This document shows positions 1-60,944 of a DNA stretch of 60,944 nucleotides, in pieces. Source of the stretch: Nonomuraea lactucae (lineage in GTDB: Bacteria > Actinomycetota > Actinomycetes > Streptosporangiales > Streptosporangiaceae); the NCBI RefSeq assembly GCF_003313395.1, contig NZ_QNFZ01001068.1, forward strand, positions 1 to 60,944, given 5' to 3'. Below the pieces are notes generated by a model. The model saw only the letters and a program-made list of their open reading frames with translations, was not told the origin of the DNA and searched no databases. Numbering within the stretch: the first letter of the stretch is position 1; every line of letters begins with the position of its first letter. The position numbers were made by a program, and so were the translations under genes.

Positions 1-828
1 CTCGGCCCTGGCCTCCGCCGCCGCGACACCGCGCTCGGCCTCCTGCCGGGCCCGCACGGCCGCCGCGACGTCCTCGACCGCGCGATCACGCTCGCTCCGC
101 GCCAGCTCGGCATCCTCGACCGCCCGTACGGCCCGCGCCTGGGCCTCCCCCGTATGGGCCTCGGCCTCCTCCACCCGCTCGGCCAGCTCCCGAACCGCCT
201 GATCCCTGGCCCTCTCCGCCAGTTCGGCCCGCCGTTCGGCCTTCTGTGCCCGCCGCTCGGCCGCGTCGGCCCGGCGCGCGGCCTCCTCGGCGTTCTGCAA
301 CGCCTGCCGTTCGGTGCTGGCCGCCTCGCGCAGCGCGGCCAGCGCCTGCTCGCGTGCCCGCTCGGCGTCACCCAGCGCGGTGTCCCTCTCCCCCTCGGCC
401 TCCTGGACGCGCGACCGCATCTGCGCGGCCTCCCTGCGCGCGTGCTCAGCAGCTTCGCGCGCCAGCCGTACCTGCTCGAACGCCTGCTCCCGCTCGGTAC
501 GCGCGATCGCCACCCGGGTATGCGCCTCGGCCTGCACCGCGCTCAGCCTCGCCTCCACCCCGGCCGGGCTCAACTCCTCGGCCAGCGCGCGTGCCAGCGG
601 CTCGATGGCCGACGCCAGGCCCGTCTCCATCCGCTCGTACAGCTGCTCCGCCCTGGCCAGCGCCCCTTCCAGACCGGGGGTGGCGCGCCGCAGCTCCCGC
701 TCCCGCTTGGCGGCCGCCTGGCAGTCCCCCTCAGGACAGTACGCCTTGGGCCGCCCTCTCCCCCGCCGCTGCTCGATCGCCGTCCCACAGTGCTTGCACG
801 GCGTCACCACACCCGTCTCTTCGGTCAC
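1..828 (-). CDS. Zinc-ribbon/coiled-coil protein, C-terminus cut by window edge
   Basis: The gene runs off the left edge, with 276 codons visible. The chosen start is GTG at 828. The only nearby ATG is out of frame, and the ribosome site is weak. The N-terminus has a short zinc-ribbon pattern, C11-x2-C14 then C31-x4-C36, with a basic Gly-Arg-rich segment between. Everything after about residue 45 is heptad-like Ala/Glu/Arg/Gln sequence predicted to form one long coiled coil. The layout matches the protein at 3325-4533, so the two are probably distant paralogues on either side of a tyrosine recombinase. KfrA-like plasmid proteins are a possible analogy (small DNA-binding head plus long coil), but that is inference from architecture only. 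Biochemical function is unknown. Confidence 0.75.
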   Translation of the reverse strand, partial: MTEETGVVTPCKHCGTAIEQRRGRGRPKAYCPEGDCQAAAKRERELRRATPGLEGALARAEQLYERMETGLASAIEPLARALAEELSPAGVEARLSAVQAEAHTRVAIARTEREQAFEQVRLAREAAEHARREAAQMRSRVQEAEGERDTALGDAERAREQALAALREAASTERQALQNAEEAARRADAAERRAQKAERRAELAERARDQAVRELAERVEEAEAHTGEAQARAVRAVEDAELARSERDRAVEDVAAAVRARQEAERGVAAAEARAE

Positions 829-909
829 GGCGCCACCGTAGCATTTTTTATTTTCTAGAAATCACATTTCAGAAAACCACATCCGTTGTGTCATGACGAG
901 CTTGGCTAA

Positions 910-936
910 CTTGCGGGAATGCAGAATTCCCGCAAG
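910..936. repeat. Perfect 11-bp inverted repeat with 5-nt loop
   Basis: The left arm CTTGCGGGAAT (910-920) and right arm ATTCCCGCAAG (926-936) are exact reverse complements around GCAGA. There is no T-tract, and the nearest gene starts at 828 and reads away. An operator or a protein/recombinase binding site is therefore more likely than a terminator. Confidence 0.75.
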
Positions 937-974
937 TAGTCCGGAGCCACGCGGGGTGTCGTATCTGCTGCATC

Positions 975-1032
975 TGAGACTGGTCATCTAACTGTCCTGC
1001 AGGTGAGACTGGTCATCTAACTGTCCTGCAGG
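975..1032 (+). repeat. Two-copy 29-bp perfect tandem repeat
   Basis: The unit at 975-1003 is repeated without any mismatch or spacer at 1004-1032. Each copy contains GGTCATCTAACTGTCC (982-997 and 1011-1026). Related copies of this motif lie at 1518-1533 and 2919-2934, on both sides of the recombinase gene. There are no unique spacers, so this is not CRISPR. It looks like an iteron or a multi-copy binding site. Confidence 0.8.
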
Positions 1033-1495
1033 TTCGTCGTCACCTGTCACCCAATTGGTCACGTCTTGTCACTCCGGCAAGCCCCTCTCTTATGCATGAT
1101 TGCCTGTTTCTGCACGTTTGACCCAATCCCCGTGCCGCACCGAGGCGCTTTCGTGGGTTCGTTTGCAATATTGAATTATCAAGTTGATGCAAATATACAT
1201 TCATTCCTCTATATGCCTGCACTGCGGCGAGGGGAAGGTGCGAGCAGCTTCCCTGTTTCCCTTCCCTCTCATCAGCATCGTATTCTGGCCGACTCAATTC
1301 CGAGTGTATTATCTTTGTCGCCAGGAAGCCGGGATGATGCTTTGACCTGCGGATCTTTTAGATGTCGATCGCCAAGGCTCGCCCGGATATAGCGCTGGAG
1401 CCCGGCATGGTACGGGCTCGGTTGATCGCTTGAACCATGCCCTCTTCCCGTAGTTTGTCGATTACGCGAAGAGGCGCTATGGCGGTTCAGGCGTA

Positions 1496-1533
1496 GGACA
1501 GGTTATGACCATCCCGAGGACAGTTCGGTGACC
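1496..1533 (-). promoter_or_regulatory. Inverted copy of the GGTCAnnnAACTGTCC motif plus a degenerate neighbour
   Basis: Positions 1518-1533 read GGACAGTTCGGTGACC on the plus strand, which is the motif in minus orientation. A degenerate relative, GGACAGGTTATGACC, lies 22 bases upstream at 1496-1510. Both sit just beyond the stop codon of the recombinase gene. Confidence 0.5.
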
Positions 1534-1581
1534 AATGAGCGTCCGACCAGCGGGTTCGTCACGTAGTGTCCAGGCTTTCGG

Positions 1582-2784
1582 TCATCGATAGTGCCCGCCG
1601 GCAGCGCAGCCTGGCAGCGTGGGCGAGGATGGGCCGTCGCCAGCCGGGGCGGGCGGGTGCAAGGGCCGCACGGGAGGGGTGCGGAGGCGTTCCATGTCCT
1701 CGAGCAGCTCCCGGTCCGGTCGCAGATCGTATCCCATGGTGGTCTCGGGACGAGCGTGTCCGGCCAGCTTGGCGGCCTTGATCGCGTCGACCACGGGCAG
1801 CACGTTGGAGATGAAGGAGCGGCGCACGTCGTGCGGCCGCACGCGCCGGGTGCCGGCTTGCCGGCATCGTTTGTCCAGGATGTCGGCGATGCCTTGCGGC
1901 TGCATGTGCGCGGGGCGGCCGTTCCTGCGGCGGATGGCGCCGTTGCGCTCCAGCCGGGGGAACAACGCGCCCGGTCGGTCGCCGCGGAGGGTCAGCCAGC
2001 GTTCGAGGCTGCGGGTGACGAAGCTGTTGAGGGGCAGGTGCCGTTCCTTGTTGCCCTTGCCGATGACCCGCAGCATGCCGGTGACTGGGTTGTTGTAGTC
2101 GCTCATCTCTAGGTTGGCCGCTTCGGCGCGGCGCAGACCGCAGCTGTCCAGCACGGCGACGAGGGCCATGTCGCGGGCGCCGGCGGCGCAGTTGTCGGCT
2201 TCGCAGGCAGCCAGGATGGCGCCAATGACCTCGTCGGGGATGTAGGCGCCGGCGGGCTTGCGCTGGCTTTTGATGTTCTTGGGGCTGCGGGCGCGCTGGT
2301 AGTCCTCGCTGTTCATGAGGCCGAGCCGCCAGGCCTCTTCGAGGACCCGGCGTAGTGCGGTCAGGTGCCGGTTGACGTACCGGTCGGCCCAGCCCTGTTC
2401 GGTGAGCAGACGCCGGATGTGGATGGTGTGCTCGTAGCGCAGCAGCCACCATGGTTGGCCCTGCCCGGTGATGGTCTTGTCGTCGAGGTGGGCGCCCTGG
2501 AGGAGGCGGGCGATGCGGTCCAGGCACCCGGCCTGGGTGCGGCGGGATTCGGGGCTCTCCAGGCTGGCCAGGTAGGCGTCATACGGGTCGCGCAGCGACG
2601 CTGTGGCCAGCTGGTAGTCCTCCGGCTGGGGCGCGACCGGCAGCGCGGCCAGGGCGGCCAGGCGTGTCGCGATGGTCGGGCCGGCCGTGTTAGCTCCGGT
2701 CGGTGTGATGACGGGGGGCGCGACAGCGCTCGACGAGGGACGTGTGCCGGTGTCGGCGCTGAGCGCCGGGGTGGGGTCGGTCAC
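1582..2784 (-). CDS. Tyrosine-type site-specific recombinase/integrase
   Basis: This is a phage-integrase-family recombinase of 400 residues. The N-terminal part (about residues 50-190) resembles a SAM-like core-binding domain. The C-terminal catalytic domain keeps the whole signature: Arg in CGLRRAEAANL, Lys in GKGNKER, H318-x2-R in RPHDVRR, His in LAGHARPETT and the nucleophile Y352 in TTMGYD. The start is placed at GTG 2784, which has a good GGAG site about seven bases upstream. A longer in-frame GTG at 2832 has no ribosome site. The gene lies between two zinc-ribbon/coiled-coil genes, and its flanks carry repeated GGTCAnnnAACTGTCC motifs. It appears intact. Whether it moves a genetic element or serves a resident function cannot be decided from this window. 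Confidence 0.9.
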   Translation of the reverse strand: MTDPTPALSADTGTRPSSSAVAPPVITPTGANTAGPTIATRLAALAALPVAPQPEDYQLATASLRDPYDAYLASLESPESRRTQAGCLDRIARLLQGAHLDDKTITGQGQPWWLLRYEHTIHIRRLLTEQGWADRYVNRHLTALRRVLEEAWRLGLMNSEDYQRARSPKNIKSQRKPAGAYIPDEVIGAILAACEADNCAAGARDMALVAVLDSCGLRRAEAANLEMSDYNNPVTGMLRVIGKGNKERHLPLNSFVTRSLERWLTLRGDRPGALFPRLERNGAIRRRNGRPAHMQPQGIADILDKRCRQAGTRRVRPHDVRRSFISNVLPVVDAIKAAKLAGHARPETTMGYDLRPDRELLEDMERLRTPPVRPLHPPAPAGDGPSSPTLPGCAAGGHYR

Positions 2785-3324
2785 GACCGGACTCCGTCCC
2801 GGTGGTGAGCCGCACTGGGGTGCGGCGGACACCAGGGTTGTGGGCCGCTGATAACAGGTGACCAGCCGGGGGACTTCACGGGATAAAGGCCCGTGTCAGC
2901 GTGCCGGATTGGGCTTTTGGTCACGAAACTGTCCGTCCTGTTGGTCATGTGGCGCCCAGCGCGGTCCGGCGAAGAAGCCATGCCCCGCGTGAGGTCCAGG
3001 GAGATCTGGTCGCTGCGCGCCGTCCCTGTCTTCGCCGGGCGCCGCCCCGGACTCCCCCGGCCAGAAGGCCGCCGGTGGAGCGCGGCGAAAGCGCCGTGGC
3101 GCGCCTCGGCTTCCAGGGGATGGGCCTCCTCCCCCCAGGGCGCCAGTACCGGACTGGGTCCTCGGGACGGGCATTGCGATCCGATGACGTCACGGCATGA
3201 TCATAGCGGTTTAGCTGTGGGGATCCGCATTCCCGTGGCTAAGATGATGGATCGCCTTCAATAGTGTTGATCAGCACGATTCATTTTCGTACCGGAGCTG
3301 CACGATTCAGATATCATCCGGATC
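2785..3324. other. Spacer between recombinase and coiled-coil gene
   Basis: About 540 bases with no convincing gene. Several overlapping short ORFs on both strands have no ribosome sites and no recognisable domains. The stretch contains the motif copy at 2919-2934. From about 3195 it becomes AT-richer up to the start of the next gene, which probably holds that gene's promoter. Confidence 0.5.
2919..2934 (+). promoter_or_regulatory. Upstream copy of the GGTCAnnnAACTGTCC motif
   Basis: GGTCACGAAACTGTCC lies about 135 bases upstream of the recombinase start. It matches the copies at 982-997, 1011-1026 and 1518-1533 at all 13 fixed positions. The most economical reading is a shared binding site for the recombinase or for the coiled-coil proteins. 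Confidence 0.5.
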
Positions 3325-4533
3325 ATGCTCGATGGCGATGATGATCTGCACGGCTATGATGATCAGGCGAAGGGTCGTGGCGAAGATTCCGCTGCCCTGT
3401 CTCCTGCGGCCCTGGCCGCCGACACGGCGGGCGGCATCGCGGTGGCTCGCGACGGCGACGAGCCTGCGCGGCACTGTCCGTGCGGCAACACCCTGCCGTC
3501 CCGCCCGCCCGGCGCACGCCGCGGTGGCCGTCGCCGTGACTACTGCTCGGCCGCGTGCCGCTCGCGCTACCGCAGCAGCCGTCTGGGTAGCCAGAAGAAC
3601 GCGATGCAGGAGGCCACCCGCCGCGCCGGCGCGCTGGACGAGCGCATCGCGCCGCAGATCGAGCAGCTCACCGGGAGGATCGAGCAGCTGAACGCGGACC
3701 TCGCCGAACGAAACACGCACACCAAGGTGCTCGCCGAGATCTCCGCCGAGCGGCTGCGCGCCGCCGAGGATGACGCCGATGAGGCGGCCGCCGCCAGCGA
3801 GGAAGACCAGGAAAGGGCGCGGCGGGCGCTCGCCGAGCGCGACGCCGCCGTGGATGCGACCCGGCAGGCCCGCCAAGCGCGCGACGACGCCCAGCGCGAG
3901 GCCCGCCAGGCCAGGCAGGACATGGTCCAGGCCCAAGACCACGAGCGCGCCGCAGTGGCGTCCGAGCGGCTGGCCTTGGAGAAGGCGGCCACCCTGGAAC
4001 GTCAGCTGGCCACCGCTGCGGCCCAGTTGCACGCGGCCAAGCAGGCCCAGCAGGCCGCCGATGCGGCACGCGCCCAGGCTGAGCAGCAGGTGGCCCTGGC
4101 GCGGGAAGCCGGCGAGCGGCAGGATCGCACGCTGCGCGAGCAGAGCGAGCAGCTCACCGATGCGCGTCGGGAACTGGCCGCCGCCAGGGCTGAGATGGAG
4201 CTGCTGGCCGGCCAACTGAAGCGGGAGCAGCAGCGCGCCGATACCGCCGAGGAGCGGGCCGGGCAGGAACGCGCGGCCGCCGGGCAGGCCCGCGCCGAGT
4301 CAAGGGCCGTCCGCGAAGAGGCCGCCGCAGCAGCCCGAACCCATGCCACAGAGCTGGAGCGGATACGTGAGCAGCTACGACAGGAGACTCAGCGGGCCGA
4401 CGCCGCCGCGACGGAACTGGCCGTCACCTGGGCCAAGCTCACCGCCGCCACCGAGCGCAGCACCGATCTCCAGCAACGCCTGGTCGCCGCCGAGCAGCGC
4501 GCAGAGCGAGCGACACCGCCCGCAACCGGCTGA
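3325..4533 (+). CDS. Zinc-ribbon/long coiled-coil protein
   Basis: The 402-residue protein has an acidic N-terminus, then a cysteine cluster C51-x-C53 and C74-x3-C78 separated by a Gly/Arg-rich loop. This resembles the small FCS-like zinc ribbons of actinobacterial proteins. From about residue 90 to the end it is almost entirely Ala/Glu/Arg/Gln heptads, a single long predicted coiled coil with no signal or membrane segment. It shares its architecture with the partial gene at 1-828, and the recombinase lies between them. The start is the ATG just after a short AT-rich stretch, and the ribosome site is weak. Possible roles are DNA binding with filament or bridge formation (KfrA-like), but no catalytic motif is visible and the function is unknown. 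Confidence 0.8.
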   Translation: MLDGDDDLHGYDDQAKGRGEDSAALSPAALAADTAGGIAVARDGDEPARHCPCGNTLPSRPPGARRGGRRRDYCSAACRSRYRSSRLGSQKNAMQEATRRAGALDERIAPQIEQLTGRIEQLNADLAERNTHTKVLAEISAERLRAAEDDADEAAAASEEDQERARRALAERDAAVDATRQARQARDDAQREARQARQDMVQAQDHERAAVASERLALEKAATLERQLATAAAQLHAAKQAQQAADAARAQAEQQVALAREAGERQDRTLREQSEQLTDARRELAAARAEMELLAGQLKREQQRADTAEERAGQERAAAGQARAESRAVREEAAAAARTHATELERIREQLRQETQRADAAATELAVTWAKLTAATERSTDLQQRLVAAEQRAERATPPATG

Positions 4534-4744
4534 CGAGCACCAGCAAGGACAGAGCGGCCGTGAACACCAGTAGTCACCGCGGTTATGCAACACGTGTTCG
4601 AGCTTGGCGCAGATGAAGTCGGAAAGGGGCCGGCGGCGTGGGCTCCGGTCGTCGTGGCGACGGCCTCGACGATCCTGCGCATGGGAGTCTGCTCGGCCCC
4701 GGCGGCGTTCACGATCGTCCCGGGCGAACGGCGTGCACCGGCCT

Positions 4745-5051
4745 GCCCCGCGGCATGCTCACAGGCGTCAAGGCGACCCAGGCCGGAGCCGAGATGGCCG
4801 CCGCCTTCCACCAGCGGCTGCTCGCCGTCGACTCCGCGCCGACGGAGCTTCACGTACGCGCCGGAGGCGTACGACGCGACGATCGTCGCCGCCTGGCCGC
4901 CGGCAGGGACATTGACTACGACGGGGTGAGCGGCCCGATCGACTTCACCGACAAGGGCGATCCAGCGAGGGCACCGATCGGCGTGTTCCAGTACAGGGCC
5001 GATCACACCGCCGCGCTTGTCTCCCATGAGGTCGGCGAGTTGCCGGCCTGA
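4745..5051 (+). pseudogene. Remnant of an ABC-transporter substrate-binding protein
   Basis: Pieces of a periplasmic branched-chain amino-acid-type binding protein (Peripla_BP_6 family) appear in two frames. One frame reads GMLTGVKATQAGAEMAAAFH, another reads YAPEAYDATIVAA near 4857-4895, and the first frame resumes with DIDYDGVSGPIDF through GVFQY and a stop at 5051. In intact members these segments occur in this order in the C-terminal third, with more sequence between the second and third pieces. The gene has therefore lost its N-terminus, suffered a frameshift near 4850 and lost an internal segment. No permease or ATPase partner is nearby. Confidence 0.65.
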
Positions 5052-5210
5052 AAAACCGCCCGATCCACCGAACGTCCATGAGCCTGAGAATCGGCTCGGG
5101 GACGGATTGCCGGCCGGCGTGCAAAAGGCGGGATCGGGTGCGATGCTGGCAAGGTGATCTGGGGCAGGCGGGCCACGGCGAAGCGTGCACCCCTCGGCAC
5201 ACCCCCTGCC

Positions 5211-5714
5211 ATGGCCCGCGCGGACGACGCCTGGAAGGCGCTTTCGCTGGTCATAGACCTGATCAAGCACGCCGAGACCAAGGCGGGACTGACGCTGGCC
5301 GCCTGCGGTGCCGTCGGCGGAGTGATGTACACGATGGTCAGGAGCGTGCCGCAGCCGAGCGCGTGGTTCGGGATCGCCGCCGCGGCCTGCGCCCTCCTGG
5401 TGATCGGCGGTGCCTGCTGCGCCGGGCTGGCGCTGGTCCCCCGCCTTCGCGGCGGTCCCGTACCCGCCAACCTCTTGTATTACCGCCACATCGCCGCGCA
5501 CTATCTCGCCGACTCCGGCGCCTATGCGGGTGAGCTGGGCACACTGCTGAAGAACCCTGACGCGCTTGTCGCCTCCATCGCCGATCAGGTGTGGTCCAAC
5601 TCCCGGGTCGCCCGCCAGAAGTACCACTGGGCCGGCCTGGCCATCAACGCGCTGCTCCTGGCCCTGGCGGCCCTCGCGCTCACCGCTGCCATCGGCGTGT
5701 TCCAGAGCCCCTGA
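5211..5714 (+). CDS. DUF5706 (Pycsar effector-like) membrane protein
   Basis: The 167-residue protein begins with a short amphipathic segment containing HAETKAGLTLAA, which is typical of the DUF5706 family. It has two adjacent hydrophobic segments (about residues 24-42 and 53-78), a soluble middle and a third membrane segment at the C-terminus. DUF5706 includes the PycTM effectors of Pycsar anti-phage systems, where cyclic pyrimidine nucleotides trigger membrane damage. That is family knowledge, and activity here is inferred. The stop overlaps the start of the downstream TPR-CHAT gene (TGATG), so the two are translationally coupled. An in-frame GTG at 5154 would add 19 residues that do not look like the family. 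Neither candidate start has a strong ribosome site. Confidence 0.8.
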   Translation: MARADDAWKALSLVIDLIKHAETKAGLTLAACGAVGGVMYTMVRSVPQPSAWFGIAAAACALLVIGGACCAGLALVPRLRGGPVPANLLYYRHIAAHYLADSGAYAGELGTLLKNPDALVASIADQVWSNSRVARQKYHWAGLAINALLLALAALALTAAIGVFQSP

Positions 5715-8323
5715 TGGACGGTGCTGACCTCGCCCGCGTCGACGCCACGCTGTCGCGTGTGGTCGCCCTGATCGACGCACATCAGCTCGACTCCGCGGAA
5801 CGCCTGCTCAAGCCGCTGATGCAGGATTCGCCCTCCCTTCCTCCCGACCGGCGGACACGGGTCCTGCTGGAATGGGGCTGGCTTCATGGCGCCACGCAAC
5901 GCTACGTACCCGCTCGCGAGGCTCTGGCCGAAGCCGTCGCGGTGGCGGAGTCGTTGCGGTCTTGGAGACTTCTGTGCGAAGCGCTACGCGAATCGGGCAC
6001 GGTGGCTCGCTACGAAGGTGAGTTCCAGGCCGCGGACCGGTTCTTCGAGCGTTCCGAACAGGTGGCCAGGGACGAGGGGCACGACCTGGAGCTCGGCCAG
6101 GCGCTGTTTCAGCGAGGCACGGTCGCGCATCACGTCGGAGAGTTCGTCAAGGCCCGCCGGCTCCTCCAGGAGGCTGGCCGCGCCGCCGAACGCTGCCCGC
6201 CGAGCGAGGCGGCCGTCCAGCTCCTGGCCGACGTCCGCCGTGAATGTGCGGTGTCGGCGAGGCTGGTGCGCGATTTCGACACCGCGCGTGAGCTGCTCGT
6301 CCAGTCACTCGACAGCTACCGGAGCATCGGCCGCCGTGTCGGCGCGGCCAACGCCCAGCGGGAACTCGGCGCGGTGCTCGAACAGGTCGGCAACGAGCGG
6401 GAGGCGCGGCGGTACTTCACCGAGGCCTTCACCGGCTACATGCGCGCGGGCCGCCGTATGGGCGCCGCCCAGGTGGCCCGCCGCCTGGGATACCTCGATC
6501 TGCTCGCCGCGGTCGGTGACGCGGCGGCGGCACGGCGGGCCCGGCGCAGATTCACCCAGGCGCTTCGCCTCGGCGGCGGCGAGCCGGTGAACCGGGTCCT
6601 GAGCACCCTTTACCTCGGCAAGCTCGCACGGCTCGAAGCCGATCTCGACGCTGCGGAAGAGCTGCTGTACGAGACCGTGCAGCAGTACTCCGGCATGGAG
6701 GCCGGGCAGGGCGTGGCCCGTGGGCTGTCGCAGGTGGCCATGGAGGCGGGGCTGATCGCGCGGGAACGCGGCGATCGGGCCGCCGCCATCGCGCGGTTCC
6801 ACGATGCGCTCGCCGCGCTGCGGGTGGCCGATGATCCAAGCGCCGCCAGCCTCGTCCACTATCACCTCGCGACGGACCTGATCCTGATGGACGAGGTGAA
6901 GCAGGCCACGCATCACGCCGTGGCCGCCTTCTCGCTCAACGAGGCCGCCGGCCGCCGCCTGCTCGATCCGGCCGAACGCCGCTCCTTCTACGAGGCGCAC
7001 CGGGAGACGTACGGGCTGGCCCTGCACTGCGCCGCCCGGTCGGGTGACGGGCGTGCCGCTCTGAGGGTCGCCACCGCCGCGAGATCGGACGCGCTGGCGG
7101 CTTTCGTACGGGCGGGGGCCCGGTTCACCCCGCAACTCCACGAACTGGTCCAGGACATCACGCTGGCGAGCGCCGAACCCGGGCAGCAGGCCGAGGACCG
7201 GCTGCGTGATCTCTACGGACGTCTGGAGCACGAGACCTCGCGCCAGATGCGGCGGACCGTCGAAGCCGACACTGACCTCGATGAGATGATCGCCAGTCTG
7301 CCACGCGGCGGGCACGCCCTGCTACTGGACGTTCTGGAGGAGGACGACACCTTCTGCAACAGGATCTGGCTGTCTCCCGACGGCGTCCCGCACGTCGACG
7401 AGGTGATCCTGCCGATGGGCGTGCGACGGTTCCTGGACGCCTACCACCAGGCGCGGGAGGAGGCCGCGTGGCGGCCCCAGCGGGACGACCTCGCGGCGCT
7501 CGGTCACACGATCGTCCCGGACGGGCTGGCCGAGGCGCTGGCGGCAGGCGCGAACCCGCCGCTCGTCATAGGGACCGGGAGCGTCCTGGGCCCGGTGCCC
7601 CTCGCGGCCGTGATGATCGAGGGCAGATACCTTGCCGAACAGGCGCAACTCGCCGTGGTGCCCTCATTGGCACTGTGGCCGGCCCTGCGGTCGCGCGGCC
7701 ATCGGCCGGGCCGGGGCACGCTGGCGTACTTCGATTCCAACGTGCCCGGCTGGCGGAGGGAGAACGCCGCGCTGCAAGCCACGCTCGCGCCGGTCGACCT
7801 CGCCGGTGCCGACGAGGTGCGCGGCATGCTCGCGGACGCCTCTGCGTACGCGGCCGTGGTCATCAGCGCTCACGGCGCCTCGCCCGAGCAGGAGCAGGAC
7901 GGTGTCGGGCGGCATCCGGGGCTCGCCCAGGCTCTCGAACTCACGCCGGACGACCTGCTGACGGCTGCGGAACTGCTGGGCTGCAGACTTCCGGACGCCT
8001 TCATCACCGCGTCGTGCTGGTCGGGGCGGTTGGCCGTACGGGCCGCGATCGAGCCTCTCGGCCTGCCGACGGCCGCGCTGCTCGCCGGTGCGCGCTGGGT
8101 GCTGGCTGGCACTGTGGACATCGGCAGCACATCGACCGCGACCCTGCTGGCCGGCTTCTATCGGGAGCTGGCGGACGGTATGACACCCGCCGCGGCCCTG
8201 CAGCGGGCGCAGACCGCGTACCTGAGTCAGCGGCCGGATACGGCACCAGGCACCTGGGCAGGGCTGACGATCATCGGTGACGGTTTCGTCCCTCTGCGCT
8301 TCGCCGGAAGCGGGCCGGAATGA
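5714..8323 (+). CDS. TPR-CHAT caspase-like protease (copy 1)
   Basis: The 869-residue protein has TPR-like helical repeats from the N-terminus to about residue 460, then a linker and a C-terminal CHAT domain (about 535-865). The caspase-type dyad is visible as His720 in VVISAHGAS and Cys768 in FITASCWSG. CHAT proteases (separase/caspase fold) act as effectors or activators in bacterial conflict systems, including TPR-CHAT of type III-E CRISPR and the CATRA and VMAP networks. The start ATG overlaps the stop of the DUF5706 gene. Its 3' end faces a second TPR-CHAT gene 15 bases away. The repeats presumably sense or bind a partner. The substrate is unknown. Confidence 0.88.
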   Translation: MDGADLARVDATLSRVVALIDAHQLDSAERLLKPLMQDSPSLPPDRRTRVLLEWGWLHGATQRYVPAREALAEAVAVAESLRSWRLLCEALRESGTVARYEGEFQAADRFFERSEQVARDEGHDLELGQALFQRGTVAHHVGEFVKARRLLQEAGRAAERCPPSEAAVQLLADVRRECAVSARLVRDFDTARELLVQSLDSYRSIGRRVGAANAQRELGAVLEQVGNEREARRYFTEAFTGYMRAGRRMGAAQVARRLGYLDLLAAVGDAAAARRARRRFTQALRLGGGEPVNRVLSTLYLGKLARLEADLDAAEELLYETVQQYSGMEAGQGVARGLSQVAMEAGLIARERGDRAAAIARFHDALAALRVADDPSAASLVHYHLATDLILMDEVKQATHHAVAAFSLNEAAGRRLLDPAERRSFYEAHRETYGLALHCAARSGDGRAALRVATAARSDALAAFVRAGARFTPQLHELVQDITLASAEPGQQAEDRLRDLYGRLEHETSRQMRRTVEADTDLDEMIASLPRGGHALLLDVLEEDDTFCNRIWLSPDGVPHVDEVILPMGVRRFLDAYHQAREEAAWRPQRDDLAALGHTIVPDGLAEALAAGANPPLVIGTGSVLGPVPLAAVMIEGRYLAEQAQLAVVPSLALWPALRSRGHRPGRGTLAYFDSNVPGWRRENAALQATLAPVDLAGADEVRGMLADASAYAAVVISAHGASPEQEQDGVGRHPGLAQALELTPDDLLTAAELLGCRLPDAFITASCWSGRLAVRAAIEPLGLPTAALLAGARWVLAGTVDIGSTSTATLLAGFYRELADGMTPAAALQRAQTAYLSQRPDTAPGTWAGLTIIGDGFVPLRFAGSGPE

Positions 8324-8338
8324 CCGGCGTCCGGTGGG

Positions 8339-11300
8339 TCAGGCGCCGCTGTGGATGTGGGATGCCCAGGCGGACGGATGCAGCGGGAGAAGCTCGCGGA
8401 CGCTCCGGACGGCGCTGTGCAGAGCCACCGCGCCGTCGATCGTGCCGCGCCAGTCCAGCCCCGCGTACACGAGTTTGGCGAAGCGCAGCGCGATACGGTC
8501 GCTGACCGGCCAGAGCGTGCTGATCACGTGCCGGTATCCGATGAGCTGGAACGCCGAGGCCAGGTGGATCGCCTCGTCGGTGAGCCTGATGCCAGGACGC
8601 GCGGATGAGCACGCCGACAGGTAGGCCAGCTCGGCCCGCCGAAGGTCGAGCCTGCCAACGTCGACCACGGTCAACGGTCGCGAGAGATGGTCGTGGACGA
8701 GAAGCCTGCCCGCCGACGGATCCGTGGGTTCGTCGCAGGCGTGGCAGGCGAAGTGGGCCCAGTGGGCCTCGGCCAGCGCCGTGAGCACGGACTCGTGGGT
8801 GGCTTGGGGACCGGTCATGATGGCGGCGTCGCCGGGGACGAGGTCGCGAACGGCGGCGGCCTCGCCAAAGGCTCCGGGGATGGGCGAGGCGTCAGGCGTC
8901 GTGGGCATGGCCACCAGCAGCCCCTGAGGATCGGGCGAGCCGTCCTCGGGTTCCGGGAAACGGGCGCGGCGCGCGTGGGCGAGCGCCCGTACGGTCGGCG
9001 TGTAGGAGGAGACGGCCCGGTCCGGTACGGCGGCGTGTCCGGGCTCCCGGTGACGTCCTGCGGCGTGCAGCGGCAGGTAGGCCAGCGGGCCGGTGGGGCA
9101 CCACCACAGGCGAGGCCATGGGCCGCCCGGCCGTGGCGGGCCGTTGATGGCGAGCACGCGCATGACCGGCGCGGCGATCCTGTCCCAGAGCCAGGCGAGC
9201 GTGTCGAGGATGACGTCCTCCTCGGCCGGTTCGGCGTCCACCGCGGACAAGAACGCCGTCGCCTTGCTCTTGACATCCTCGGCCGACAGCCGCGGCAGGG
9301 ACAGGACCCGCAGACCGGAGCCGGTCAGGATCAGCGCGTCGGCGCGATGGTCGCTGACGTTGACCACCACCACGGGGCCGTGCCTCGCTTCCGCACGCAT
9401 CTGGTCGAACGTCATCGGCAACAGGAATCCCGCCATGCCGGGCAGCCGGCGGATCCGCTCCAGACTCTCCTCCCAGGCCACGGCCAGTGACCGGCGGCGG
9501 GCCGCGGCTCCTGGCAGGTCGACGACGTCGGTCTCCGAGGCGTTGAGCAAGGCGCGCAGCCGGATCAGGTCGTCGGCGTCGTCCGGGTGGCGGCGGCGGA
9601 GTTCGGCGAGCCCGCCCCGCATGGCCAGATCCTCGTTCAGCATCAAGCCCCGGCCTTCCTCCATCAGGAGCAGGGCACGGCGAGGATCGCCCGCGTCGAG
9701 GGCCGCGCTCGCGGCCTCTGACGGTAGCCCCTCGGCCTCTCCGATGCCGTGCTCGCGGTCGGTGCGCGCCCGAGAACGCGCGGCCGTCCTCGGTAGCAGC
9801 GCCACTGCGGCGGCGTACCGGTGGAGGGCGTCGCGCCTGTCGTCCATCGCCGTCGCCAGGCGGGCGCCCGCCCGGTAGGCGTTGATGCGCACGGCCGGGG
9901 GGATGCTCGCGGAGGCGGCGGCCTCGTGGAACACGGCGCGGGCTCGCACGCCGACGGCGGGCTCCATCGTGGCGTGGAAGACGCGGGCCAAGGTACGGCC
10001 CATGTCGATGAGCCGATGGGAGCGCCGGGAATGGTCCTGCGGGGTCTCGTCCATGGCGCCGTCGTAGGTGTTCACGGCCTCTTCGAGTACCGAGGGGTCG
10101 CCTGTCCGCTCGTACTCCGTTAGCAACGCGGAGCCGAGGTTGACGAGGTTGGCGCCCAGATCTTCATATCCGCGCGGTGTCGCCGCCACCGCATGACGAG
10201 CCCGGTCCAGCGCCTCTTTCCGCATACGCGCGTCGCCCGTTGCCTCGGCGCCTCGCTGCAGGGTGGTGCAGAGCAGGGCAAAGGCGTCGGCGTGGTCGGG
10301 ATGATCCGCTGGGGTCACGTGGAAGGCGCGGCGGCTCACCGCGATCGCCTCGACCAGGTCGGCGTCGCGAAGCTCTCGTTCGTAGCGCGTCAGGAGCGCG
10401 CCGCCCAGGTTGACGAGGCGGACCGCCAGCTTGCGATGATCGGCTGGAGAGGCCTCGACGGCCAGGCGGGCCACTTTGACCGCCTCGTGCAGGTCCTCGC
10501 TGTCGCCTCGCTGCTGGAAGAGGCGGCGAAGCGCCCCGCTGAGGCCCGTCGCGATCATCGCGGCGGCCGGATGGCCGGGATCCGCCCTTTCCAGCGCGGT
10601 ACGGTGCGCCTCCACCGCCTGATCCAGCAGGTCGATGTCTCCGGTCTGCTCGTAGGCGTGGCGGAGCGTCAGGCCGAGATTGTGCTGGCGTCCCGGCCAG
10701 TACGGGTCGTCCTGCGCCAGCAGGTCGACGGCGTCACGGCCGGCCGCCACCGACTCGCGCAGCGCGCTCATGTCGCCCGTCATGGAGAAGAGCACGCGAA
10801 GGGCCAGCCCGACGTTGGACAACAGGCCGGCCTCGTCAGAACCGCCGGCCGGCACCAGGGCGACCCCTTCGCGGCCTGCGGCCGCGGCGAGCCGCAACTG
10901 TTCCGGATCGCCCCGCTCACCGCCCAGGTAGCGCAGTGACACGCAGAGGTTCATCAGCATGACGCCACGGTCATGACCCGTGCTGCGGTCCGCGGCGAGC
11001 CGGTGCGCCCGCGCCGCCTCTTCGAGCGCTTGCACGTCCCTGACCCGTTCGTAGAGACGCTGGAGGGCGTTGGCGTAGTTGGCGAGCCGGCGGGCGTACC
11101 AGGGGTGGTCCTCCGGCGTCGCCTCCACCGCCGAGTGCCCGGCGCGTACGGCTTCGTGCAGCAGGTCGACTCGCTCGGTGATCTCGGAGAGGCGGCGGGC
11201 CGCCACGCTCAGGCGCGATAAGCTGTGCGCGGCGTGGGCGGGTGTGGGGGCGGCCGCTATCGCCGCCCGCAGCGACTCGATCGCTGCTCTCAGATCGCTC

Positions 11301-11371
11301 GCGTCCCCGGTCCGCAGAGCGTGCAGAAGAACCCTCAGGGCCTCGGCTTCGAGCGCGTCCGCCTGATTCAC
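8339..11371 (-). CDS. TPR-CHAT caspase-like protease (copy 2)
   Basis: The 1010-residue protein has a long array of TPR-like repeats (about residues 20-600), each opening with patterns such as LANYANALQRLYER or LVNLGSALLTEYERTGD. A CHAT domain follows at about 700-1005. The catalytic pair is His877 in AHFACHACDEP and Cys921 in LAYLSACSSAR, the classical spacing and context for CHAT. The gene lies 38 bases downstream of the macro-cyclase gene on the same strand and is convergent with CHAT copy 1. The two CHAT proteins differ in repeat number and in sequence around the dyad, so they are not a recent duplication. This suggests two distinct roles, for example activator and executioner, although that is inference. 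Confidence 0.88.
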   Translation of the reverse strand: MNQADALEAEALRVLLHALRTGDASDLRAAIESLRAAIAAAPTPAHAAHSLSRLSVAARRLSEITERVDLLHEAVRAGHSAVEATPEDHPWYARRLANYANALQRLYERVRDVQALEEAARAHRLAADRSTGHDRGVMLMNLCVSLRYLGGERGDPEQLRLAAAAGREGVALVPAGGSDEAGLLSNVGLALRVLFSMTGDMSALRESVAAGRDAVDLLAQDDPYWPGRQHNLGLTLRHAYEQTGDIDLLDQAVEAHRTALERADPGHPAAAMIATGLSGALRRLFQQRGDSEDLHEAVKVARLAVEASPADHRKLAVRLVNLGGALLTRYERELRDADLVEAIAVSRRAFHVTPADHPDHADAFALLCTTLQRGAEATGDARMRKEALDRARHAVAATPRGYEDLGANLVNLGSALLTEYERTGDPSVLEEAVNTYDGAMDETPQDHSRRSHRLIDMGRTLARVFHATMEPAVGVRARAVFHEAAASASIPPAVRINAYRAGARLATAMDDRRDALHRYAAAVALLPRTAARSRARTDREHGIGEAEGLPSEAASAALDAGDPRRALLLMEEGRGLMLNEDLAMRGGLAELRRRHPDDADDLIRLRALLNASETDVVDLPGAAARRRSLAVAWEESLERIRRLPGMAGFLLPMTFDQMRAEARHGPVVVVNVSDHRADALILTGSGLRVLSLPRLSAEDVKSKATAFLSAVDAEPAEEDVILDTLAWLWDRIAAPVMRVLAINGPPRPGGPWPRLWWCPTGPLAYLPLHAAGRHREPGHAAVPDRAVSSYTPTVRALAHARRARFPEPEDGSPDPQGLLVAMPTTPDASPIPGAFGEAAAVRDLVPGDAAIMTGPQATHESVLTALAEAHWAHFACHACDEPTDPSAGRLLVHDHLSRPLTVVDVGRLDLRRAELAYLSACSSARPGIRLTDEAIHLASAFQLIGYRHVISTLWPVSDRIALRFAKLVYAGLDWRGTIDGAVALHSAVRSVRELLPLHPSAWASHIHSGA

Positions 11372-11409
11372 CGTTGCAGCGTACGAAACACCGATACGGC
11401 GCGGGATCG

Positions 11410-12843
11410 TCAGTCCACGCTGGTGTCTGAATCGTCACGAGGCGGCGAGGTCCAGAGCCATGCGTTCTCCGCGAACTCCTTCACCGCCACGTGAACCGGA
11501 CGGAAGTCGTCCGCGGAGAGTTCCGAGTACCCCGGTCTGATCACGTCTTTGTACATCTGCTCGGAGACGAGAACCACCAGTTCCGCGTCCGGAGCTTCGA
11601 CCGCCGCCGTCCGCAGCGGGGCGCTGTCGACCATGCGGCTGATGTCGACGATCACGGAGCCGGAGAAGCCGGCGGCACCGGGGCCCGCGAGTCCGGCGCC
11701 CACCGCCATGCGCAGCCGGATCTTGTCCGCCTCGTTCCGGTTGTCCTCGGCGAGCCTGCTCGTGAACGAGCGGATGAGGGTGGACAGGGCCGTCGTCGGA
11801 TCGACGTCGTCCGGCAGGAAGGCGGTGAACCCGTCGCCCGCCCATTGATGCTCGACCGAGCCGACGGCCGTGTCACAGTCCCGCAGCACGCCGGACACTA
11901 AGTCCCTTAGCCGTTCCTGGACCCGTTCCTGGGCGGGTCCGGGCCGGGCACCGTAACCGATGACGTCCACCACGAAGCCCATCCGAAGCCGCTTGCGCAC
12001 CGGCGCCCTCGTACGCGCCGCCGTGAAGCCGCTCTCGGGGACGATGACGGGCAGTTCCGCGGGCGGGGCGACGAGCGCGGTCAGCGCTCTGGACGCGGCG
12101 AAGACCCGGGCGCACGCCGCGAGCTCCCTGTCGGTGTAGGCCAGCAGGTAGACGATCGAGACATGGGTGCCCGGCGTGGTACGGAAGTGGTCGACGGCCG
12201 CGCCGAGCATCATCGCGATGGTGGGTTCCAGCTCCCCGCCGCCTTGCCCGACGCCCAGCAAGGGAAACAGGACGCTCGCCGGCGGCGGTCGTCCCCCCAT
12301 CCGGTCGACTTCAGCCAGGGCGTTCGTCACGCAGGTGCCGATCTCGGGGACCTGCCGGAACCCCGAGCCCGGTTCGCCCTGGACGGAGGCGACGTGCACG
12401 ATCGCGCGTATTCCGATGCGCCGCATGTCGCCCGGTCCCGTGACAACCGCGGTGGCGGCGGGCAGCGGCAGGCGACCGCTCGTCTTCCTGGTCAGTTCCT
12501 CGGTGATGACGTCGCGGACGACTCGCCCGGCGGCGTCGCGTTCCGCGCCCTCGTATCGGATGATGCTGGAGATCGAGAACTCTTCGACCCGCGCCATCTT
12601 CATGCCGGTGTTCTCGGAGTTCACCCATACCTCGGCGCAGCGGACACGCCTGATGTCGCCGCACACGATGCCGACGTACCGGCTGGGCGGCTCCTTGACG
12701 GCACGTACCCGGAAATACCGGATCTCCATGGAATGGAGCGGACGTCCGCTCCCGCGCACCAGCCGGAGGCGGATCGCCCACAGGGCGGCGACCGCCAGGA
12801 CGGCGGAGCCGACGGCGACGAGGACCCACTGCGAGCCGGTCAT
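11410..12843 (-). CDS. Membrane-anchored macro domain-class III cyclase-like fusion
   Basis: The 477-residue protein starts with one membrane helix (about residues 6-27). A macro (ADP-ribose-binding) fold follows at about 55-260, recognisable from GDIRRVRCAEVWVNSENTG, VTGPGDMRRIGIRAIVHVAS and VLFPLLGVGQGG. The C-terminal half (about 285-470) resembles class III nucleotidyl cyclases. D293 in FVVDVIGYG and D337 in WAGDGFTAF match the two metal-binding aspartates, and their 44-residue spacing is the same as in animal adenylyl cyclases. An SRM motif could supply the transition-state arginine. The lysine that precedes GD in adenylyl cyclases is Gln here, so the base specificity is open. The cognate relationship to the DUF5706 effector is inferred from the Pycsar precedent. 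The gene sits between CATRA-PNP (9-base gap) and TPR-CHAT copy 2. Confidence 0.72.
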   Translation of the reverse strand: MTGSQWVLVAVGSAVLAVAALWAIRLRLVRGSGRPLHSMEIRYFRVRAVKEPPSRYVGIVCGDIRRVRCAEVWVNSENTGMKMARVEEFSISSIIRYEGAERDAAGRVVRDVITEELTRKTSGRLPLPAATAVVTGPGDMRRIGIRAIVHVASVQGEPGSGFRQVPEIGTCVTNALAEVDRMGGRPPPASVLFPLLGVGQGGGELEPTIAMMLGAAVDHFRTTPGTHVSIVYLLAYTDRELAACARVFAASRALTALVAPPAELPVIVPESGFTAARTRAPVRKRLRMGFVVDVIGYGARPGPAQERVQERLRDLVSGVLRDCDTAVGSVEHQWAGDGFTAFLPDDVDPTTALSTLIRSFTSRLAEDNRNEADKIRLRMAVGAGLAGPGAAGFSGSVIVDISRMVDSAPLRTAAVEAPDAELVVLVSEQMYKDVIRPGYSELSADDFRPVHVAVKEFAENAWLWTSPPRDDSDTSVD

Positions 12844-12852
12844 GCCCGGCGC

Positions 12853-14883
12853 CTATCGTCGTACGCGCCGGGGTTGGCCACCGCGCGGTGCGAGAGGTGG
12901 GCACTGGCCCAGCAGGGCCCGGGAATAGGCGGCGGCCGCCGCGGATGCGTAGTTTCGCCAGGTGCGGCCGGTACGTTCGTCGCCGTAGTCGCTGATGCCC
13001 CGGACGACCAGCCATTCCAGTCCGTTGAAGAAGCTCGCGCGTCCCACGCCCTTGCCCTCCATCTCCATGGCCCGCAGGTCATGTTCCCGGGCGAGCCGGT
13101 CACGGGTCTTGGCATTGCGCAGCGCCCGGTCGGCGCTGCCGATGTAGCCCTGGTGCACCTTCGGCAGGCCCGGCCGGTGCCCGCTGGCCGCCAGGTCGGG
13201 ATGGGCGGCCGGCTCCTCGTCGTCGTCCGACAGGTAGAGCAGGTCCGTGGAGGCCGGTGGCCGGCCGAAACCGGCGACCGCGGTGACCCGGCCCAGGATG
13301 TCCTCCCATGGTCGCCGTCCGGCCATCTCGTCGGCCTCCAGGAACGCGGTCTGCCGCGTGAGCAGCGACGACGGCCTGGGGAAGGGCTGTCTCGGCTCGG
13401 CGCCCGCCGGCCGGTCCACGACATGGTCGTAGTCCACGATCCCCCAGCTCGACACCACGATGTCGCCCAGCCGGACGTGTTTGTCAGGCCGCCTCAGGTC
13501 CGGGACGCCGGCCGCGATGCCGGCCACGAGGACGTAGCCCACCGACCGGAAGCTGCGCGAAAGATTGGCGCACCCGTCGGCCGCCGCATCGTTGGCGGTG
13601 TCGCCTAGCAGCGTGACGACCACATGGTGCGGACGCTCGCGGTCGGCGCTGGGCATCGTCCCGGTGAAGTAGTGAGCCCGGTCGTCCTCGATGTTCCACC
13701 GGCTCTCGCCGTCGAGCAGGACCCGTACGGCCGCGAGTTCCTCCGGCATCGCCGTGATGATCCCGATCGTCGGAGCGTCCTCTGGGGGGCCGCCGTCGTG
13801 TCGTCCGGCTGTCCGCGCGGCGACCTCGCTCACCGAACGCGCCCCTTCCACGGCCCCCTCCAAGTACACGATCTCGTCCTTCAGCCGGCGCCTGAACCAG
13901 TCGGCCAGGTCCAGATCGCTCCGTACGGAACCGTCGGGTGCGATCCCCCGCCGCGCGGAACCCAGCGCCGACCCGGCGTTGTCCGCGGCGATCTCCGCGG
14001 TGTGCTCCAGGTTCTTCAGCACCGAGACCAGGTGGCCCGACCGCGCCATGTCGAGCCGCAGCCCGGCCAGCCGGTCGGCCAGTCGCGCCCCCGCACGGCC
14101 GGCGAGCTGCAGCACCTCGTCGCTGCCCGCCTGCAGTGAGGCCCGCAGGGTCGCGGCGGAGGGGTAGGTCTTGTGCGTCCTCAGCTCGTACCTGAGCTTG
14201 GCGATGTGCATGAGGTAGCGAGCCAGCACAGGCATCTCTTCTGGATTGTGGAGCGACCAGGTCCAGTCGCTGAGCGCGTCGTCCGACCGCGGAGGCGCGG
14301 CCACGATGAGCGCCCTGGCCGACCGCTCGGGATCGGTGTCGGAGAACTCCCAGGCCACCAGGCCCGCCGGGAGCGTCAGCCCCAGGGGCCGCCACCCGCT
14401 GCCTGGCGCGTGGCGTACCGGGCACTCGGTGAAGAGGGCGCGTGCCGCGTCAGGATGCCGGGGCTCGGTCACCTTGGCGAGGTAGAGGTGTGCCGTGCCG
14501 AGGAACGCCTTGGACGGCTGGAGCACCTGTGCGATGAGCCGGCCGTGCTCCTCCCAGCGGGGAGGTTCCGCACGGGGACCACGCGGAGCGGCGGACAGCA
14601 ACGCCAGGTTCAGGACGTCGTGTTCGCGGCGTAGGAACATCTGCCGGCCGCCGTCCACGCTCTCCTGCACGGCGAGCGCCTTCGACTCCGGTCCGGATCG
14701 GAGGTCGGCGGGCAGGCCGTCGGGCAGATGGGAGTCGGGGGTCGGACGGTCCGTGCCGAGCAGGTCGCGCCCGCGCTGCCACATCTCGCGGACGAGCCCG
14801 ACCGACCTTTCAGCGCGGGGGCCTTCGAGCAGCACGTAGGCGTGTGCGACCAGCTCCTGCTCCACCACACGGATCTGCACCAT
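12853..14883 (-). CDS. CATRA-like protein fused to nucleoside phosphorylase (PNP) domain
   Basis: The start ATG at 14883 has a GGAG site five bases upstream, and a longer frame to 15237 runs through the divergent small gene. Residues 1 to about 365 match my recollection of the CATRA (caspase and TPR repeat-associated) region, beginning VEQELVAHAYVLLEG and containing a long helical middle. Residues 370-676 form a PNP/MTA-SAH nucleosidase-like domain, with GIITAMPEELAAV, VAGIAAGVPD, a purine-site Glu in RAMEMEGKGV and the catalytic Asp in VVRGISDYGD. PNP domains in other defence systems, such as Detocs, destroy ATP, so a nucleotide-depleting effector role is plausible but inferred. It is the first gene of a CATRA-cyclase-CHAT operon. 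Confidence 0.75.
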   Translation of the reverse strand: MVQIRVVEQELVAHAYVLLEGPRAERSVGLVREMWQRGRDLLGTDRPTPDSHLPDGLPADLRSGPESKALAVQESVDGGRQMFLRREHDVLNLALLSAAPRGPRAEPPRWEEHGRLIAQVLQPSKAFLGTAHLYLAKVTEPRHPDAARALFTECPVRHAPGSGWRPLGLTLPAGLVAWEFSDTDPERSARALIVAAPPRSDDALSDWTWSLHNPEEMPVLARYLMHIAKLRYELRTHKTYPSAATLRASLQAGSDEVLQLAGRAGARLADRLAGLRLDMARSGHLVSVLKNLEHTAEIAADNAGSALGSARRGIAPDGSVRSDLDLADWFRRRLKDEIVYLEGAVEGARSVSEVAARTAGRHDGGPPEDAPTIGIITAMPEELAAVRVLLDGESRWNIEDDRAHYFTGTMPSADRERPHHVVVTLLGDTANDAAADGCANLSRSFRSVGYVLVAGIAAGVPDLRRPDKHVRLGDIVVSSWGIVDYDHVVDRPAGAEPRQPFPRPSSLLTRQTAFLEADEMAGRRPWEDILGRVTAVAGFGRPPASTDLLYLSDDDEEPAAHPDLAASGHRPGLPKVHQGYIGSADRALRNAKTRDRLAREHDLRAMEMEGKGVGRASFFNGLEWLVVRGISDYGDERTGRTWRNYASAAAAAYSRALLGQCPPLAPRGGQPRRVRR

Positions 14884-14957
14884 GCCGGCTCCGCTTCGCC
14901 CTGGCGTCCCACCAATCCTAGTGCCTGGCTCGCCGCGACTCCGGGCCGCGAGGCAAC

Positions 14958-14963
14958 TAGAGT
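14958..14963 (+). promoter_or_regulatory. Putative -10 element of a leaderless transcript
   Basis: TAGAGT fits the TANNNT pattern and ends seven bases before the ATG at 14971, with no ribosome site between. This is the arrangement of actinobacterial leaderless genes. The divergent CATRA-PNP gene starts 88 bases away, so both promoters share this short spacer. Confidence 0.4.
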
Positions 14964-14970
14964 TGAGCGC

Positions 14971-15270
14971 ATGACGCGGGATCCGCTGCACGCCGCCGCA
15001 GCCGCCGACGTGCTGGAGGATCTCCTCCAGTGGACGTTGCCGGCGCACCGATGGCGTGACGTGGACCAGATCCTCATCAGGATGATCGAGGCTCTTCCTG
15101 ACGCACCACCCGCGCTGACGGCCGAACTCGAGCTCATCAGCCCTCGGCGTGTCCGCCGCATAGGGCACAAGCGTGAAGAGCCGGTGGATACGCCTCCGCC
15201 GCCCCTCGTGTTGGAACGCGCGAATCAGCTGATCCACGACTATTCACCCGAATCCGAGGAGTCCACATGA
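14971..15270 (+). CDS. Small CATRA-associated protein
   Basis: The 99-residue protein has no recognisable enzyme motif. The N-terminal half is helical and hydrophobic in register (VLEDLLQWTLPAHRWRDV, then VDQILIRMIEALPDA), and the C-terminal third is Arg/Pro rich. It is divergent from, and adjacent to, the CATRA-PNP gene. Small ORFs of this size accompany CATRA genes and are annotated as CATRA system-associated proteins, as I recall, so I assign it by context. It may be an adaptor or inhibitor that keeps the system off. The chosen ATG follows a TANNNT element directly, and a longer in-frame ORF to 14728 lies antisense to the CATRA gene and is disregarded. Confidence 0.62.
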   Translation: MTRDPLHAAAAADVLEDLLQWTLPAHRWRDVDQILIRMIEALPDAPPALTAELELISPRRVRRIGHKREEPVDTPPPPLVLERANQLIHDYSPESEEST

Positions 15271-15464
15271 CCTCTCGGCGGAGGGTGGCGGGTTCATCGC
15301 ACTGCTGCTGGGCGCGGTGAGCCGCCATCGTGGTTCCTTGCCGACGGTCCGGGTTGGGGGCGGTGGCCTGGGGAAACTCTTGGCATGAGGAGTACACGTC
15401 CTGAACCGTGAGCCCGATCCGTGGCACGAGGTCTCGGCGGCGGCAGAGCGCGGAGGCGACATAG

Positions 15465-16958
15465 ATGAGACCGTGGGCAGAGATCAGGGAGACGCACTCC
15501 TCCGTGGTGATCTTTCTCGGTGATCACGCGTACAAGATCAAGAAGCCGGTGAACCTGGCCTTCCTCGACTTCACCACCAGGGAAGCCCGCCAGAGGGTCT
15601 GCCGGGATGAGGTGGAGCTCAACCGGCGGCTGGCGCCCGATGTCTACGAAGGGGTCGCCGACGTGCTCGGGCCTGACGGCCGGCCCTGCGAGCATCTCGT
15701 CGTCATGCGGCGCATGCCCGAGGAGCGCCGCCTGGCCACGATGGTTCGGTCGGGCAAGCCGGTGGAGGGGTACGTGCGGCAGACCGCCCGGATGCTCGCG
15801 AGCATGCACGGCAGCGCCCGTCGCAGCCCGGAGATCGACAGGCAGGGTACGCAGGAGGCGCTGCGGACCCGCTGGACGGCGAGCTTCGAGCAGGTCCGCG
15901 CGTTGCCGGAGCCGGCAGTCAACGCCGACACGGTGTGCGAGATCGAGCGACTCACGTTGCGTTTCCTCGACGGCCGGGAGCGCCTGTTCGCCACCCGGAT
16001 CACCGAGGGGCGGGTCGTCGAGGGGCACGGAGACCTGATGGCCGAGGACATCTTCTGCCTGGACGACGGGCCGCGAATCCTGGACTGCCTGGAGTTCGAC
16101 GAACGGCTCCGTTCACTCGACGGGCTGGACGACGCGGCCTTCCTGGCCATGGACCTGGAACGGCTGGGCGCGCCCCGACTGGCGGAGTCGTTCCTCCACC
16201 GGTACGCCGAGTTCTCCGGCGACCCCTCGCCGCCCTCGCTGTGGCACCACTATGTCGCCTACCGGGCCTTCGTCCGCGCCAAGGTGGCCTGCCTACGGCA
16301 CTGGCAGGGAAGTCCGGCCGCGGCGTGGGAGGCGCGCGACCTGGCCGGGCTCACGCTGCGCCACCTGCAGGCCGGCGCCGTCACCCTGGTCCTTGTCGGC
16401 GGGTTGCCGGGGACGGGCAAGTCGACCGTGGCCGCCGCCATCGGCGAACGTCTCAGCTACCCGATCCTGAACAGCGACCGCATCCGCAAGGAACTCGCCT
16501 GCCTCGCACCGGAACAGCCCGCGCCCGCGCCGTTCGGCGAAGGCATCTACAGCCGGGAGTGGACCCGGCGTACGTATCACGAACTGCTGGCCCGAGCCGA
16601 AACTCTGCTCCGTCACGGCGAACCGGTCGTGCTCGACGCCTCCTGGACAGACGCCGCGTCCCGAGCGGATGCCAGGGATGTCGCCCAGCGGACGTCCAGC
16701 GATGTCGTGGAACTGCGCTGCATCGCTCCGCGACAAGTCAGCACAGAACGCCTGGCTCGCCGCACCGGCGGCGTCTCGGACGCCGACCAGGCGATCGCCG
16801 CGGCGATGGCGGCGAGCACGGGGCCCTGGCCGGAGGCGGCCGAGATCGACACCAGCAGCGGCCCGGATCAGGCTCTCGATCGGGCGCTCGGCGCGATCCA
16901 CGCACGCTGGGCCACCGCGCCGTGGCGGTTCCGGCGCTCGCAGATGGAACCCGGCTGA
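15465..16958 (+). CDS. Bifunctional APH-like/AAA kinase-like protein (Rv2004c type)
   Basis: The 497-residue protein has an aminoglycoside-phosphotransferase-like N-terminal half with HGDLMAEDIF and ILDCLEFDERLR, the expected catalytic and metal loops. The C-terminal half is a P-loop kinase resembling gluconate or zeta-toxin-like AAA_33 proteins, with the Walker A sequence GLPGTGKST at about residue 313. Proteins with this layout are common in actinobacterial dormancy islands, and the M. tuberculosis Rv2004c gene belongs to the DosR regulon. The true substrate is not known. The GGAGG-like site eight bases before ATG supports the start. It forms the border between the conflict locus and the dormancy island. 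Confidence 0.85.
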   Translation: MRPWAEIRETHSSVVIFLGDHAYKIKKPVNLAFLDFTTREARQRVCRDEVELNRRLAPDVYEGVADVLGPDGRPCEHLVVMRRMPEERRLATMVRSGKPVEGYVRQTARMLASMHGSARRSPEIDRQGTQEALRTRWTASFEQVRALPEPAVNADTVCEIERLTLRFLDGRERLFATRITEGRVVEGHGDLMAEDIFCLDDGPRILDCLEFDERLRSLDGLDDAAFLAMDLERLGAPRLAESFLHRYAEFSGDPSPPSLWHHYVAYRAFVRAKVACLRHWQGSPAAAWEARDLAGLTLRHLQAGAVTLVLVGGLPGTGKSTVAAAIGERLSYPILNSDRIRKELACLAPEQPAPAPFGEGIYSREWTRRTYHELLARAETLLRHGEPVVLDASWTDAASRADARDVAQRTSSDVVELRCIAPRQVSTERLARRTGGVSDADQAIAAAMAASTGPWPEAAEIDTSSGPDQALDRALGAIHARWATAPWRFRRSQMEPG

Positions 16959-17377
16959 CCTGCCACGGCCTGTTTCGAACCACCGCGGCGGCATGCCCCG
17001 CTCACCCGTCGGACGTGGCCCCCGGAGCCGGAGGGCCACCTCTCGAGCGTGGAGGTGTAGCCTTCGGGCAGATCCGGCTCGAGGGACCTTGGGCAGGCGG
17101 CGCATCACCTTGCCGCTGAGGGTGTGCGGCGGGTGCTGGTGGAGGGTGAGCGCCTTTGGCGCCATCGCGCCCAGCCTCGTGAGGCCGAAGGCGGTCAGCT
17201 CTGTGCGCAACTCCTGGGTCTTTGGACCTCCCTGTCGTTGACTGGGCTGTCCGACAGGCTGCCGTTGCGCCGTGGTACGGGCCCATCGGCGGTTCGGATC
17301 GGGACCTTAGCCCCATGCCGGCGGGCCGACCCGGACGGATGCTGGGGTGAGGTGCGCAATGACCGTGTGGGGGAATC
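16959..17377. other. Intergenic region with two DosR-like boxes
   Basis: The 419 bases contain no gene that I can support. Long antisense ORFs reach in from the kinase gene but look like shadows. The region holds GGGACCTTGGGCAG at 17083-17096 and a better GGGACCTTAGCCCC at 17301-17314, both upstream of the DUF1876 gene. Confidence 0.55.
17301..17314. promoter_or_regulatory. DosR-like box upstream of DUF1876 gene
   Basis: GGGACCTTAGCCCC matches the GGGACYTTnGNCCC pattern shared with five other sites in this window. It lies 63 bases before the start of the Rv1738-like gene, whose mycobacterial relative is among the most strongly DosR-induced genes. A second, weaker copy is at 17083-17096. Confidence 0.6.
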
Positions 17378-17644
17378 ATGCAAGCCAAGAGGTGGACCGT
17401 CCAGATCTTCATCAGCGAGGACGACGGCGACGACCGCACGCTGGCGCGCGCGGTCCTGTACGCGCGGGGCAGCAAGTGGCACGAGAGCGTGGGGCTCGCC
17501 AGGCGCAACCCCGGCGACCGCCCGGTGCCGGAGATCGGCGACGAGCTGGCCGCCGGCCGGGCCCTGATGGACCTGGCCGACAAGCTCATCGGTGACGCCG
17601 CCGACGACGTCGCGCAATTGGGAGGACCCGTAGAAGCGCGTTGA
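17378..17644 (+). CDS. DUF1876 dormancy-associated protein (Rv1738/Rv2632c family)
   Basis: The 88-residue protein contains the family pattern WTVQIFISEDDGDDRTLARA, then a Gly-containing linker and a C-terminal helix (ALMDLADKLIGDAADDV). M. tuberculosis Rv1738 is a DosR-regulon protein with a fold related to ribosome hibernation factors, so a role in translational shutdown is possible. It is preceded by DosR-like boxes and followed by a strong hairpin terminator, so it is probably monocistronic. Confidence 0.85.
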   Translation: MQAKRWTVQIFISEDDGDDRTLARAVLYARGSKWHESVGLARRNPGDRPVPEIGDELAAGRALMDLADKLIGDAADDVAQLGGPVEAR

Positions 17645-17897
17645 GGGCAGTCCGACGCCCGGCGGGACCGCCGGGCGTTCGCTGTCCCGCTGCTCGGCTC
17701 CGCGCCCGGCGCGGCGGCACCACGGCGACCGGGCAGGTCACGTGGTGCAGTACCCCATGGCTGACCGATCCCAGCACCGCCGACGTGAACCCGCCCAGCG
17801 CACGCGAGCCCACCACGACCAGGTCAGCGGTGGTCGCGGCCGTTAAGTGGGCCGCGACCGGGTGGTCACACACCTGGTCGTCGACGATCCGCAACAC
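17586..17897 (-). pseudogene. Universal stress protein C-terminal fragment
   Basis: The reading frame contains only the second half of a USP domain, including ATTADLVVVGSRALGGF, VLGSVSHGVLHH and CPVAVVPP, the ATP-binding G-x2-G-x9-G(S) region and terminal strand. The N-terminal strand and the P-loop-preceding half are missing. After CPVAVVPP it runs on through a non-homologous tail that overlaps the DUF1876 terminator and 3' end antisense. It is a decayed gene. Confidence 0.65.
17655..17678 (+). terminator. Hairpin terminator after DUF1876 gene
   Basis: ACGCCCGGCG (17655-17664) pairs perfectly with CGCCGGGCGT (17669-17678) around a 4-base loop, ten bases after the stop codon. No U-run follows, which is usual for actinobacteria. 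Confidence 0.7.
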
Positions 17898-18005
17898 GCT
17901 ATGAAGTCACAGGTCAGTGCCAAAGGCCTACGCCGGAGGGGCATCCGCCCATGCCGACTTCCCGCAATGCCGCTCTCGACGGCTCAACCAGATGGAGGAT
18001 GACCC

Positions 18006-18218
18006 TCATCCCGTACCCCCTGCGGGAGACAGGGCGGGACGGATGACCGCGACGGGGCAGTGCGCGTGGTGCACGACGCCGCGACTGACCGAGCCCAGCA
18101 GCGCCGAGCTCACCAGGCCGCGTCCCCGCAAGCCCACCACCACCAGGTCCGCCGACTCCGACGCCCGGCAGACGACCTCCACGGGCGAGCCCGCGACGAT
18201 CTCCTCGACCACCCGCAC
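18006..18218 (-). pseudogene. Second universal stress protein C-terminal fragment
   Basis: This holds the C-terminal half of another USP domain, with ESADLVVVGLRGRGLVSSALL, GSVSRGVVHHAHCPVAV and a short tail to the stop. Nothing upstream resembles the missing N-terminal half, and the upstream DNA is occupied by a plus-strand YHS fragment. It differs from the fragment at 17586-17897, so it comes from a separate gene or a separate domain of a tandem USP. Confidence 0.65.
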
Positions 18219-18225
18219 CTGCGGC

Positions 18226-18376
18226 CGCCACCGAAACCGGCCCGGTGGCCGACCCGGTGTGCGGGATGCGGGTGGACCCGCAGACCGCCGCCTCGGCCGA
18301 GCGCGACGGGGGCATGTACTGGTTCTGCTCGGCCGCCCGCCGTGACGCCTTCACCGGCAAGCGGGCCCATCACTGA
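18226..18376 (+). pseudogene. YHS metal-binding domain fragment
   Basis: An open frame without its own start reads VADPVCGMRVDPQTAAS and GGMYWFCSAARRDAF before a stop at 18374-18376. This is the YHS domain pattern (DPVCGM...YFCS..C...F), with the last cysteine replaced by Arg. YHS domains occur at the end of some ABC ATPases and in copper-handling proteins. A related but degraded copy occurs at 18595-18640, so this looks like debris of a duplicated ABC/YHS gene. Confidence 0.55.
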
Positions 18377-18484
18377 CCGGACAGAGGCTTAGGGCGGGGC
18401 AGGCCGCCGACCTGGCCGCACAGACCGGCACACCGGCCAGGGACCGGGCGCGAGCCGTCCTGGACCGGGGCCCGCCTGTCCGCA

Positions 18485-18698
18485 CGGCTGGGCTTCCGCA
18501 GCATGGTCATCGCCAGCCACGACGAACGGTTGCGCGAGATCGCCGACCGCACCCTATGGCTGGAAGACGGCCGCTTTCCGCGACCTGGACGCTCTGGTCG
18601 CCGACCCGATCTGCGGGATGCGCGGGCGCCGTCGCGTACCAGCCGTCGCGTACCACATGCTGACTGCCTGGGAGCGGCGAGGCCTGGAAGACGGCTGA
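18485..18698 (+). pseudogene. ABC-transporter ATPase C-terminal remnant with YHS tail
   Basis: One frame reads LGFRSMVIASHDERLREI then ADRTLWLEDGRF, which is the D-loop/H-loop end of an ABC ATPase. A one-base shift near 18580 moves the continuation to another frame, DLDALVADPICGMRG, ending at 18698. In intact relatives the ATPase ends with this type of YHS tail (RDLxALVADPVCGM). The Walker A and B regions are absent. Confidence 0.6.
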
Positions 18699-18722
18699 TC
18701 GGCCACGTGAGAGGCTGTGTTC

Positions 18723-19190
18723 ATGGAGCAGCAGGAAAGGGGATCGGGGCCCGCGGGCCGTATCGAGACCCTGGACCGTGATGCCTGCCTGGCGCTGCTG
18801 TCGACGGTCGTCGTCGGTCGCATCGCCTGGTCGGCATCCACCAACGATCTGAAGATCGTGCCGGTCAACTTCGTGCTGGACGGCGACAGCATCGTGTTCA
18901 AGACCGCGCGGGGCGGCAAGCTCGACGCCGTCCGCCACGGTGTGCCGCTGACCTTCGAAGCAGACGATGTGGAGCCCGCCCTGCACGTGGGCTGGAGCGT
19001 TGTGCTGAACGGTCGAGCCGAAGTCGTCACTGAGCGTGGACAAGTTCGTCGTCTGGAGCGGTTCGTCGGGGCTGCCTGGGCTCCGATGGCTGAGCCGGTG
19101 TTCGTGCGGTTGTCCCCGCATGAGATCAGCGGTCGCCGCATTCCCCTGCACGCAGGCGGTGTCACCACCCAGCCTGTCGACGACGCCTGA
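18723..19190 (+). CDS. Pyridoxamine 5'-phosphate oxidase-family flavin/F420-binding protein
   Basis: The 155-residue protein is a split beta-barrel flavin- or F420-binding protein. It has LDRDACLALLSTVVVGRIAW, then VPVNFVLDGDSIVFKTARGGKL and a VVLNGRAEVV strand. The family is common in actinobacterial stress islands and includes the DosR-regulon gene Rv3129, as I recall. The cofactor cannot be decided by eye. ATG 18723 is chosen because GAGAGG lies eight bases upstream. The gene directly follows the ABC/YHS debris. Confidence 0.8.
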   Translation: MEQQERGSGPAGRIETLDRDACLALLSTVVVGRIAWSASTNDLKIVPVNFVLDGDSIVFKTARGGKLDAVRHGVPLTFEADDVEPALHVGWSVVLNGRAEVVTERGQVRRLERFVGAAWAPMAEPVFVRLSPHEISGRRIPLHAGGVTTQPVDDA

Positions 19191-19763
19191 TGCAGCGCCA
19201 GGGATATGGACTCGTGGCTGGTGAGCTCGGTGGCCCGCACACGCTTCTCGGCGAGGACTAAGGAGGCGTCCGGCCGACGTGACGCACGGCTGCCGGCCGG
19301 GCCGTCTCGTGTGCGAGCGCGCCCCCCCTTCAGAACACGACACGCACCGCTCATGCATACCAGTAGCCAGCCGATCGCGATCCGTGAACCTTGGAACTCT
19401 GCCTTCCCGCGCGCATCTACCGGCTCGGAAACACAGGGCACTGCACCATCCCGGGCTTCACGTGCCGAATGGTCGTCGCCCTGCGTCGCTCCGCTTCAGT
19501 GCAGCGCCTCGACATGGAGCAACTCGAGACGCATGTTCTCCTCATAGCCGTTCAGAACGTCCACCATACCTCCTGACGAACAGACGCCCCCATAGCCACA
19601 ATCGTTGGCAACATTACGGCCCTCGTCTGCCGCCACACCGCCGTGGCATGCATCCCGGGCGTGTAGGACCATCGCCCCAGGGTGGACAGGCATAACGGCC
19701 CTGGGCGCGGAAGGGTGCCGGGAGGAGGCTGAAGGCAAGATGCTTGCTCCAAGGAGCGGAGGG
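19191..19763. other. Intergenic region without recognisable gene
   Basis: About 570 bases of somewhat lower GC with only short, family-less ORFs on both strands. A 7-bp inverted repeat, CCCAGGG at 19676-19682 and CCCTGGG at 19699-19705, lies about 60 bases before the DUF305 gene and could belong to its control region. Confidence 0.45.
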
Positions 19764-20471
19764 ATGGACATGAAACGCTCCATGGGCGTGGCAATAGCGG
19801 CCACGGCAGTGGCAACCGCCACGGCGGTCAGCGGAGCCACCCTTGCCACCGCTGACCGCGGGCCGAAACCCACCACCGCCGCCGCCGGATGGCGGCAGCC
19901 CTGCTGGCCGATGGGCTCCATGCACCGGATCGTGGTCAATGACGAGGCCGGCTACCTGGCCCAGATGGTGGCCCACCACCAGGAGGCGGTCGAGGCGGCC
20001 CGCCAGCTGCAGCGCTCAAGCCGGACCGAGATGCGCGCCCTGGGCGCTTCCATCGTCAAGACGCAGACCGCCGAGATCGCCACCATGAAAAGCTGGCTGA
20101 CCACGTGGTACCCAGGCCAGAAGGCCGCGCTTTCACGGCCGATGATGCGCGATCTGTCCAAGCTGTCGGGTGATGCGCTGGATGAGACATTCCTGCAGGA
20201 CATGATTCCGCACCACATGGTGGCGGTGATGATGTCGCAGCAGGTGCTCATGCACGGGCGCATCCAGCATCCGCAGATCGCCGACCTCGCCCGGACGGTG
20301 CGTGATAGCCAGCACACCGAGATGTTCCAGATGCAGCGCTACCTGGCCGACTGGTTCGGCACCGGCTGGCGGATGCCGTGCGGCCCGTGGGGATGGCCGG
20401 ATGGCTCCACACCCTCACCATCACAGGGAACGGGCTCACCGTGGATGCTCGGCGGAATGATGGGTTGGTGA
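19764..20471 (+). CDS. DUF305 exported protein
   Basis: The 235-residue protein has a signal peptide (KRSMGVAIAATAVATATAVSG), so it is probably secreted or lipid-free periplasmic. The mature part is a DUF305 (four-helix, ferritin-like) domain with the paired motifs AQMVAHHQEAVEAAR (about residue 72) and LQDMIPHHMVAVMMS (about 150), whose His and Met residues suggest metal binding, often copper. The C-terminus is rich in Trp, Gly and Pro. An AAGGAG/GGAGGG stretch precedes two possible starts, 19764 and 19770. It stands alone between the FMN-binding gene and an integrase scar. Confidence 0.82.
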   Translation: MDMKRSMGVAIAATAVATATAVSGATLATADRGPKPTTAAAGWRQPCWPMGSMHRIVVNDEAGYLAQMVAHHQEAVEAARQLQRSSRTEMRALGASIVKTQTAEIATMKSWLTTWYPGQKAALSRPMMRDLSKLSGDALDETFLQDMIPHHMVAVMMSQQVLMHGRIQHPQIADLARTVRDSQHTEMFQMQRYLADWFGTGWRMPCGPWGWPDGSTPSPSQGTGSPWMLGGMMGW

Positions 20472-20625
20472 ACACGCCTGGCCACCCATCACCCGACGGG
20501 GACAAGCCTCGCGCCCTCGCCAGCAAACCCCTTGCCCTATCTTCCGAGATGGCGTACAGCGAGGCGTCACAGGAGCCCGGATCAGCTTCCGAGATTACGA
20601 AGCGCCGCCCGGGCGCCGACCCACC

Positions 20626-20741
20626 CGGCTCCCGCCCGCTTACGACACTGTCCTGGCCCAGTACGCCACGCGGTGGAGCACGCGCCGCTGTCGGCCGAGA
20701 CCCGGCGCACCTACTGCTCCAGGGGCCGGGTGTTCCGGTGA
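20626..20741 (+). pseudogene. N-terminal scrap of a tyrosine recombinase
   Basis: Two adjacent frames read PPAYDTVLAQYATRW and then HAVEHAPLSAETRRTYCSR ending in VFR-stop. The second piece is the start of the SAM-like core-binding domain of tyrosine recombinases (usually LSxxTRRxYLSRVRxFL). A one-base shift near 20667 and a stop at 20739-20741 separate it from any catalytic domain. This is a recombination scar, not a working gene. The rest of 20472-20825 shows nothing else I can name. Confidence 0.5.
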
Positions 20742-20825
20742 AGATCACGGCCGACTGGATGTCGTCGGTCAGGGTCGAAGGCACGGAGTCAGGGAGCATC
20801 TCCATCATCGAGATGGCCCCTGAGA

Positions 20826-21535
20826 TCACGTGACAGGTGCGTAGGTTTCACCTTCGGTCACCACCGCGACGGGGCAGGGCGCGTTGTGGAGGAAACTCAC
20901 AGCGGCCCGCTTGCGTCCGACGACCAAGAGGGTCGCGTGGGCAGTGGCGTTACCCTGCTGGATCAGGACGCCGGGGTGGCGCGCCGCCCACTGCGTCAAG
21001 TCCCCGGGGACGCTCAGGGGCAGCTGGCGCAGGGCGGCCTCGCCGAGGGCGAACTCCAGAACGGAGGCGTCCGGCTCCTCCTCCACCATGACGATCGGCG
21101 CTGGATTCGTGGGGCGGGCAGGGGCCCCGGGCCACGTACGACGATGACAGGGCAGTCGGCGTGGGCGGCCACATATCCGGCGACCGAGCCGACGACCGCC
21201 CTGGGGAGCGCGCTCAGGCCGCGGGAGCCGACCACGATGAGCGTGGCGTCGCTGGACAGCTCGACCAAGCGCTGGGCCGCGGGGCCTTCGTACAGGTCGG
21301 TCTCGACGCGCACGCCCGAGCTGGTGGCGCGGGCGCAATCGGCGCCGTGCCACAGCACGTGCTCGGCCGCCTTGCGCAAATGTGCCTTGGCCTCCTCGTC
21401 CGCCTCGCCGTAGGGCCATTGCCAGGCGTGGGCGATCGTCAGGGGCAGCTTCCTGAGCTCGGCCTCGTCGAGTGCCCAGTCCAGAGCCTGCATCGAGAAG
21501 TCGGAGCCGTCGTAGCCGAGCACGATGTGGTCCAT
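20826..21535 (-). pseudogene. Two-domain universal stress protein split by a frameshift
   Basis: The frame opening at ATG 21535, after a strong GGAGGGGAGGG site, encodes a complete first USP domain: MDHIVLGYDGSDFSMQALDW ... LIVVGSRGLSALPRAVVGSV ... CPVIVVRG. A second USP domain follows in a different frame, PIVMVEEEPDASVLEFALG ... LLVVGRKRAAVSFL ... CPVAVVTEG, with its stop at 20826. The shift lies in the GC-run around 21110-21135. The first frame alone continues to a stop at 21014. The protein may now be a working single-domain USP, a sequencing artefact or a real frameshift. Confidence 0.7.
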
Positions 21536-21614
21536 GTCCGTGAACCCTCCCCTCCGGCGTCCAGCCTCGCCTCCGGTACGGCCGCGCCGTAGGGCCGGGC
21601 GGCCCGCGTCTGGC

Positions 21615-21628
21615 GGGACGTTGGTCAC
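21615..21628. promoter_or_regulatory. DosR-like box upstream of USP gene
   Basis: GGGACGTTGGTCAC lies 80 bases upstream of the USP start at 21535 and overlaps the 3' end of the P-type ATPase gene. It resembles the better boxes at 39626 and 24100. Confidence 0.5.
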
Positions 21629-24063
21629 CTCTTGGCTCGCCAGGCCTTGTGCGCGGCGTCGGCCACCACCATGGCGGGGATCGCCAGCGCGGCGAGCAAC
21701 CATCCGACCGGCGGCGGGAAGGCGCCGCCGAGGACCCCGGCGACGGGTGGCAGGCCGAGGAAGAGCAGCAGCATGACGGCCTCGAAGGCGAGGGCACCCA
21801 GCAGGAGCGGGTTGGTACGCCAGCGCAACCTGCCGATCCAGCGGGACTCGCTGCGGCAGGCGAAGGCGTTGGCGAACTGGCCGAGCACGACGGCGGTGAA
21901 CGCGGTGCCCGAGGCGGTGGCAAGCAGGGCGGGACCCGGCGCGGTGCCGAGGTGCCAGCCGCCCAACACGAGGACTGCGACGAAGGCTCCCATCTCGGCC
22001 AGGGCCTGAGTCGGACCGAGGACGCCGAAGACGCGGCCGATCAGGCGGCGGTCGACCAGGTTGCCGGTGCGGGCAGGGCCGTGCATGGTACGCGGGTTGG
22101 CCGGTTCGGCGCCGAGGGCGAGGGCGGGCAGCAGGTCGGTGCCGATGTCGAGCGCGAGCACCTGCAGCACACTCAGCGCGAGGGGGATAGTGCCGCCGGA
22201 CAGCGCCCATACGGCGAACGGGGTCAGCTCGGCCACGTTGTCGGTGAGGTGATAGGTGAGGAAGCGGCGCACGTTCGCGTAGGTGGCGCGGCCCAGTTCG
22301 ACGGCCGAGACGATGGTGGCGAAGTGGTCGTCCAGCAATACCAGGTCGGCGGCCTCGCGGGCGACGTCGGTGCCGGAGGCGCCCATGGCGATGCCGATGT
22401 CGGCCTCGCGCAAGGCCGGGCCGTCGTTGACGCCGTCACCGGTCATGGCCACGACGTGGCCGCGCGAGCGCAGGGCGCGAGCGATGCGCAGCTTGTCCTC
22501 TGGGGTGACGCGAGCGACGACCACGCCGTCGCGGTCGAGCAGCTCGCCCAGCGCCACGTCGTCGCCGGGCAGGTCGGCGCCGGTGACGACCAGCTCGTCC
22601 CGTCCCAGGAGGCCGACCTCGGCCGCGATGGCGCGGGCGGTGCCCGGGTGGTCGCCGGTGACCATGGCCAGTTTGATCCCGGCGATCCGGCACTTCCAGA
22701 TCGCCTCGGCCACGTCGTCGCGTGGCGGGTCGTGCAGCCCGACCAGGCCGAGAAACTCTAGATCGCGTTCCTCCGCCGTGTCCCCCCTGGCGACGGCCAG
22801 CACGCGCAGACCGTGCCGGCTCATCCTGTTCAGTGCCTCATCCACTCCGGGTACGACGCCGCAGAGCGGGATCACGGTGTCCGATGCGCCCTTCGCGTGC
22901 AGGCGACCGTCGGCCACGACGGAGGCGCGGCGCCGTACCGGATCGAAGGGGAAACGCGCGGCGATCTCCCCCGCCAGGTCGACGCCCAGCCGCAGCGCCT
23001 CGACGTGTAGGGCGACCTCCATCGGGTCGCCCACCGGCTTACCGTCGCTCATCCGGCCGGTGGAGCTGAGCACCGCCGAGCGCATCACGTCGGCCGGCGA
23101 GTGCCCCGGCGCCCACACGTCGGCGACGGTCATCTCGTTGCGGGTCAGCGTGCCGGTCTTGTCGGTGCAGATGAACGTGGCGGAGCCGAGCGTCTCGACC
23201 GCCTCCAAGTGGCGGACCAGGGCGTGCCTGGTCGCCATGCGTTGCGCGGCCCGGGCCAGCGAGAGGGTGACGGTGGGCAGCAGCCCTTCGGGGACCAGGG
23301 CCACCGTGACGCCGATGGCGAACAGGAAACCCTGGCCCGGCTCCATGCCCAGCAGCAGGGCCAGCCCGAAGAACGCCACCCCGACCGCGACCGCGACCCC
23401 CGCGACGATCCTGACCACCTTGCCCAGCTGGACCGCCAACGGGCTGGGCGGCCGGCTGGCCTCCCTGGTGAGCTTGGCGATCGCGGCCAGCCTGGTATGC
23501 CGGCCGGTGGCCATCACGACGGCTTCGCCCTGCCCTTCCACCACGAACGTGCCCGCATAGGCCCGGTCCCCGGCCTCGGGGCGGACGGGACGGCTCTCCC
23601 CCGTCAGCATCGACTCGTTGACCGCCAGCGCGTGCACCTCCGCCAACCCCAGGTCCGCCGAGACGCGGTCGCCCGCCTCCAGCAGCACCACGTCCCCGAC
23701 CACGAGATCGGCCGCGCCGATCAGGCAGCGCTTGCCGTCCCGGCGGACAACCGCGTTGGCCGGGATCAGCTCGCCCAACCGTTGCGCGGCCTGGTCGGCG
23801 CGGTACTCCTGGGCGAACGCGAACACCCCGTTGAGCAGCACGACGATGACGATGGCCACGGCCAGCTGCGGCATCCCGGCCAGCAGCGCCAGCACGGACG
23901 CGCCCCACAGCAGCAGGGCGAAGAAGTGCACCATCTCGCGCAACAGCAACACCATGGGAGAGGTACGGCGTGCGGCCGGCAACGTGTTCGGCCCGTCGGC
24001 GATCAGCCGCGCCCCGGCCGCGGCAGCGGTCAGCCCGGGGCCTGCCGGGGACACGGTTGTCAT
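21625..24063 (-). CDS. Cation-translocating P-type ATPase (CtpF/PMR1-like)
   Basis: This 812-residue P2-type ATPase has the actuator motif LTGES (about residue 140), the phosphorylation site D301 in CTDKTGTLT, the hinge MTGDGVND and a PEGL transmembrane motif (VALVPEGLLP) that suggests calcium or similar cation transport. About ten membrane helices are apparent. The start at 24063 gives the normal N-terminal cation-ATPase domain, and a longer frame to 24495 would overlap the divergent gene. M. tuberculosis CtpF (Rv1997) is a DosR-regulon member of this class. A DosR-like box lies 37 bases upstream. Confidence 0.9.
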   Translation of the reverse strand: MTTVSPAGPGLTAAAAGARLIADGPNTLPAARRTSPMVLLLREMVHFFALLLWGASVLALLAGMPQLAVAIVIVVLLNGVFAFAQEYRADQAAQRLGELIPANAVVRRDGKRCLIGAADLVVGDVVLLEAGDRVSADLGLAEVHALAVNESMLTGESRPVRPEAGDRAYAGTFVVEGQGEAVVMATGRHTRLAAIAKLTREASRPPSPLAVQLGKVVRIVAGVAVAVGVAFFGLALLLGMEPGQGFLFAIGVTVALVPEGLLPTVTLSLARAAQRMATRHALVRHLEAVETLGSATFICTDKTGTLTRNEMTVADVWAPGHSPADVMRSAVLSSTGRMSDGKPVGDPMEVALHVEALRLGVDLAGEIAARFPFDPVRRRASVVADGRLHAKGASDTVIPLCGVVPGVDEALNRMSRHGLRVLAVARGDTAEERDLEFLGLVGLHDPPRDDVAEAIWKCRIAGIKLAMVTGDHPGTARAIAAEVGLLGRDELVVTGADLPGDDVALGELLDRDGVVVARVTPEDKLRIARALRSRGHVVAMTGDGVNDGPALREADIGIAMGASGTDVAREAADLVLLDDHFATIVSAVELGRATYANVRRFLTYHLTDNVAELTPFAVWALSGGTIPLALSVLQVLALDIGTDLLPALALGAEPANPRTMHGPARTGNLVDRRLIGRVFGVLGPTQALAEMGAFVAVLVLGGWHLGTAPGPALLATASGTAFTAVVLGQFANAFACRSESRWIGRLRWRTNPLLLGALAFEAVMLLLFLGLPPVAGVLGGAFPPPVGWLLAALAIPAMVVADAAHKAWRAKR

Positions 24064-24099
24064 GTCTGCCACCCTCACCCTGCAGCGGCTCAGCGGGCA

Positions 24100-24113
24100 G
24101 GGACCTTGGGCCC
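24100..24113. promoter_or_regulatory. DosR-like box between divergent P-ATPase and acyl-CoA synthetase
   Basis: GGGACCTTGGGCCC is followed by CCAAGG, so the site also contains the near-perfect palindrome CCTTGGGCCCCAAGG. It sits in the 111-base spacer between two divergent starts and could control both. Confidence 0.65.
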
Positions 24114-24174
24114 CAAGGCCAGGGCCGTCCGGCACTGCCCGCCTCATCCGCCTGTCGGACAGTCTCATACCGTG

Positions 24175-26775
24175 ATGAACACCATGCCTGAGGGATACGA
24201 CGTCCTGCTGCGCGACGGCGGCATCGCCCACGTGCGCCCGCTGTGCCCCGCCGATCGGGAGGCCCTGCACGAGCTGGTGGACCGCTCGTCGGAACGCTCG
24301 GCGTACCTGCGCTTCTTCACCGGCGGCCGCAACACCGCGCACGCCTACATGGACCGGGTTACCAGCGACAAGTACCGCGGGCACGCGCTGGTGGCCAGCC
24401 TGCACGACCGGCTGGTCGCGGTCGCCGAGTACATCCCTATCGACGACGGTCGCGCCGATTTGGCCATCCTCATCGACGACGCCGTCCACGGGCACGGCCT
24501 CGGCACCCTGCTACTGGAGCACATCGCGTTGGACGCGACCACGCACGGCGTGCGCGAATTGGTGGCCGACGTGCTGGGTGAGAACCGGCCCATGCTCCGG
24601 GTGCTGCGCGACCTCGGCCTGGAGATGGCCCAGCGCTTCGACGGCGGCACACTGCACCTCGACATCGCCGCCGAGCCCACCTCCAGGCTGCGCGCGGCCA
24701 TTTCGTCCCGCGACCACGAGGCCGAACGGGCGTCGCTGGCGCCGGTGCTCGCACCCCGCTCCGTAGCGGTCATCGGCGCCAGCCGCGACGAGCGGGCCGT
24801 CGGGCACAAGGTGCTGCGCAATCTCATCGACGGCGGCTTCCCCGGCCCGATCTACCCCGTCAACCCCAACGCCGCCGAAGTGGCCGGGCTGACCTGCCAG
24901 GCCAAGGTCCCGGACGGCGTGGACCTGGCGGTGGTGGCGGTCCCCGCCCGGCACGTGCTGGAGGTGGCCCGCGACTGCGCGGACGCGGGGGTGGCCGGGC
25001 TGGTGGTGCTGACGTCGGGGTTCGCCGAGGCCGGGCAGCGTGACGTGGAGTCGGAGCTACTGAAGATCTGCCGCGCGGCCGGGATGCGGCTCATCGGCCC
25101 GAACTGCCTGGGCGTGGTGAACACCGGGGCGCGGCTGAATGCCAGTTTCCTGCCGCACCATCCTGTACAGGGCCGGGTGGCGTTGATGTCGCAGTCGGGC
25201 GCTGTCGGGGCCGCGCTGCTGGACCGGTTGGAGGTCTCCTCGTTCGTCTCCGTTGGCAACAAGGCCGACGTCAGCGGCAATGACCTGCTGGAGTACTGGG
25301 AGGACGACGCGGACACCGATGTGATCGCGCTGTATCTGGAGTCCTTCGGCAATCCGCGGAAGTTCGCCCGGATCGCCCGCCGGGTGAGTGGACGCAAGCC
25401 GGTGCTGCTGGTCAAGAGCGGCCGCAGCGGAGCCGGGGGGCGGGCGGTCCGCTCGCACACCGCCGCTGCGGCCACCCCGGACGTGGCGGTGGACGCGCTC
25501 GCCCGCGCCGCCGGCGTCATCCGGCTCGACAGTGTCAATCAGCTGATCGACACCGCCAAGCTGCTGGCCACCCAGCCGCTGCCACGCGGGCGCCGGGTGG
25601 CCATCGTCGGCAACTCCGGCGGCCCCCAGGCGATGGCCGCCGACGCCTGCGAACGCCACGGCCTCATCGTCCCCGAACTGTCGCCCGGGTTGCTCAACGC
25701 CCGGACCGCCGCCGCACTGGGCAACCCGGTAGACCTGACGGCGGATGCGAGCGCGGCCGAGATCGGCGCCGCCGTCGCGGCGCTCTCCGCCTCGCCCGAG
25801 GTGGACGTGGTCCTCGCCGTCTACACCCCGCCGTTCGGCTCGGGCCTGGAGGCGACCCGGCAGGCCATCGCGGACGCGACGAAGGCGGCGGCGAAAACCG
25901 TGCTGGCGTGCGTGGTCGGCCATGACGGCCTGATCGATGGCCGCGTGCCCGCCTACGCCTTCCCCGAGCAGGCCGTCGAAGCCCTCGCGCGCGCAGTGAG
26001 CTACGCCGAATGGCGCCAAGACCCGGGCGAGCCCGCCACCGTGCTCGTGTCGGCGGACGAGCGGAAGGCACGCGAGATCATCCAGGCAGAGCTGGAGGCA
26101 CGCCCCGAGGGCGGCTGGCTCTCCCCCGCTGCCACCGCCCGGCTGCTCGGTTGCTACGGCGTACCCCTGGTTGAATCCGTCGAAGTGGACGGTCCCGAGG
26201 CCGCCGCCGCGGCGGCGGCGCGTGTCGGGCTGCCCGCCGTGCTCAAGGCCGTCGGTCCCGTGCACAAGAGCGAGGTCGGCGGTGTCCGGCTCGACCTCCG
26301 AACTCCCGACGAGGTGGGGCGGGCCTATCACGAAATGTCAGCACGCATTGGCCCTGAGATGACCGGCGCGATCGTCCAGCGCATGCTCGCCGGTGGCGTC
26401 GAGACCATCGTGGGCGGCGTCAACTACCCAGCGTTCGGGCCGTTGGTCATGGTCGGCATGGGCGGGGTGATGGCCGACCTGCTGGCCGACCGCGCCTTCC
26501 GGGTGCCGCCCGTCACCGACGCCGCCGACATGATCGGCGAGCTGAGCTGCGCCCCGCTGCTGCACGGCTACCGCGGCTCGCCACCTGTCGACATCAACGC
26601 CCTGGCCGACCAGGTCACCCGCATCGGCAGGCTGCTCGACGACCTGCCCCAAGTGGCCGAGCTCGACCTCAACCCGGTCATCGTCACCGCGGACGGCGCG
26701 GCCGCGGTGGACGCGCGGATCAGGGTGGCGCCCTGCGAGCCGCCGCCCTCACCGCTGCTGCGCCGCCTGCGCTGA
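24175..26775 (+). CDS. GNAT acetyltransferase fused to ADP-forming acyl-CoA synthetase
   Basis: The 866-residue protein has an N-terminal GNAT domain (about 1-165, with DDAVHGHGLGTLLLEHIAL as the acetyl-CoA loop). An NDP-forming acyl-CoA synthetase follows: a CoA-binding domain (SVAVIGASRDERAVGHKVL, about 195), a ligase domain with the phospho-acceptor His in RAVRSHTAAAATPD, and a C-terminal ATP-grasp domain (about 640-866). Proteins with these parts interconvert acetyl-CoA and acetate with ATP or acetylate lysines of other proteins (Pat-type). Which activity dominates here is not visible. Two ATGs, 24175 and 24184, are possible. It is divergent from the P-ATPase and shares its DosR-like box. 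It may link phosphoketolase-derived acetyl units to energy conservation. Confidence 0.88.
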   Translation: MNTMPEGYDVLLRDGGIAHVRPLCPADREALHELVDRSSERSAYLRFFTGGRNTAHAYMDRVTSDKYRGHALVASLHDRLVAVAEYIPIDDGRADLAILIDDAVHGHGLGTLLLEHIALDATTHGVRELVADVLGENRPMLRVLRDLGLEMAQRFDGGTLHLDIAAEPTSRLRAAISSRDHEAERASLAPVLAPRSVAVIGASRDERAVGHKVLRNLIDGGFPGPIYPVNPNAAEVAGLTCQAKVPDGVDLAVVAVPARHVLEVARDCADAGVAGLVVLTSGFAEAGQRDVESELLKICRAAGMRLIGPNCLGVVNTGARLNASFLPHHPVQGRVALMSQSGAVGAALLDRLEVSSFVSVGNKADVSGNDLLEYWEDDADTDVIALYLESFGNPRKFARIARRVSGRKPVLLVKSGRSGAGGRAVRSHTAAAATPDVAVDALARAAGVIRLDSVNQLIDTAKLLATQPLPRGRRVAIVGNSGGPQAMAADACERHGLIVPELSPGLLNARTAAALGNPVDLTADASAAEIGAAVAALSASPEVDVVLAVYTPPFGSGLEATRQAIADATKAAAKTVLACVVGHDGLIDGRVPAYAFPEQAVEALARAVSYAEWRQDPGEPATVLVSADERKAREIIQAELEARPEGGWLSPAATARLLGCYGVPLVESVEVDGPEAAAAAAARVGLPAVLKAVGPVHKSEVGGVRLDLRTPDEVGRAYHEMSARIGPEMTGAIVQRMLAGGVETIVGGVNYPAFGPLVMVGMGGVMADLLADRAFRVPPVTDAADMIGELSCAPLLHGYRGSPPVDINALADQVTRIGRLLDDLPQVAELDLNPVIVTADGAAAVDARIRVAPCEPPPSPLLRRLR

Positions 26776-26793
26776 CCAACGACCGCCCGGCTC

Positions 26794-26807
26794 GGGACTT
26801 CCGCCCC
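26794..26807. promoter_or_regulatory. DosR-like box before the CBS-hydrogenase operon
   Basis: GGGACTTCCGCCCC, followed by TAA, lies 78 bases upstream of the CBS-BON start. It resembles the mycobacterial GGGACTTTnGTCCC half-palindromes, with a degenerate right arm. Confidence 0.5.
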
Positions 26808-26885
26808 TAAACCACGTCGCTCTCGCGAGATGTGATGAAAGCAGCCGAAAAGGACTCCTCGGACACCAGAAGAGAGCTGACCGCC

Positions 26886-27578
26886 ATGCGCATGACCGTC
26901 GCGGACGTGATGACCAGCAAGGTCGTCTCCGTCGCCGCCACCGCCCCGTTCAAGGACATCGCCGAAGCGCTCATCACCGGCGGCATCAGTGCCGTCCCTG
27001 TCGTGGACGACGACGACCATGTGCTCGGCATGGTGTCGGAGGCCGACCTGCTGCGCAAGGAGGAATTCCGGGAGGAGTTCGACCGCGAGGGCTACCGGCC
27101 GCCGCTGCGCGCCCGCATCCGCCACGCCGTCGGCAGTGAGGGCAGCGGCTACTACAAGGCGCTCGGCGAGAAGGCTGGCGAGCTGATGACCTCGCCCGCC
27201 CGCACCACCACCCCCGACGCCCCCGTCGTGCTCGCCGCACGCCAGATGGACAAGTACGGCGTCAAACGCCTGCCCGTGGTGGACACCGACGGCCGGCTCG
27301 TCGGCATCGTCAGCCGCCGCGACCTGATCAAGGTCTTCCTCCGCCAGGACACCGACATCGCCGGCCAGGTGCGGGAAACCGTCCACAGCGACGCCCTCGG
27401 CGTGGAGGTCACGGTGACCGACGGCGTGGTCACCCTGTCCGGAACGCTCAACGAGCACAGCCAGGCCATCACAGCCGTCCGCCTGACCGAGAACATCGAC
27501 GGCGTCGTCGCCGTGCACGACAACCTCAGCTGGAAACACGACGACATCGTGAACTTGCCCATGTGGGGCGGCGCCTGA
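26886..27578 (+). CDS. CBS-pair/BON domain protein heading the hydrogenase operon
   Basis: The 230-residue protein has two CBS motifs in tandem (VADVMTSKVVSVAATAPF, about residue 5, and GELMTSPARTTTPDAPV, about 100), then a C-terminal BON domain (about 155-225). CBS pairs bind adenosyl ligands such as AMP or ATP, so it could be an energy sensor. The M. tuberculosis DosR protein Rv2626c is a CBS-only relative. ATG 26886 has a GAGAG site nine bases upstream, and an upstream in-frame ATG at 26832 has no good site. One base separates its stop from the next start. Similar genes head the hypCDE and hypF operons. Confidence 0.85.
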   Translation: MRMTVADVMTSKVVSVAATAPFKDIAEALITGGISAVPVVDDDDHVLGMVSEADLLRKEEFREEFDREGYRPPLRARIRHAVGSEGSGYYKALGEKAGELMTSPARTTTPDAPVVLAARQMDKYGVKRLPVVDTDGRLVGIVSRRDLIKVFLRQDTDIAGQVRETVHSDALGVEVTVTDGVVTLSGTLNEHSQAITAVRLTENIDGVVAVHDNLSWKHDDIVNLPMWGGA

Positions 27579-27579
27579 T

Positions 27580-28650
27580 ATGGAACAGGCCGTCCTGACC
27601 TCGCTGGACCCGCTGATCGGCGCGCTGCGCGAGCACGGGTACGCCGTCGTGGGCCCGACGGTCCGCGACGGCGTGATCCGCTTCTGCGAGCTCGGCTCGG
27701 CCGCCGACCTGCCCGCGGGTTGGACCGACGAGCAGGCGCCGGGCGCCTATCGGCTGCGCGAGGGCGGCGAGCCGGTCTTCGGTTTCGCCGCGAGCCCCGA
27801 TTCGGTCAAGCGTTTCACACACCCGCCCCGCTCCACGCTGTTCCGCATGCGCGACGGCGTGCCGGAGGCGGTGCCCGTGGAGGCACCCAAGGTGGCGCTG
27901 CTGGGCGTGCGGGCCTGCGACCTGGCCGGGCTGGCCGTGCAGGACCGGGTCTTCCTCGGCGGGCGGTACCCGGACGAGGCGTACCGGGCGCGGCGCGCGG
28001 CGCTGTTCCTGATCGCGGTCAATTGCGCCGTCCCTGGCGGAACGTGTTTCTGCGCCTCCATGAATACGGGCCCGCGTGCGACGTCCGGCTTCGACCTGGC
28101 GCTGACCGAGCTGACGGGCCCGCACCGGTTCCTGGCCGAATCAGGCAGCGAGCGCGGCGCCACGCTGCTGGAGGCCCTGCCGTCCCGGCCCGCCACCGAC
28201 GCCGACCGTCAGGCCGCCCGGCAGGTCAGCGAGACCGCCGAGCAGCGGATGGGCCGCCACGTGGAACTCGACGGCGTCAAGGAGCGCCTGACTGAGCGGC
28301 GTGAGTCGCCCGTCTGGAACGAGATCGCCTCCCGCTGCCTCACCTGCGCCAACTGCACGATGGTCTGCCCCACCTGCTTCTGCGCCACGATCGAGGACGG
28401 CACCGACCTGGCCGACGGCTCCGCCTCACGCGCGGAACGCTGGGACTCCTGCTTCACGCTGGAGTTCACCGAGCTGGGCGGCGCGCCGGTGCGGTCGTCG
28501 GGGGCCGCACGCTACCGGCAGTGGCTCACCCACAAGTTCTCCACCTGGGTCGATCAGTTCGGCACCTACGGCTGCGTCGGCTGTGGCCGGTGCATCACCT
28601 GGTGCCCGACCGGCATCGACATCACTGAAGAGCTGGAGAGGCTGCGATGA
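27580..28650 (+). CDS. hyhB: Group 3b-type hydrogenase iron-sulfur subunit (beta)
   Basis: The 356-residue protein is the 4Fe-4S subunit of cytosolic NAD(P)-linked NiFe hydrogenases/sulfhydrogenases. It has an [15 protein letters not shown] signature, CFCASM in the centre and two C-terminal ferredoxin-like clusters, [16 protein letters not shown] and [14 protein letters not shown]. It should pass electrons between the NiFe dimer and the flavin subunit. It is coupled to the CBS gene (one-base gap) and to hyhG (ATGA overlap). Confidence 0.88.
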
Positions 28651-29450
28651 TCCCCGCCCCGTACCGCGTCCGATCGCGCCGCCCCGACCGGGCCGACACC
28701 GTCACGCTCACCCTCGAGCCGGTCGAGGGCACGTGCCCGCCCTTCCTGCCCGGCCAGTTCACCATGCTGTACGCCCCCGGGGTCGGCGAAATCCCGATCT
28801 CCATCAGCGGCCGTGCCCGTTCGGGCGGCTACGTGCAGACCATCCGCGCGGTGGGTGCGGTGAGCCGGGCGCTGTGCCGTATGCGGCGTGGCGACATCGT
28901 GGGCGTGCGGGGTCCGTTCGGCACGTCCTGGGACCTGGCGGCAGCGCACGGGCTGGACGTGGTGGTCGCCGCGGGCGGGCTGGGGCTCGCCCCGCTGCGG
29001 CCGGTGATCCGCGAGCTGGAGGCGCACGGCGTCCGGTACGGCCGGATCAGCCTCATCGCCGGCACCCGCACGCCCGCCACGCTGATGTATCCGCGGGAGC
29101 TGGCCCGCTGGGGTCGCGACTTCGACGTCCAGGTCACCGTGGACCATCCCGACCGGGCGTGGAAGGGGCCCACCGGACTGATCACCAAGCTGGTCGGCCG
29201 GATCGTGTTCGAGCCGCGCCGCACCTACGCGTTCGTGTGCGGGCCCGAGGTGATGATGCGCGCCACTGCCGAGGAGTTGCTGCGGCGGGGCGTGCCCGCC
29301 GAGCGGATCGCGCTGTCGCTGGAGCGGAACATGAAGTGCGGCATCGGACGGTGCGGTCACTGCCAGCTCGGCCCGCTGTTCACCTGCCTGGACGGGCCTG
29401 TCCTCACCTACGACCGGGTGTCGGCCCTGATGGAGGTGAAGCAGCTATGA
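28647..29450 (+). CDS. hyhG: Hydrogenase FAD/NAD(P)-binding subunit (gamma)
   Basis: The 267-residue ferredoxin-NADP-reductase-like protein has the FAD-binding barrel first ([20 protein letters not shown]), the NAD(P) domain next ([17 protein letters not shown]) and a C-terminal 2Fe-2S loop ([17 protein letters not shown]). It is the diaphorase module that couples the hydrogenase to NAD(P). Its 4-base overlaps with the genes on both sides indicate a fixed-ratio operon. Confidence 0.88.
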
Positions 29451-30196
29451 GCAGGCTCGCCGTGTGGAAGTTCGCCTCGTGCGACGGCTGCCAGCTGACC
29501 CTGCTGGACTGCGAGGACGAGCTGCTGTCGGTCGCCGCCCAGGTGGACATCGCCTACTTCCTGGAAGCCTCCAGCGATCGAGGCGCGGGTCCATACGACC
29601 TGTCGCTGGTGGAGGGGTCGATCACCACGCCCGACGACCTCGAGCGGATCAAGCACGTGCGCCGGGTCTCCAAACATCTGGTTACCATCGGCGCCTGCGC
29701 CACCGCCGGCGGGGTGCAAGCCCTGCGGGATCTGGCCGACGTGCGCGAGTTCGCCGCGGTCGTCTACGCCCGGCCGGACTACATCAGGACCCTGGATCGT
29801 TCGACGCCGGTCTCCGCGCACGTGCCCGTCGACTTCGAGTTGCGCGGCTGCCCGATCGACAGGGGGCAGCTCCTGGAGATCATCGGCGCCTTCCTCGCGG
29901 GGAGACGCCCGGTCGTGCCCGCGCACAGCGTGTGCGTGGAGTGCAAGGCCCGCGGCAACCCGTGCGTGCTGGCCGCGCACGGCACCCCGTGCCTCGGCCC
30001 GGTGACCCAGGCCGGCTGCGGCGCGCTGTGCCCGGCGTTCAATCGCGGCTGCTTCGGCTGCTTCGGCCCCATGGAGAGCCCGAACGCGGCCGCGCTCAAC
30101 GCCCGCCTGAGGGCCGCGGGCATGGACGACGACGAGCTCGGCCGCGTCTACCGCACCTTCAACGTCACCACGTTCGGGAGCAGCAGTGACGCATAA
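29447..30196 (+). CDS. hyhS: NiFe hydrogenase small subunit (delta)
   Basis: The 249-residue protein starts with [10 protein letters not shown], the proximal cluster site, and continues with [10 protein letters not shown] and a cysteine-rich C-terminal third ([33 protein letters not shown]). There is no twin-arginine signal, so it is cytosolic, as in group 3 hydrogenases. ATG 29447 overlaps the previous stop (ATGA). The gene overlaps the large-subunit start by 11 bases. Confidence 0.9.
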
Positions 30197-31469
30197 GACG
30201 ATCAGGGTCGGCGGCCTCACCAGAGTCGAGGGCGAAGGCGCCCTGCTCGTCCGCGCCCACGATGGCCGCATCACCGACCTGCAGCTGCGCATCTACGAGC
30301 CGCCGCGCTTCTTCGAGGCGCTGCTGCGCGGCCGGGCCTTCACCGAGCCGCCCGACATCACCGCCCGCATCTGCGGCATCTGCCCGGTCGCCTACCAGAT
30401 GAGCGCCTGCCAGGCCCTGGAGTCGATCTGCGGCGTCACCGTGGAGGGGACGCTGCGCGACCTGCGTCTGCTGCTGTACTACGGCGAGTGGATCGAGTCC
30501 CACGCCCTGCACATCTACCTGCTGCACGCCCCCGACTTCCTCGGCTATCCCGGCGGCGTCGCCATGGCCGCCGACCACCGCCCGCTCGTCGAGCGCGGCC
30601 TGGCACTGAAGAAAGCAGGCAACGAGCTGGTCGCCGCCATCGGCGGACGGGCCATCCACCCGATCAACGTGCGACTGGGCGGCTTCTACCGGGCACCCGT
30701 CGATCTCACGCCGATCGCCGAACGGCTCCGGCACGCCCTCGACGCCGCGCTGGCCACCGTCGAGTGGGTCAGCGGCTTCGACTTCCCCGACGTGGAGCAC
30801 GACTACCGTTTCCTGGCGCTGCAGCACCCCGCCGAGTACGCCATCCTGTCCGGCGACGTCGCCGTAAGCGATGGCACCTTCTTCCCCGTCACCGAGTGGC
30901 CGTATCACGTCGTCGAGGAGCAGGTGCCGCACTCCACCGCGCTGCACGCCCGCCTCGACGGCCTGCCCGGCTACCTCACCGGTCCGCTGGCCCGCTACGC
31001 GCTCAACGCCCCGCAGTTGTCGCCCCTGGCCCTGCGAGCCGCCGCCGACGCCGGGCTCGGGCGGGTGTGCCGCAACCCGTTCCGCAGCATCGTCGTCCGT
31101 GCCGTGGAGATCGTCCACGCCTGTGAGGAAGCACTGCGCCTCATCGACCGATATACCCCGCCAGACCAGCCGGCCCTGCCCGTCACGGCCCGCCCCGGTG
31201 TGGGCCACGGCGCCTCCGAGGCGCCGCGCGGCGCTCTGTACCACCGCTACCGCATCGACGACGTCGGCCTGATTGCCGAAGCCGACATCGTCCCCCCGAC
31301 CGCCCAGAACCAGGCTCGCATCGAAGCCGATCTGCACGCCCTCCTGCAGCCCCGGCTCGACCTGCCCGTACCGGAGCTGACCGAGCTGTGCGAACGCGCC
31401 ATCCGCAACCACGACCCGTGCATCTCCTGCTCGGCCCACTTCCTCGATCTGCACCTGCACCATGACTGA
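30186..31469 (+). CDS. hyhL: NiFe hydrogenase large subunit (alpha)
   Basis: The 427-residue catalytic subunit shows the N-terminal nickel motif [11 protein letters not shown] and the C-terminal motif [13 protein letters not shown], which together give the four NiFe cysteines. After the second CxxC there is a short tail (LHLHHD), which is expected to be trimmed by the maturation protease encoded next. The usual His of the first motif (CxxCxxxH) is Tyr here. I believe this occurs in actinobacterial group 3b enzymes but could not check. The start is GTG 30186, after a GGGAGC site. Group 3b enzymes oxidise H2 or release it to rebalance NADP during hypoxia. Confidence 0.9.
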
Positions 31470-31956
31470 GACCGTGGTCATCGGGCTCGGCAACGACTAC
31501 CGGGGAGACGACGGCGCCGGGCTCGCAGTCGCCCGGCTGCTGCGCGACATGGGCGTGCCCGCTATCGAGAACGGTGGCGACCCGGCCGAGCTCATCGAAG
31601 CCTGGACGGGCGCCGATGTCGCCATCGTGATCGACGCGGCCCGCTCGGGCGAGCCCGCGGGCACCGTCCGGTGTCACAACGATCTCTCCCACCTGTCCGG
31701 CGACTCCTCGAGCACCCACGCCTTGTCACTGGCCGACGCCGTGGCACTGGCCCGAACGCTGGACCGATTGCCGGGCAAGCTGACCATCTACACCGTGGAA
31801 GGCGCCACCTTCGCTCTGGGCGCCACGCTGTCGGAGCCCGTGGCAGAGGCGGTGACGAGCATGGCCCACACGATCAAGCGGGACACGGGCCTGTGGGAAA
31901 CCTCAGCAGATACGGGGAAGCTGCTCCCCTACCAGCATGTCGACGACCCTCCATGA
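31462..31956 (+). CDS. Hydrogenase maturation endopeptidase
   Basis: The 164-residue HyaD/HycI-family protease has the nickel-binding motifs [13 protein letters not shown] and a central Asp in [10 protein letters not shown]. It removes the C-terminal tail of the large subunit after nickel insertion. It overlaps the large-subunit gene by 8 bases and converges on hypE, with a 54-base tail-to-tail overlap. The C-terminal about 20 residues thus lie antisense to the hypE end. Confidence 0.85.
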
Positions 31957-32952
31957 GCCCACCAAGGTGCGCACGGTGACCCGGCCCGGGTGATCGGCGA
32001 CCACGACGCCGATGCGCCGTGCGGCCGCCCCTTCCGGGCGTTCGCGCATCGCGGCGAGGACGGCATTCGCTTCGGCCGGATCGACGAACGCCACCAGACA
32101 GCCTTCGTTGGCCACGTGCAGCGGATCCAACCCGAGCAGATCACACGCGGCGGCGACCTGGGCAGGCACGGGGATGGCGGACTCTTCCAGTTCCACGCCC
32201 ACCCGTGAGGCGGCGGCCAGTTCGTTGAGCGCGCTGGCCAAGCCGCCTCTGGTGGGGTCGCGCAACGTGTGCACACCGCAGCCCGCCGCCGTGATCATGG
32301 CGGTCACCAGGCCGTGCAATGGCCGGCTGTCCGAGGTCAGCTCGCTCTCGAAACCGAGCCCCTCGCGAGTGCTCAGGATGGTGACCCCATGCAGCCCGAT
32401 CGGGCCCGACAGCAGCACCACGTCGCCAGGACGACCGTTGGCGGCGGCCGGTGCCGCACCGGGCAGCCGTATGCCGATCCCGGTCGTGGTCACGTAGAGG
32501 CCGTCCGCCGCGCCCTTCCCGACGACCTTGGTGTCACCGGTCACGATGCGGACGCCGCAAGCCCGGGCCGCCTCGGCGACCGAGGACGTCACACGCCGCA
32601 GCTCTTCCAGCGGCAAACCTTCCTCGACGATGTAGGCCAGGCTGAGCGCAATCGGCACCGCGCCCATCATGGCCAGGTCGTTGACCGTGCCGTGAACGGC
32701 CAATGACCCGATGTCGCCGCCAGGGAAGAAGCGCGGCGTGACCACGAACCCGTCGGTCGACATGACGACCTCGGGCGAGCCCGTGGTCACCAGCGCCGCG
32801 TCCTCAAGGACCGGAACGCCGAAGCGCGGGGTGAGATCGGCGAGCAGCTCGGCCATGAGCTGCCCGCCAGAGCCGTGGCCCAGGAGTACCCGCTCGGTCT
32901 CGGCGAACGGCGCCGGGCACGTGGCGGCGATCGGATCGGACCTCGTGGTCAT
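31903..32952 (-). CDS. hypE: Hydrogenase expression/formation protein HypE
   Basis: The 349-residue AIR-synthase-fold protein makes the thiocyanate that becomes the cyanide ligands of the NiFe centre. The ATP site region ([21 protein letters not shown]), GDTKVVGKG and the required C-terminal LPRIC, whose Cys is carbamoylated by HypF, are all present. ATG 32952 has a GGAGA site and overlaps the hypD stop. The gene belongs to the CBS-hypC-hypD-hypE operon. Confidence 0.93.
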
Positions 32953-34037
32953 GACGTCTCCTGTCTGGTACGACCGGCGTTGTGGTAGGCGGCGCAGGTG
33001 CCTTCGGCCGAGACCATCGGCGCGCCCAAGGGACGGCGTGGCGTGCACAGGGTCCCGTAGGAGGCGCAGTCAAGCGGTGTCAGGGTGCCGCGCAGGATCT
33101 CCCCCGCGATGCAACCGGGATGCTCGTCCGCGCTCAGTCCGCCCACCGTGAAGCGCTCCGCGGCGTCGAAGGCCGCGAACTCCGGTGCCAGCACCAGGCC
33201 GCTGGCCGGGATCTCCCCGATCCCTCGCCACGTCTGATCGCTCACCCGGAAGACCCGCCGGATGGCGTCCTGGGCGAAGGTGTTGCCGGTGCGGCGGACC
33301 GCCCGCGCGTACTGGTTCTCCACCCCGAACCGCTCCTCCTCCAGCTGGCGGACCGCCATGAGGATGCCTTCGAGCAGGTCGAGCGGCTCGAACCCGGTCA
33401 CCACGATCGGAACCCGATACCGAACGGCCAGCGGCTCGTACTCGGTCCAGCCCATCACCGCGCACACGTGCCCGGCGGCCAGGAACGCGTCCACCGATGC
33501 CGACTCCATGATCGCCGCCATCGCCGGCGGCACCAGGACGTGGCTGACCAGCACGCTGAAGTTGGCCAGCCGCTCCTCGGCCGCGCGCAGCACCGCCATG
33601 GCGTTGGCCGGCGCGGTGGTCTCGAACCCGACCGCGAAGAACACCACCTGCCGGTCCGGGTGCGTGCCGGCCAGCCGCACCGCGTCCAGCGGCGAGTACA
33701 CCACCCGCACGTCCGCCCCCCGGGCCTTGGCCGAAAGCAGATCACTGCCGGACCCGGGCACGCGCAGCATGTCACCGAACGACGTGAAAATCACCTCGGG
33801 GCGGGCGGCGATGGCCAACGCGCGGTCGATGGTCGCCAGGGGCGTCACGCAGACGGGACAGCCAGGTCCGTGCACCATCCGTACCGGGATGAGCTCGTCG
33901 ATGCCTTGGCGGACGATCGTGTGCGTCTGTCCGCCGCACACCTCCATGATCGACCAGGGACGGGTGGCGGCGGCGCGAATCTCGGCGATGAGGCGGCGGG
34001 CCAGGACCGGGTCGCGGTACTCATCCAGATATCTCAT
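32949..34037 (-). CDS. hypD: Hydrogenase maturation protein HypD
   Basis: The 362-residue iron-sulfur scaffold assembles Fe(CN)2CO with HypC. Visible motifs are [28 protein letters not shown] and the cysteines in the C-terminal half ([28 protein letters not shown]) that hold the 4Fe-4S cluster. It overlaps hypC by 17 bases and hypE by 4, so translation is coupled. Confidence 0.94.
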
Positions 34038-34254
34038 CCAGACCTCCCGGGATCGCGCGCAGGACCGCGAGCGTGCGCAGCGCCTCGTCCTCGTCCAGCA
34101 CTGAGATCGCGAACCCGACGTGCACGATGACGTAGTCGCCCAGCCGGGCCTCGGGCGTGTACGACAGGCACGCCTCGCGGCGCAGCCCGTCGAAGTCGAC
34201 CATGCCCATCTCGCCGTCCCGATCCACGATCCGTCCTGGAATTCCTAGACACAT
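34021..34254 (-). CDS. hypC: Hydrogenase assembly chaperone HypC
   Basis: The 77-residue protein has the obligatory N-terminal MCLGIPGRI, whose Cys2 carries the iron centre, and [21 protein letters not shown] in the middle. It partners HypD and delivers the iron moiety to the large subunit. It overlaps the upstream CBS-BON gene by 10 bases. No hypA or hypB lies in this window, so nickel insertion genes must be elsewhere. Confidence 0.94.
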
Positions 34255-34910
34255 GGGGGCTCCACATCTGGGCCAGGGATGACGTCCTTGTCGTGGACCA
34301 GTTTGGGGACGACGTCCACCACCCCCTCCACGGCACGGACGGCCTCGACCAGGGCCTTCACCTTCGAACGCCGTGAGACCTCGCCGCAGATGGTCACGAC
34401 GCCCTTGTCGATCTCGATCGACAAGGACCCGCGATCCGGCAGCAGGGCTTGGATGTCCGCTACCAGTTCCGCCTCGGGGCGGGTGAAGACACGCAGGGCG
34501 TCGCGTTGGTGCACGGTGCCGACAATCCGCCCGGTCTCTGGGGCGATCACCGGCAGCTGCTTGACGCGTCTGTCGTGCATGAGCCGGACCGCGTCGCGGA
34601 CCGGCGTCTCCGGGGTGACCGTGATCGCCGGAGCGGTCATGAGCTCGGCCGCCGTCACGCCGGCCGCCTTCCGGTGCTCCTGGCGCTGCGCGCGGGATTC
34701 GAAGATCGATACGCTGTGGCGTACCGTGTCGGCCTCTTTGAGCAGCAGGTCGTCTTCTGAGACCACCCCCACAGGCCGCCGTTCCGCGTCGATCACCGTG
34801 AGCGCGCCTACGCCGAAGTGCCTCATCGCGCTCACGATGTCGGCGAACGAAGCCTCCTGGAGCACGGCGATGGCGACGCGCCCCATCACGTCCTTGACCT
34901 CAATGGACAT
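34245..34910 (-). CDS. CBS-pair/BON protein heading hypCDE
   Basis: The 221-residue protein has two CBS motifs (VKDVMGRVAIAVLQEASFAD, about residue 5, and AAELMTAPAITVTPETPV, about 85) and a C-terminal BON domain (about 145-210). It closely resembles the gene at 51549-52205, sharing the MSIEVK start and the LLLKEADTVRHSxSIFESR segment, so the two are paralogues. ATG 34910 follows a GAGG site, and GTG 34919 is an alternative. It overlaps hypC, suggesting it is co-translated with maturation proteins as an adenylate-sensing control. Confidence 0.85.
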   Translation of the reverse strand: MSIEVKDVMGRVAIAVLQEASFADIVSAMRHFGVGALTVIDAERRPVGVVSEDDLLLKEADTVRHSVSIFESRAQRQEHRKAAGVTAAELMTAPAITVTPETPVRDAVRLMHDRRVKQLPVIAPETGRIVGTVHQRDALRVFTRPEAELVADIQALLPDRGSLSIEIDKGVVTICGEVSRRSKVKALVEAVRAVEGVVDVVPKLVHDKDVIPGPDVEPPCV

Positions 34911-35158
34911 CGCTTCCACCTCGCCTTTCCCCTTCCACGATCCCCTCCTCCCGCCAGGGCCGACACCGGCGAACGTCCCGGGGCCGGAAGGTCATAGGTC
35001 CTGCATGAGGTCTTCGGGGCCATCGGTCAGTGACTTGGGCACCTGCTCCGTTCATCTGCCGCGCCCAGCCGTCCGTCTGGCGCAATGACCAGCGTCACGT
35101 CATGACCTTCCGTGCCGATCGGGAGGCTCGCAATCACAGGGCAACGAGGAAGCGCGAA

Positions 35159-35186
35159 CGCCCGCCTCTGGCGCCGGAGGCGGGCG
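35159..35186 (-). terminator. Hairpin terminator after DoxX gene
   Basis: CGCCCGCCTC (35159-35168) pairs perfectly with GAGGCGGGCG (35177-35186) around an 8-base loop, 15 bases beyond the DoxX stop. Confidence 0.7.
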
Positions 35187-35200
35187 CGTGATCGTTCGCA

Positions 35201-35722
35201 CTACTTGAGGTACGGGTTGCGCTGGACGATCGGCAAGTTGCCGAGGCCGAGCGTGGTGCCGGCGTTGGCGAGGGCGAGGCCGACCAGGACGATCGAGTAG
35301 ATGATGTGGTCGTCCATGAACGGGTTGTTGGACAGGGGCAGCTCGGCCGCCCACATGAGGACCAGCATGAGGGTGCCGCCGGCGGCGGCGATCCGCGTGC
35401 CCACGCCGAGGACCAGCGCTAAGCCGATACCCAGCAGACCGGCCATGAACAGCCAGTCCACCCATGCCTGCCCGGCCAGCGAGCTGAAGAAGCCGCCGAG
35501 CGCGTTCTCGCGGGTGCCCTTGAGGAATCCGGTGGTCGGGCTGCCGCCAGCGATCCAGGCACGGTTGGCGGGGGTGGCGAAGCCCCAGCCGAAGGTCTTG
35601 TCCAGGAACGCCCACAGGAAGATCCAGCCGATCGAGATCCGGGCGACAGCCCAGACGTAGTCGACCGGGCGGCGTGAGGTGGTGCCGTTCTCCATGCCGG
35701 GCCTGTTGACGGTGGTGGCCAT
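35201..35722 (-). CDS. DoxX-family membrane protein
   Basis: The 173-residue protein has four hydrophobic segments (ARISIGWIFLWAFLD, WLFMAGLLGIGLALVLGVG, AAGGTLMLVLMWAAELPL, IIYSIVLVGLALANAG), the DoxX topology. DoxX relatives occur with redox or thiosulfate/quinone enzymes, and the exact role is unclear. ATG 35722 is preceded by GGGGG, and a longer frame to 35836 has no ribosome site. A GGGAC half-box lies 58-72 bases upstream at 35780-35794, too degenerate to count. It probably belongs to the same redox-stress island. Confidence 0.8.
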   Translation of the reverse strand: MATTVNRPGMENGTTSRRPVDYVWAVARISIGWIFLWAFLDKTFGWGFATPANRAWIAGGSPTTGFLKGTRENALGGFFSSLAGQAWVDWLFMAGLLGIGLALVLGVGTRIAAAGGTLMLVLMWAAELPLSNNPFMDDHIIYSIVLVGLALANAGTTLGLGNLPIVQRNPYLK

Positions 35723-35871
35723 GACGGCCCCCTTTCGGTGCTGATTCGTCGTCTTTGTCGCACCCCAAGCACACCGTCTGGGACTCTTTCGGGGCAGTGC
35801 CGTACGACCCGCAGGAGCCATGACCTTCGTCCCCATCGCAATGCCGCCCGGGCGATGGGGACGCCGCCGTC

Positions 35872-37212
35872 TCAGGTTCGTGCCATCTCCGCGAGTTCTT
35901 TCCGCAGTGCGGTGACAAGGGTCAGAAGGTCGGGGACGCGGTGGGCGTCGGCGACGATGGTGACGGTCAGGATGCCCGCGTAGGAGAGGACGCTGAAGGC
36001 GACGGTCACGTTTCCGCGGGTCAGCGAGATCGGGATGATCGTACGCATGCGGGCGCCGCCGATGACCAACGGCTCTGCCGGTCCGCGCAGATTGGTCACG
36101 ACGGTGTGGATGAGGTGCTGGCGGTTGAGCAGCCGGCGCAAGATGTGCAGCCGGGCCAGGAGCCGGTTCACAGCGGCGAGCAGCTCGGCCGAAGTCCCTG
36201 GCGCAGTGGACTTCCTGGCGCGGGTGATGGCCGCGGTCCGTTCCAGCCGGTCTGGAAGGCTGCCCTGGGTGGGCAGGCGGACGGGCATGACACCGACCTG
36301 GTTGCCGAGCCGGGTGGCCGTGGTGGAGGCCCGAGCGGACACCGGGATGGACACGACCAAGTCAGGGATGCTCTCGCCACGGCTCGCCAGCAGCGCCCGC
36401 ACGGCGCCGGTGATCGCGGCCAGTACGGCATCGTTGACGGTGCCGCCGTGGGCGTGGGCGTATCGGCGGACGTCGTCGAGCCGTGCGGTGACCGTTGCCA
36501 GACGTTGGCGTGGTCCGGTGGGCTGGTTGAGCGAGCAGGGCGCGGCTCGCCGCGGGGTGCCGAGTTCGGAGGCGGCTCGCTTGAGTGCCGGCCAGCCGCA
36601 GGGGAAGCGGGCGAGAGCACGCAGCCGAGTGCGCCACGCGTCGACGGCGATCCAGCGAAGTGGTGGCGCCGGACGGGGAAACGCGTATGGCGGTGGCGAG
36701 GGCGCGCCGTCGACGAGGCAGCCCAGAACAGCCAGGCCGCCGATGCCGTCGGCGAGCACGTGGTGGAAGCAGGCGATCAACCCGATCCGGTCGCTGTTCA
36801 GGCCGGTCACCAGGGTCATCGACCACAGAGGGTTGGACGGCGTGAGCGGCCGACTGATCACTGCGACGGCCAGGTCGAGCAGCGCGCCTTCGTCACCTGG
36901 TGGCGGGCAGGCCGTGATCTGGATGTGGTGGTCGAGGTCGAAGGCCGGGTCATCGACCCACACGGGGCGGCCGTACCCCGGCGGGGTGGCCACCAGTCGC
37001 TGGCGCAGCCGCGGCACCGCGGCCACGCACCTGGCGATGAGCCGCCGCAGGTGTGTCAGGTCGTAGCCCGGCCGGGTGTCCAGGACCAGGCAGGCTCCGG
37101 CGTGCATGGGGACGGGGCCGACGTCGATCGTGAGGTTCAGCAGGTCGCCCGCGCTCGCCCGGTCCACAGCGTGCCGGGTCGACTTCGCGTCCTGAGATTG
37201 CGTGTACTGCAT
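35872..37212 (-). CDS. WS/DGAT-type wax ester/triacylglycerol synthase
   Basis: The 446-residue acyltransferase has the catalytic HHxxxDG motif in ACFHHVLADGIGG (about residue 150), an N-terminal DRASAGDLLNLTID segment and a C-terminal NLRGPAEPLVIGGARM block typical of the bacterial family. It joins fatty acyl-CoA to diacylglycerol or alcohol at the inner membrane. M. tuberculosis tgs1 (Rv3130c), a main DosR-regulon gene, is of this class. It starts at 37212 after a GGGAGG site, 79 bases downstream of the phosphoketolase stop, so co-transcription is likely. Confidence 0.9.
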   Translation of the reverse strand: MQYTQSQDAKSTRHAVDRASAGDLLNLTIDVGPVPMHAGACLVLDTRPGYDLTHLRRLIARCVAAVPRLRQRLVATPPGYGRPVWVDDPAFDLDHHIQITACPPPGDEGALLDLAVAVISRPLTPSNPLWSMTLVTGLNSDRIGLIACFHHVLADGIGGLAVLGCLVDGAPSPPPYAFPRPAPPLRWIAVDAWRTRLRALARFPCGWPALKRAASELGTPRRAAPCSLNQPTGPRQRLATVTARLDDVRRYAHAHGGTVNDAVLAAITGAVRALLASRGESIPDLVVSIPVSARASTTATRLGNQVGVMPVRLPTQGSLPDRLERTAAITRARKSTAPGTSAELLAAVNRLLARLHILRRLLNRQHLIHTVVTNLRGPAEPLVIGGARMRTIIPISLTRGNVTVAFSVLSYAGILTVTIVADAHRVPDLLTLVTALRKELAEMART

Positions 37213-37291
37213 CGAAGTCCTCCCTCTCACCGGCCAGGTCGAACCGCCACCATCTCCGTCTGAGGCCTCGCGTCGAGTCGTCCCGGCGAGG

Positions 37292-39589
37292 TCAGGCCCA
37301 GGTCCAGTCGCGGATCTCGGGTGCGTCTTCGCCGTGTTCGCGGGTGTGGGCGCGGGCCTGGAGCCGGGCGTCGGTCATCTGCTGGCGCAGGTGGGCGGCG
37401 GTGCTGCCGAGGCCGCGGACGCGGTCGATGACGTCCATGACCAGGTGGTAGCGGTCGATGTCGTTGAGCATGGCCATGTCAAACGGTGTGGTGGTGGTGC
37501 CTTCCTCCTTGTAGCCGCGGACGTGGAGGTTGTGGTGGCCGTTGCGGCGGTAGGTGAGGCGGTGGATCAGCCAGGGGTAGCCGTGGAAATTGAAGATGAT
37601 CGGCTTGTCGGTGGTGAAGAGGGTGTCGAACTCGGCGTCCGGCATGCCGTGCGGGTGTTCCGACGGGGGCTGGAGCCGCATGAGGTCGACGACGTTGATG
37701 ACCCGCACCTTCAGGTGGGGGAGGTGCTCGCGGAGGATGGCGGTCGCGGCGAGGGTTTCCAGCGTGGGCACGTCGCCGGCGCAGGCCAGCACCACGTCCG
37801 GCTCCACGCCCTCGTCGGTGGAGGCCCACGGCAGGATGCCCAGCCCGCGGGTGCAGTGGGCGACGGCCTCGTCCCTGGTGAACAGGTCCAGCACTGGCTG
37901 CTTCCCAGCTACGATCACGTTGACGTAGTCGCGGGAGCGCAGACAGTGGTCGCCGACCGACAGCAGCGTGTTGGCGTCCGGCGGCAGGTAGACCCGCACG
38001 ACCTCGGCCTTCTTGTTGACGACGAGGTCGAGGAAACCGGGGTCCTGGTGGCTGAAACCGTTGTGGTCCTGGCGCCACACGTGCGAGGACAGCAGATAGT
38101 TGAGCGAGGCGACCGGTCGCCGCCACGGGATCCGCTTCGAGGCTTGCAGCCATTTGGCGTGCTGGTTGAACATGGCGTCGATGATGTGGATGAACGCCTC
38201 GTAGCAGTTGAACAGGCCGTGGCGGCCGGTGAGCAGGTAGCCCTCCAGCCAGCCCTGGCACAGGTGCTCGGACAGCACCTCCATCACTCGCCCACCGGCG
38301 GCCAGATGCTCGTCGGTCGGCTCGACGGCGGCGTTCCAGGCCCGATCGGTGGTCTCGAAGACGGCCTGCAGCCGGTTGGAGGCCGTCTCGTCCGGGCCCA
38401 TCAGCCGGAAGCTGTGCGGGTTCGCGGTGATCACGTCGCGCAGGAACGCGCCCAGCACCCGAGTCGGCTCACTGGACTGCGTCGCGGGCGCCTTGACCTC
38501 GACCGCGTGATCGCGGAAGTCCGGCAGCACGAGCGGGCGCAGTAGCTCACCACCGTTGGCGTGCGGGTTGGCGCTCATCCGCAGCGGCCCTTCCGGCACC
38601 GTTTGCAGGATCTGCGGGACCGGCCGGCCGTCGGGGTCGAAGAGGTCTTCGGGCCGGTAGGAGCGCAGCCACTGCTCCAGCATGGCCAGGTGCTTGGGGT
38701 TGTCGCGGACGCCGGACAGTGGCACCTGGTGGGCCCGCCAGGTGCCTTCGACCGGGCGGCCGTCGACTTCGCGGGGGCCGGTCCAGCCCTTCGGCGTCCG
38801 CAGGATGATCATGGGCAGCCTGGTCGCGTGGCCGTCCTTGTAGGCGGCGATCTGGTCGAACACCTTATCCAGCGTCTGCACCATCTGTTCATGGTCCGGG
38901 CCGACGATGTGCGGGCGGTAGCCGTACCCCTCCATGAGCTTGACCAGCTCTTCCTCGGGGATCCGCGCGAGTACGGTCGGGTTGGCGATCTTGTAGCCGT
39001 TAAGGTGCAGGATCGGCAGCACGACGCCGTCGCGGTAGGGGTCGAGCAGCTTGTTGGAGTGCCAGCTCGCAGCCAACGGCCCGGTCTCGCCCTCGCCGTC
39101 GCCGACGACGCACGCCACCACCAGCCTGGGGTTGTCGAACGCGGACCCGAACGCGTGTGCCAGTGAGTAGCCCAGTTCGCCGCCCTCGTGGATGGAGCCG
39201 GGCGTCTCGGGCGCGACGTGGCTCGGGATGCCGCCGGGAAAGGAGAACTGGCGGAACAGCCTGCGCATGCCTGCGGTGTCCTGTGACACATCGGGGTACT
39301 TCTCCGAATAGGAACCCTCGAGCCAGGCGTGCGCCACCGCCGCGGGGCCGCCGTGTCCAGGACCGGCGATGTAGACCATGTCTTGGCCGCGTTCCGCGAT
39401 GATCCGGTTGAGGTGGGCGAAGCAGAAGTTCAGGCCGGGTGTGGTGCCCCAGTGGCCGAGCAGGCGCGGTTTGATGTGCTCCGGGCGCAGTGGTTCGGTC
39501 AGCAGCGGGTTGTCCAGCAGGTAGATCTGTCCCACGGACAGGTAGTTCGCGGCACGCCAGTACGCATCGATTCTTTCCAGGGGTGTCAT
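37292..39589 (-). CDS. xfp: Xylulose-5-phosphate/fructose-6-phosphate phosphoketolase
   Basis: The 765-residue thiamine-diphosphate enzyme cleaves sugar phosphates to acetyl phosphate plus an aldose phosphate. Clear signatures are [19 protein letters not shown], the ThDP site [18 protein letters not shown] and [19 protein letters not shown] near the C-terminus. Full length matches the family. A near-perfect DosR-like box lies 37 bases upstream. The acetyl phosphate could feed the GNAT/acyl-CoA synthetase or lipid synthesis by the adjacent acyltransferase. Confidence 0.94.
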
Positions 39590-39923
39590 GGGTCCGAATA
39601 TCTCGGATCCATCGCGATGGTCCTAGGGACCTTGGTCCCGATCTCGCGGACCACAAGCTTTTGATGGCCGGCCTTCCAGGGCGGACAGCCATTGGCGCTA
39701 CCCGTTAGTAACAAGGCGTTCCGGAAGCTGTGACAAGCTCCCGCCTGCACGATGAGGATCAACAGCCCACATCCGAATCCAGCACAACGACCTCCACCCT
39801 CGTCTGCTACCCAGGAAGCCCACCACCTGGTCCGGGCTGCGGCCCGGCCGTCGTCGAACTTCCGGGCCGCCCACCGGTGGGAGAGTGAGGAAAGTGGGCG
39901 GCGGGCGACCCGGTCGGCCGGGG
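39590..39923. other. Intergenic region upstream of phosphoketolase
   Basis: About 330 bases with no supportable gene. The only structured element seen is the DosR-like box at 39626-39639. A 219-codon plus-strand ORF starting at 39752 is Arg/Pro-rich and antisense to the next gene, so it is disregarded. Confidence 0.5.
39626..39639. promoter_or_regulatory. Best DosR-like box, upstream of phosphoketolase
   Basis: GGGACCTTGGTCCC has both arms intact (GGGACC and GGTCCC) and is the closest match in the window to the mycobacterial DosR consensus core. It lies 37-50 bases from the phosphoketolase start, a good position for activation. Confidence 0.7.
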
Positions 39924-40859
39924 TCAGGGAGCGAGCACGACCGTCTTGCCGGTCAGCCGACCGGCGCCGGAGTCCTCATGTACGGCGGCCAGCTCGGCCG
40001 CCGGGCGGCGGGCGGCGACGTGGAGCCGGAGCTTGCCAGCATCTACCCTGGCGACCAGCTCGGTCAGCTGGGCTCCGTCGCTGCGGACCCATAGGCTCGC
40101 GCTGCGCACCCCGCGGGCAGGGTCCTCCGGAATCGGGCCAGCTGTGCTGGCGGCGACCCCGCCGTCTGCGACGTAGTTCGTCAGCAGCGCGAGCTCCTGC
40201 GGGGAGACGCGCACATGGTTCACCACGACCTGGAACAGGCCGCCCACTGCGGCCGGGCCCGCGGCGAGGTCGAGAGGGCCGACGACCCGGTGCGCGCCGT
40301 AGCCTTGGAGGCGGTCGGCGTGGTGCGGCGCGTCTACCGCGGTTACGTGCGCTCCCGCGTCGATGGCGAGCTGCACCACGAGACTGCCCACCGCGCCCCC
40401 CGCCCCGTTGACCAGGACGGTCTGACCAGGCTTCAGTTCGGCGAGCTCGAACGCCGTCTGCCAGGCCGCCAGGCCGGTCAGCGGCAGCGCCGCGGCGTCG
40501 ACCAGCTCGATCGTCTGGGGTGCCGGGGCCAGGGACTCGGCCGGGGCGAGCACGTACTCGGCGGCGCCCCCGGCAGAGTCCAGGGGCAACATCGCCACGA
40601 CCCGGTCGCCGACCTCCAGGCCCGTCACATCCGCGCCGAGTTCGGCGATGGTGCCCGCCAGGTCGATTCCCGGCACGTACGGGAGAGTGATCGGGATCAT
40701 CTCGGCCAGGACGCCGGCGCGGATGTGGTCGTCGACGGGGTTGAACGACGTGGCCGCCACCCGCACCAGCACCTGTCCAGTGCCGGGGACCGGCCGCTTG
40801 ATGTCCTCGTAGCGCAGGACCTCGCTGCTGCCGAACTCGTGGAAACGTATTGCCTTCAT
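39924..40859 (-). CDS. Zinc-independent NADP-dependent quinone/alkenal oxidoreductase
   Basis: The 311-residue medium-chain dehydrogenase/reductase has an ADH-N domain (ATSFNPVDDHIRAG, YVPGIDLAGTIAELG) and a Rossmann domain (VLVNGAGGAVGSLVVQLA). Zinc ligands are absent. It probably reduces quinones or enones using NADPH. It starts at 40859 after a GGAGG site. It stands alone between the phosphoketolase promoter and the catabolic island. Confidence 0.85.
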   Translation of the reverse strand: MKAIRFHEFGSSEVLRYEDIKRPVPGTGQVLVRVAATSFNPVDDHIRAGVLAEMIPITLPYVPGIDLAGTIAELGADVTGLEVGDRVVAMLPLDSAGGAAEYVLAPAESLAPAPQTIELVDAAALPLTGLAAWQTAFELAELKPGQTVLVNGAGGAVGSLVVQLAIDAGAHVTAVDAPHHADRLQGYGAHRVVGPLDLAAGPAAVGGLFQVVVNHVRVSPQELALLTNYVADGGVAASTAGPIPEDPARGVRSASLWVRSDGAQLTELVARVDAGKLRLHVAARRPAAELAAVHEDSGAGRLTGKTVVLAP

Positions 40860-41077
40860 GGCGCTTTCCTCCAGTGTGTGTCGATGCAAAGGGATAAAAC
40901 GATCAGAGAATTTGGAGCAGATCTCGATGTGTGAAGCGCTTGTCACGGTGCTGGGACGGGAGTCAAATGACCAGCGCATCCGAGTGACCGGCTGCGCGCC
41001 GGCTTCACCCTCGTGACGTGGCCGCTCCAGGGGGCGCTGCGTCCGGGGGGCTTCACGCGCCATCTCGTCGCCTGATG

Positions 41078-42316
41078 TCAACAGACTCCATGACCGCCGT
41101 GGTGAAGCCGGTAGTGCTGGGCGAGGAGATCACGTCCGTAGTCGTTGCCGTTGGGCGCCCGCACGATGGTGTGGACGTGGAAGCGGGCGGGCTCGGGATT
41201 GGTGAGGAAGACACCGGGATGGTTGTCGTACTCGATCAGGAGCACGGGTGAGTGGATCCGGTAGTAGAAGGCGGACTCGTCGTCGTGGCCGCCGCGCCAG
41301 GCGAACCGCGTCTCGTCGAAGTGCTCACGCACGAGCGCCAGGGTGCGCTCGGCCTGTGACGGCGGGAGGCGGTCGAGATAGACCCGGATCAGCTCCACCA
41401 GACCGTCACGCTGGTCGGCTGGCAGGCTCGCCGCGACGATCCCCTCGGGAGGCAGGATGAGGTTGTCACCGCCCGCGCCGGCGAGATGCCGTCCATTCCA
41501 GGGGCCGGCGAGCTCGGGCGGAAGGTCTTCCGCGCGCAGCGACGACCCCATCAGGAACTCGTCCTCGCGGTTGGGGTCCAGGGTGCGGCGGAACGTCAGG
41601 GCGACGTCGGTCTCGTCGCGGAGGGCGTGGACGCCCTCGAATCGCCCCGTCCCGGTCGTCGGCTCGGCACCGAGGAACACAGGGGCGAGAACCACCTGCC
41701 TTCCGACGAAGACGCAGTGCAGGTCCACGTGATGACCCATCAGCTGCCATCCCCACGGGGTATCGCCCGAGGGAGTCCCGAAGACGGTGAACCAGTAGGC
41801 GAACTCGGTCAGGGTGTCCCGGTAGTCGTCGATGAGCTCGCCCAGGTTCTCGTTGAGCGCCATCGCCGCTCGCACCTGGGCGTAGCCGACGGGGCTGAGA
41901 CTCGCCTCGACGACGGCGAGTGCGCGGTCGCGGTCACGGTCGGCGAGCCGTTCCAGGCGCATGCCCTTCGGATGCCACGTCGGGATCGCGTTCGTCCACA
42001 ACCGCCATTCCGGGGCGTCCATCGGCAGGGCACCGACCACCCTCTGGTGGGGCGCCAGCCCGTCGAGGTAGGCCTGGGCGGCCACGACAGCGGAGTTCGG
42101 GGACGTCCCGGAACCGTCGAGACGGTAGAGGCCTGGGCGCGGCGTGCCGTTCTCGGTGATGCCGACGTAGGGCTCGAGATGACGGCGTTGGCCGGCGGTC
42201 AGCTCGAAGGCCGCCTCCGGGGGGAGCAGGTCGTCGAACAGATGGGAGTCGACGATCGGCAGATCGCCTCGAGTGGTCGGCAGGGGGAATTCTCCCGGGT
42301 GTCGCTGGTGAGACAT
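41078..42316 (-). CDS. DUF3500 protein, last gene of catabolic operon
   Basis: The 412-residue protein matches the DUF3500 family by features such as WTNAIPTWHPKGMRLE, YWFTVFGTPSGDTPWGWQLM, GHHVDLHCVF and the His-rich C-terminus HVHTIVRAPNGNDYGRD LL. The conserved His and Asp residues suggest a metal-dependent enzyme, but no reaction is established. It starts after a GGAG site, eight bases downstream of the NTF2-like gene, in a six-gene operon with a two-component monooxygenase. Confidence 0.78.
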   Translation of the reverse strand: MSHQRHPGEFPLPTTRGDLPIVDSHLFDDLLPPEAAFELTAGQRRHLEPYVGITENGTPRPGLYRLDGSGTSPNSAVVAAQAYLDGLAPHQRVVGALPMDAPEWRLWTNAIPTWHPKGMRLERLADRDRDRALAVVEASLSPVGYAQVRAAMALNENLGELIDDYRDTLTEFAYWFTVFGTPSGDTPWGWQLMGHHVDLHCVFVGRQVVLAPVFLGAEPTTGTGRFEGVHALRDETDVALTFRRTLDPNREDEFLMGSSLRAEDLPPELAGPWNGRHLAGAGGDNLILPPEGIVAASLPADQRDGLVELIRVYLDRLPPSQAERTLALVREHFDETRFAWRGGHDDESAFYYRIHSPVLLIEYDNHPGVFLTNPEPARFHVHTIVRAPNGNDYGRDLLAQHYRLHHGGHGVC

Positions 42317-42324
42317 CGGTCTCC

Positions 42325-42813
42325 TTACTCGGTGGGAACAGCGAGGACGTCGCCCGGCACGAGGAAGCGGTTCTCGATCCGCCGGGAGGCGATGAGCCAC
42401 CGGCGAGCCTCCCCGTCCGGCTCGCCGACCCGGACGAAGCGGTCGAACACGTCGGCGACCAGCACCGGAACGGTCGTCGGTATGGGAGGCCTTCCGTCCT
42501 GCGCGTAGAGCACCAGGGCGGACACGGCCTCGACGAGATCGGTCTCGTGATGAAGGAGGTGGAAGTTGGACATCAGGTGACGCGAGACCCGCGGTCCCCG
42601 TGCGGCGCGGTCGCTGTACACGCCGTTGATCTCGTCGGTGCCGCGGAAGGTCCTGCGCGAGAACGTCAGCTCGCCGTCGACGGTGAAGAAGCTGGAGGCC
42701 GCCGAACCGTCACCGTGGTCGATTTCGAACCACAGCGCCGTCACCAGCATCGACAGATCGGTGTGCACGAGGGCGAGGGTCGGCCTGCCGACGGTCCGAG
42801 CGTCGGCGGTCAT
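42325..42813 (-). CDS. SnoaL/NTF2-like protein
   Basis: The 162-residue protein has an NTF2-like alpha+beta barrel pattern (ALWFEIDHGDGSAASSFFT, then LTFSRRTFRGTDEINGVYS and HLMSNFHLLHHETDLVEA). Members include small cyclases, dehydratases, isomerases and ring-hydroxylase beta subunits. It overlaps the aldolase gene by four bases (ATGA), suggesting it acts on the same intermediate. The chemistry is unknown. Confidence 0.72.
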   Translation of the reverse strand: MTADARTVGRPTLALVHTDLSMLVTALWFEIDHGDGSAASSFFTVDGELTFSRRTFRGTDEINGVYSDRAARGPRVSRHLMSNFHLLHHETDLVEAVSALVLYAQDGRPPIPTTVPVLVADVFDRFVRVGEPDGEARRWLIASRRIENRFLVPGDVLAVPTE

Positions 42814-43562
42814 CGGCCGACCGCCGACGAGGCGGTGCGTACACCGCTCACCAACGCGTGTGCGCCCTGGCGCAGCATCGTGGTGTCGGCCCCCAGGACG
42901 AGGAAGTCGTACCCACGACGATCCAGCAATTCCGACGCGTTGCCCGAGGCCGTGGTTCCCAGGGTGATGCGGTGGTCGACACAGCGTCGTTCGGCCGCTG
43001 CGACGAGGTCTGCCAGCCTGCCGTCACCCTCGCGGAACTGGCTGGAGACCGCGAGATCGGTCGGGCCGATGAAGACCGCGTCGACGCCGGCGACCTCAGC
43101 GATCTCGACGATCGCCGAGAGAGCTACGACACTCTCGGCCTGGACCACGAGGCGAACCTCGTCATTGCCGGACCGCAGGTAGTCGCCGAGAGCCTCGAGC
43201 CCCCACCGGCCGGCTCGTCCGGAGGTGCTGGCCCCGCGTCGTCCGAGCGGAGGGAAGCGTGTCGCTCGTACGGCGTCCCGCGCCCGGGCGGCGTCGTCGA
43301 CCTGCGGGACGAACAGGCCGGCCGCACCCGCGTCGAGCGGGACCTGGACGTCGCGTGGTGCGGTGCCGGCGACCCGGACGAACGGCGCGAGCCCGCAGCC
43401 ACGGGCCAGCCCGATCATGGTCGACGTCGTGCGGGTGTCGATCGCGCCGTGCTCGGCGTCGATCACGACGAAGTCGAACCCGGCGAGTGCGAGCAGCTCG
43501 ACGCTCTCCGGTGCGGGAAGCTTGACCCAGGCTCCGAGCCGGGGGAACGAATCGCCCCTCAA
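42810..43562 (-). CDS. HpcH/HpaI-type aldolase/citrate lyase-family enzyme
   Basis: The class II pyruvate-type aldolase has GFDFVVIDAEHG (metal/substrate loop), VPLDAGAAGLFVPQVD and VDAVFIGPTDLA (metal-binding Asp). TTG 43562 is chosen as start because it overlaps the cupin stop (TTGA) and has an AGGGA site nine bases upstream. A TTG at 43601 would extend into the previous gene. It gives 250 residues, normal for the family. It probably performs the C-C cleavage step that releases pyruvate or a related oxo acid. Confidence 0.82.
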   Translation of the reverse strand: MRGDSFPRLGAWVKLPAPESVELLALAGFDFVVIDAEHGAIDTRTTSTMIGLARGCGLAPFVRVAGTAPRDVQVPLDAGAAGLFVPQVDDAARARDAVRATRFPPLGRRGASTSGRAGRWGLEALGDYLRSGNDEVRLVVQAESVVALSAIVEIAEVAGVDAVFIGPTDLAVSSQFREGDGRLADLVAAAERRCVDHRITLGTTASGNASELLDRRGYDFLVLGADTTMLRQGAHALVSGVRTASSAVGR

Positions 43563-44407
43563 GGGTGTGTTCCCTGGTATTCGCCGGCGTTGAGCACCCA
43601 ACCCTTCGCGAGGAAATCCTCCCGCGGTGGGGCGAAGACGTCGATGAGCATGTGCGGGCCTGCGCCCACGGCGCGGGTGGTGTGCACGACGGTCGGCGGG
43701 ATCAGTGTCATCGAGGGACTACTGACCTGGACGTGCTCATCGTCGCGCCACTCACTCATCCGGGGGGTCCACGGGACCCGGAGGTGATGAATGTAGTTTC
43801 CGACGAGGGTCACCGACATCTGCTCGAAGTCCTCGTGGGAATGGGGCGAGAGCCGTTCGGTGTCGCGTGGCCCCTCGTGCACCGGAAACCAGTTCACCAT
43901 CAGCGACGTCGTCCGGAAGATCCGGCCGAGGCGTCCTTCTTCGTCGGGTATGTCGCGTAGGCGATGTATCCGGATCCTGTCGCCGCCGGCCTCGGTGGGC
44001 GCCGGTAGCGGTGTCGCCCGCAGGTCGACTCCGGCCGCGTGGTTGACGGCCCGCCTCATCTGCTCGTCGCAGCGGGCGGTGAACACACGCGCCACTGTCG
44101 TCGATGACGCCGCATGCACAGCGCTGGTGCCGGCCGGTACGACGACGAGTGCAGGCTCGGACACGGACACAGGTGCCCGCCCGTCGTGCTCCACGCCCAC
44201 CACTGTGTGGTCCTGGAGGAAGAGCACGTACTCGTCGGGCAGCTCGTGCTCGGTGAGGCGGTCACTCGCTTCGAGCTCGGTGATCGCTACCACGAAGTTC
44301 CGGCCGCACACCGTCCACGTCCGGCTGCCACCGGCAGAGACCAGGTCCGGATCACGCTCTGATATCTCGTCGACGACGGAGGTTCCTACAATTGCAGCGA
44401 TGGTCAT
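43559..44407 (-). CDS. Cupin-fold protein of the catabolic operon
   Basis: The 282-residue protein seems to hold two beta-barrel halves. The second half has HSHEDFEQMSVTLVGNYIHHL followed by a later His (PTVVHTTRAV), the metal ligands of a cupin. It could be an isomerase or ring-cleaving dioxygenase. It lies between the flavin monooxygenase (12-base gap) and the aldolase (4-base overlap), which places it in the middle of the pathway. I do not recognise a characterised homologue. Confidence 0.7.
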   Translation of the reverse strand: MTIAAIVGTSVVDEISERDPDLVSAGGSRTWTVCGRNFVVAITELEASDRLTEHELPDEYVLFLQDHTVVGVEHDGRAPVSVSEPALVVVPAGTSAVHAASSTTVARVFTARCDEQMRRAVNHAAGVDLRATPLPAPTEAGGDRIRIHRLRDIPDEEGRLGRIFRTTSLMVNWFPVHEGPRDTERLSPHSHEDFEQMSVTLVGNYIHHLRVPWTPRMSEWRDDEHVQVSSPSMTLIPPTVVHTTRAVGAGPHMLIDVFAPPREDFLAKGWVLNAGEYQGTHP

Positions 44408-44419
44408 CGGACCTCTCCT

Positions 44420-45634
44420 CTACACCAGCACGGAGACCGTGCCCCGGATGCCGAACAGCGACTTCCCGTAGATCTCGGCGGCCACCTCGGGGTTGAGGAC
44501 GGCGTGGCGGCTCCCGGTCTCGATGTCGCGCCAGATGCGTTGCAGCGGGTTGGACTCGCCGAAGCTCGAAGCACCCTGGGCCGAGCACACGATGCGGACC
44601 GCCTCACGCGCGTGGACCGCCGCCATCCCGGCGTCCATCCGCATCCGTGCCCGGGCCCCGTAATCGGGGAACGCACCGGCCCGCGCGGCCTCGTCGATGT
44701 CGGCGGCCGCGCGGTAGGCGTGCAGCTGGGCGGAGTCGGCGAGCGACGCCGCGTTCGCGGCGGCGAGTTGGATGGTGGGTGCCTCTGCCTGGGAGGCGTA
44801 GCTCGTCATGGTCAACGCTCGCCGCGGGGCCCTCTCCAGCAGGAGATCGACAGCAGCCGCAGCCAGCCCGAGCTGGGGCCCGGTCAACACGAGCGCGGCG
44901 GCCGGCACGAACGGTGCCCGGTAGAGCGCCTCGTCGGTGAAGGGCGTGGCGTAGCGGCCCTCGACGGCGTCGGGGACCGAATGGAAGCGGTGCGCGGGCA
45001 CGAACAGGTCCTCGCCGACGAGCGTGTTCGACGCGGTCCCGCGCATGCCCGCCACGAACCAGGTGTCCTCGATGGTCAGCTCCGACATCGGCGCGAGCAC
45101 GATGCCGACAGCGTCCGGCGTGCCCTCGGCGTCTGGCCGGGTGACTCCGAGGATCGCCCAGTCGGCGTGGGCGCACCCGGAGGCGGGGGCCCAGCGCCCG
45201 CTCACCCGGTACCCGCCTTCGACTACGCGCGCGGTACCCGAGGGGGTCACGACGCCGGCGATCCGGGCGTCGGGGGTGTCGGCCCAGACGTCGTCCTGGG
45301 CCTGGGCGGGGAAGAAGCCGACGAACCAGGCACTGGCATTGAGCAGTGCGGTCACCCAGGCGGTGGAGCCGCACGCGCGCCCGACCTCCCGGCTGACCTC
45401 CAGCAGGCTGCGGAAGTCGGTCTGCAGACCACCGTAACGGGCGGGCTGCATCAGCGAGAGCAGGCCGGCCTCGGCCAGGGCGCCGATGTTCTCCGTGGCC
45501 ACCCTGCGCCCGCGGTCGGTGAGATCGGCGTTGCCGGCCAGTCGCGGGCGCAGCGCGGCGGCGCGCTTGACGAGGTCGGCCCGCAGCCCGCGCGCGGCGT
45601 CGGTAGCGCGGGGGGCGTCCATGATGATGCTCAT
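44420..45634 (-). CDS. Acyl-CoA dehydrogenase-fold flavin monooxygenase (HsaA/DszC-like)
   Basis: The protein (404 residues from ATG 45634) has the acyl-CoA dehydrogenase fold of the two-component hydroxylases: LMQPARYGGLQTDFRSLLEV, CGSTAWVTALL, SGRWAPASGCAHADWAILG, and the C-terminal SSFGESNPLQRIWRDIETGSRHAVLN typical of HpaB/HsaA/DszC enzymes rather than dehydrogenases. It should use reduced flavin from the reductase encoded upstream to hydroxylate an aromatic or heterocyclic substrate. A GGAG site lies eight bases before the start. Confidence 0.85.
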   Translation of the reverse strand: MSIIMDAPRATDAARGLRADLVKRAAALRPRLAGNADLTDRGRRVATENIGALAEAGLLSLMQPARYGGLQTDFRSLLEVSREVGRACGSTAWVTALLNASAWFVGFFPAQAQDDVWADTPDARIAGVVTPSGTARVVEGGYRVSGRWAPASGCAHADWAILGVTRPDAEGTPDAVGIVLAPMSELTIEDTWFVAGMRGTASNTLVGEDLFVPAHRFHSVPDAVEGRYATPFTDEALYRAPFVPAAALVLTGPQLGLAAAAVDLLLERAPRRALTMTSYASQAEAPTIQLAAANAASLADSAQLHAYRAAADIDEAARAGAFPDYGARARMRMDAGMAAVHAREAVRIVCSAQGASSFGESNPLQRIWRDIETGSRHAVLNPEVAAEIYGKSLFGIRGTVSVLV

Positions 45635-45672
45635 CGTCGTCACTCCGGTGTCGGGGTCATGCGGGGTAGCGG

Positions 45673-46167
45673 TCAGCTCGCGGCAGCGAGAAGGGAGTGC
45701 GTACCGAAGACTCGACGCGCGTAGATCAGCGGGGCCGTGGAGGTCGACTCGCCCTCCTCGACGTGCACGACCAGCAGGACGTGGTCACCGCCGTCCACGT
45801 GGCGTTCGACGCGTCCCGCCGTCCAGCCGGCAGACTCCGGCAGGTAGGGCAGTCCGGCGCGGACGGTCCAGGTGACGCCGTCGAACTTCAGGCCCGGTTC
45901 CCGCCGCCGACGGGCGAACGTCGACGCCATCTCCTGCTGGTGGGCGCCGAGGATGTTCACCCCCACCCGGTCACCCGGCTGCAGGTGGGCCAGCAGCCTC
46001 GAGGCGCGGTCCAGGGCGAAGCTCACCAGCGGAGGGTCGAGCGAGAGCGAGGCGAAACTCGACACGGTGGTGCCGTGCGGTCGCCCGTCGGCGGTCATCG
46101 CCGTCACCACGGTGACCGGGGAGCACACCCCGCTCATCAGCTCGAGGAAAGTCTCTCGGTCGATCAA
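45673..46167 (-). CDS. Flavin reductase of a two-component monooxygenase
   Basis: The 164-residue flavin-reductase-domain protein contains CSPVTVVTAMTADGRPHGTT, FALDRASRLL and RVGVNILGAHQQE, the FMN-binding pattern of HpaC/HsaB. It supplies reduced flavin to the monooxygenase encoded 38 bases downstream. The start is TTG 46167 with GGGAGG seven bases upstream. It is the first gene of the operon, and a perfect palindrome lies 73 bases upstream. Confidence 0.87.
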   Translation of the reverse strand: MIDRETFLELMSGVCSPVTVVTAMTADGRPHGTTVSSFASLSLDPPLVSFALDRASRLLAHLQPGDRVGVNILGAHQQEMASTFARRRREPGLKFDGVTWTVRAGLPYLPESAGWTAGRVERHVDGGDHVLLVVHVEEGESTSTAPLIYARRVFGTHSLLAAAS

Positions 46168-46239
46168 CGTACGCCTCCCGGTGTCCTTGAGTCCGGCTGT
46201 CGGGATGCGTGGCCTCGTGAAGTAACGCGTCCGACATCA

Positions 46240-46253
46240 CGAAGTAAACTTCG
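46240..46253. promoter_or_regulatory. Palindromic candidate operator of the catabolic operon
   Basis: CGAAGTAAACTTCG has perfect 6-base arms. It lies in the 178-base gap between the PucR-type gene and the flavin reductase start, the place where the local regulator would act. A related half, GTGAAGTAACGCG, lies about 20 bases away. Confidence 0.45.
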
Positions 46254-46345
46254 ACATCCGGGGTGGCCGCTTGGTCTGCTGGCTCAGGATCCCGGTCTCC
46301 CGTTGATCTGCCGGATCGGTTCGGGCCGCGACCGGCGCATCGGGC

Positions 46346-47692
46346 TCACTGCCGGGCGTCGCGAGGCAGGAGGACCGCGTCCCCCAGTTCCTCGGCGAGT
46401 GCCAGGGCGGTGTGCACGGCGAAGCGGCGGTCGTCGAGGTCGTGTCCCAGCACCTCCTGGGCTCGCTTCACGCGGTAGGTCACGGTCCCCCTGGCCACGT
46501 GCAGGCGCTGGGCGACCTCCACGAGGCTGCGCTCGGCGCCGATGTAGTGGTACAGCGTGGTCCGCAGTGCCTCCATCGTTGCGCTGCGGGCGGAGAGCCC
46601 GCCAAGTTCACGTCGCACGAAGTCACCGGCCGCGTCGAGATCGGTGGCCAGCAGCGCGACGACGGCGACGTCGGCGTAGGCCGTCGCATGCCTCGGAACC
46701 CGCCCGGCCTCGCGCCGCAGTCGCTCGAGCCTCTCCCCGCGCTCGGCCTCGCGGTGAGAGCGGCGGAAGCCCGCGACGCCGGCGACCGGGGTCCCGAAGG
46801 CCGCCTGTATCTGCTGCCGGGACAGTGTCTCCGCGATGCTCTCCCACGAACCGGTCCGGCGCGTGCCGTCCGGAGGTACAGTGGCCCACGCCCACAACCG
46901 CCCTGAGGCCACGGGTACGACCAGCGTCGTGGTGGCGCCCCGCGCTCGGAGCACCTCGATCGCCGCCGCCTGTAGCGTGGAGCTGCCGTTCGGCGAGTCC
47001 GACCACACCACCACCGCCTCATGGGTCCGCCGCAGGTCGTAGCCAAGGGCACGCGACGCCTCGCCGACGTCCGCCGTCGCGGCATCACTCAGCAGGGAAC
47101 GCACGATGTCGGCCCGTGCCGCGGCTGCGTTGGTGGTCCACACCTCATGCTCCACGAGGTAGGCGCGGATCATGGCGTCGGAGAGGTCGTCGACATACGC
47201 GAACAGCTCGCGGGAGATCGCCGTGACTTCATCGACCGCGACCTCCGGGTCGACCAGCTCGGTACAGGCCCGCAGGAACGCCTCGGTCGTCGCCGCGTGC
47301 CCGACCCGGACGCCGTGCAACACCTGTTCGAGCGGTACGGCCCGGTGAACGAACTGGCGGATGCTCTCCAGGATCGCCTCACCGACGGGCGGGACGGCGG
47401 CCGGGCCTTCCACCAGAGCGAACAGCGCCCGCAGAGTGGTCACTTCATTGCCTCGGCGGAGCATCTCGACCGCGGCCGGGCTACCGCCGAGAGCCGGCAC
47501 CTCGTCGACGATCCGCCGCACGACCACGGAACTCAATTCGATCGCCCACCGCACGGGGTCCGCACCGACGAGCGCGACGGCGTCCTCAACGATCGCGCGC
47601 GGGCATGCCGCCCGGTCGACGTCAACCTCACTTTGCGGGCCCAGCCGCGCGATCCAGGCCCGCCGCAGCCGCCGCTGACCGGTCTCGGTCAC
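46346..47692 (-). CDS. PucR/CdaR-type transcriptional regulator
   Basis: The 448-residue protein has a long helical sensory region and a C-terminal helix-turn-helix of the PucR HTH_30 type (TLYHYIGAERSLVEVAQRLH then VARGTVTYRVKRAQEVLG). Members activate genes for breakdown of purines, aromatics or other organic compounds. GTG 47692 has a GGGAGGG site. It lies upstream of the catabolic operon in the same direction and probably controls it. Confidence 0.85.
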   Translation of the reverse strand: MTETGQRRLRRAWIARLGPQSEVDVDRAACPRAIVEDAVALVGADPVRWAIELSSVVVRRIVDEVPALGGSPAAVEMLRRGNEVTTLRALFALVEGPAAVPPVGEAILESIRQFVHRAVPLEQVLHGVRVGHAATTEAFLRACTELVDPEVAVDEVTAISRELFAYVDDLSDAMIRAYLVEHEVWTTNAAAARADIVRSLLSDAATADVGEASRALGYDLRRTHEAVVVWSDSPNGSSTLQAAAIEVLRARGATTTLVVPVASGRLWAWATVPPDGTRRTGSWESIAETLSRQQIQAAFGTPVAGVAGFRRSHREAERGERLERLRREAGRVPRHATAYADVAVVALLATDLDAAGDFVRRELGGLSARSATMEALRTTLYHYIGAERSLVEVAQRLHVARGTVTYRVKRAQEVLGHDLDDRRFAVHTALALAEELGDAVLLPRDARQ

Positions 47693-47731
47693 ACTGCCCT
47701 CCCTCGGGCTTCGACATCGCGACGGGGCCAC

Positions 47732-47953
47732 CTACGTCGACGACCTGAACCTGAGGCGACTGTGCCGGAGCGAATGCCTCACGAAAGATCCGAGCCAGCC
47801 CATTCGCCGCTTCTTGAGGGTCCGCACGGCGGCCCTGACCATGGGCGGCGGCCCACAGATGGGGGCACACATGCCCCGGCAGCGCACGAAGTCCCCGTCG
47901 ACGGCCTCGGTGACCATGCCGACGATACCGCCCCACGCCTGCTCGTTCAGCAC
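47732..47953 (-). pseudogene. C-terminal remnant of a ferredoxin-reductase-type oxidoreductase
   Basis: The frame contains MVTEAVDGDFVRCRGMCAP, then ICGPPPMVRAAVRTLKKR. The CGPPPM segment is the NAD-binding end of reductase components of multicomponent monooxygenases. The FAD, ferredoxin and first NAD-binding motifs are absent, so it is a fragment. It may come from an oxygenase cluster that once belonged to the catabolic island. Confidence 0.55.
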
Positions 47954-47998
47954 CGACTACCTCTCTGACCTTCACGGACTGGCGCGCGGAGATCGCTG

Positions 47999-48439
47999 AT
48001 GCCGACGGCGTACTTGCTCACCGGGAACGCCCATCTCGCCGAGGACCTGCTGCAGACGGTCCTCACTCGGGTCGCCGCGTACTGGGCCAAGCTCGCCAGG
48101 GATTGCAGCCCCGAGGCGTACGCCCGCAAAGCCCTGGTGAACCAGGCCATCTCGTGGCGCCGACGCAAGCAGGTCGAGCTGCCCGAAGCCGGACTGCCCG
48201 AGCGAGTCGAGTCCGGGCAGTTGCACGACGAGGCGACCGTGCGCCGCATCGCCCTGCACCATGCGCTGGCCCAGCCCACGCCGAAGCAGCGGGCCGTGAT
48301 CGTGCTGCGCTTCTACGAGGATCGCACCGAGCACGAGACCGCGCAGCTCATGGGCGTCTCAATCGGCACCGTCAAGAGCCAGACCAACTACGCGCTGTCG
48401 AAGCTGCGCGCGCTCACCCCTAAGGAGGTGTATCGATGA
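47999..48439 (+). pseudogene. SigE-family sigma factor, N-terminally damaged
   Basis: The frame encodes sigma-70 region 2 from TAYLLTGNAHLAEDLLQTVL onward and an intact region 4 (PTPKQRAVIVLRFYEDRTEH, VSIGTVKSQTNYALSKLR). About 20-25 N-terminal residues expected in this family are missing. Immediately upstream a different frame reads TFTDWRA, resembling the lost start, so a frameshift near 47985 is likely. No ribosome site precedes ATG 47999. The 3' end overlaps the next start. It may be non-functional. Confidence 0.6.
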
Positions 48440-48777
48440 AGACGCTACGTGAGGATCTGCGGGCGCTGGCCGAGCAGGCGCCCGCCGTCGATCTGGCGGC
48501 ACAGGCGGTGCGAGGTGCGCGCAGGAGGCGCGCAACCCGGCTGGCCGTGATGACCGCCGCAGTGACCTGCCTGATCGCGGGCGGTGGAGCCATGCTGCTC
48601 CAGAAGGTACGCCCGGCGCCCGCGATCGTGCTCACCCCGCCGGAGACGAAGGTGCTTCCGCTACCCGCGAAGGACATCGGGCCGGTAGAGCAGGCGTACC
48701 GGCCGGAGTGCCGGAGCACCGCCAAGGCGTGCGCCGAGCGTGCCTGGCGGATCGCGACACGCGAGGGCGACCGCTGA
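48436..48777 (+). CDS. Truncated SigE-partner membrane protein
   Basis: The 113-residue protein has a strong AAGGAGG site, an N-terminal helix (TLREDLRALAEQAPAVDLAA), an Arg cluster and one membrane segment (LAVMTAAVTCLIAGGGAML), with an external remainder. This is the N-terminal part of proteins usually encoded beside SigE-family sigma factors, which are normally much longer. The frame ends exactly where DosR-like sequence begins, so a deletion probably fused the two loci here. Confidence 0.6.
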   Translation: MKTLREDLRALAEQAPAVDLAAQAVRGARRRRATRLAVMTAAVTCLIAGGGAMLLQKVRPAPAIVLTPPETKVLPLPAKDIGPVEQAYRPECRSTAKACAERAWRIATREGDR

Positions 48778-48805
48778 AGCAGCCCGCGGAGGACTTTGCG
48801 GTCGA

Positions 48806-49308
48806 ATGCCCGACATGGCGGTGCTCGACGTGCGACTGCCCGACAGCAACGGCGTGGACTTGTGCCGTGAGGTGCGCTCACGAGTGCCGGGGCTGGCGTG
48901 CCTGATGTTGACATCGTTCGCCTACGACGACGCGCTGTTCGACGCGGTGATGGCAGGGGCCGCCGGTTACGTGCTCAAGCAGATCCACGGCTCGGATCTG
49001 GTGGGTGCCGTGCGCACGGTGGCGTCGGGGCAGTCGCTGCTGGACCCGCAGACCACGGCGGCCATGCTGCAGCGGCTGCGCGACCAAGCGGCCACGAAGG
49101 ATCCGCTCAGCTGTCGGAGCAGGAGCGGCACATCCTCGACCTGATCGGTGAGGGCCTGACCAACCGGCAGATCGGCGAGCGGCTGTTCCTGGCCGAGAAG
49201 ACGGTCAAGAACTACGTGTCCAACCTGCTGTCCAAGCTCGACATGCAGCGCCGCACGCAGGCCGCAGCGTTGGCCGCCCGGCTGCGTGCCGGGCGCCGCG
49301 AATCCTAG
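48806..49308 (+). pseudogene. DosR/DevR response regulator, truncated and frameshifted
   Basis: The sequence [39 protein letters not shown] and [20 protein letters not shown] is a NarL/DosR-type receiver domain from just before the phospho-acceptor Asp. About 48 N-terminal residues are missing. At DPLS (about 49108) four bases appear lost, and the LuxR-type output domain continues in another frame: [20 protein letters not shown] then [20 protein letters not shown]. That ending is very close to mycobacterial DosR. No sensor kinase gene is nearby. The gene cannot make a normal regulator. Confidence 0.8.
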
Positions 49309-51539
49309 GCGGACGACAGCCTCGCCGCGGCGATGGCCGCCTGGCCGTAGCTGATGCCGCCGTCGTTGACCGGCACCTGCTCGCCGATGTACGGCTCGAA
49401 CCCGGCAGCGGTCAGCCGAGCGAGCACGTCGGTGGCCAGCAGCCGGTTCTGGAACACCCCGCCTGACAGACACACCCGGGTGACGTCGTGCTCGGCGGCG
49501 GCGCGCGCGCAAAGCAGCACGGTGACCGCGGCGACGGTGGCGTGGAAGGCGGCGGCGATGCGGCCGACCGGCTCGCCGTCCGCGTTGGCCTCCAGCAGAT
49601 CGCGCAGCGTGGCCACGCTGTCATACACCCACAGCCCGCCCTGCCGCTCCAGCCGCCAGGCCAGCGGCTCCGTCCCGGGAAACGCTCCGGCCTCCTGCTC
49701 CAGGCGCATGGCAGCCTCGCCCTCGAACCCGTTGACGTCGCACAGGCCGAGCAACGCGGCGGCGGCGTCGAAGAGGCGGCCCGCACTCGACGCGATCGGG
49801 CAGTTCACCCGTTGCGCGATCATGCGGCCGATGACCTCCCGATCGGGAAGGTCGGCGGTGAGACCTTCAGGGATGGGGCCGCCGGTGGTCTCACCGCCGA
49901 GCAGGTAACCCAGTGCCATGCGGGCGGGCCGGCGTACGGCTGCAGCACCGCCGGGCATCGGAGCGTGAGAGAAGCGGCCCAGACGCCGATAGCCGGTGTA
50001 GCTGGCCAGCAGCAACTCACCCCCCCAGAACGTGCCGTCGTCGCCCAGCCCGAGCCCGTCGTAGGCGACCCCGAGGAACGGCGGCTCCAGGTGGTGCTCG
50101 GCGGCCACTGCGGCGACGTGCGCGTGGTGGTGCTGGACGGCGACGCGGCTGGGCCAGCGTCGTGCCAGCCGGGTCGACAGGTAGCCGGGATGCAGGTCGT
50201 GCACCGCATTCGCCGGCTCGATGCCATGGATGTCGTGCAGGTGGTCGAGCGCGGCCTCGTACGCATCCAACGTCTGGGCGTCGGAGAGGTCACCGATGTG
50301 CGGCCCCATGATCGCGCGGTCACCCTCCGCAAGCGTGAACGTGCTTTTGAGCTGGGCCCCCAAAGCCACCAGCGGCGGGGCGGCGGCCGGCAGACGCAGC
50401 AGGGCAGGCGCCAGCCCGCGGGCACGGCGGATGGTGGTAGACCGCGGCCCGAACGAGCGGACCACCGAGTCGTCGTAGCGGGCCACGATGGGCCGGTCAT
50501 GGGTGAGCACGCCGTCCACGTCCAGCCCGGAGACGTCGTCGATCAGCATGGGGCTGTCGGCATGGTTGGCGCTGGTCACCACGAGTGGGCGGCGCAGCGC
50601 GTCCAGCAGCAGGTGGTGCAGCGGCGTGTACGGCAGGAACACTCCGATGTCCAGCATGCCATGGCAGACGCCGGGCGACAGGACTCCCTGCCACCGCGGG
50701 ACCAGCACGATGGGCGCGGACGGGGCGGCGAGCAGGCTGCGGTCGGCCTCCGACAGGTCGGCCAGCGCGCCTGCGGTGACCATGTCGCGTACCATGATCG
50801 CCAGCGGTTTGGTGTCGCGTGCCTTGATCTCCCGCACTCGGGAAACGGGTTCGTCGTTTATGGCATCGCACACGAGTTGGAAGCCGCCGAGCCCTTTGAT
50901 CGCGATCACCCCGCCGCCCACGACGACGTCGACCGCCGCCTGAAGCGCCGCCTCCCCCGTCATGGTCAGGAAGCGCAGGCGAGGGCCGCAGGACGCGCAG
51001 GCGATCGGCTCGGCGTGGAAGCGCCGATCGGCCGGGTCATGGTACTCAGCGGCGCAGGCCGAGCACATCTCGAAGCCGCGCATCGACGTGCGCGCCCGAT
51101 CGTAGGGCATGCTCTCGATGATCGTCGCCCTGGGGCCGCAGGCCGTGCAGTTGATGAACGGATAGCGGTAGCGCCGGTTGGCCGGGTCGGACAGCTCACG
51201 CAGACAGTCAGCGCACGTGGCCAAATCCGGCGGGATCTCCCGGGTGGTGCCGGACGAGGCCTCGCTCTCCATGATCTCGAACCCGGCGACCTCCGCGTCG
51301 AACTTGCCCGGAGTGACGACCACGTCGCGGATACGAGCGGCCTGGGGCCGCGACGCCTTCAGCCCGGAGACCAAGGCCTCCAGACGGGCCACCGAGCCGC
51401 TCGCCGAGATGACAACGTGCCCGCCGACGTTCCTGACGTGCCCGCGGAGCCCCATATCGGTGGCCAGCCGGTGAACGAACGGGCGGAAACCCACGCCCTG
51501 CACGGTCCCGTGCACTTCGATCCGCCACGCCTCGTCCAC
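49305..51539 (-). CDS. hypF: Carbamoyltransferase HypF
   Basis: The 744-residue protein makes the carbamoyl group used by HypE. Domains in order are acylphosphatase ([14 protein letters not shown]), two zinc fingers ([20 protein letters not shown] and [17 protein letters not shown]), a YrdC-like domain ([18 protein letters not shown]) and a Kae1-like domain ([25 protein letters not shown]). GTG 51539 has an AGGAGG site. It lies nine bases downstream of the CBS-BON gene and tail-to-tail with the broken dosR. Confidence 0.94.
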
Positions 51540-51548
51540 GAATGCCTC

Positions 51549-52205
51549 CTACATTCCCGAGGGCACGATCAGGAGGTCGTCCTTCTCCGAGGTCACCTGG
51601 CAGACCACGTCGACGACGCCCTCCACCGTCCGGACGGCCTCCGTGAGCGCGATGGCCTGGGATTTCCACTCGACCTTGCCATCGATCGTCACGATGCCCC
51701 GGTCGATCTCGATGGACAACGCCTCGCTGCTGGGGAGCATGGCCCTGATCTCCGCCTCCAGTTCATCGGCCGGGCGGGTGAAGACACGCAGCACGTCCCG
51801 CTGGTGCAGCGTGCCGATGACCCGCCCGGTGACCACGTCGATCACGGGCAGTTGCTTGATGCGCTTGGCGTGCATCAGGCGGGCAGCGTCGCGCACGGTG
51901 GTACCCGGTGTCACGGTGATCGCGGGAGAGGTCATCAGCTGGGCCGCCGTCACGCCCGCGGCCTTCTCGTGTTCGCGCCGCTGCCTGCGAGACTCGAAAA
52001 TCGAGATGCTGTGCCGGACCGTGTCGGCCTCCTTCAGTAGCAGGTCGTCTTCGGAGACCACGCCCACCGGCCGCCGGTCTGCGTCGATCACAGTGACCGC
52101 CCCGACCGCGAATCGCTCCATCGCGGCCACGATGTCGGTGAACGGCGCACTCTCCAGCACGGTGATGGCCACGCGGCCCATGACGTTCTTGACTTCGATC
52201 GACAT
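51549..52205 (-). CDS. CBS-pair/BON protein heading hypF
   Basis: The 218-residue paralogue of the protein at 34245-34910 has CBS motifs VKNVMGRVAITVLESAPFTD and AAQLMTSPAITVTPGTTV and a C-terminal BON domain (SIEIDRGIVTIDGKVEW). It starts after an AGGAGG site. The two-gene unit with hypF and the upstream DosR-like box repeat the arrangement seen at the hydrogenase and hypCDE operons. Confidence 0.86.
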   Translation of the reverse strand: MSIEVKNVMGRVAITVLESAPFTDIVAAMERFAVGAVTVIDADRRPVGVVSEDDLLLKEADTVRHSISIFESRRQRREHEKAAGVTAAQLMTSPAITVTPGTTVRDAARLMHAKRIKQLPVIDVVTGRVIGTLHQRDVLRVFTRPADELEAEIRAMLPSSEALSIEIDRGIVTIDGKVEWKSQAIALTEAVRTVEGVVDVVCQVTSEKDDLLIVPSGM

Positions 52206-52280
52206 GATGTCCTCCTCACTTTCACCCCACGGTGCTGCATGACGACCTCGCCTCGCAGCGGCGAAACGGCCCGGATGGCC

Positions 52281-52294
52281 GGGCCTTTGGTCAC
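52281..52294. promoter_or_regulatory. DosR-like box upstream of CBS-hypF
   Basis: GGGCCTTTGGTCAC lies 76 bases before the CBS start and overlaps the stop of a USP fragment. It is a weaker match, with an imperfect right arm. Confidence 0.45.
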
Positions 52295-52463
52295 TCCTTT
52301 GCGCCAGCCACCGCCACCGGGCAGAGGGCGTGATGCAGCACATCGCTGCTGACCAAGCCGAGCACCGAGCCCAGGGCATCGCTCCCGTGGGAGCCCACCA
52401 CCAGCAGGTTCGCGTGTTCGGACGCCTCGGTGAGCGCGTCCACCGGATGCGCGGACATGCCTC
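52291..52463 (-). pseudogene. Universal stress protein C-terminal fragment
   Basis: An open frame without a start reads AHPVDALTEASEHANLLVVG then SHGSDALGSVLGLVSSDVLH and CPVAVAGAKE-stop, the C-terminal half of a USP domain. Directly upstream the sequence changes to an IS630-type transposase start, so the USP gene was cut by insertion or recombination. Confidence 0.7.
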
Positions 52464-52544
52464 TGTCAGGCCGTGTAGCCGGGCACGCTCAGCATCGGTT
52501 AACTCGATCTCAACTGCAGATGGACCTGGATGCCCCATACGCAT
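52464..52544 (-). mobile_element. IS630-type transposase N-terminal scrap
   Basis: The frame from ATG 52544 reads MRMGHPGPSAVEIELTDAER then ARLHGLTEA. This matches the usual opening of IS630-family transposases (GxPGxxAxEIxLSxxERxxLxxLxR). It breaks directly into USP sequence at about 52463. No inverted repeats or DDE domain remain. AT-richer DNA at 52545-52640 may be the element's old end. Confidence 0.5.
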
Positions 52545-52769
52545 CGCGATAGGAACGTATTCGTTGAATTTCCGGCATTTGACACAAGCGGCAAAACTTC
52601 GTGTCCGATACCCATGAAACGGGCATGATGAAATTCGTGAAGCGACCCTTTTGACGGATTTCGAGCCCTTGCCGAACGGCACGGACGGCCGGGCGTCCGC
52701 CTGATCGAGGCCCTTGCCGCCGGTGCCGCAGAGCAGGTAGGCGAGCGGCCGGAACATTGGGCGCCGCAG

Positions 52770-54314
52770 GTGGCCCGCCAGTTCAGGCTGCCCGCGGCGG
52801 CGGGGCTCGGTCCTGCCACCTTCTACGCAGATCTGGCCGCCCCGCACGGGCGCCGTCACGTACGGGTCTGCACCGCGACGGCGTGCTTCGCGGTCCAAGG
52901 TGGGCGGCATCTGCCCGCCATCCAGGACGCGCTCGGTGTCATGGCCGACGACGATCGGGATCCAGACCCCGATGCGTCCTTGCAGACCGTCCGCTGCCTC
53001 GGCTATTGCTACGCGGGACCGGCCTGCCTGGACGGTGAGACGCCCTGTGTGGGCTCGTCCGTGGCCGACCAGGTGGCCGGGCGAGTGCCGCCGAACGCGC
53101 CGCCGATCCCCGCGGCCGACGCCACCGGCGACCCGATCGTGCTTGCCGGGATCGTGGCCGGGAACGCCCCATGGCAGACGTGGGCGGAAACCGTCGGCCG
53201 GCGCACTCCGGAGCTCGTCCAGTCCGAGGTCGCCGCCTCCGGGCTGCGCGGCAGAGGCGGGGCGGGTTTTCCCGTGGCGGCCAAGTGGGCGGCCGCGGAC
53301 CGCTCCCCGGACACCGTGGTGATCGCCAACGGCGACGAGGGTGACCCCGGTTCCTACGCCGACCGGCTTCTGATGGAGAACGACCCGGCGCGGGTGCTCG
53401 AAGGACTGGCGCTCGCCTGCTTCGCCTGCGGGGCCCGTCACGGTCTGGTGCTGGTGCGCTCGGAGTATCCTCGCGCGCTCGCCCGGATGCGGCAGGCCGT
53501 GGTGCAGGCACGTGTGGAGGGCCACCTGGGCCGAGGGGTGCACGGCAGCGACGTGGATCTGGAGGTCGAGGTGGTGGCCGGCGCCGGCTCCTATGTCGCG
53601 GGCGAGGAGACAGCGCTCATCGCGGGGCTCGAGGGCGGCCGAGGCTGCGCGCGGGCGCGCCCGCCGTATCCGACCAACCGGGGTCTGTGGGACGCGCCGA
53701 CGGTGGTCAACAACGTCGAGACGCTGGCCGCGGTTCCGTGGATCGTCGACCGAGGCGGTGAAACCTACGCCCGCCGCGGCACGTCCGGCGAGACCGGCAC
53801 GAAGCTGGTCTGCCTGTCTGAGCGGTTCGCCCGCCCGGGCTGCTACGAGGTCGAGCTGGGCGTGCCGGTGCGGTGGATCGTCACCGAGCTGGGCGGCGGC
53901 TTGCGGGAGGGGGCAGAGCTCGGCGTTTTGCAGATCGGCGGCCCGCTGGGCGGGTTCCTGTCGGAAGAAGATCTGGACGTGCCGCTCGCCGAGGTGGGAT
54001 TGGCAGGCTATGGCGCGGCGCTCGGCCATGCCGGGCTGGTGGCCATCGACCAGCGGTTGGAGCCGCTGGAGGTGCTGCGGCACGTGTGGGCCTTCGCCGC
54101 CGCCGAGAGCTGCGGCGCCTGCTCGCCCTGCAGGGTCGGCTCGCAGCGGGGGCTGGAGCTGGCCAGGACCGGTGATCCGCCTGGCGACGCGTACGCGCGC
54201 ATGATGCGGGTGATGAGCGAGGCCAGCCTGTGCGCGTTCGGCCGGCGGCTGCCACAGGCCGTCCGGAGCCTGGCCCGCGCCTACGGAGACCGTCTCCGAG
54301 GGTGGGGCGGATGA
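52770..54314 (+). CDS. NuoE-NuoF-type NAD/flavin subunit of formate dehydrogenase
   Basis: The HoxF/FdsB-like subunit has the 2Fe-2S thioredoxin-like NuoE part (VCTATACFAVQG, RCLGYCYAGPAC), the NuoF NADH/FMN part (GLRGRGGAGFPVAAKW, ANGDEGDPGSYADR, AGAGSYVAGEETALI) and the C-terminal 4Fe-4S motif (ESCGACSPCRVG, SLCAFG). GTG 52770 is the first in-frame canonical start, yet homology continues upstream (LAERHGRPGVRLIEALAAG) to about 52641, where the frame hits a stop. The real start may have been lost to an extra base near 52640. It overlaps the alpha subunit by ATGA. Confidence 0.85.
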   Translation: MARQFRLPAAAGLGPATFYADLAAPHGRRHVRVCTATACFAVQGGRHLPAIQDALGVMADDDRDPDPDASLQTVRCLGYCYAGPACLDGETPCVGSSVADQVAGRVPPNAPPIPAADATGDPIVLAGIVAGNAPWQTWAETVGRRTPELVQSEVAASGLRGRGGAGFPVAAKWAAADRSPDTVVIANGDEGDPGSYADRLLMENDPARVLEGLALACFACGARHGLVLVRSEYPRALARMRQAVVQARVEGHLGRGVHGSDVDLEVEVVAGAGSYVAGEETALIAGLEGGRGCARARPPYPTNRGLWDAPTVVNNVETLAAVPWIVDRGGETYARRGTSGETGTKLVCLSERFARPGCYEVELGVPVRWIVTELGGGLREGAELGVLQIGGPLGGFLSEEDLDVPLAEVGLAGYGAALGHAGLVAIDQRLEPLEVLRHVWAFAAAESCGACSPCRVGSQRGLELARTGDPPGDAYARMMRVMSEASLCAFGRRLPQAVRSLARAYGDRLRGWGG

Positions 54315-56989
54315 GAGTCACGGTGGACGGCACTCTCGTCGATCTCCCGCAGGAGGCGACCGTACTGTCAGCGGTACGGGCCGCGCGTCTCGATCTGCCC
54401 ACGCTCTGCCACGACGACCGGCTGGCTCCAGTGGGCTCCTGCCGAGCCTGCCTGGTACGAATCGACGAGCGCGTGGTGGCGGCATGCGTGACCCCCGCAG
54501 TGGAGGGCACTGAAGTCCGCGTTGAGCAGGAGGACCTGCGCCGGCTGCGCCGTGACGCCGTGGAGATGATCGTCTCGGCTCTCCCACCCTACGCCCTGGA
54601 GGGGGACGGGGAACTGGCGCGGGTGTGCCGGGCCCTGGGCATCGGACCCGACGCCGCGCAAGGCGGCGCCGGAAGGGGTCACGACACCACTCATGCCTTC
54701 GTCCGTCTCGACCGGGATCTGTGCATCGCCTGTGGCCGGTGTGTACGCATGTGCGCGGAGGTCCAGGGCACGTTCGCGCTCACGCTAGTGGGGAGAGGCG
54801 CCGACACCGTGGTCGCGCCGGGCACCGGCGGCCCCTGGGCGGACTCCGACTGCGTCGCGTGCGGGGGCTGCGTGGACAGCTGCCCGACCGGCGCTCTCAC
54901 CGAGCCGGGACTCCCCATCGGAACCGACCAGGCCGCGCTCACTCGTACCCGCACCACATGTGGATACTGCGGCGTCGGCTGCGCCCTCGACGTGCTGACC
55001 CGTGACGGCCAGGTCGCCGCCGTGCGGCCGGCCAGAGACGGCCCGGTCAACCGCGGCCATGCGTGCGTCAAGGGCCGTTTCGCCCACGGATTCCTGCGCT
55101 CCCGCGAGCGGCTCACCCAGCCCCTGCTGCGCCGCCGTTCCGGTCTGGAGCCCGTAAGCTGGCCGGAGGCGCTCGGCCGCATCGCCCGCGAGCTGCGAGC
55201 CGCCATCGCCGAGGCGGGCCCCGACTCGGTCGCGGCGATCTCCTCGGCCCGGGCAACCAACGAGGAGAACTACCTGATCCAGAAGTTCATGAGGGTCGTC
55301 GTCGGCACCAACAACGTCGACAACTGCTCCCGACTGTGCCATTCCCCGTCGGCCGCCGGGCTGACCGCCGCGTTCGGCCTGTCCGGCGGCACCGACAGCT
55401 TTGACGACGTGGAGCGGGCCGACTGCCTGCTCGTGGTGGGCGCGAACCCCGTCGAGGCGCATCCGGTCGTCGGGGCCCGGCTGCTCCAGCAGGTGCTGCG
55501 CGGCGCACGGCTGGTGGTCGTGGATCCGCGCGCGGTCGGGCTCGCGACGCATGCCGATGTGCATGTGCGGCCCCGGCCGGGTACCAACGTCGCCCTGTTC
55601 AACGGGCTCGCGCACGTCATGCTCGCGGAGGGCATGGCCGACGAGGAGTTCCTGCGCCACCGCGCCGCCGGGCTGCCCGACCTCACCGCGATCCTCGATG
55701 ACTACCGGCCCGCCCGGGTGGCCGAGCTCACCGGCGTCCCGGCAGCGGATGTGGTCGCCGCGGCGCGGCTCTACGGGCAGGCCGAGCGTCCCGCCATCGT
55801 CTACGGGCTCGGCGTGACCGAGCACCTGCACGGCACCGACGGCGTACGCACGCTGGCGAACCTGGCGATCCTGCGCGGCGCGGTGGGCACCGGCCGCGGA
55901 TTCGGCGTCAACCCGCTCAGGGGCCAGAACAACGTTCAAGGCGCCTCCGACATGGGAGCTCTGCCCGACCTGCTGCCCGGCTACGGCAAGGTCGGCGATC
56001 CCGTGGCGCGCGCCCGCGCCGAGCAGGTGTGGGGCACCCGCCTGCCGGACCACGACGGCCTGCGCATCCCGCAGATGTTCGCGGCGGCGCGTTCGGGAGA
56101 TCTGCGGGTTCTGTGGGTCGTCGGCGAGGACGTGGTCTCCACCGACCCGGACGCCAACCAGGTCGTCGAGGCGCTGGAGGCCTGCCCCTTCGTGGTCAGC
56201 CAGGAACTCTTCCTCTCGGAGACCGCTCGCCGCGCCGACATGGTGCTGCCGGCCGCGTCGTGGCTGGAGAAGGACGGCACTTTCGTCAACTTCGACCGGC
56301 GCTTCCAGCGGGTGCGCCCCGCGCTCGCCCCGCCCGGTCGGGCGCGGACCGACTTCGCCATCGTGCACGCGCTCGCCGCGGCCTGCGGCGTCGACCTGGG
56401 GTGCCCCACACCGGCCGAGGCACTCGCCGAATGCGGGCGGGTGGCACCCGTCTTCGCCGGTATGTCGCACCAGCGGCTGGACCGGGCAGGCGCCATCCCC
56501 TGGCCGTGTCCCGATCCCGAGCGGCCCGGACTGGCCACGCTCTACCGGGACCGGTTCGCCACCGTGGACGGGCTGGCCCACCTCGCCGCCCGCCCCTACC
56601 TGCCCCCCGGCGAGAACGCCGACGACGACTACCCGCTGATCCTGATCACCGGCCGCCGCTGGGCGCATTACAACTCCGGCAACATGACGCGGCGAAGCGG
56701 CGCGATCGAGCTCGATCCTGCGGACCGACTCGATGTCCATCCCGCCGACGCCGCTCGCTTCGCCCTCCGCGACGGCGAGGCGGTGGTCGTGGAAAGCCGC
56801 CACGGTCAGGCCACGCTGTCCGTGCGCGTCACCGAGGAGGTGACGCACGGCCAGCTCTTCTGCGCCTTCCACTTCCCGTCCAGCGGTGTGAACGCCCTAA
56901 CCTCCAGCCATGCGGACACCGTGACGTCATGCCCCGAGTACAAGGTCACCGCCGTACGCCTGCGCGCACGTCAAGGGCCCTCGGATTAG
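54311..56989 (+). CDS. fdhA: Formate dehydrogenase alpha subunit (Mo/W-bisMGD, cysteine type)
   Basis: The 892-residue catalytic subunit opens with a 2Fe-2S domain (LCHDDRLAPVGSCRACLVRI), then two ferredoxin clusters (CIACGRCVRMC, CVACGGCVDSCPTG), a 4Fe-4S motif (CGYCGVGCALDV) and the molybdopterin oxidoreductase core. The metal ligand is Cys in NCSRLCHSPSAAGL, not selenocysteine, and the neighbouring His is kept. With the preceding gene it makes an NAD-reducing formate dehydrogenase. The sulfurtransferase FdhD and a gamma subunit gene are not in the window. Confidence 0.92.
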   Translation: MRVTVDGTLVDLPQEATVLSAVRAARLDLPTLCHDDRLAPVGSCRACLVRIDERVVAACVTPAVEGTEVRVEQEDLRRLRRDAVEMIVSALPPYALEGDGELARVCRALGIGPDAAQGGAGRGHDTTHAFVRLDRDLCIACGRCVRMCAEVQGTFALTLVGRGADTVVAPGTGGPWADSDCVACGGCVDSCPTGALTEPGLPIGTDQAALTRTRTTCGYCGVGCALDVLTRDGQVAAVRPARDGPVNRGHACVKGRFAHGFLRSRERLTQPLLRRRSGLEPVSWPEALGRIARELRAAIAEAGPDSVAAISSARATNEENYLIQKFMRVVVGTNNVDNCSRLCHSPSAAGLTAAFGLSGGTDSFDDVERADCLLVVGANPVEAHPVVGARLLQQVLRGARLVVVDPRAVGLATHADVHVRPRPGTNVALFNGLAHVMLAEGMADEEFLRHRAAGLPDLTAILDDYRPARVAELTGVPAADVVAAARLYGQAERPAIVYGLGVTEHLHGTDGVRTLANLAILRGAVGTGRGFGVNPLRGQNNVQGASDMGALPDLLPGYGKVGDPVARARAEQVWGTRLPDHDGLRIPQMFAAARSGDLRVLWVVGEDVVSTDPDANQVVEALEACPFVVSQELFLSETARRADMVLPAASWLEKDGTFVNFDRRFQRVRPALAPPGRARTDFAIVHALAAACGVDLGCPTPAEALAECGRVAPVFAGMSHQRLDRAGAIPWPCPDPERPGLATLYRDRFATVDGLAHLAARPYLPPGENADDDYPLILITGRRWAHYNSGNMTRRSGAIELDPADRLDVHPADAARFALRDGEAVVVESRHGQATLSVRVTEEVTHGQLFCAFHFPSSGVNALTSSHADTVTSCPEYKVTAVRLRARQGPSD

Positions 56990-58629
56990 GACAGCCCTCG
57001 CTTGTAGGCCGCCACGGCGGTCGGCAGGGTCGGGAACAGGAAGTCCTCACCGATGGCCTCGGTCAGGCCGAACGCGTCGAGCGAGCTGCGCAGGTCCTGC
57101 TTGACCCTGGCCATGGCGAACACGATGCCCCGGCGGGCCAGCTCGGCGCGCAGGGACTCGACGGCCTCCAGCGCCGTGGAGTCCACCTCCACATTGGCCT
57201 CGACGTTGAGCACGAACCACGATACGCGGCCTTGGTGCTCATCGACCGCGGCGAGTGCGCGGCGCCGGAAGTCCTGGGCGTTGGCGAAGAACAGTGGGGA
57301 GTCGTAGCGGTAGACGACCAGTCCGGGGACGGTACAGGCCTCTGGATAGTCGTCGACGTCGTGCATCCCGGCCAGCCCCGGGACGATGCCCAAGATCGCG
57401 TCGTGCGGGCGGGCCACGCGGGACAGCATCTCCACGACGGACAGGGCCACCGCGAGGAGGACGCCGTACAGGATGTCGAAGACCAGCACCCCCGCGAACG
57501 CGGCCAGGGCGAGCAGCAACTCGCTGCGGCGAAAAGCCGCAAGACGCCGGAAAGCGGCTAGATCGATCAGCCGTATCGCGGCGTAGACGACGATGGCGCC
57601 GAGCGCGGCGGTGGGGAAATCTGCCAGGAGCGGCCCGGCGAACAGGACGACCCCGAGCACAGCGGCCAGGGCGACGAGCGAGTACAGCTGGGTGCGGGCA
57701 CCGGCGGCGTCGGCCAGGGCGGTACGGCTGCCGCTGCTGCTGACCGGGAACCCGTGCAGGATGCCCGCGCCCAGGTTGGCCGCGCCGAGGGCGAGGAGCT
57801 CCTGGTTGGCGTCGATCTGCTGGTTGTGCTTGGCGGCGAAGGAACGCGCGGTGAGCACGTTGTCGCTGTAGCCGACCAAGAGCACGCCGAGCGCGGGCAG
57901 CAGCAGGAGCTGCAGGTCGGCTAGTGCCGGAAGGACGGGGAGGGGCAGGCCGGAGGGAACCTCGCCCACCACCTTGATCCCGTACCGCTCCAGCCCGAAG
58001 AGCGTGACGCAGGCCGTGCTCAGGAGAACGGCGAGCAACGGAGCCGGGATCCACGGCAGGCGCCATTGGGCGAGGAACAGCAGGGCGAGTACCCCGGCCG
58101 AAAGCAGGAGTGTCCCCGGATGAAGCTCGGAGAGATTCTGTGAGAACGAAAGGAGTTCGGCGATGACACCGTCACCGGACACCGGCACCCCGGTGATCTT
58201 GCCAAGCTGGCCCACGATCATGATCATTGCCACGCCCGCGAGATAGCCGACCAGAATCGGCCGGGACAGGAGGTCGGCGACGAAGCCCAGCCGGAGCACC
58301 CGGCAGCCCAGGCAGAGCAGCCCGACAGCCACGGCGAGCCCCGCCGCGAGGCTCGCGTACCTGCCCGAGTCACCCGCCGCCAGCGGTCCGACCGTGACGG
58401 CGGTCATGAGCGCGGTCGTCGACTCGGGCCCCACGGACAACTGACGGGAGGAGCCCAGCAAGGCGTACAGGGCCAGTGGCCCCATGCTGGCCCAGATTCC
58501 CGCCACCGGCGGCAAGCCGGCCACGGTGGCATAGGCCATCACCTGCGGTACCAGATAGGCCGCCACGGTGAGCCCGGCCAGCACGTCACCGCGCAGCCAT
58601 GCTCGCCGGTACGAACGGAACGCGACCAT
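56986..58629 (-). CDS. SulP-family anion transporter with STAS domain
   Basis: The 547-residue protein has about ten to twelve membrane helices, with GLTVAAYLVPQVMAYATVAG and GPESTTALMTAV typical of the SulP core. A C-terminal STAS domain follows (FVLNVEANVEVDSTALEAVE). Substrates in the family include sulfate, bicarbonate and dicarboxylates, and the one used here is not evident. Its location next to formate dehydrogenase would suit formate-derived bicarbonate export or molybdate/sulfate supply, but that is speculation. It ends tail-to-tail with fdhA (3-base overlap). ATG 58629 is chosen over 58677. Confidence 0.85.
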   Translation of the reverse strand: MVAFRSYRRAWLRGDVLAGLTVAAYLVPQVMAYATVAGLPPVAGIWASMGPLALYALLGSSRQLSVGPESTTALMTAVTVGPLAAGDSGRYASLAAGLAVAVGLLCLGCRVLRLGFVADLLSRPILVGYLAGVAMIMIVGQLGKITGVPVSGDGVIAELLSFSQNLSELHPGTLLLSAGVLALLFLAQWRLPWIPAPLLAVLLSTACVTLFGLERYGIKVVGEVPSGLPLPVLPALADLQLLLLPALGVLLVGYSDNVLTARSFAAKHNQQIDANQELLALGAANLGAGILHGFPVSSSGSRTALADAAGARTQLYSLVALAAVLGVVLFAGPLLADFPTAALGAIVVYAAIRLIDLAAFRRLAAFRRSELLLALAAFAGVLVFDILYGVLLAVALSVVEMLSRVARPHDAILGIVPGLAGMHDVDDYPEACTVPGLVVYRYDSPLFFANAQDFRRRALAAVDEHQGRVSWFVLNVEANVEVDSTALEAVESLRAELARRGIVFAMARVKQDLRSSLDAFGLTEAIGEDFLFPTLPTAVAAYKRGLS

Positions 58630-59005
58630 GCCCGTCAGTGTCGCACCGCCACAACGGTGCGAGTGCCAGCGGCCCAAGGGCGCGGAAGCCGGGACCTTCT
58701 ACGGAGCTCTCGGGACCGACCGCTACCCGCCCTTCACGCTCGGCCTGGCGCCGGACTACCCGGCCACACTGGAGGTCGACTACTCCGAGCCGCCGGCCGC
58801 GCGCGGCCGCCACGGCGGTCGGCCCAGGGTGTTCGACGACGACATGATCGCCTACGCTCGGTCGCTGCGCGAGCGCGGTGTGGCCGTGCCCGACATCGCC
58901 CGCAAGCTCGTCATCCCCATCGGCAAGAACAAGGGCAAGCACCCGTCCGTGGCCAGCGTCTACCGGGTGATCGCAGACGGCCACCCGGCGCCGGGTATGG
59001 GCTAA
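58628..59005 (+). CDS. Small HTH protein resembling a serine-recombinase C-terminus
   Basis: The 125-residue product has a C-terminal helix-turn-helix, GGRPRVFDDDMIAYARSLRE ... VAVPDIARKLVI ... HPSVASVYRVIAD, like the resolvase-type HTH at the end of large serine recombinases. The catalytic Ser domain is missing. The N-terminus, with CECQRP and Pro-rich sequence, is not recognised. Its start back-to-back with the SulP start and lack of a ribosome site leave open that it is a fragment rather than a working gene. Confidence 0.5.
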   Translation: MPVSVAPPQRCECQRPKGAEAGTFYGALGTDRYPPFTLGLAPDYPATLEVDYSEPPAARGRHGGRPRVFDDDMIAYARSLRERGVAVPDIARKLVIPIGKNKGKHPSVASVYRVIADGHPAPGMG

Positions 59006-59055
59006 CGCCGGTATGCCAGCGGTGGGCACCGCCGGCATCGGATGGGCGCACGTGA

Positions 59056-59424
59056 TCATCGACTGCTGGTGGCGAGCGTTTGGGGGCTCAGGACGGCGGC
59101 CAGGCGCTCCAGCGCGCCAGGCACGATCCAGTAGTACACCCAGGTGCCGCGCCGCTCGCAGTCGACGAGGCCGGCCTGGCGCAGCAGTTTCAGGTGATGG
59201 GAGATCGTCGGCTGGGACAGCTCGAAGGCGGGGGTGAGCTCGCACACGCACACCTGCCCTGGCTGGGAGGCGATCAGCGACAACAGTCGCAGCCGGACCG
59301 GATCGCCGAGCGCCTTGAAGGCCGCCGCCAGGGCGGCGGCCTGCTCGGTGCTGAGCGGCGCGGTCAACGCGGGGCAGCAGGCGGCGATCGGATCGTCAGC
59401 CTCCGTCGTCTCTTGATTCGACAT
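59056..59424 (-). CDS. arsR: ArsR-family metalloid-responsive repressor
   Basis: The 122-residue winged-helix repressor has VCVCELTPAFELSQPTISHH in the DNA-recognition region, whose Cys pair is the As(III)-sensing site of many ArsR proteins. There is an extra N-terminal CC (IAACCPALTAP). It is divergent from arsM and should repress both by binding in the 108-base spacer, where inverted TTGAT/ATCAA sequences occur. Confidence 0.9.
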   Translation of the reverse strand: MSNQETTEADDPIAACCPALTAPLSTEQAAALAAAFKALGDPVRLRLLSLIASQPGQVCVCELTPAFELSQPTISHHLKLLRQAGLVDCERRGTWVYYWIVPGALERLAAVLSPQTLATSSR

Positions 59425-59462
59425 TCTTCTATATTGACATGCTTCTCATCAGAGCGCGATGC

Positions 59463-59481
59463 TTGATTCGATAACCATCAA
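59463..59481. promoter_or_regulatory. Candidate ArsR operator
   Basis: TTGAT (59463-59467) and ATCAA (59477-59481) are inverted around nine bases, in the spacer between arsR and arsM. The 10-mer CTTGATTCGA occurs at 59462-59471 and again at 59412-59421, inside the arsR start. Confidence 0.5.
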
Positions 59482-59532
59482 TACAGGGCGGTGGCGGCTG
59501 CCGCCGCCAGATCAAAGGGACAGGAGCGTGTG

Positions 59533-60462
59533 ATGAGCGAGCAGTCCGTCCAACTGCGTGAACAGGTGCGTGAGCGATACGCGGCGGCCGCGGTGGCGGT
59601 CACCGCCGGCGGGGCCGCCTGTTGCGGCCCGCAGGAGGCCGAGATCGAGGAGGGATTCGGGGCGGGCCTGTATGCCGCCGACGAGCGGGAGGCGCTGCCC
59701 GCCGAGGCGCTGGCGGCCTCGCTCGGCTGCGGCAACCCCACCGCGGTCGCCGAACTGCGCGCCGGCGAGCGGGTGCTGGACCTGGGCTCGGGCGGCGGCA
59801 TCGACGTGCTGCTGTCGGCCCGCCGGGTGGGCCCGACCGGCAAAGCCTACGGGCTGGACATGACCGAGGAGATGCTCGCGTTGGCCCGCGCCAACGCCGC
59901 CAAGGCCGCCGCGACCAACGTGGAGTTCCTCAAGGGCACGATCGAATCCATCCCGCTGCCGGCCGCCAGCGTCGACGTCGTCATCTCCAACTGCGTGATC
60001 AACCTGTCGACCGACAAGAACGCGGTGTTCGCCGAGACCTTCCGCGTGCTGACCCCGGGCGGCCGGATCGGTGTCTCCGACGTCGTCGCCGACGACGGCC
60101 TGACACCCGCCCAGCGGGCCGAACGCGGCGACTATGTCGGCTGCATCGCCGGCGCGCTGTCGTTCACCGAATACCGGGCCGGGCTGGAGGTGGCCGGGTT
60201 CACCGATGTCTCGATCACCTCCACCCACCAGGTGGCCGACGGGATGCACTCGGCCATCGTCCGCGCCCTCAAACCCGCGCACGCCGACGCCGACACCGGC
60301 CGGGCCGACTCGGCGGCGACCACGGCGGCGGGCTCGGAGCATCGATCGGAGGGATCCTGCTGCGGGGTGTCGGCCTGCTGCAGCTCCGGCGAGCGCGCCG
60401 AGGACCCGACGCTGACCGTCGAGCAGGCCAAGACGGCCGCGGGCTGCGGCTGCCAGCACTGA
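59533..60462 (+). CDS. arsM: Arsenite S-adenosylmethionine methyltransferase
   Basis: The 309-residue class I methyltransferase has VLDLGSGGGIDVLLSARRVG as the SAM site, LDMTEEML, and the arsenic-binding cysteines in ACCGPQ (N-terminal), SLGCGNP, SNCVINLS and GDYVGCIAGA. The C-terminus carries additional Cys pairs (SCCGVSACCSSG, CGCQH) that may bind metalloid before transfer. ATG 59533 follows CAGGAG. It methylates As(III). Confidence 0.92.
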   Translation: MSEQSVQLREQVRERYAAAAVAVTAGGAACCGPQEAEIEEGFGAGLYAADEREALPAEALAASLGCGNPTAVAELRAGERVLDLGSGGGIDVLLSARRVGPTGKAYGLDMTEEMLALARANAAKAAATNVEFLKGTIESIPLPAASVDVVISNCVINLSTDKNAVFAETFRVLTPGGRIGVSDVVADDGLTPAQRAERGDYVGCIAGALSFTEYRAGLEVAGFTDVSITSTHQVADGMHSAIVRALKPAHADADTGRADSAATTAAGSEHRSEGSCCGVSACCSSGERAEDPTLTVEQAKTAAGCGCQH

Positions 60463-60582
60463 CCTCTTCCCAGTCCCAACGGCGTCTCACACGGCTGGCG
60501 CCTCCATCTGGCCGAGGAGAAGTCCACGGGCGTGGCGGCCCGCTTGACTTCCCAATATAGCTCAGCAATTCTTGACTCAATC

Positions 60583-60944
60583 ATGGCTGATATATCTGAT
60601 GTGGAGCGGCGGGCCGCCGTCCATGCCGCGCTGGGCGATCCGATGCGGCTGGCGATGGTGGACGCGCTGCTGCTGGGTGACCGCTCGCCCGGCGAGCTCG
60701 GCGAGCATTTCGGGTTGCCGTCGAATCTGCTGGCCCACCACCTGCGGGTGCTGCAGGAGGCCGGCCTGATCGTGCGGGCGCGCTCGGAGGCCGACCGGCG
60801 GCGTAGCTACGTCCGCCTGGTGCCCCGCGCGCTGGCCGGGCTTGGCCCGGTCGCCCGCGTCCCGGAGGCGGCGCGGGTGGTGTTCGTGTGCACCCGCAAT
60901 TCGGCCCGCTCCCAGCTGGCCGCCGCTCTGTGGCGGCGGCGCAG
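60583..60944 (+). CDS. ArsR-arsenate reductase (LMW-PTP) fusion, cut by window end
   Basis: Starting at ATG 60583, the frame stays open to the window end (120 codons). Residues 1 to about 95 are an ArsR winged helix (DPMRLAMVDALLLGDRSPGE, LLAHHLRVLQEAGLIVRARS). Residue 100 onward begins a low-molecular-weight phosphatase/arsenate reductase domain with the CX5R-type loop in VVFVCTRNSARSQLAAALW. Such fusions occur in actinobacterial ars clusters. The domain end is outside the window. Confidence 0.85.
   Translation, partial: MADISDVERRAAVHAALGDPMRLAMVDALLLGDRSPGELGEHFGLPSNLLAHHLRVLQEAGLIVRARSEADRRRSYVRLVPRALAGLGPVARVPEAARVVFVCTRNSARSQLAAALWRRR

Follow-up and report, generated by a model that had tools for sequence, protein, structure and literature searches.

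The locus at positions 5211-15270 of the window (the whole 60,944-nucleotide stretch of Nonomuraea lactucae that we analysed) is an elaborate variant of a known, predicted type of conflict system and no new kind. Its core of CATRA-N/C, CATASP and TPR-CHAT belongs to that type. We propose, with a probability of about one half, that the whole locus works as an elaborate CATRA-type conflict system, in which a relay runs from the PNP nucleosidase to the membrane macro-cyclase protein and on to PycTM, and the infected cell probably stops growing or dies.

Gene content of the locus

Gene models placed all six genes in this interval (Table 1). The gene caller missed CATASP, and its start was assigned from the reading frame. 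CHAT1 and CHAT2 stand tail to tail with a gap of 15 bp, 38 bp separate CHAT2 from the macro-cyclase gene and 9 bp separate the latter from CATRA. With these gaps and the TGATG overlap, the gene models bear out the layout given in the preliminary description, two facing operons plus one divergent gene. The flanking genes look ordinary; Pfam identified a kinase-like gene at 15465-16958 and an Rv2632c-like gene at 17378-17644.

Table 1. Features of the locus, in window coordinates.
Feature	Position	Strand	Details
PycTM (DUF5706/PF18967) membrane effector	5211-5714	+	167 aa; 2-3 hydrophobic helices by hydropathy
TGATG stop/start overlap PycTM/CHAT1	5712-5716	+	sequence
CHAT1, TPR-CHAT protease	5714-8323	+	869 aa; His-Cys dyad present
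CHAT2, repeat-CHAT protease	8339-11371	-	1010 aa; His-Cys dyad present
TM-macro-cyclase fusion	11410-12843	-	477 aa; TM residues 6-24, macro ~34-252, cyclase ~284-467
Class III nucleotidyl-cyclase-like domain, modelled segment	11449-11988	-	alignment and Foldseek
Macro domain, modelled segment	12064-12753	-	hmmsearch profile and Foldseek
CATRA-N + CATRA-C + PNP nucleosidase fusion (CATRA-PNP)	12853-14883	-	676 aa; Pfam
CATASP, CATRA-associated small protein	14971-15270	+	PF20271; divergent from CATRA-PNP

CATRA-PNP matched Pfam CATRA-N (5.1e-44), CATRA-C (6.6e-25) and PNP_UDP_1 (PF01048, 2.6e-11). Its PNP part gave a profile match of the MTA/SAH nucleosidase-like type, and the PADLOC effector model "PN-superfamily" also matched the protein (1.2e-14). 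Close relatives of this PNP are fused to CATRA in 10 further CATRA loci, and catalytic-type motifs are retained in all 11 CATRA-PNP proteins. The small companion protein of the preliminary description proved to be a named family, CATASP (PF20271, 6.9e-18), encoded next to CATRA-PNP. The two proteases were also as described: CHAT1 matched CHAT (1e-24) and TPR_12 (1.1e-12), CHAT2 matched CHAT (1.2e-43), and the His and Cys residues are intact in both, as in all 111 CHAT domains aligned. CHAT2 shares 35-37% identity over 880-980 aa with its six best matches among the CHATs at other CATRA loci. The DUF5706 Pycsar effector was likewise recovered (PF18967 1.9e-16; PADLOC PycTM 6.2e-30).

CATRA, CATASP and CHAT already make up the named core of a conflict system whose "effector position" varies; the name CATRA ternary conflict system is given in eLife 70394, with Kaur et al. 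2020 and Burroughs and Aravind 2020 cited there. Contrary to what had been assumed, the CHAT and CATRA parts are thus not normally described separately.

Co-occurrence of the parts in relatives

Phylum-wide sampling of CATRA was thin (3 of 296 genomes), and two families were scanned instead. CATRA-N alone was used to gather 123 CATRA loci in stretches of about 20 kb. This set leaves out one of 124 stretches (L286, missed by our own CATRA profile), five places under the Pfam cut-off, L107 and L108 from the phylum-wide sampling, and L109-L120, which were taken for macro or cyclase matches. CATASP was present in 102 of the 123 loci and at least one CHAT in 85; in the stretch examined, 38 were without CHAT and 21 without CATASP.

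A macro domain was found near 8 of 11 CATRA-PNP loci and near none of 112 other CATRA loci (Fisher 1.6e-10), the latter set excluding L286 and the CATRA-PNP loci themselves. Without the window the counts were 7/10 and 0/112 (Fisher 1.8e-9); since the loci are related by descent, these values overstate their independence. The remaining three CATRA-PNP loci (L240, L242, L246) had no macro domain within their stretches of about 20 kb. Another 28 loci carry the cyclase on CATRA itself with no macro seen, and the macro domain is therefore dispensable there. Of 10 CATRA-PNP loci seen with a macro gene, nine have a nucleotide enzyme on the macro protein as well (cyclase in five, TIR in two, PNP in two).

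The quartet of CATASP, CATRA-PNP, TM-macro-cyclase and CHAT recurs in Actinomadura litoris, where the counterparts share 52% identity over 674 aa (CATRA-PNP) and 60% over 445 aa (macro-cyclase). PycTM gave no match in this genome, although the macro-cyclase is present, and PycTM is therefore no obligatory receiver.

Our own profile found PycTM in 7 of the 123 CATRA loci. All seven have a cyclase domain in the stretch, compared with 29 of the 116 others (p 1.2e-4). Pfam confirmed PycTM in six of the seven, that of L216 resting on our own profile, as do the cyclase domains of L216 and L218; a strict count without these two loci gave 5/5 (p 0.0014). In three loci (L078, L213 and L221) PycTM is the next gene after CATRA-cyclase and shares its strand; the window PycTM is 61% identical over 137 aa to the gene in this position in L078. 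A union of CATRA and Pycsar parts is consequently not peculiar to the window.

CHAT1 has at least eight orthologues in 354 Micromonosporaceae genomes, a count that may miss some as only the two best candidates per genome were scored, and all eight lie no more than 1.8 kb from a CATRA match. Neighbourhood counts for CATASP, CHAT, CHAT1, macro and PycTM, together with the A. litoris quartet, thus uphold the earlier view that the parts form one assembly, and by sequence each added part has neighbourhood support outside the window. The parts are kept together in relatives, as the preliminary description had expected, and the complete six-gene set occurs in the window only among the 123 CATRA loci.

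The membrane macro-cyclase protein and its partners

The preliminary description read this protein as a macro-cyclase fusion on a membrane anchor. One TM helix on its N-terminal side was found by hydropathy, and both domains were recovered by other means than a direct Pfam match. The Macro match stayed below the Pfam cut-off (18.1 versus 22 bits), while a profile of 42 family members matched macroH2A1.1 at 3.9e-9 by hmmsearch and Foldseek matched the modelled segment to macroH2A-type macro domains. Profile searches confirmed CHAT and DUF5706 and failed for the cyclase: no cyclase family matched by Pfam in the window protein or in any of 25 cyclase-like segments (including that of the window), and the best hit of a PDB sequence search was at E 0.14. 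We therefore accepted the cyclase on its predicted structure. The predicted domain (pLDDT 93.6) has, with confidence, a class III cyclase fold; the 50 PDB matches listed are nucleotidyl cyclases only (best E 3.4e-8), with Ma1120 adenylyl cyclase on top.

Two Asp residues, aligned with the metal-binding ones, and one Arg are invariant in all 25 cyclase segments. In our reading of the alignment, the family is without the transition-state Asn, and the purine-binding Lys is aligned with Gln. For these reasons the enzyme may be slow, have another base choice, or be a mere nucleotide binder.

The macro family was also followed beyond CATRA. Among 38 actinobacterial macro loci in which no CATRA was detected, meaning no match of our own profile in the stretch examined (under 9 kb for L136, L153 and L199), 12 have a PNP nucleosidase beside the macro gene. 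This compares with 0 of 113 control loci, which are CATRA loci including L286 and not random stretches, so the control does not reflect the PNP background in such genomes. Pfam confirmed all 12 cases. None of 33 non-actinobacterial macro loci had a PNP frame, which confines the observed link to actinobacteria. NUDIX was the commonest family next to macro genes without TM (12 of 83 neighbour proteins, a count that leaves aside 37 listed neighbours of TM-macro genes). TM-macro genes also have some closely linked neighbours of an ordinary or unrelated kind, such as an antiporter/complex I-type protein and a lipid A acyltransferase.

Since PNP, TIR or NUDIX accompanies the macro family in its various contexts, the macro domain more likely reads a PNP (glycosyl-cleavage) product than the cyclase product, judging from gene neighbourhoods. 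This turns around the earlier suggestion that it might read the cyclase signal. More tentatively, PNP and macro could be a signal-and-receiver pair, Thoeris-like with a PNP-superfamily enzyme replacing TIR, which would be used in CATRA/CHAT, NB-ARC, other STAND-type and stand-alone loci. The macro domain would then plug in cyclase, TIR, PNP or membrane outputs, and the window would hold a two-step relay, from PNP product to macro and from cyclic nucleotide to PycTM.

Proposed relay, its alternatives and known systems

In the relay we propose, the TPR-CHAT proteases would be kept off until an invader is sensed. Once active, they would cut, and thereby release, CATRA-PNP or its partner CATASP. 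The freed PNP would cleave the glycosidic bond of an adenine nucleotide, and its ribosyl-phosphate or ADP-ribose-like product would be bound by the macro domain of the membrane protein. Binding would switch on the attached cyclase, whose cyclic nucleotide would open the PycTM membrane effector, and nucleotide loss, membrane damage and proteolysis would act jointly. We infer this signal flow and a role in phage defence; the "ATP-destroying" arm and the phage protection of the preliminary description are likewise putative functions.

A CATRA-PNP system and a Pycsar-like pair might instead be chance neighbours in a defence island with no common signalling. This is rather unlikely, even though the two operons converge and hold cyclase and PycTM separately, and the full set was seen in the window only. 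PycTM also occurs mostly away from CATRA: among the matches listed in 340 family genomes, inspected by eye, it adjoins CATRA in the window and in one other genome (G070). However, the TGATG overlap ties PycTM to CHAT1, whose eight found orthologues all adjoin CATRA, and all seven CATRA loci with PycTM (five in the strict count) have a cyclase domain, PycTM coming directly after CATRA-cyclase in three. We give similarly low odds to a dead cyclase that only binds nucleotide, with proteolysis and PNP doing the work and the macro-cyclase serving as membrane scaffold or brake. The missing Asn, the Gln at the Lys position and the absence of PycTM in A. litoris fit this reading, and excerpts of the literature report inactive cyclase domains in vWA-component effectors of related ternary systems. 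Yet the invariant Asp and Arg residues speak for a working enzyme, and the association with PycTM would be difficult to account for if no cyclic nucleotide were made.

The same parts could also serve a filamentous actinobacterium as a cell-death switch in development or stress, with no role in immunity. The ordinary-looking flanks would suit it, and in the literature searched we found no bench study or phage test of any CATRA system. We consider it improbable, because CATRA-N is patchy (above cut-off in 38 of 342 family genomes) and effector domains are strongly swapped among loci, as in conflict systems.

Should the proposed relay hold, one device would link bacterial caspase-like proteases to nucleotide depletion and to signalling by cyclic nucleotides, and PNP enzymes, until now described as effectors that degrade (d)ATP, would make a signal as well. 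The PNP-macro pair is a small unit of one enzyme and one binding domain. It could tell what an orphan macro family reads and offers an experimental way into CATRA systems.

Compared with known systems, the window shares the TPR-CHAT architecture with Csx29 of CRISPR type III-E, with a match of only E 0.0029 to CHAT2; no Cas family was found among the nine window proteins scanned. Cap17-type PNP effectors (Detocs, CBASS) likewise use a PF01048 nucleosidase as conflict effector; a table in PMC10952713 describes Cap17/Detocs as degrading (d)ATP and the TIR/PNP-associating SLOG PF18178 as a feature of the type. Measured against that account, the window differs by its PNP being fused to CATRA and by the lack of a PF18178 partner in the Pfam scan. 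The Thoeris variant with a TM-macro ThsA (Shi et al. 2024, PMC11204291) also combines a membrane helix and macro domain with a glycosidic-bond-cleaving partner, but in the window this partner is PNP, not TIR, and a cyclase is added. We rejected membership in Thoeris: Pfam found no TIR (ThsB) in the nine window proteins scanned, PADLOC ThsA matched 1 of 42 macro family members (6.7e-4) and not the window protein, and none of 47 sequence matches or 50 listed fold matches of the macro domain is named ThsA.

Pycsar (a PycC cyclase with PycTM or PycTIR) shares the PycTM family and, by the predicted model, a class III cyclase fold with both metal Asp. Unlike PycC, the window cyclase is fused to a macro domain, in a protein with no PADLOC match at E<=1, and it lies in the operon opposite PycTM, about 5.7 kb away, whereas the two are adjacent in L078, L213 and L221. 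The CATRA ternary conflict system is matched by the adjacent CATRA, CATASP and TPR-CHAT with an enzyme C-terminal on CATRA. The window goes beyond this system by a macro-cyclase in the membrane, by PycTM and by a further CHAT from a different lineage.

The window locus and its relatives

The preliminary description had placed six genes at 5211-15270, and all six were recovered with gene models and Pfam. The PycTM gene (a DUF5706/PF18967 membrane effector) overlaps that of CHAT1, the first of the two CHAT proteases, in the TGATG at 5712-5716. On the minus strand CATRA-PNP, which joins CATRA-N, CATRA-C and a PNP nucleosidase, is followed after 9 bp by the TM-macro-cyclase (membrane helix, macro domain, class III cyclase-like domain) and then after 38 bp by CHAT2, whose end lies 15 bp from CHAT1.

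Genes of the locus and of its flank (CATASP, CATRA-associated small protein)
Feature	Position	Strand or orientation	Length	Pfam match
PycTM		+	167 aa	PycTM 1.9e-16
CHAT1 (TPR-CHAT)		+	869 aa	CHAT 1e-24
CATRA-PNP		-	676 aa	CATRA-N 5.1e-44, CATRA-C 6.6e-25, PNP 2.6e-11
TM-macro-cyclase		-	477 aa	
CHAT2		-	1010 aa	CHAT 1.2e-43
CATASP	14971-15270	divergent from CATRA-PNP		CATASP 6.9e-18
Flanking kinase-like protein	15465-16958			AAA_33
Flanking protein	17378-17644			Rv2632c-like

The CATRA-N search ignored other genes and scanned two genome families. It matched 43 of 342 genomes in the window's family (38 above the cut-off), a set which includes Actinomadura litoris and Acrocarpospora macrocephala, and 64 of 354 in that of Dactylosporangium sucinum (Micromonosporaceae). 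Stretches of at most 20 kb around the above-cut-off places (123) made up 124 together with the window, and CATRA was found by its own profile in 123 of these. Of the 123 CATRA loci, 102 showed CATASP and 85 one or more CHAT genes; the CATRA protein carried a fused PNP in 11 and a fused cyclase domain (CATRA-cyclase) in 28. A macro gene of the kind seen in the window was present at 8 of the 11 CATRA-PNP loci and at none of the other 112 (p 1.6e-10; 7/10 against 0/112, p 1.8e-9, without the window); these p values, like all those for counts over the 123 loci, assume independent loci, which the loci are not fully.

CHAT1 orthologues were found in at least 8 places at E<=1e-30 in the 354 genomes, a lower bound since the search scored two candidates per genome. 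They share 50-54% identity over nearly the full length, and all 8 lie 326-1765 bp from a CATRA-N match. Paractinoplanes polyasparticus has the closest relative among the loci compared (52% identity over 841 aa), and it too belongs to a CATRA-PNP locus. A broken remnant of a CHAT1-type gene was seen at L068:7758-8570, just upstream of CATASP and CATRA-cyclase.

In A. litoris (L079, the same as L121) CATRA-PNP, TM-macro-cyclase, a TPR-CHAT and CATASP form one block. Identity with the window is 52% over 674 aa for CATRA-PNP and 60% over 445 aa for TM-macro-cyclase; the TPR-CHAT matches CHAT2 at 28%, confined to the CHAT domain. Together with the CATASP, CHAT, macro-PNP and PycTM-cyclase counts, the neighbourhoods in relatives bear out that parts of the assembly recur together. 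The locus is a real, elaborate variant of the CATRA system, conserved in parts. Of the new observations, the two partnerships within CATRA loci, PNP with macro and cyclase with PycTM, carry the most value.

Predicted catalytic and binding domains

The His-Cys dyads ascribed to both CHAT proteases are intact, and His and Cys were present in all 111 aligned CHAT domains, CHAT1 and CHAT2 included. In all 11 aligned PNP domains the 'PEE' motif keeps its second Glu (column 12), 'ME' both of its residues and 'SDY' its Asp. We take them to correspond to the catalytic residues of MTA/SAH nucleosidases, the enzymes that the PNP also matches best by sequence in the PDB (1zos, 5e-9).

Although the macro region of the window protein scores under the Pfam cut-off, its assignment holds by family profile and predicted fold. 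The profile of 42 members, the window's included, matched macroH2A1.1 (3.9e-9) and PARP14 (4.5e-9) among solved proteins, and the segment model (pLDDT 94.6) had macroH2A, Af1521 and MacroD-type macro domains among the 50 best matches listed. The window's own genome has a second gene of the macro family (353 aa), and a CHAT protein of 1388 aa is encoded divergently from it (L119:4623-10402, contig C775).

The proposed class III cyclase-like domain found no Pfam cyclase family, either in the window or in any of the 25 cyclase-like segments (0/25), and sequence search gave only a weak adenylate cyclase match (E 0.14); the predicted fold nevertheless agrees with the proposal. All of the 50 matches listed for the model (pLDDT 93.6) were nucleotidyl cyclases, the best being Ma1120 (E 3.4e-8, probability 1.00). 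Two Asp and one Arg, presumably the metal ligands and catalytic Arg of class III cyclases, were invariant in 25/25 segments. Gln occupies the position of the purine-binding Lys of class III enzymes, and the alignment showed no counterpart of the transition-state Asn. Judged from the alignment, these altered residues may bear on the activity and base choice of the predicted cyclase.

PycTM and cyclase within CATRA loci

PycTM was found by its own profile in 7 of the 123 CATRA loci, and all 7 stretches had a cyclase domain, as against 29 of the other 116 (p 1.2e-4; p 4e-4 without the window). Pfam backed PycTM in six (window, L221, L078, L213, L218 and L253); it did not back the PycTM-like gene of L216. 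This recheck weakens the count (6/7) and leaves the reading of the locus unaffected. With L216 and L218 excluded, PycTM accompanied a cyclase in 5/5 loci (p 0.0014), and in 4/4 when the window was also excluded (p 0.005). PycTM comes immediately after CATRA-cyclase, on its strand, in L078, L213 and L221; in L253 it is divergent. In L216 (15820-19899) and L218 (15783-19874) a PycTM-like gene and a separate cyclase-domain frame, with about 3 kb between them, lie on the downstream side of CATRA and of a CHAT1 orthologue.

The PNP-macro partnership and a predicted chain

CATRA-PNP was present in 9 of the best 80 of 109 macro loci from the genome scan (7 of them also in the CATRA set), which with the window brings to 10 the CATRA-PNP loci that also have a macro protein. 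That protein carries a cyclase, by a profile built for the domain, in five (window, L121, L145, L151, L152), TIR in two (L137, L148), PNP in two (L130, L156) and no further recognised enzyme domain in L131; thus the macro domain is what these loci share and the nucleotide enzyme is what differs between them. CATASP, CATRA and PNP form a single polypeptide in L130, L145, L151, L152 and L156, and these fusions suggest direct contact between CATASP and CATRA.

The pairing extends to macro loci in which CATRA was not detected. A PNP-superfamily frame occurred in 12 of 38 such loci, assigned to actinobacteria by hand from record names, against 0/113 in a control of CATRA loci lacking CATRA-PNP, searched with the same profile and not random genome stretches (p 1.4e-8). 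All 12 PNPs were above the Pfam cut-off (L122, L125, L163, L176, L126, L123, L128, L132, L150, L175, L139, L124), and in L123 and L128 the PNP is fused to an AAA/STAND-type ATPase region. None of the 33 non-actinobacterial macro loci had such a PNP. In Kibdelosporangium banguiense (L122:6521-12089) an NB-ARC-TPR protein with a cyclase-like N-terminus (own profile), a macro gene and PNP follow each other on a single strand, possibly a STAND-gated version of the PNP-macro-cyclase cassette. NUDIX was the most frequent family beside macro genes without a membrane helix (12/83 proteins). In L182 (1201-3021) and similar loci of other phyla a NUDIX gene immediately precedes that of a macro protein whose N-terminal domain is Rossmann-like (DRHyd/TIR-like by eye). 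These NUDIX-macro pairs seem to belong to a widespread system of their own that is linked to ADP-ribose.

The CATRA ternary conflict system is named in eLife 70394, with citation of Kaur et al. 2020 and of Burroughs and Aravind 2020; Kaur et al. do not use the word CATRA. No further CATRA or CATASP paper was among the full-text matches listed, a weak negative as subscription papers are mostly missing. Titles and abstract openings, with the same gap in subscription papers, gave none on the six-gene assembly or PNP-macro signalling. PMC10952713 lists PNP effectors that degrade (d)ATP and records CHAT proteins from Borvo and from CRISPR III-E, and PMC11224242 describes PycTM as forming a membrane-spanning pore.

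From the gene wiring in relatives we infer a chain throughout: CHAT would cut CATRA or CATASP, PNP would then be released, the macro domain would sense, the cyclase would give the output and PycTM would open. Three things weaken it: the cyclase residues that are altered, the A. litoris genome, which had no PycTM match, and the CATRA-cyclase loci seen without macro.

Ribosyl-phosphate or ADP-ribose compounds are products or substrates of all three enzyme families, PNP, TIR and NUDIX. The macro domain is therefore taken, by analogy, to read such a product. This proposed sensing would liken it to the TM-macro effector ThsA of Thoeris, which is reported to bind ADPR and IAD, with clustering of its TM helices (PMC11204291).
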